Of a stretch of DNA of 16,143 nt, positions 1-16,143 are shown piece by piece. A program made the translations under genes and the position numbers. A model generated the notes under the pieces. The model was not told the origin of the DNA and ran no database searches. It saw nothing but the letters and a program-made list of their open reading frames with translations. How positions within the stretch are numbered: position 1 is the first letter of the stretch; each line of letters opens with the position of its first letter. Source of the stretch: Pseudomonadota bacterium (GTDB lineage: Bacteria > Pseudomonadota > Gammaproteobacteria > Acidiferrobacterales > UBA6901); contig JAJXUF010000073.1 in assembly GCA_021783175.1 (NCBI GenBank), positions 1 to 16,143 of the forward strand, written 5' to 3'.

Positions 1-631
1 GCTCGACGCGTTACTCACGCGCATCGATCGTTCAACGGATCTCGGCCGGCGCGACTACGCGCTTTTCGCATTCATGTTCAACACCGGCGCCCGAGTCCAG
101 GAAGCGCTCAATGTACGCGTTGCCGATGTGCGCCTCGAGGCTCCGCCGCAGGTACGGCTGCTCGGCAAAGGTCGCAAACCACGGACCTGTCCGCTGTGGC
201 CGGCGACGGCACGCCTGCTGCGCGACCTGATCGCCGAACGAAGTGGCTTTCGCGACGAGGCGGTCTCGCCGCTCGTCTTCACGAACGCCCGCGGGGCGCC
301 CCTGACGCGCTACGGCGTGCGCTACCTTCTTCGCCGCTACGTGCAGAAGGCGTCGCGAGTAGCACCATCCCTCAAGAGCAAGAAGCTTCACCCGCACTCA
401 ATCCGGCACAGCACCGCGGTGGCGCTGCTCAAGTCTGGCGTCGACTTCGCAACCATCAGTCAGTGGCTCGGCCACGCAGGGCTGAACACTACAATGCGTT
501 ACGCCCGCGCCGACCTCGATCTCAAGCGCCGGACCCTCGCTCAGGTGTTCCCAAACGCCGTGGCGCCACCGCCCGGCGGGCGATTGTTGCTGGACGGATC
601 GGACCTCGCCAGCTGGCTGCGCAAGCTCTGA
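1..631 (+). CDS. Tyrosine recombinase / integrase, 5' end outside window
   Basis: The reading frame is open from base 2, so the N-terminal arm-binding region lies upstream of the window. The visible 209 residues hold the complete catalytic domain. The box I arginine is in TGARVQE (bases about 83-103), a lysine is in LGKGRK, HSIRH gives the H-x-x-R box, and WLGHAGLNTTMRYA supplies the second histidine and the nucleophilic tyrosine. All active-site residues are present, so the enzyme could be functional if its N-terminus is intact. The C-terminal tail after the tyrosine, ending in SDLASWLRKL, resembles that of integrases found in recombinase-trio (RIT-type) elements; that assignment is inference. 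It converges on the RadC-like gene, with a nested inverted repeat directly after its stop codon that may be its substrate or the element end. Confidence 0.9.
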   Translation, partial: LDALLTRIDRSTDLGRRDYALFAFMFNTGARVQEALNVRVADVRLEAPPQVRLLGKGRKPRTCPLWPATARLLRDLIAERSGFRDEAVSPLVFTNARGAPLTRYGVRYLLRRYVQKASRVAPSLKSKKLHPHSIRHSTAVALLKSGVDFATISQWLGHAGLNTTMRYARADLDLKRRTLAQVFPNAVAPPPGGRLLLDGSDLASWLRKL

Positions 632-632
632 A

Positions 633-700
633 ATATGTGGAGGCCTCCCGCGCGAATACGCAGGAGGCCTCTGTGCAAAATCAGGCACGACTCCACATAT
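633..700. repeat. Nested inverted repeat between recombinase and radC-like gene
   Basis: The outer arms ATATGTGGAG (633-642) and CTCCACATAT (691-700) are perfect 10-bp inverted repeats. Inside them, AGGCCTCC (641-648) pairs with GGAGGCCT (663-670). The left arm begins two bases after the recombinase stop codon, and the right arm ends on the first base of the radC-like stop codon. No T-tract follows either stem, so a simple terminator is less likely than a recombination site or the terminal repeat of a recombinase element, although a bidirectional terminator between convergent genes is possible. Confidence 0.6.
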
Positions 701-1188
701 CAAAGACGTCCCGATTCGGCGAAGCTGACGACGCCTTCGCACCCGACCACCAGGTGATCCAGCACCCGCACGTCCACGAGCGACAGCGCCTCCCGGAGCC
801 GCTGCGTCAAGACTTCGTCCGCCGTGCTCGGTTCAGGATTCCCGCTGGGATGGTTATGCACCAGAATCAGGGCGGCGCAGTTAAGGGCGAGGCTCCGCTT
901 CACGACCTCGCGCGGGTAAACCGCGGTGCCGTTCAGCGTGCCCCGGAACAGTTCCTCGAAGGCGAGCACCCGGTGGCGGTTGTCGAGATAGAGGACGGCG
1001 AAGACCTCGTGCTCGAGCCGGGCGAGCCTGGTGCGAAGGAAGTCCTGCGCATCGCGGGGTGAGCTCAAGATCTGGCCGAGCACGCGCGGTGCGAGCAGTT
1101 CCGCGGCGTGATTAAGCACTTCGGACTCTGCCGCCGGGCGGTAGCGGCCGGTATCGGATTCACGAACGTAGAGCATTGGGGTTGCCAC
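700..1188 (-). CDS. radC: RadC-like JAB/MPN-domain protein
   Basis: This 162-residue protein is a short RadC/YeeS-type protein consisting of the JAB/MPN domain. The metal-binding JAMM signature is seen as E61 in [12 protein letters not shown], then HNHPSGN (residues 111-117) and D124 in STADE. The family is common in genomic islands, plasmids and prophages, and its molecular role is still unsettled; it is not a proven DNA-repair enzyme. The GTG start at 1188 is chosen because a GGAGGAAA ribosome site lies about 6 bases upstream; the internal ATG at 1176 has no comparable site. Full-length chromosomal RadC is about 220 residues and has an N-terminal helix-hairpin-helix that is absent here, which fits a mobile-element variant. 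Confidence 0.9.
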
Positions 1189-1547
1189 GGTTTCCTCCGG
1201 TCTGGGCAGCGACCACCGCCGCCTTCGGAGAATCGGCGCGCGGGCGAGCAGGACGCATGACAGCCGGGGTGAGATCCGGCTGGCGGGTGGCGTGCATAGC
1301 GATGTGGCGTGCGGGAGCGGCGGCGGGGGGTTGCGGCGATGGAGGAAGCGGGGCAGCCTTGCTCGGGCTTGCGACCGGGAAGGTGTGACGTGACGCAGCT
1401 GCGTGAAGATTAGTCAAGGGGTGGCGATCTGTCGGTCCGACCGACTCACTGATCAATGATCGCTTGATGGGTGATGGCGCGGCTTGATTTGACTAGAACG
1501 GGATCACTATCCGTCGCACTTGTTTCGGCTCACCCGAGTTTGGCCTG
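1189..1547. other. Intergenic stretch with a palindrome cluster
   Basis: No convincing gene is seen. The half next to radC is very GC-rich and probably holds its leader. Two palindromes are notable: ACGCAGCTGCGT (1393-1404, perfect) and GTCGGTC-C-GACCGAC (1431-1445). A short GATC-rich stretch, TGATCAATGATC, follows. They could be operator or resolution sites, but nothing in the sequence decides this. Confidence 0.4.
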
Positions 1548-1565
1548 TACCGCGGTCACCCCAGA

Positions 1566-1725
1566 GAGACAAACAATATCGAACTGTACCGGTATCGTAA
1601 CGAAGTGTTCCCCAAGCTGCCGCAGGCGAAGACCGTGAATGATGTCGAAGCGCTGCTGCCTTGGCGCTTTTCCGGAACGGTATCGGTGTTGAAGAAAAAC
1701 GGGACGTAGGGGATGATGTGCTTAC
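1566..1725 (+). pseudogene. IS66-family transposase C-terminal remnant plus terminal repeat
   Basis: A plus-strand frame ends in VFPKLPQAKTVNDVEALLPW and stops at 1707-1709. This is the characteristic C-terminus of the large IS66 transposase (TnpC), where a proline/lysine-rich stretch precedes the DIEALLPW-type motif. Similarity begins near ETNNIELYRY (about 1566); everything upstream, including the DDE domain, is missing. After the stop codon, GATGATGTGCTTAC (1712-1725) matches the IS66 end, whose inverted repeat begins GTAAGC when read inward. The element is therefore reduced to its right tip. Confidence 0.75.
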
Positions 1726-2040
1726 GAAGAATTAGGGTCCATTTCTGAACTGAGTACGAGGTAAGGGACGCGAGCATACAAGATGCCGGCTCAAATTAAT
1801 CCATACGCGTCTGCAGTGGCATTCTGCAGTGGCATAAAGAGCCGGGAATACCCGCAAAGAGCGGCGGTTTTGGCGATATCTTTCGCAAAATCCGACTCGG
1901 TTCATGTTCCAATGATGAATCCGGTAACCTCGCTGGGTACTAAGGTAATTTATAGAGGTCTCCGTTAGGCATTCCCACTTGGAGCAATCGCGTATGAAAT
2001 ACATCATTGTGGGCGGCCCCCACTGTCAGGATATCTGTCG
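1726..2040. other. Intergenic stretch, 5' exon of a group II intron fragment
   Basis: No recognisable gene is present; the short open frames here have no family signature. The stretch is lower in GC than its neighbours. It contains a 12-base direct duplication, CTGCAGTGGCAT, around 1811-1834. Its last bases, TGTCG (2036-2040), act as the predicted IBS1 for the intron fragment that starts at 2041. Confidence 0.4.
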
Positions 2041-2497
2041 GTGTGACAAGAAGTCATCTCATCACGGAAAGCGGGATGACATGCCGTAACCAAGATGAGG
2101 GTAGGCCCCTCGGCCTCGGTGTTCCGGCGCAGAGACCAAACCACTCGGAGCTGCCGATGTTAAGAGCATCGGTGGTGAGCGTCCAAAGTAAAGGCAGCGA
2201 TACCGCTGTCAGGTGGAATATCGTGAGACGAACGCAAGTGAACCCTCGAGGAAGTGGCGAGAATTGCACCCGATGCCAAAACCAGGGTCTCGACAAGACC
2301 CTGGGATCAGTCCGCCGGCAGCCTGAATGCGGGGCGAATGGCATCCGGCATAGAGAGGGCGTGACACGATATAAGGCTTGGTCTACGGAACTTGGGAAGC
2401 TGTCGCGCGGATGCCAAGGGAGACGCACAAGAGGACAACCCTTAAGTGCCAGAGTACCGATGCTGCGCACAGTGGCGGAGCCAAGCGTAGTAGCGCA
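2041..2497 (+). mobile_element. Group II intron, truncated 5' portion (domain I only)
   Basis: The stretch starts with GTGTGAC, matching the GUGYG 5' boundary of bacterial group II introns. It carries typical domain I wording such as GAACGCAAGTGAACCC and AGTGGCGGAGCC...CGTAGTAGCG. A 9-bp hairpin, CCAGGGTCT/AGACCCTGG (2282-2290 and 2296-2304), exposes the loop CGACA, the exact complement of TGTCG (2036-2040) just before the intron. This is the expected EBS1-IBS1 pairing and fixes the 5' splice site. There is no intron-encoded reverse transcriptase and no domain V/VI, because IS630 coding sequence begins at about 2500. The fragment cannot self-splice or move. Confidence 0.8.
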
Positions 2498-2502
2498 GAC
2501 GT

Positions 2503-2944
2503 CCCGGCGGCAAGGTCTTCGGCCGCTGCGAACCCACGACCGGCATCGATCCCTTTGCCCGTCTCGTCGCCCAGGTCATGAGCGAGCCGCATTACCGCGA
2601 CGCACGGCGCGTGTTCTGGATCATGGACAACGGTTTCTCGCATCGCGGACAGCCCTGTGTGCGACGCCTCACGCAGGCCTACCCCAACCTGGTTCCGGTG
2701 CACGGCCCGATTCATGCCAGCCGGCTCAACCAGATCGAGATCTACTTCTCCATCCTCCAGCGCAAGGTCCTCACCTCCCGATGACTTCTCCTGCCTCGCC
2801 GAGATCGAGGATCGGCTGCTGCGCTTCCAGGAGTACTACGAAAGCATGGCAACGCCATTTGACTGGCGGTTCACGCGAGATGACTTGGCGAGATTGATCA
2901 GAAAGCTTGCGACCGAGCCTTTGCCCGTGTGTCTTGCGGCCTGA
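2503..2944 (+). pseudogene. IS630-family transposase, 3' half, frameshifted
   Basis: The reading frame from about 2503 gives GGKVFGRCEPTTGIDPF, then WIMDNGFSHRG with the second catalytic aspartate, and HASRLNQIEIYFS with the catalytic glutamate of the DDE domain. The frame breaks near 2775-2785, where KVLTSR runs into a stop. The next plus-strand frame continues as PDDFSCLAEIEDRLLRFQ and FDWRFTRDDLARL to a stop at 2942-2944. The N-terminal HTH half is absent; the coding sequence starts directly after group II intron sequence. This is a dead remnant on two counts. Confidence 0.8.
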
Positions 2945-3029
2945 CATCATACGTTGCTGAACTTGTGAACCAGACTACTTAGGCAGGCGGCTGCTGCGCA
3001 GGGGTGGGCCGCGCGGCAGCCACCGCTTG

Positions 3030-3773
3030 TTAGCTCATATACAAACCGCCGTTGACGTTAATGGTTTGCCCAGTGACGTATCCATTGCACGCCAACATCA
3101 CGACCACTTCGGCCACTTCTTCTGCCGTGCCAAAACGCCCCGCCGGAATCCGCTCCGGTCGTGCTTGCGGATTGCCGGCGATCATGTCCGTTTCGATCAG
3201 GGCCGGCGCGACGGCATTCACCGTGATGTCTTCCCTGGCCAAGAGCGAGGCATAGGATTGAGTTAAACCCAGAACGCCCGCTTTCGACGCGGTGTAATGC
3301 GGGCCGATGATGCCGCCCAGTTGCACCGCGGCCGAGGACAGGTTGATGATGCGCCCCCATTTCGCCGCGCGCATCCTGGGCAGCACCGCCTGCGTGACCA
3401 GAAAGACCGACTTCAAGTTGACGTCGATGATCTCGTCCCAGTCTTTTTCGGTAATCTCTTCCAAGGACTGCGGACGCGCGACGCCCGCATTATTGACCAG
3501 GATGGACACCGCTCCAAGTTCTTCTTCGACGCGCCGGACCATTCGGGATACCCCGGCGGCGACCGAAACGTCCGCTCGTACCGTAATGCAACGGCGGCTG
3601 TGGCTTTCCACTTGGGAGCCCACCTGCCTGGCCTCGCTCTCGCGGCTGCGGTAGTTGATGGCGATGTCCGCGCCCGCTTCGGCCAGCGCGAGAGCAACGG
3701 CCCGGCCGATGCCGCGGCTGCCGCCCGTGACAAGAGCAATTCTGCCAGTCAGATCACGTGTAGTTGTCACCAT
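3030..3773 (-). CDS. SDR-family oxidoreductase (FabG-like)
   Basis: This is a complete classical short-chain dehydrogenase/reductase of 247 residues, the usual family length. The Rossmann cofactor motif TGGSRGIG is at residues 16-23, NNAG at 94-97 and N119 in the fourth catalytic position. S146/S147 supply the serine, and Y160-x3-K164 (YTASK) completes the active site. Y41-R42 after the second strand suggests NADP(H) preference, which is inference. The C-terminus VTGQTINVNGG is typical of FabG-type 3-oxoacyl-ACP reductases, but many such proteins act on other carbonyl substrates. It lies downstream of the GST and NTF2-like genes on the same strand, though a 350-base gap argues for separate transcription. 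Confidence 0.9.
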   Translation of the reverse strand: MVTTTRDLTGRIALVTGGSRGIGRAVALALAEAGADIAINYRSRESEARQVGSQVESHSRRCITVRADVSVAAGVSRMVRRVEEELGAVSILVNNAGVARPQSLEEITEKDWDEIIDVNLKSVFLVTQAVLPRMRAAKWGRIINLSSAAVQLGGIIGPHYTASKAGVLGLTQSYASLLAREDITVNAVAPALIETDMIAGNPQARPERIPAGRFGTAEEVAEVVVMLACNGYVTGQTINVNGGLYMS

Positions 3774-4122
3774 GTCAAGTCATCCTTTCGGCGTACAGAA
3801 GTGGCTCGGTTGATCTGAACAGATTTCCCCGAGAGCTCAGTGGAGCTTGGTCGGAATTGACGATGTCGGGGGGTCCCAAAGCGCGCCAGCGCATCGTGGA
3901 TCACCTGCACCGCACCTACTACTACGCGAAACGGATGGCGACCTGATGTTTCTCGGGGTCGGCGACCTCTTTCTGATCGGGTTACCTACCGAACGCAGAA
4001 GACACATCCTTGCTCGTGCGGCGACGCAGCAGCGAATCGTTCCTGGTGTTCACCGCCCATGACGCCTGCTTGGCTGGAATGGGGCAGAGTACCGTCGCCG
4101 TCGAAAACCCCCGTCTGCGTTT
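3774..4122. other. Intergenic stretch, possible degraded sequence
   Basis: This 349-base stretch contains short open frames on the plus strand, for example near 3847-4062, but none has a ribosome site or a recognisable family signature. It probably holds the promoter of the SDR gene and decayed sequence left by earlier insertions. I see no IS ends, RNA gene or clear terminator in it. Confidence 0.35.
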
Positions 4123-4536
4123 TCACTTCCCCTTTACGTAACCCATCGCCTCGACAATACGTCCGTCACGGACCCGCATTACATTGAGGCCACGGATGGA
4201 TTGGGTGTCGTCTTCGCCCCAGCAATAGCGCCATCTGATAACGACCCGCTCACCGATGACAAATACCTCTTCACGCACGAACCAAGTCCCCATCGATCTA
4301 GCAAGATCTTGCCAATTCTCTAGGCACGCTGCCTTTCCGATGAGACAGGCTCCGTTTGGAGCGGGGCTTGTTTTCTCAATTACGCAATCATCCGCGACGA
4401 GGTTTTCCATGGCTTTTGGATCGTGACGGTCGAAGGCCTCGTGAAATTTTCGGATGACTTCTTTTGTGGTGATCGCAGTGCTATCCGCTGGACCTAGGAT
4501 AGCGATCTGATCCGGGGTAAGAGATGGATATTTCAT
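4123..4536 (-). CDS. NTF2/SnoaL-like protein
   Basis: This 137-residue protein shows the cone-shaped NTF2-like fold pattern. An N-terminal helix (EVIRKFHEAFDRHDPKAM) leads into the VADDCVIE strand, a second helix around CLENWQDLARSM, and then antiparallel strands VREEVFVIGERVVIRWRY and IRGLNVMRVRDGRIVEAMGY. SnoaL-like proteins of this size are ester cyclases, small isomerases/hydrolases or ligand-binding proteins; no specific reaction can be assigned. The gene starts 48 bases after the GST stop on the same strand and probably belongs to the same transcript. An AGGG ribosome site lies about 8 bases before its ATG. Confidence 0.8.
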   Translation of the reverse strand: MKYPSLTPDQIAILGPADSTAITTKEVIRKFHEAFDRHDPKAMENLVADDCVIEKTSPAPNGACLIGKAACLENWQDLARSMGTWFVREEVFVIGERVVIRWRYCWGEDDTQSIRGLNVMRVRDGRIVEAMGYVKGK

Positions 4537-4584
4537 AAAATGCCCTGTGTGTGAATGTAATACCTATCCTTTAAGGACGGTCTT

Positions 4585-5220
4585 TCAGGACTTTCGCTGG
4601 TGCGCTTGTTCTTGCTGGTACAGGTTCCATTCCTCGTTGATCGCTAACGCAATGCTTGGGCGTTTCTTCATCTTTTGGTAGTAATCCGAGACAGCCGGCC
4701 ACTGCGCCAGGTCGATGCCGACGTAGGTGCTCCAGTTGAGAACGGTGGTCAGATAGGCATCCGCGATGGTGAATCGGTCAAGCAGGAATTCAGAATCCGT
4801 CAGATGGTTTTGCAGAATACGGAATCTCAAGGGGATTTTTTCACGCGCATAGTCCTTTGCTTCTGCGGGCGCTGTTGCGTCAAGCAAGGGGATGAATACG
4901 GCTTTGTGCAATTCTGTGCCAATGAATCCGAGCCATTGTTGCAACTTCGAACGCTGCAATCCGGACAGAGGCGCCAGGTTCGCATCTGGGAAATAATCGG
5001 CGATGAATTGCAACACGGCAGTGTTCTCGGTCAGCACCGTGCCGTCATCGGTTTGCAGCGCCGGCACCTGGCCCATCGGGTTGATCGACAGGAAGTCGGC
5101 CCCATCTTCAGTCCGCTTGGTCTTGGTATCCACGCGCGCGTATTGCGCGGAGGCGCCAGCTTCGTAGAGCGCAATGCGTGAAGCAAGCGAGCAGGCCAAC
5201 GGAGCGAAATAAAGTTTCAT
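4585..5220 (-). CDS. Glutathione S-transferase, beta class
   Basis: This 211-residue cytosolic GST has the full two-domain plan. The N-terminal thioredoxin-like domain starts MKLYFAPLACS with C10, the catalytic cysteine typical of beta-class bacterial GSTs. NPMGQVPAL carries the cis-proline loop, and LTENTAVLQFIADY takes the glutathione gamma-glutamyl contact position. The all-helical C-terminal domain contains FTIADAYLTTVLNW, the conserved GST N-capping motif. The start is placed at 5220 rather than 5229 because GAGGA lies 9 bases upstream of 5220 and is almost adjacent to the earlier ATG. It probably conjugates glutathione to electrophiles. A TetR gene lies divergently upstream and is the likely regulator. 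Confidence 0.92.
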   Translation of the reverse strand: MKLYFAPLACSLASRIALYEAGASAQYARVDTKTKRTEDGADFLSINPMGQVPALQTDDGTVLTENTAVLQFIADYFPDANLAPLSGLQRSKLQQWLGFIGTELHKAVFIPLLDATAPAEAKDYAREKIPLRFRILQNHLTDSEFLLDRFTIADAYLTTVLNWSTYVGIDLAQWPAVSDYYQKMKKRPSIALAINEEWNLYQQEQAHQRKS

Positions 5221-5229
5221 GATTAACAT

Positions 5230-5308
5230 TCCTCTAATGTGGGTATTGTACGAATTGTTTATGTACTGTATTGTATAAAAAACACAACGTCAAGGAATTG
5301 AGTTCGAA
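5230..5308. promoter_or_regulatory. GST/TetR divergent promoter with candidate operator
   Basis: The AT-rich gap between the divergent GST and TetR genes holds two TATTGTA repeats (5244-5250 and 5269-5275) and two GTAC tetrads (5248-5251 and 5263-5266) within TGTACGAATTGTTTATGTAC. The dyad is imperfect and about 20 bp long, the normal size of a TetR-family operator. TTGTAC (5246-5251) and TATTGT (5269-5274), spaced 17 bases, could be the -35/-10 boxes of the tetR promoter, so a bound repressor would cover them. The GST SD sequence (GAGGA) also lies here. Confidence 0.5.
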
Positions 5309-5959
5309 ATGGTACAAAAAGTAAACAAACCGTCTCGCGGGAGACCTCGAGCGTACGACCCAGACACGGCACTCGCGCATGCGACAGAGGCGTTCTGGCA
5401 GAGTGGTTTTTCCGGCACATCCCTGGATGCACTAAGTTCGGCTACAGGCATGAAGCGGCCCAGCCTGTACGGCGCATTTGGCGACAAACGTGCGCTCTAC
5501 CTGACGACGCTTGAGCGTTATATTGGGGGCGGGCTCGCTTTGATGCGCGATGCGCTGGACGCAGATTTGCCATTGCGAATTGGGCTAAAGCGGGTATACG
5601 AAGGCGCGCTTTCTCTCTACTTCAGTAACAAGGGGGCTGCACGTGGCTGCTTCTTGATCGGCACGGCCGCCACCGAGGCCCCCAATGATCCGGAAGTACG
5701 GACAAGGCTTGGCGAAGGGTTGCGCCAGTTTGATGGCGCGTTCGAAGCGCGGTTACGACAGGCTCAGGTACAAGGTGAACTGGACGAAGCAGTCGATTCT
5801 GCTTCAATGGCGAAGATCGCTTCGGCGATCTTGCACACCCTCGCGGTTCGCTCGCGAGCCGGAGATTCGCGTGCGTCCTTGCGCAAGATTGCAGAAGCGG
5901 GCATCGAGCTTATCTGTGGCCCCATCCGCGGTACGAAGGGCAAACGTCAACATCGATAG
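5309..5959 (+). CDS. TetR-family transcriptional regulator
   Basis: This 216-residue protein has the normal TetR length. The N-terminal HTH is clear: ALAHATEAFWQSGFSGTSLD (residues 21-40) forms helix 1 and the turn, and ALSSATGMKRPSLYGAFGDK (41-60) holds the recognition helix with the family's SLYxxFGDK ending. The C-terminal half is a helical ligand-binding domain with a GCFLIGTAA stretch typical of the group of regulators that control GST, SDR or nitroreductase genes. It is transcribed away from the GST gene and probably represses both. An AAGGA site lies about 12 bases before the ATG, a rather long spacing. It ends just before an IS630 remnant on the opposite strand. Confidence 0.92.
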   Translation: MVQKVNKPSRGRPRAYDPDTALAHATEAFWQSGFSGTSLDALSSATGMKRPSLYGAFGDKRALYLTTLERYIGGGLALMRDALDADLPLRIGLKRVYEGALSLYFSNKGAARGCFLIGTAATEAPNDPEVRTRLGEGLRQFDGAFEARLRQAQVQGELDEAVDSASMAKIASAILHTLAVRSRAGDSRASLRKIAEAGIELICGPIRGTKGKRQHR

Positions 5960-5981
5960 CGCGAGTATCAGGACCCATTAA

Positions 5982-6215
5982 TTACGAAACATAATGACAA
6001 CACATCTTCCGATCTGCGGCCCGACGCGCAAACGTCCGCGCGATGCCGAATCGCGCCGCGTTGCGGCGCTTCTGCCAGGCGGCCACTTCGGCGGTGAGGA
6101 CAGCCTGATTGCCATCGCGGCGAAACAGGCACTGGCGGGAAAGGATGCCGATCTCGATCTCGGCCATATTAAGCCAGCTTGGATGTTTCGGTGTGTAGTG
6201 GTAACCGTCCAAACC
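5982..6215 (-). pseudogene. IS630-family transposase C-terminal remnant
   Basis: The minus-strand frame reads YHYTPKHPSWLNMAEIEIG, containing the final catalytic glutamate of the IS630/Tc1 DDE domain. It continues through LSRQCLFRRDGN and AAWQKRRNAARFGI to the natural C-terminus ADRKMCCHYVS. The C-terminus differs from that of the remnant at 2503-2944, so the two come from different IS630 subgroups. The upstream part of the transposase is missing; at about 6215-6240 the sequence switches to an IS66 tail. Confidence 0.75.
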
Positions 6216-6239
6216 AGACCGTTATTGATCCGCGAGCGC

Positions 6240-6474
6240 GATGTCTGATCCCATGGAGCGTGGGCGAACTTCGTTTTCCAAACACGCGGCGTAAGATCGA
6301 TGACATCCTTTGCAAGATGCTGGCTCACGCGCTGCAGTACATCGACCAGGTAGGGGTAGACATCGACACCATGCAGCTTGCAGGTCGCGATCAGGCTTTG
6401 AATAATGCCGACCTGCTTGGGACCCAACTCGGTCCAGCAGAACAGCTAGTTGCGCCGTTTATAGAAAGCTGATG
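6240..6474 (-). pseudogene. IS66-family transposase remnant with amber codon
   Basis: The minus-strand frame gives LFCWTELGPKQVGIIQSLI, CKLHGVDVYPYLVDVLQRV and DLTPRVWKTKFA, the conserved end of IS66 TnpC proteins of the subgroup ending in an LTPR-W-K-F motif. A TAG codon at 6446-6448 sits where the family has tryptophan (R-N-W-L-F-C-W), consistent with a TGG to TAG change. The fragment is truncated upstream at about 6474 and fused downstream to IS630 sequence. It belongs to a different IS66 subgroup from the remnant at 1566. Confidence 0.75.
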
Positions 6475-6529
6475 CCGACCTCCCGCCGCCAAAGCGCACG
6501 AATCCTTTCAGTATTATCATGTCGGCGCG

Positions 6530-6600
6530 GCCGGCTATATGTTCTGCCACCGGTGAGTGCCGGTGCGCGAGGGAATAAGTCCGGCCACGACGCAATGGTG
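6530..6600 (-). other. Candidate origin of transfer (oriT) of IncP-like type
   Basis: Read on the minus strand, the segment has CTTATTC, then GCACCGG-CACTCA-CCGGTG, a 6-bp stem with a 6-base loop (6548-6565 on the plus strand), then GCCGGC about 14 bases on. The RP4 oriT has the same order: CTTATTC, a GCACC/GGTGC stem, the nick site, then GCCGGC, lying between divergent traJ and traK. Here traK-like lies on the expected side, 540 bases away. The nick consensus ATCCTG|Y is not present after the stem (AACATATAG instead), so the call rests on order and position only. The traJ/traI relaxase side is absent and replaced by IS66 sequence. Confidence 0.35.
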
Positions 6601-6790
6601 CGGTCTTCGCTTCGCGTGAGCATTTTACAACCCTTCGGGTAGCTACCGGGAATATGGCGGATTCACGAACAGCAGCGTCGACCATGGCGCGCGAGTCCGT
6701 CATCAGCAAAGTCCCTCTTGGGCACAATCGCGGTGATAGGAAGGGGCGTCCGCCCCGCCCAGCATCGTCAGGTGCGATTGTGTGTGTACA

Positions 6791-6813
6791 GTCCACGCGC
6801 TTTTCGCGTGGAC
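6791..6813. repeat. Perfect 9-bp hairpin
   Basis: GTCCACGCG (6791-6799) and CGCGTGGAC (6805-6813) form a perfect stem around the loop CTTTT. There is no T-tract after either arm, so it is not a convincing terminator. It lies between the candidate oriT stem and the repeat array, where plasmid transfer regions often carry protein-binding inverted repeats. Confidence 0.55.
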
Positions 6814-6863
6814 GTCGCCCCCGGCAGTTTTTCATCCCCGCGCGAAAGCGATCGAATTCCACC

Positions 6864-7062
6864 ACCAAACCGGTGGATTCCCGATCCGTCTATTGGCAAA
6901 CCAGCGGAGTTCCTGCGGGAAAGCGGCGGAATGGCCGACCGCCGGAAACTGGAAAAGCCGTCTCTTTCCGGACCGACCTGAGCCCGCCCCGGTGGAATGC
7001 CGACCCGCAGGTTGGCAAACCGGTGGATTCCCAACCCCCAAGTTTGCAAACCCGCGGAGTCC
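6864..7062 (+). repeat. Direct-repeat array upstream of the traK-like gene
   Basis: A unit of about 19 bp, GGCAAACC followed by GGTGGATTCCC or AGCGGAGTTCC, occurs clearly with starts at 6864, 6895, 7014 and 7045. Degenerate copies start near 6917 and 6983. Successive starts are 31, 22, 66, 31 and 31 bases apart, close to whole helical turns, so bound proteins would line up on one DNA face. In R388, StbA binds direct repeats just upstream of its own operon next to oriT, and in RP4, TraK binds next to oriT. The array is therefore the likely binding site of the product of the adjacent gene. Confidence 0.65.
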
Positions 7063-7138
7063 TGACCCCCCGATGAATTTCCACAGGTAGGCACTAAGGA
7101 GGGCGGCGATTCCCGCCGCCAGGACGAAGGAGGGGGAA

Positions 7139-7510
7139 ATGGAAGACGGACTCAAGAAATTAAGCGAAACCTGGCGAGACGAGCTGGCCCGCCAAAGCCT
7201 GGCTGGCCGGGTGCTGGCCGAGTTCATACACATCAAACGCTTCCGGCTCGAGAAGTGCCCGTGGCGCCGGATCGCCGAAGCAATGGGTGTCAACCCGGAA
7301 TCACTGCGACGGGCATTCCGGACGATCAACCACAAGGTCGAGGCCGGACAACTCATCCCGCCGGTCCCCGAACCGCGAAGCAAGGCGGTAACCACAGCGC
7401 CCCGGCCGTCGGCGCCTGGCGCACCGCCGCCTCCAAGCGCCGGCGGCAGCAAGCCCGCGGGGTCAGCCGATCTGGACAAACTCAAGGAAGCAGGAATCAC
7501 CTTCGAATGA
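7139..7510 (+). CDS. TraK/StbA-like oriT- or repeat-binding protein
   Basis: This 123-residue protein has an N-terminal helical DNA-binding half; WRRIAEAMGVNPESLRRAFR (residues 41-60) reads as a helix-turn-helix. A Pro/Ala/Ser-rich linker (about residues 75-105) and a short C-terminal tail ending AGITFE follow. RP4 TraK has the same plan: HTH, P/A-rich linker and a short GFTF-type tail. Identification rests on this architecture and on the next two genes, which match TraL and TraM in order. AAGGAGG lies 5-6 bases before the ATG, and a GGCGGCG/CGCCGCC stem (7102-7120) precedes it. Its likely target is the repeat array just upstream, which would also give autoregulation. Confidence 0.65.
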   Translation: MEDGLKKLSETWRDELARQSLAGRVLAEFIHIKRFRLEKCPWRRIAEAMGVNPESLRRAFRTINHKVEAGQLIPPVPEPRSKAVTTAPRPSAPGAPPPPSAGGSKPAGSADLDKLKEAGITFE

Positions 7511-7586
7511 ACCCTGCGCGGAATTTCCGCACGGACCTCTGTATGAGGGCCGCAATCCCGCGGCACCTATATAAGGAGACCAGACC

Positions 7587-8315
7587 ATGGGAAAGATTGT
7601 CATCAGTGGGGGAGACAAAGGCGGTGTCGGCAAGTCGATGGCCTCGGCCCTGGCTGCGGATATCTTGATCGCCGCCGGTCAAACGCTGCTCATCATCGAA
7701 GGCGATGCAGCGATTCCGGACATCGCCCTGCGCTTCAGCACCTGCGCGCAGGTGGAAACGACCGGGGTCAACCTCAACCGCGCCGGCGACCAGGAAGCGG
7801 CCGTCACCCGCTTAGGGAACGCCCTGGAGAAAGCCGCAGACAAAAGACAAGACGTCCTCATCAACCTGCCGGCCGGCAGCGCGGACACGCTCGATGACCT
7901 GGCCCCAGTCATTCGCGAGATCGCCGACGCCAGTGGTTTCACCCTGCGCGTCCTGTATTCGCTCGGTCCCCATCGCTCGTCCACCGACAGCCTCATCAAG
8001 TCGTTTACCCAGGGTCTGCTCGGCAGCGTCGATCCCGCCCACCGGACCCTCGTCTTCCCCGCATTCTTAGGCTCGCCCGAGTCCTTCGACTGGCTCAAGC
8101 ACCCCAGCCGGCCGGCGTTCATCGCCACCGGTGGTAGAGAGACGGTCGTCCCGGCCCTGCGCCCGGATACGATCCGCGACCGGGTTCTCGCCTCACCGGG
8201 CACCTTCACCGCCCTGGGCGAAAACAAGGAAGCGCTGACATTGACCGAGCGTGCGCTCTTCAAACGCTGGCTCGCGCACAGTCACACAGCCATAGCTGCA
8301 GCGCTGGGCGACTAA
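7587..8315 (+). CDS. TraL/StbB-like ParA-family ATPase
   Basis: This 242-residue protein has a deviant Walker A motif, KGGVGKS at residues 11-17, followed by a Walker A' region (LIIEGDAAIPD), as in ParA/MinD ATPases. RP4 TraL (241 residues) and R388 StbB have the same size, fold and place in the operon. Those proteins help plasmid positioning or conjugation by an ATPase switch; for this protein that is inference. The canonical D in DxD after strand 2 appears as EGD. AAGGAG lies 9 bases upstream of the ATG. The gap from the traK-like gene is 76 bases, with the gene on the same strand. Pairs with traK-like and traM-like proteins. Confidence 0.75.
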   Translation: MGKIVISGGDKGGVGKSMASALAADILIAAGQTLLIIEGDAAIPDIALRFSTCAQVETTGVNLNRAGDQEAAVTRLGNALEKAADKRQDVLINLPAGSADTLDDLAPVIREIADASGFTLRVLYSLGPHRSSTDSLIKSFTQGLLGSVDPAHRTLVFPAFLGSPESFDWLKHPSRPAFIATGGRETVVPALRPDTIRDRVLASPGTFTALGENKEALTLTERALFKRWLAHSHTAIAAALGD

Positions 8316-8324
8316 ACCCACCCT

Positions 8325-8345
8325 CGCCGGGGCGAAGCCCCGGCG
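8325..8345. repeat. 9-bp stem between traL-like and traM-like genes
   Basis: CGCCGGGGC (8325-8333) and GCCCCGGCG (8337-8345) form a perfect stem with the loop GAA. It starts about 10 bases after the traL-like stop and ends about 10 bases before the traM-like ribosome site. No T-tract follows. It may stabilise the upstream mRNA or lower expression of the membrane protein relative to the ATPase. Confidence 0.5.
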
Positions 8346-8367
8346 CATTACCTTGAGGAAAATGACT

Positions 8368-9126
8368 ATGCCCGACAACCCTCAACCACCGACCTCAGCA
8401 CGCGACGCGGCACTCGCGGCCGTGCCGGCTGACCGGCGCGAAGCCGTGCTTTGGCGTGCTTCTGACCTCGGCATTGGCCGGGCCGACGATGTGATCTGGT
8501 CGATCGTGGCCGCGGTCGTCGATGCCCACGCAGCCGCGAGTGCTGCGGGCAATGCCGCAACGACAGTCGAAAAGGAAACCGCGGCGATTCCGGAGCTCAT
8601 CTACCGCGGAACAATAAAAGCCGGCGAGGACCTGCGGGGCCAGATCACGGCCGCGAGTGACACAGTCGGGAAAAAGTTCCTCGATGCCGCGCGCGCCCAG
8701 AGTATAACGCTGCAGGCCGGACTCACCGGCGCCATTACGGAGGCCGCGGAGCGCGGTGGTGCCGCCCTGGACAAGGCGATTGCCGACCTCGATTGCGCGG
8801 CGCTGTCACAGCGCGACGCGAACATTGAGGAATGGCGGGCGGCCGCCGCGGTCGCGATCCGGAACGAGGTGCGTGCCGGCCTGGCCGGCCGAATGGCGAA
8901 AAGCTGGGGCCTGGTCGCGGGCAGTCTGCTGTTCGCCGCCGTGCTCGGTGCCGCCGCGGCGCTGAGTGTGAGCAGCCGCCTCCAGGGTCGGGTCGGGGAT
9001 GGCCTGCCGGCGGGCTGGCATTTTGTGCGATCCGGCGCCTGGAACGAGATCTATATTGACGGGCCGGTGCGGACCGTTGCCGGCTGTAGTCCGGGCGATG
9101 TGTGCCTGGCCACACGCGCCCGGTAA
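8368..9126 (+). CDS. TraM/StbC-like membrane protein
   Basis: The N-terminal 95 residues follow the RP4 TraM pattern: LAAVPADRREAVLWRASDLG, ADDVIWSIVAAVVDAHAAA, then IPELIYRGTIKAGEDLRGQI. A long Ala-rich helical region continues to about residue 178. One membrane helix, GLVAGSLLFAAVLGAAAALS, occupies residues 181-200, followed by a short tail with two cysteines (C240, C246). RP4 TraM is about 146 residues, so this 252-residue form has a C-terminal extension with the membrane anchor. The ATG at 8368 is chosen because GAGGA lies 8 bases upstream; TTG 8353 and ATG 8362 are badly spaced. It probably anchors the TraK/TraL-like partners at the inner membrane, which is inference. Confidence 0.65.
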   Translation: MPDNPQPPTSARDAALAAVPADRREAVLWRASDLGIGRADDVIWSIVAAVVDAHAAASAAGNAATTVEKETAAIPELIYRGTIKAGEDLRGQITAASDTVGKKFLDAARAQSITLQAGLTGAITEAAERGGAALDKAIADLDCAALSQRDANIEEWRAAAAVAIRNEVRAGLAGRMAKSWGLVAGSLLFAAVLGAAAALSVSSRLQGRVGDGLPAGWHFVRSGAWNEIYIDGPVRTVAGCSPGDVCLATRAR

Positions 9127-9237
9127 GATTGCCGACCCGCGACAGCCTCGGCAACCTCGGCAACCTCACGCACGGGACGTTGCCGAACGGTACGGTGATC
9201 GACGGGCGAAATCGCCGTCTTAGCCTCACCCACCTGG
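9127..9237. other. Short spacer with a tandem repeat
   Basis: The spacer carries CTCGGCAACC repeated in tandem (two full copies and a partial third within about 9148-9171) just downstream of the traM-like stop codon. No gene is supported here; the sequence runs into an ISL3 transposase remnant. Confidence 0.4.
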
Positions 9238-9521
9238 GCGGGCAAGTTTCTCGATGGCTGGTGTCGAGATGTGCTGCGTTCGCGTATCGAGCCGATGAAG
9301 AAAATCGCCCGGATGTGCCGGCGTCTCCGCGAGCTCATTTTGAACTGGTTCCAGGCCAAAGGAAAAATATCAAACGGTGTCGTGGAAGGGATGAGCGACA
9401 AGTCCAAACTCACTATCAAAAAAATCCTATGGTTTCTGGTCACCAGGAGATCCTGGAAATGGCTTTATTACACGCCTTGGGTAAACTACCGGAAGCGAAA
9501 CTGACCCATGAATTCTACTGA
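9238..9521 (+). pseudogene. ISL3-family transposase C-terminal remnant, frameshifted
   Basis: One frame reads GKFLDGWCRDVLRSRIEPMK, RELILNWFQAKGKISNGVVE and GMSDKSKLTIKK, the end of an ISL3-family DDE transposase with the catalytic glutamate in VVEGM. At the A-run near 9418-9425 the frame is lost, and the next frame continues as EILEMALLHALGKLPEAKL and THEFY, the usual ISL3 C-terminus, to a stop at 9519-9521. The N-terminal three quarters are missing. It lies directly before the cassette array and may have removed its left boundary. Confidence 0.8.
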
Positions 9522-9617
9522 CGAGCCAAAAATTAAGACCAGTCTGCAATTCGGTCTCAACCGAGGATATACTGACAAAGACGTCCGTATATTCACTGGC
9601 AGGCTTCACGGAAACGT

Positions 9618-10247
9618 ATGGGACATGAAGTAATTCTGCACTGCCCGCACTGCGGAAACACCGCTCCGCAAAGGTTCGCGTTTGGGCACGAATACGAGGA
9701 CCGTGATATATACAATACAGATGGAACCCTAGCCGATCTTTCCCTCCCGTGCAGGTACGAAGTGCGAATCTGCTCGACTTGCAAGGAACTGATCCTTTAT
9801 CACGGCGACGTTATTTCAGAACTGGATGTTGTTTATCCTTCAAAGCACTCACTAGATGATTCTGTTCCTTTCGCTATTCGAGAGTGCTATGACGAGGCGT
9901 CCCTAATACGTCGAACATCACCATCCGCCTATGCGGTGCTGTTGCGTAGAGGCTTGGAGGCAATCTGCGACGACCGAGGCGCAAAGTCAGGCCCCTTACA
10001 TGCACGCCTTGGCGAGCTTACGTCGCGCGGAGAGATTCCAGCAGCGATCTCTGAAATGACAGCAATCCTGAGAAATATTGGCAATGCGGGCGCACATACT
10101 AACAAAGACACGGTCACAGTCCCAATGACTTGGGTAATGAGTGAGCTGTTCCGCGCGGTTGTAGAATACGTTTATGTTGCACCGAGTAGAGTGGAGTCCT
10201 TGAAGAAATCACTTAAGTCTTTCGAAAAAGCAAAGAGTGAAACCTAA
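9618..10247 (+). CDS. Zinc-ribbon DUF4145 (HEPN-like) protein, cassette 1
   Basis: This 209-residue protein has two CxxC knuckles, C9-x2-C12 and C52-x2-C55, forming an N-terminal zinc ribbon. A helical DUF4145 domain follows: SPSAYAVLLRRGLEAICDD and later ILRNIGNAGAH (residues 150-160), the family signature with R152 and H160. DUF4145 belongs to the wider HEPN-like all-helical group and occurs in defence-associated and restriction-linked proteins; its catalytic status is uncertain because the spacing differs from the classical RX4-6H RNase motif. The TAA stop lies inside the RYYYAAC box of the following attC site. The ribosome site before the ATG is weak. Confidence 0.85.
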   Translation: MGHEVILHCPHCGNTAPQRFAFGHEYEDRDIYNTDGTLADLSLPCRYEVRICSTCKELILYHGDVISELDVVYPSKHSLDDSVPFAIRECYDEASLIRRTSPSAYAVLLRRGLEAICDDRGAKSGPLHARLGELTSRGEIPAAISEMTAILRNIGNAGAHTNKDTVTVPMTWVMSELFRAVVEYVYVAPSRVESLKKSLKSFEKAKSET

Positions 10248-10328
10248 CAACGCCATTAACGTGAGCAGTGAAAAGCGGTGCGACGAAGGCGCACCGCTTT
10301 TCACTGCCGGTTATGGGGAACGTTTGTC
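10242..10328 (+). repeat. attC site of cassette 1
   Basis: ACCTAAC (10242-10248) matches RYYYAAC. The inner CCATTAAC (10253-10260) pairs with GTTATGG (10310-10316) leaving one unpaired T, the extrahelical base typical of folded attC sites. The centre is a perfect 17-bp stem (10266-10282 with 10290-10306) and a 7-base loop. The right box GTTTGTC (10322-10328) departs from GTTRRRY after GTT. The wording AACAACGCCAT...GGTTATGGGGAACGTT is typical of chromosomal integron attC sites. A terminator reading is less likely, as no T-tract follows. Confidence 0.7.
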
Positions 10329-10335
10329 GTCATAG

Positions 10336-10911
10336 GTGAGAACACAGATCGCAAGGTCAGGGCAGCAGCAAATCCCATCGTGCAAATTCGTCTGTGGTTT
10401 CTGCGGTTTCTCAGTAGCGTCCGTTGTGGGCTACAACTTTGACAGCCGTGAATTGGGATACGGGTTCATTCACATTTGCCATCACTGTGAAAAACCAAGT
10501 TTCTTCTATCTCGGAATGCAAGTTCCGGGTATTGCACCAGGCAATGAGGTAGCGCATCTGCCAAAATATATTGAGGCCCTTTACAAGGAAGCGCGCAATG
10601 CTGTCTCTGTGGGCGCCTATACCGCGTCGGTGCTTGCGTGCCGAAAACTGCTAATGAGCAATGCGATTACGCAAGGCGCGAAGGCTGGCGAAAGCTTCTT
10701 GAGCTACGTGGACCATCTGGCAAACGCAGAGTTTGTACCACCGAACGGGCTCGGTTGGGTCGACCACATTCGCAAGAAAGGGATTGAAGCAAACCATGAG
10801 ATCAAGCTAATGGCGCAAGCCGTTGCAGAGGAGCTGATCGCATTCACGGAAATGCTGCTGAAGTTCATCTATGAGTTCCCAAACCGTGTATCCGCACCGC
10901 CAAAGCGGTAA
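10336..10911 (+). CDS. Zinc-ribbon DUF4145 (HEPN-like) protein, cassette 2
   Basis: This 191-residue protein has the same plan as cassette 1. Cysteines C16/C20/C23 and C48-x2-C51 form an N-terminal zinc ribbon. A helical DUF4145 domain follows with YKEARNAVSVGAYTASVLAC, RKLL, and later HIRKKGIEANHE (R146, H154), the degenerate R...H signature. Sequence identity to cassette 1 is low by eye, so this is an old paralogue or an independent capture rather than a recent duplication. The GTG start at 10336 lies seven bases after the attC site and has no clear ribosome site; a start further downstream cannot be excluded. Confidence 0.75.
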   Translation: MRTQIARSGQQQIPSCKFVCGFCGFSVASVVGYNFDSRELGYGFIHICHHCEKPSFFYLGMQVPGIAPGNEVAHLPKYIEALYKEARNAVSVGAYTASVLACRKLLMSNAITQGAKAGESFLSYVDHLANAEFVPPNGLGWVDHIRKKGIEANHEIKLMAQAVAEELIAFTEMLLKFIYEFPNRVSAPPKR

Positions 10912-10914
10912 GGC

Positions 10915-11012
10915 GCCCAACAACCGCTTCCACTGGACGTCGGCGCTAACGCGCCGTCGCCAGTGATGGCTTCGAGCAGATCGAGCAGAATGACACGAGT
11001 CAAATGTTAAAC
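10915..11012 (+). repeat. attC-like site of cassette 2
   Basis: GCCCAAC (10915-10921) fits RYYYAAC and GTTAAAC (11006-11012) fits GTTRRRY. Between them, CACTGG-A-CG-T-CGGCGC pairs with GCGCCG-T-CG-CCAGTG around a TAAC loop (10931-10965), leaving A10937 unpaired as an extrahelical base. The right half contains about 40 extra bases between the stem and GTTAAAC, which makes it asymmetric. It starts three bases after the cassette 2 stop codon. Confidence 0.6.
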
Positions 11013-11021
11013 GCCTAAACC

Positions 11022-11818
11022 ATGCCCCATGGAACCGTCACGCTGTTGGATAACGCCTTGTTGTTTGTTAATGAGGCAATTTGCAATGCCCGGCGCGCCA
11101 AGCGTCAGCCGATGTACTGGTCCTTCGCGATCTTGCACCTTGTTCAGGGTCTGGAGTTGTTGATGAAACACGTCCTCCAGCTACAGCATCCTTATTTATC
11201 TTTGAGGATATAGACAACCCCAAGAACACTGCCAGCCTGACACTTTGCCTTAGCAGGCTGAAATCAATCGCGAAGATTGAGGTCGACGAAAAGGAAGAAC
11301 GTGCCATTAAGCGCGCGAGCACTCAGCGCAACAAGATCGTTCATTACGAACACGACTTGAATCCTGACTACTACCGTTCCGTTTTCGTCGGATTGTTCGA
11401 ATTCATTCACTACTTTCATGCTAAGCACCTGCAGGGAGAGCTACATGATCGGATTGACCCTAAGCTCTGGCGCATAGAAGCAGAGCTACTTTCTCAGTTT
11501 GATAACGAATGGGTGACATACCGTGGGAAACGCTTGCCGAGCAAACTGCCATTCGACATCGTCGTGGCACAGCGCTACTCAATGGTGCGCAAATCAACGG
11601 TTACTGGCTTCGACTACCTGCCTCGTGAACGGTACGATGGTAGCCTAGGTCCGGAATGTCCGGATTGCGGTGTCAATGCCGACGAGTTTCACACGGCCTT
11701 CTGCGACATTGAATGCTGTCCAAGCTGCGGGCACCAGCTCCTGATGTGTCTGGTGTCCACCGCGGATTACTGCAACGTTGAGTACTGGCTACCAGTCAAG
11801 GGAAAGGGTTTGGCGTGA
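11022..11818 (+). pseudogene. HEPN/zinc-ribbon protein with one frameshift, cassette 3
   Basis: The first frame from ATG 11022 gives a helical start, YWSFAILHLVQGLELLMKHV, and stops at 11213. The natural continuation lies in another frame from about 11190: FIFEDIDNPKNT, then RNKIVHYEHD with a perfect RX4H HEPN motif, and a C-terminal zinc ribbon CPDCG...CCPSCG. One missing base near 11190-11191 (CATCC then TTATTT) joins the frames into a product of about 265 residues. The FEDIDN motif is shared by a family of HEPN-domain hypothetical proteins. This is a frameshifted gene, a sequencing error or, less likely, programmed frameshifting. No ribosome site is seen before the ATG. Confidence 0.75.
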
Positions 11819-11825
11819 CAGATAT

Positions 11826-11843
11826 GCCTAATAACTGTTGGGC
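11826..11843 (+). repeat. Collapsed attC site between cassettes 3 and 4
   Basis: GCCTAAT (11826-11832) matches RYYYAAC except for its last base, and GTTGGGC (11837-11843) is a perfect GTTRRRY box. Only four bases separate them, so the whole folded centre of a normal attC is absent. The site starts 7 bases after the cassette 3 stop codon, and cassette 4 begins 23 bases after it. This looks like an internal deletion that kept only the two outer core boxes. Confidence 0.45.
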
Positions 11844-11866
11844 TTCATGAAGTTGAAGGAGTCGCT

Positions 11867-12319
11867 ATGCCGTTACGGGATGACGGTGACGTAGTTCGTG
11901 GCTTGGGCTTTGTCGCGCTATATGCGGCTTACTTGGAAGAGCAGATTGACAACCTTCTTTTCATGCTTCGGCCAGTCGAACCGTTTCCGGAAAATGAGCT
12001 GCGCTGGTCCATAAGTCGAAAGATCGCGAAGGCAAAACGGTTGGTAGCCACGCTGGTATTCGATTATCGAGATGGTTTGCTCGCCGACTTGAGCACGTCA
12101 AGTCAACTGCTCGAAAGGCGAAATGAAGTGATTCACGGTCGAATCTATGCCAGTTTTGATCGGCCAGATACCCTGAAGGCTGGCCGCCCCAATATACCTG
12201 ACCGGGTGGTTGAACCTGGTGAACTATACGAACTGGCCAATAATCTCGACGAGGCTCGTTTGGCTATTTGCAGGCCCATGATATTTCAAATTCCTCGGGC
12301 CATGCAGGCTAACCGATGA
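11867..12319 (+). CDS. Small HEPN-motif protein, cassette 4
   Basis: This 150-residue, largely helical protein contains a clear RX4H motif at R85-NEVI-H90 (LLERRNEVIHG), the signature of HEPN ribonucleases. GLGFVALYAAYLEEQIDNLL (residues 12-31) would form the first long helix. I do not recognise a more specific family. The ribosome site AAGGAG lies 6 bases before the ATG, the best in the array. The gene follows the collapsed attC, so it may be co-transcribed with cassette 3. Its stop codon overlaps the left core of the last attC-like site. Confidence 0.7.
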   Translation: MPLRDDGDVVRGLGFVALYAAYLEEQIDNLLFMLRPVEPFPENELRWSISRKIAKAKRLVATLVFDYRDGLLADLSTSSQLLERRNEVIHGRIYASFDRPDTLKAGRPNIPDRVVEPGELYELANNLDEARLAICRPMIFQIPRAMQANR

Positions 12320-12414
12320 GTTCAAATCCTTCGCTCATCCGATCCGCCTGCAAGGCGCAATCCCGGATAGGGGTCATCGGAAAGTGTGCATGAAGGCGTG
12401 ATGAACGGTTAGCC
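12307..12414 (+). repeat. Terminal attC-like site at the array end
   Basis: GGCTAACCG (12307-12315) and CGGTTAGCC (12406-12414) are perfect 9-bp inverted ends. Each core box deviates once from RYYYAAC or GTTRRRY, in a complementary way. The 90-base interior contains smaller stems, such as GCC-TGCA-AGGC and ATCCG/CGGAT, but no single long stem. The right box overlaps the stop codon of the minus-strand P-like gene (12409-12411), so the recombination point lies at that gene's end. Confidence 0.5.
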
Positions 12415-12900
12415 GGTAGCTCCCGTTTGTGTGAGCGCCGCCCGCATCCTGCGCAGGCATTCCTCGCGCTTTTCTGGCGCCATGGGGGGCCAGGGCAGGG
12501 CAACATAAGCGAGGTCAGCGCGCCCGGCGATGTTTTGGTGACAGAGTGGCACGCTCTTTGGCAAGCACATCGCGCGGAACTCAGGCAGGCTAGGGGGCCA
12601 TGCATCGCCGGACGCGATGCAGGCTCGAAGACCCGCCGCCAGCTGCGCGCCTGTGATTCCCCGCAACCCCCCTGCCCAGGTGTGCGCGACATCCGTCAGT
12701 GATCCATCTGGGTTCGCGGCACTTTCTCCGAAGGCCGCGGAAAACTTATGACCGTAGAGGTGGGTCAATCTTTCCCAGAGGTTCACGATCATTCGCGCAT
12801 TGAGACTGCTGGCGCTCACGGCGCTCGAACTCGCGTCGCGATGCGCTGGCTCTTTCCGCGAGACTCGGCCTTGGGTGAGGTGTTGACTGACGTGCCGCAT
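12409..12900 (-). CDS. Phage replication protein P-like (putative helicase loader)
   Basis: This 163-residue protein has a polar N-terminus of about 35 residues and then the conserved core NLWERLTHLYGHKFSAAFGE, DVAHTWAGGLRGITGAQLA and DAWPPSLPEFRAMC. This is the pattern of lambda P-like proteins in proteobacterial phages and islands, which load DnaB helicase at an origin prepared by an O protein. The ATG at 12900 has GGAGG 8 bases upstream, so it is preferred over an internal ATG at 12792. The gene overlaps the upstream O-like gene by 155 bases in another frame. Its last codon overlaps the terminal attC-like site of the cassette array. Confidence 0.75.
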   Translation of the reverse strand: MRHVSQHLTQGRVSRKEPAHRDASSSAVSASSLNARMIVNLWERLTHLYGHKFSAAFGESAANPDGSLTDVAHTWAGGLRGITGAQLAAGLRACIASGDAWPPSLPEFRAMCLPKSVPLCHQNIAGRADLAYVALPWPPMAPEKREECLRRMRAALTQTGATG

Positions 12901-13606
12901 GGTTCGTCCCTCCGTTGCGGGATTGTTGAGAAGCCGTCTGCTCGCGCGCGATCCACCACCGCCACTCCGCCTCCCACGATCGGCGAGGCCGGCGGGCCGT
13001 CCCATACGCTTTGAATCTGCCCGCAATGCGATCGAGATCACCCGCGAGGTCCGGGCGCGCTTCCTTCGCCCAGGCTTCCCAATCCCGGGGTAGGACCCAG
13101 TCTTTCGGCAGGGGACCTGGGACAGGTGCCTCCGGGCCGGCGGGTTTTGATCTCTTTCTTTCAACACAAGGGGTCTCGGCAGCGCGCGCTGGCGCGCGCT
13201 CTTTTTCTAATGGGTGTTCTGTAGGTGTTCTGTATTTAGCGTCGGGGAAACCGACATCCGGTGAACCGACATCCGGAAAACCGGAGTCCGGTTTCTGGAC
13301 TCCGGTCGGCTGGGGGGTGTCATAGACGAACGTCTGGGTCGACCAGCGACCGTGTCCATCCTGTTTTTTGGCGGTCCGGATATAGCCCGCTTCCCGCAGC
13401 TCCCGCAGTGCCGTCAAGATGGCGCTCCTTCCCTCCCGTCCCTCCCGGGCGAGGTCCGCGGCGGTCATCTGAAATCCGTCGGCATTGGAAAGGAGCCGCA
13501 CCAGCACCCCCCGGCCTCGATAGGACAGCCGGTCATCCCGTGCCACCTCATTGCGGATCTGGGTGTAATGGCACTCCGGGCGGGGCGCGCGAATGATCCC
13601 GGTCAT
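12746..13606 (-). CDS. Replication protein O-like initiator
   Basis: This 286-residue protein has an N-terminal winged-helix domain: YTQIRNEVARDDRLSYRGRG, AADLAREGREGRSAILTALR and ELREAGYIRT (about residues 10-85). A low-complexity middle contains pentapeptide repeats PDSGF-PDVGS-PDVGF-PDAKY, followed by RTPTEHPLEKE. The C-terminal part, WEAWAKEARPDLAGDLDRIA with SWEAEWRWWI, is the DUF-like tail of phage replisome organisers. The ATG at 13606 is used because GGAGG lies just upstream. The repeats are encoded by 15-bp iterons, as in lambda O, where the origin lies inside the gene. The P-like gene follows and overlaps it. Confidence 0.75.
   Translation of the reverse strand: MTGIIRAPRPECHYTQIRNEVARDDRLSYRGRGVLVRLLSNADGFQMTAADLAREGREGRSAILTALRELREAGYIRTAKKQDGHGRWSTQTFVYDTPQPTGVQKPDSGFPDVGSPDVGFPDAKYRTPTEHPLEKERAPARAAETPCVERKRSKPAGPEAPVPGPLPKDWVLPRDWEAWAKEARPDLAGDLDRIAGRFKAYGTARRPRRSWEAEWRWWIAREQTASQQSRNGGTNHAARQSTPHPRPSLAERASASRREFERRERQQSQCANDREPLGKIDPPLRS
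13181..13305. other. Putative replication origin inside the O-like gene
   Basis: Read on the minus strand, three to four 15-bp repeats of the form CCGGATGTCGGTTTC lie in 13244-13305. Next comes an A-rich stretch (13201-13243) containing a tandem 11-bp repeat (GGTGTTCTGTA on the plus strand, 13213-13234), then a perfect inverted repeat AGCGCGCGC-TG-GCGCGCGCT (13181-13200). Iterons beside an A-rich strand within the initiator gene is the lambda origin layout. A T-tract after the stem on the plus strand also allows a terminator reading, but no plus-strand gene is expected here. Confidence 0.55.
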
Positions 13607-13658
13607 GGTCCCTCCAACTCCAATCCCGCCGCTTCGCCCGCGGCCTGCGTGCGGGACG

Positions 13659-13964
13659 TCATCGGCCGTCCCCCTCGAACAGATCCCCCTGGACCGCCGC
13701 GATCGCCGCCGCACGCCGGATCGTGGCCGGGTCATCGATCAGCTGGCGCACGCGGCGGGGTGTGACTCCGAGGCGCTGCGCGATGTCATGGATGGACGCG
13801 CCGCCGCGGGCGGCATCGAGGAGTTGCCCGATCCGGCCCGGGACGCCGCGCGGCAATTCGAGCCGGGGGCAACCGGGTTCGGTCTCGTCGGCGTCGGGCG
13901 CGATCGCGTCGATCCGGTCCCAGCCGCCCGGCAGCGCGTCCGGATAGACGAAGCGATGCCTCAT
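13659..13964 (-). CDS. Small HTH DNA-binding protein
   Basis: This 101-residue protein starts MRHRFVYPDALPGGWDRID. Its second half contains ASIHDIAQRLGVTPRRVRQL, a resolvase-type helix-turn-helix, followed by an Ala-rich tail ending DLFEGDGR. The start at 13964 overlaps the stop of the upstream AlpA-like gene in an ATGA tetrad, which indicates translational coupling; GAGG lies about 9 bases before it. The role is probably regulatory within the replication operon. It ends 52 bases before the O-like start. No specific family is recognised beyond the HTH. Confidence 0.75.
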   Translation of the reverse strand: MRHRFVYPDALPGGWDRIDAIAPDADETEPGCPRLELPRGVPGRIGQLLDAARGGASIHDIAQRLGVTPRRVRQLIDDPATIRRAAAIAAVQGDLFEGDGR

Positions 13965-14185
13965 GGTAAACCGCCTCGCGGCCGACCGGGGCCGGGCGCG
14001 ATCGGGCTGTGCGCTGCCTCTTCCGTGCGCCGCGCGAGCCACGCATCGATCTGCTCCCCGGTCCAGCGGCGCAGCCGACCGATCCGGATGGGTGCCGGCA
14101 GCTCCCCGCGTGCCAGCATCAGTTCCGCCTGGCGGCGGCAGATCTGAAGCCGGCTGCACCACTCTTCGATACCAAACGCCTGCAT
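13961..14185 (-). CDS. AlpA/excisionase-like HTH protein
   Basis: This 74-residue protein has the MerR-like winged HTH of AlpA and excisionase proteins: IEEWCSRLQICRRQAELMLA is the HTH, followed by GELPAPIRIGRLRRWTGEQI and DAWLARR, the wing and closing helix. Such proteins regulate or assist integrases and activate early genes of islands and phages. The ATG at 14185 has AGGG about 8-9 bases upstream. The stop overlaps the next gene's start by four bases. No integrase lies nearby in this operon; the only recombinase in the window is 13 kb away. Confidence 0.85.
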   Translation of the reverse strand: MQAFGIEEWCSRLQICRRQAELMLARGELPAPIRIGRLRRWTGEQIDAWLARRTEEAAHSPIAPGPGRPRGGLP

Positions 14186-14204
14186 ATCGTTTTCCCTGTG
14201 CTGG

Positions 14205-14345
14205 TCAATGGAGAAAATGGCTGGCCGGTGGCCAAGTACTTCCCAAAAGGACCTCGACCGCCATCTCGAGAGCTGCCCCGGCTTTGTGAAGATCCCGTGT
14301 CACGTCGTGGATCACGTCGGGGATGGCCTCATGCCGACGAATCAA
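14205..14345 (-). CDS. Possible 46-residue protein between two operon genes
   Basis: An open frame begins at a TTG that overlaps the stop of the upstream membrane-protein gene (TTGA overlap at 14342-14345) and ends 19 bases before the AlpA-like start. The product reads RRHEAIPDVIHDVTRDLHKA, then ALEMAVEVLLGS and WPPASHFLH. It looks like one amphipathic helix with a short tail, and codon third positions are GC-rich like the neighbours. There is no ribosome site, so it would depend on coupling. No family is recognised. Confidence 0.4.
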   Translation of the reverse strand: MIRRHEAIPDVIHDVTRDLHKAGAALEMAVEVLLGSTWPPASHFLH

Positions 14346-14833
14346 ACCTGCGCCAAGCGCAGCGCCGCCAATGCGGCGGCCACCAACAGACCACCCCCGA
14401 CGCCCAGGAAATACAGCACGTCATGGCCGGCAAAGAACTTCGTGCCCGCAAAAAGGATGATGAGCCCCGGAATCGCGCAGTACAGCGTCATGTGTATCAG
14501 GCGGCGTCTTTTCTCGTTCCTCGCCCGCTCGATGCGGTAGCCACTCAGATTGAAATGACACTGCGTGCACCAATCGGAGCGTCGGTAAGTAGGTTGGCGA
14601 CACTGGGGACAGCGGATGGCATCAGGATGATGGGGATCCACCGGACTGGCGGCAAGCAGGGTGAGATCTCCGCCCACCTGGATGTTCCGGCTTCCCTGGA
14701 TATGTTGCCTTGGCGTGTTGTCTGCCGTCTTTCCGGATTCCGGGTGGCTATCTGGATCTAGCTTCTGTTGCGCCTGGATGGCTTCACCGAGGCGCGAGAG
14801 TTCCTGATCGACCGTCCATGGTTCGTGAGGCAC
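14342..14833 (-). CDS. Zinc-ribbon membrane protein, hypothetical
   Basis: This 163-residue protein has a polar N-terminus containing GSRNIQVGGDLTL (residues 47-59), a motif often seen in phage-island proteins. A C75-x2-C78...C89-x2-C92 zinc ribbon and two membrane helices, about 112-131 and 139-160, follow. The GTG start at 14833 has AAGGAG about 8 bases upstream. It lies 33 bases after the XRE regulator stop and is probably in the same transcript. Function is unknown; a sensor or anchor role is possible but not shown. Confidence 0.75.
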   Translation of the reverse strand: MPHEPWTVDQELSRLGEAIQAQQKLDPDSHPESGKTADNTPRQHIQGSRNIQVGGDLTLLAASPVDPHHPDAIRCPQCRQPTYRRSDWCTQCHFNLSGYRIERARNEKRRRLIHMTLYCAIPGLIILFAGTKFFAGHDVLYFLGVGGGLLVAAALAALRLAQV

Positions 14834-14866
14834 GGGATTTCTCCTTGTTGAAATGAGATTGAATGT

Positions 14867-15304
14867 TTAAGCCACCAGTTTCAAAAGACTCCGCATCTTG
14901 GCCGGGCTCAAGGCTTCCCCGGCTACTTCCGTCAGCAACTGGGATTTCTCATAAAGCAATCCGATCAGTCTCGACTTGTGTTGCACCGACAGCCGTTTCT
15001 TCAATCCCGATTCGAACTGCTCCACCGCCGCGACCACCCGGTCGAGGAGGGGTTGATCCAGGCACTTGCGCGCTTCCGCGGCAACGATCATCGATCCCTC
15101 GCCCGTCAGCAGCCACACCGGGTCGATCTGAAACGCCTGATAGAGCGCCTGCACCAGGACGACCGGGATCTCCCGCTCCCCGCGCTCGTAGTTCTGATAG
15201 GCCCGCAAGGACAATCCCACGCGTTCCGCCATCACGGTCTGCGACAGGCCAAAGTGCGATCGCACGATCGCGACGCGTTCATGGTAGGAGAATCTCTCAG
15301 TCAT
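14867..15304 (-). CDS. XRE-family (CI-like) regulator, probably leaderless
   Basis: This 145-residue protein starts MTERFSYHERVAIVRSHFG and has a canonical HTH_3 domain: LSQTVMAERVGLSLRAYQNY with ERGEREIPVV (about residues 20-50), then ALYQAFQIDPVWLLTGEGS. The C-terminal half is helical and lacks a recognisable LexA-like peptidase site. A TTGACA-N17-TATGCT promoter on the minus strand places the transcript start at about 15305, directly at the ATG (15304), so the mRNA would have no leader, like cI from PRM in lambda. An in-frame ATG at 15322 lies inside that promoter and is rejected. It heads the operon that includes the O/P genes and probably controls both divergent units. Confidence 0.85.
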   Translation of the reverse strand: MTERFSYHERVAIVRSHFGLSQTVMAERVGLSLRAYQNYERGEREIPVVLVQALYQAFQIDPVWLLTGEGSMIVAAEARKCLDQPLLDRVVAAVEQFESGLKKRLSVQHKSRLIGLLYEKSQLLTEVAGEALSPAKMRSLLKLVA

Positions 15305-15306
15305 GC

Positions 15307-15335
15307 TTGACAGCATACCCATACGTGCCTATCGT
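15307..15335 (+). promoter_or_regulatory. Opposing promoter of the plus-strand unit
   Basis: On the plus strand, TTGACA (15307-15312) and TATCGT (15330-15335) are separated by exactly 17 bases. Each promoter's -10 box touches the other's -35 box, so RNA polymerase cannot occupy both. A regulator bound at the centre (about 15313-15334) would control the choice. The predicted start is near 15342, leading into the small ORF and the O-like gene. Confidence 0.7.
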
Positions 15336-15340
15336 GTCAA
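15312..15340 (-). promoter_or_regulatory. Promoter of the XRE operon
   Basis: On the minus strand, TTGACA (15335-15340) and TATGCT (15312-15317) are separated by exactly 17 bases. The -35 is perfect and the -10 matches TATAAT at four positions. The predicted transcript start falls at about 15305, next to the XRE ATG at 15304. Confidence 0.75.
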
Positions 15341-15428
15341 CGCTATGCGCGGATAGCGCGCTGCAACAGAAAATCGGTGGCGCGGCCTGGTTGGCGCCTT
15401 CGCACCAGGAACGGACAGGGAAAGGTCC

Positions 15429-15677
15429 ATGCGCAAAGACATCGGGAAAAAACAGCTTCTCCGTTCCAGTGCGGTTCGGTTGCGAACTGCTTTCGACCAA
15501 GCCTATTCATCCAACGCCCGCATCGGCTGCGGATGCGGGCGTCGAGCGAATGGTGATGAACCGCAAATGGCGTGGCAGGTTGTCTTGGTTCAGGAAGCAG
15601 TACGCAGGGACGCAGTAATCTTTCCCGGAAAGCGCTTGAGGTCGACCCGGAATGAACGATCGGCAGGACGCCGTTGA
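15429..15677 (+). CDS. Possible small protein in the plus-strand unit
   Basis: An 82-residue frame starts at ATG 15429, with a purine-rich GGGAAAGG shortly upstream, and ends 11 bases before the O-like start. It sits downstream of a strong predicted promoter, in the place where phages keep cro or a small activator. The product is basic, with KKQLLRSSAVRLRTAFDQAY near the N-terminus and a CGCG cluster, but no HTH or known family is recognised. A 10-bp palindrome (15515-15541) lies inside it. It could be untranslated leader instead. Confidence 0.3.
   Translation: MRKDIGKKQLLRSSAVRLRTAFDQAYSSNARIGCGCGRRANGDEPQMAWQVVLVQEAVRRDAVIFPGKRLRSTRNERSAGRR
15515..15541. repeat. Perfect 10-bp palindrome
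   Basis: CGCCCGCATC (15515-15524) and GATGCGGGCG (15532-15541) form a perfect stem with a 7-base loop. No T-tract follows on either strand. It lies in the leader region of the plus-strand unit and may act as an attenuator or protein site. Confidence 0.5.
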
Positions 15678-15688
15678 GCATCGCCGCC

Positions 15689-16143
15689 ATGAACTGGGCC
15701 TGGGGGCTGCCGTTAAAGCCCTCCATCAAATTCGTGTTGCTGGCGCTGGCCGATGCCAGTGACGATTCCGGCTACTGCTGGCCCAGTATTCCCACGCTGG
15801 CGAAAAAGACCTGTCTTAATCCCCGCAGTGTGCAGCGCATCCTGAATCAGCTCAAAGCCCAAGGTTTCCTCCGGGTGGAACGGCGTCATCGTCTTGATGG
15901 TTCGCCCACCAGCAATGGCTATCGGCTCGCCTTGGAACCCCCTCCCGGCAAAATGCCACCACCCCCTGGCACGGCGCCACCACCCCCCGGCACCGTGTCA
16001 CCAAGTGGTGACACCGGTGTCACCCTAACCATCATAGAACCACCAAGAGAACCCAAACCACCACAACCACCGCCCTCGACAGCAACATCGAGCGCAGACG
16101 GGAGAGCAGAAGCGGAAGGCACCGAAAGTGGTAGTGAATTGAT
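15689..16143 (+). CDS. Second replication O-like HTH protein, 3' end outside window
   Basis: An open frame from ATG 15689 runs to the window end without a stop (at least 151 residues). The N-terminus contains PSIKFVLLALADASDDSGYC, SIPTLAKKTCLNPRSVQRIL and QLKAQGFLRVERR, the winged-helix domain of phage O-like replication proteins and helix-turn-helix replisome organisers. A Pro-rich linker follows, with PPPPG repeats, and then an acidic stretch. The ribosome site before the ATG is weak; a TTG at 15674 in the same frame has AGGA 5 bases upstream and could be the real start. It is unlike the O-like protein at 12746-13606 outside the wing domain. Confidence 0.75.
   Translation, partial: MNWAWGLPLKPSIKFVLLALADASDDSGYCWPSIPTLAKKTCLNPRSVQRILNQLKAQGFLRVERRHRLDGSPTSNGYRLALEPPPGKMPPPPGTAPPPPGTVSPSGDTGVTLTIIEPPREPKPPQPPPSTATSSADGRAEAEGTESGSEL
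15953..16024. repeat. Repeats and palindromes inside the second O-like gene
   Basis: Two units, GCCACCACCCCCTGGCAC (near 15955) and GCCACCACCCCCCGGCAC (near 15976), are direct repeats about 21 bases apart. They lead into three alternating copies of a 9-mer: CGTGTCACC (15994-16002), GGTGACACC (16007-16015) and GGTGTCACC (16016-16024). The last two make a perfect 18-bp palindrome. Iteron-like sites inside an initiator gene suggest a second origin. Confidence 0.5.

Follow-up and report, generated by a model that had tools for sequence, protein, structure and literature searches.

A probable remnant of an integron cassette array carrying four likely HEPN-type genes

A 16,143-nucleotide stretch of gammaproteobacterial DNA (contig JAJXUF010000073.1 of GenBank assembly GCA_021783175.1; hereafter the window) carries four consecutive plus-strand genes, P1 to P4 (9618–12319), which we consider probably to be the worn remnant of an integron cassette array that had gathered four unrelated single-gene effectors of HEPN type, probably on a mobile element; the window itself shows no integrase. 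A preliminary description of the sequence had read these genes as an array of four attC-bounded cassettes, all encoding HEPN-like proteins and gathered as an RNA-targeting or defence set or as a multi-part system. The gene order, families, motifs and frame break in P3 given there stand, the four attC units do not, and the interpretation is supported in part. We speak of a remnant and not of a working array because three sites are weak, an integrase was looked for in the window and not found, the P3 frame is broken and a near-invariant asparagine is missing from P2. The features are as follows, with attC scores from three covariance models, R1, R2 and R3:

9271–9504, plus strand: ISL3-family transposase remnant bordering the array on the left (PF01610, E 1.2e-7)
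9618–10247, plus strand: P1, 209 aa, N-terminal zinc ribbon and DUF4145 domain (HEPN clan), PD-T7-4-like (PF13643, E 9.8e-16)
10242–10328, plus strand: attC1, the only clear attC site (28.8, 26.4 and 31.5 bits; E 6.5e-6, 7.3e-5 and 8.7e-6)
10336–10911, plus strand: P2, 191 aa, zinc ribbon and DUF4145 domain (PF13643, E 8.1e-6)
10915–11012, plus strand: putative attC2-like remnant at the P2–P3 junction (at most 9.5 bits, E 1.1 with R3; not significant)
11022–11818, plus strand: P3, predicted HEPN domain (RN-x3-H) and C-terminal zinc ribbon, PDC-S64-like, frame broken near 11192
11826–11843, plus strand: putative attC3-like remnant at the P3–P4 junction (8.7 bits on the plus strand, 9.8 bits on the minus strand; E 0.67–0.81; not significant)
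11867–12319, plus strand: P4, small HEPN-like protein with R85, N86, H90 and G91, of a family seen as integron cassettes elsewhere
12307–12414, plus strand: putative attC4-like remnant at the end of P4 (not found by R1, R2 or R3)

The array differs in composition from its surroundings: G+C content is 50.0–51.6% in the four genes against 65.9% in the left flank (7139–9126) and 66.8% in the right (12415–14200), while GC3 is 49.5–57.8% in the three intact genes against 75.2 and 78.6% in two left-flank genes. The ISL3 remnant, with a G+C content of 54.5%, matches positions 180–223 only of the 240 in the PF01610 profile. No promoter-like or terminator-like pattern was seen in 9127–12450, as expected for promoterless cassettes, and no further plus-strand ORF of at least 60 aa lies between the array genes. 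A plasmid search with the array gave one weak match only, within the ISL3 remnant; searches with the right and left flanks gave no close relative, so that an empty site could not be demonstrated. Five integron integrases used as tblastn queries found nothing in the window below E 0.08 except 2–511 (best E 8e-12), which corresponds to a XerC-like piece at the left end; this piece (74–631) scores 50 bits with TIGR02249, for which the cut-off is 265, and 104.9 with XerC. Within the window, no integrase gene stands beside the array as it would in a complete integron.

P1 and P2 proved to be the two zinc-ribbon DUF4145 proteins that had been described, with 58 and 26.2 bits against PF13643, a HEPN-clan family with a cut-off of 23.1. 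The PADLOC profile for PD-T7-4, an anti-phage system of E. coli, matches P1 at E 1.5e-13 (residues 7–199 to profile positions 14–195 of 211), and P1 resembles it along 193 residues in joining a zinc ribbon to DUF4145; unlike PD-T7-4, P1 sits in a cassette remnant and its anti-phage role is predicted. PD-T7-4 homologues are described, in a part of PMC9519451, as often overlapping an integrase gene. A solved DUF4145 protein, PDB 9y9c (24 chains in the entry), is a distant relative of P1 (E 2.4e-4). P1 carries R152, N156 and H160, and across a 26-row DUF4145 alignment that includes P2, C52 and C55 are present in 26/26 rows and R152, N156 and H160 in 25/26 each, the exceptions being one row with a lysine and the row of P2, which is out of register at N156 and H160. 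In P2 the near-invariant asparagine between the motif arginine and histidine is replaced by isoleucine: P2 reads GIEANH where seven relatives read GNEATH or GNEANH, and the lost residue is kept in 7/7 aligned relatives and in all 25 gap-free rows of the DUF4145 alignment.

Motif spacing in both proteins is R-x7-H, outside the R-x(4–6)-H range of HEPN proteins, and we have therefore filed P1 and P2 as DUF4145 proteins and as HEPN proteins only by way of that family. Passages of PMC3710099 call the motif spacing variable, place DUF4145 in the HEPN superfamily and list it as ‘mostly conserved (80%)’; taken with the Pfam matches, this gives strong sequence-level support for P1 and P2 as predicted HEPN-type proteins. 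The seven P2 relatives (47–57% identity) lie in IMG/VR contigs, the genome-contig scan contained no P1 relative, and the plasmid search returned two distant relatives of P1 and four of P2. With a limit of E 1, no attC site was found in the loci of P1 relatives (L117, L118) or P2 relatives (L119–L125).

P3 bears the FEDIDN sequence, the RN-x3-H motif and the C-terminal CxxC…CxxC zinc ribbon attributed to it, and its frame break was confirmed by alignment in two pieces to seven homologues, 7/7 of which match residues 1–57 to 11022–11192 in one reading frame and, in a second frame, residues 58 onward from 11192. Both pieces match the same PADLOC candidate profile, PDC-S64, in order (E 6.6e-5 and 7.7e-10), from which P3 differs in its broken frame; the term PDC-S64 was not found in the published literature that we searched. 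The database holds 48 other homologues, and intact relatives are mostly about 264 aa long with a C-terminal zinc ribbon. Viral contigs gave 94 relatives of the P3 family, of which the best 80 were retained; because the matches listed cover residues 145–264, mostly the C-terminal zinc ribbon, we did not treat them as P3 homologues. Among 369 genomes of one class there was one divergent P3 relative, with no attC site in its 2.2-kb locus. The predicted fold of an intact P3 homologue is that of a HEPN protein, its RX4H motif lying where helix 3 ends; Foldseek gave no match at E 0.001 for this model or for that of P4, and placed HEPN chains among the top rows for the P3 homologue. Support for P3 as a HEPN protein, through the modelled fold of its homologue, is strong.

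P4 is the small RX4H protein that had been described (RRNEVIH), and R85, N86 and H90 are present in 38/38 rows of its family. There are 529 database matches including P4 itself (528 others); searches of viral contigs and of plasmids gave no member of the family. Its AF2 model has a pLDDT of 87.8, and PF18735 (HEPN_RiboL-PSP) is matched by 16/38 P4 relatives, at best at 0.0011. Pfam gave no match for the window protein, PADLOC gave none for 38 family members and none of the HEPN chains in the PDB was matched in sequence by the P4 profile; support for P4 as a HEPN protein is moderate. Given the Pfam and PADLOC results, P4-family genes are probably missed by annotation pipelines, though hundreds of relatives exist. 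PDB 3jrt, named as an integron-cassette HEPN protein in part of PMC3710099, is like P4 a small stand-alone RX4H protein carried on cassettes, a likeness of motif and cassette setting and not of PDB-matching sequence. An integrase occurred in 8/12 genomes with a P4 relative against 88/229 in one class draw with a stricter E limit (Fisher p 0.07), and we did not use this as evidence. With strong support for P1 to P3 and moderate support for P4, support for HEPN is not lacking in two or more products.

The three attC models were built from 20 (R1), 45 (R2) and 119 sites (R3). The training set of R1 included sites from L001, L006, L008 and L010 besides other loci, and that of R2 the matches of R1 there, so that in those loci both models partly recover what they were trained on; the 119 training sites of R3, selected with R2, came from different loci, and the loci of P4 relatives were retested with R3. 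From 40 array stretches, several shortened by contig ends, the 10 loci of fewer than 900 bases were excluded and 30 given to R2, which recovered 118 sites in 26 of these 30 integrase-flanking loci, each such locus being matched on one strand only; we conclude that the model works as an attC detector.

By these models attC1 is significant three times over, with a perfect 18-bp inner stem, a 7-nt loop, an inverted repeat, a drifted right box and a fold z-score of −7.5; the other three junctions remain below significance, so that the description of four attC-like units holds for the first only, and the models did not fail at all four sites. The attC2-like stretch has a left box shortly after the P2 stop codon, a stem-loop and a displaced right box, GTTAAAC (fold z-score −3.3 to −3.5); the attC3-like stretch is a collapsed pair in which a few bases separate the left box from the right, with the core missing; and the attC4-like stretch has boxes GGCTAAC and GTTAGCC, complementary at 7/7 positions, the left one overlapping the end of P4, with no recognisable core and a fold z-score of −1.6, computed on a stretch shifted by 4 nt. 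An unrelated place, 3250–3300, scores 10.2 bits, as high as the best of the three. Box rules A, C and B, fitted post hoc to attC2, attC3 and attC4 and thus on the very sites they test, matched 8, 7 and 11 of 4709 control ORF ends (0.15–0.23%) and only 16, 0 and 8 of 108 true cassette ends; such matches suggest that the three junctions are worn attC sites, and prove nothing.

A cluster of attC sites without an integrase comprises two or more consecutive sites. Here one of the four junctions is significant, and we accordingly call the array a remnant; a single gene followed by an attC site on the same strand, the form of a gene cassette, is seen in the window for P1 only. The reading as an integron array therefore survives as an account of origin, three of the four sites being below significance and no integrase having been found in the window.

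Relatives of these genes in other loci bear on that origin. With R3, attC sites flank the P4 relative on both sides in L001 (939–1048 and 1839–1907) and in the Methylocaldum locus L006 (7916–7983 and 8454–8538), where they belong to an array of 22 attC sites on one strand, on a contig that also carries an integron integrase gene interrupted by one stop codon; in the Thiobacillus locus L010 one attC site lies downstream. In L008 a downstream site was found by R1 only, a model trained on that locus, and R3 gives another at 9365–9437; L007 ends in a partial attC match (11.2 bits), and no attC site lies beside the P4 relative in L002–L005, L009 or L011. A 16-nt pattern of attC1, AACAACGCCATYAACG, recurs at L006:8458–8473 in the attC site downstream of the P4 relative and in no other of the 169 loci compared. 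Inside another attC array, in L170, a pair of attC sites encloses a DUF4145 gene together with a double-zinc-ribbon gene and a glyoxalase-like gene, on a stretch of 2.8 kb within which a further attC site is possible; a D12 methyltransferase gene comes next, towards the integrase.

Typical integron arrays hold a mixture, whereas here 4/4 genes are probably of one fold class. As controls, 119 inter-attC units yielded 108 ORFs, of which 106 were scanned after two P4 relatives that had brought their loci in were dropped. DUF4145 or an RNase-type HEPN family occurred in 0/106, among the Pfam families listed (the best 25, with 10 and 16 weaker families outside the two lists). AadA_C, a nucleotidyltransferase C-terminal domain, occurred in 1/106; a passage of PMC3710099 treats such domains in aminoglycoside nucleotidyltransferases as HEPN domains that lack the motif. 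R[NHD]x3H was present in two control ORFs, neither HEPN-like by eye. The 95% upper bound per cassette is thus 2.8% (0/106), or 4.4% if AadA_C is counted (1/106), from controls that represent a limited number of arrays and were examined in less depth than P3 and P4.

These figures weigh against chance, by which an ordinary cassette remnant happened to hold four HEPN genes and was noticed by a scan that selects odd arrays: four in a row would have a probability of 6e-7 to 4e-6 before the selection effect, a product that is not a fair p-value because the window was selected for this very feature. A large scan will meet rare combinations, and HEPN cassettes are already described (in part of PMC3710099), and we rate chance as unlikely, if still to be reckoned with. 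That phage selection sorted the array by mechanism, leaving a HEPN-only defence library of redundant RNA-cutting effectors with different sensors on a mobile element, seems to us doubtful. It is a little more doubtful still that the genes are no cassettes but a small cluster of defence genes carried by a plasmid or integrative element, beside which attC-like hairpins arose by coincidence: three junctions go unrecognised by the attC models, the search of the window for an integron integrase found none, and the loci of the P1 and P2 relatives (L117–L125) showed no attC site with a limit of E 1, but attC1 is found at E 7e-6 to 7e-5 and shares its 16-nt pattern with an attC site beside a P4 relative, P4 relatives in L001, L006 and L010 are cassettes, and a left-box-like sequence stands at all four gene ends.

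The suggestion that the products act jointly as a single multi-part HEPN defence system was not borne out. Four products of one likely fold class, closely spaced on the same strand, would fit it, yet none of the 169 loci—which exclude metagenome contigs, home of most P1, P3 and P4 relatives—combined two of the four families, once cross-matches of the two DUF4145 profiles are set aside; in the L006 array P4 relatives stand beside different genes, P2 relatives occur in viral contigs without P1-, P3- or P4-type partners, and P3 is broken in the window. We regard joint action as highly improbable and, with no second joint locus among the 169, take the genes as separate single-gene effectors. Equally improbable, in our estimate, is that they are addiction-module toxins that kept the array or element and not anti-phage genes. 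HEPN toxins with MNT antitoxins are known from PDB titles, and BrnT, RelE, ParE and HigB families were seen in control cassettes, but a Pfam scan of five array ORFs found no MNT or other antitoxin family, hence no adjacent MNT nucleotidyltransferase gene as in HEPN–MNT pairs, and the gaps between the array genes hold no extra plus-strand ORF of at least 60 aa.

The reading as a worn array of collected single-gene effectors agrees with integron arrays that carry anti-phage genes in its promoterless single genes, in at least one true attC site and in P4 relatives that likewise lie in an array on an integrase-bearing contig; it departs from them in having no integrase in the window and three worn junctions. 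On this reading an integron integrase since lost from the vicinity would have captured the genes, probably on a mobile element. A role in RNA targeting or defence, as first proposed, fits P1 through PD-T7-4 and P3 through the candidate PDC-S64. Each gene probably acted alone as an anti-phage RNase, in which the zinc ribbon, N-terminal in P1 and P2 and C-terminal in P3, may sense or dock, while the HEPN part, as a dimer, would cut RNA upon infection and so stop growth or phage production.

Such cargo has precedents: passages of PMC3710099 note HEPN proteins on integron cassettes and propose them as stress RNases, BxaP, a DUF4145 protein, is reported as a phage-defence protein in part of PMC10799925, and 20% of V. 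cholerae cassettes without predicted function were anti-phage in work cited in a Xanthomonas study (a passage of PMC12444791). The kind is thus known, and the window is an unusual, decaying example of it. As evidence from nature it adds to the case that integron cassettes repeatedly carry small HEPN and DUF4145 genes, and it draws attention to the P3 and P4 families, which are little described and open to direct testing for phage defence.

Features of the window from its left end to position 2784 are listed below.

74–631, piece of a XerC-like tyrosine recombinase, entering from the left end of the window
700–1188, RadC gene, adjoining the XerC-like piece
2097–2214, group II intron domain 1–4 fragment (Rfam RF01999, 96.8 bits)
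2578–2784, DDE_3 transposase remnant (E 1.6e-5)

The XerC-like piece and the RadC gene lie side by side in an arrangement like that of integrative elements. No further parts of a group II intron were detected in the window at the Rfam gathering threshold. Genes for a short-chain dehydrogenase, a SnoaL-like protein, a glutathione S-transferase and a TetR regulator form a single block (3030–5959), which is possibly detoxification cargo.

Elsewhere, within the attC array of the integrase-bearing locus L170 (9934–11867), a DUF4145 gene overlaps a gene encoding a 385-residue double-zinc-ribbon protein, and a D12 DNA methyltransferase gene comes next on the integrase-ward side of this pair. Many IMG/VR contigs (L037–L116, the best 80 of 94 loci matching the P3 family) share the C-terminal zinc ribbon of P3, the HEPN part being absent from the matches listed. 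On viral contig L119 (1–1350), a tRNA-Ser-like gene, judged by eye, is followed a short way on by a relative of the zinc-ribbon DUF4145 protein P2; such a position is a typical insertion spot.
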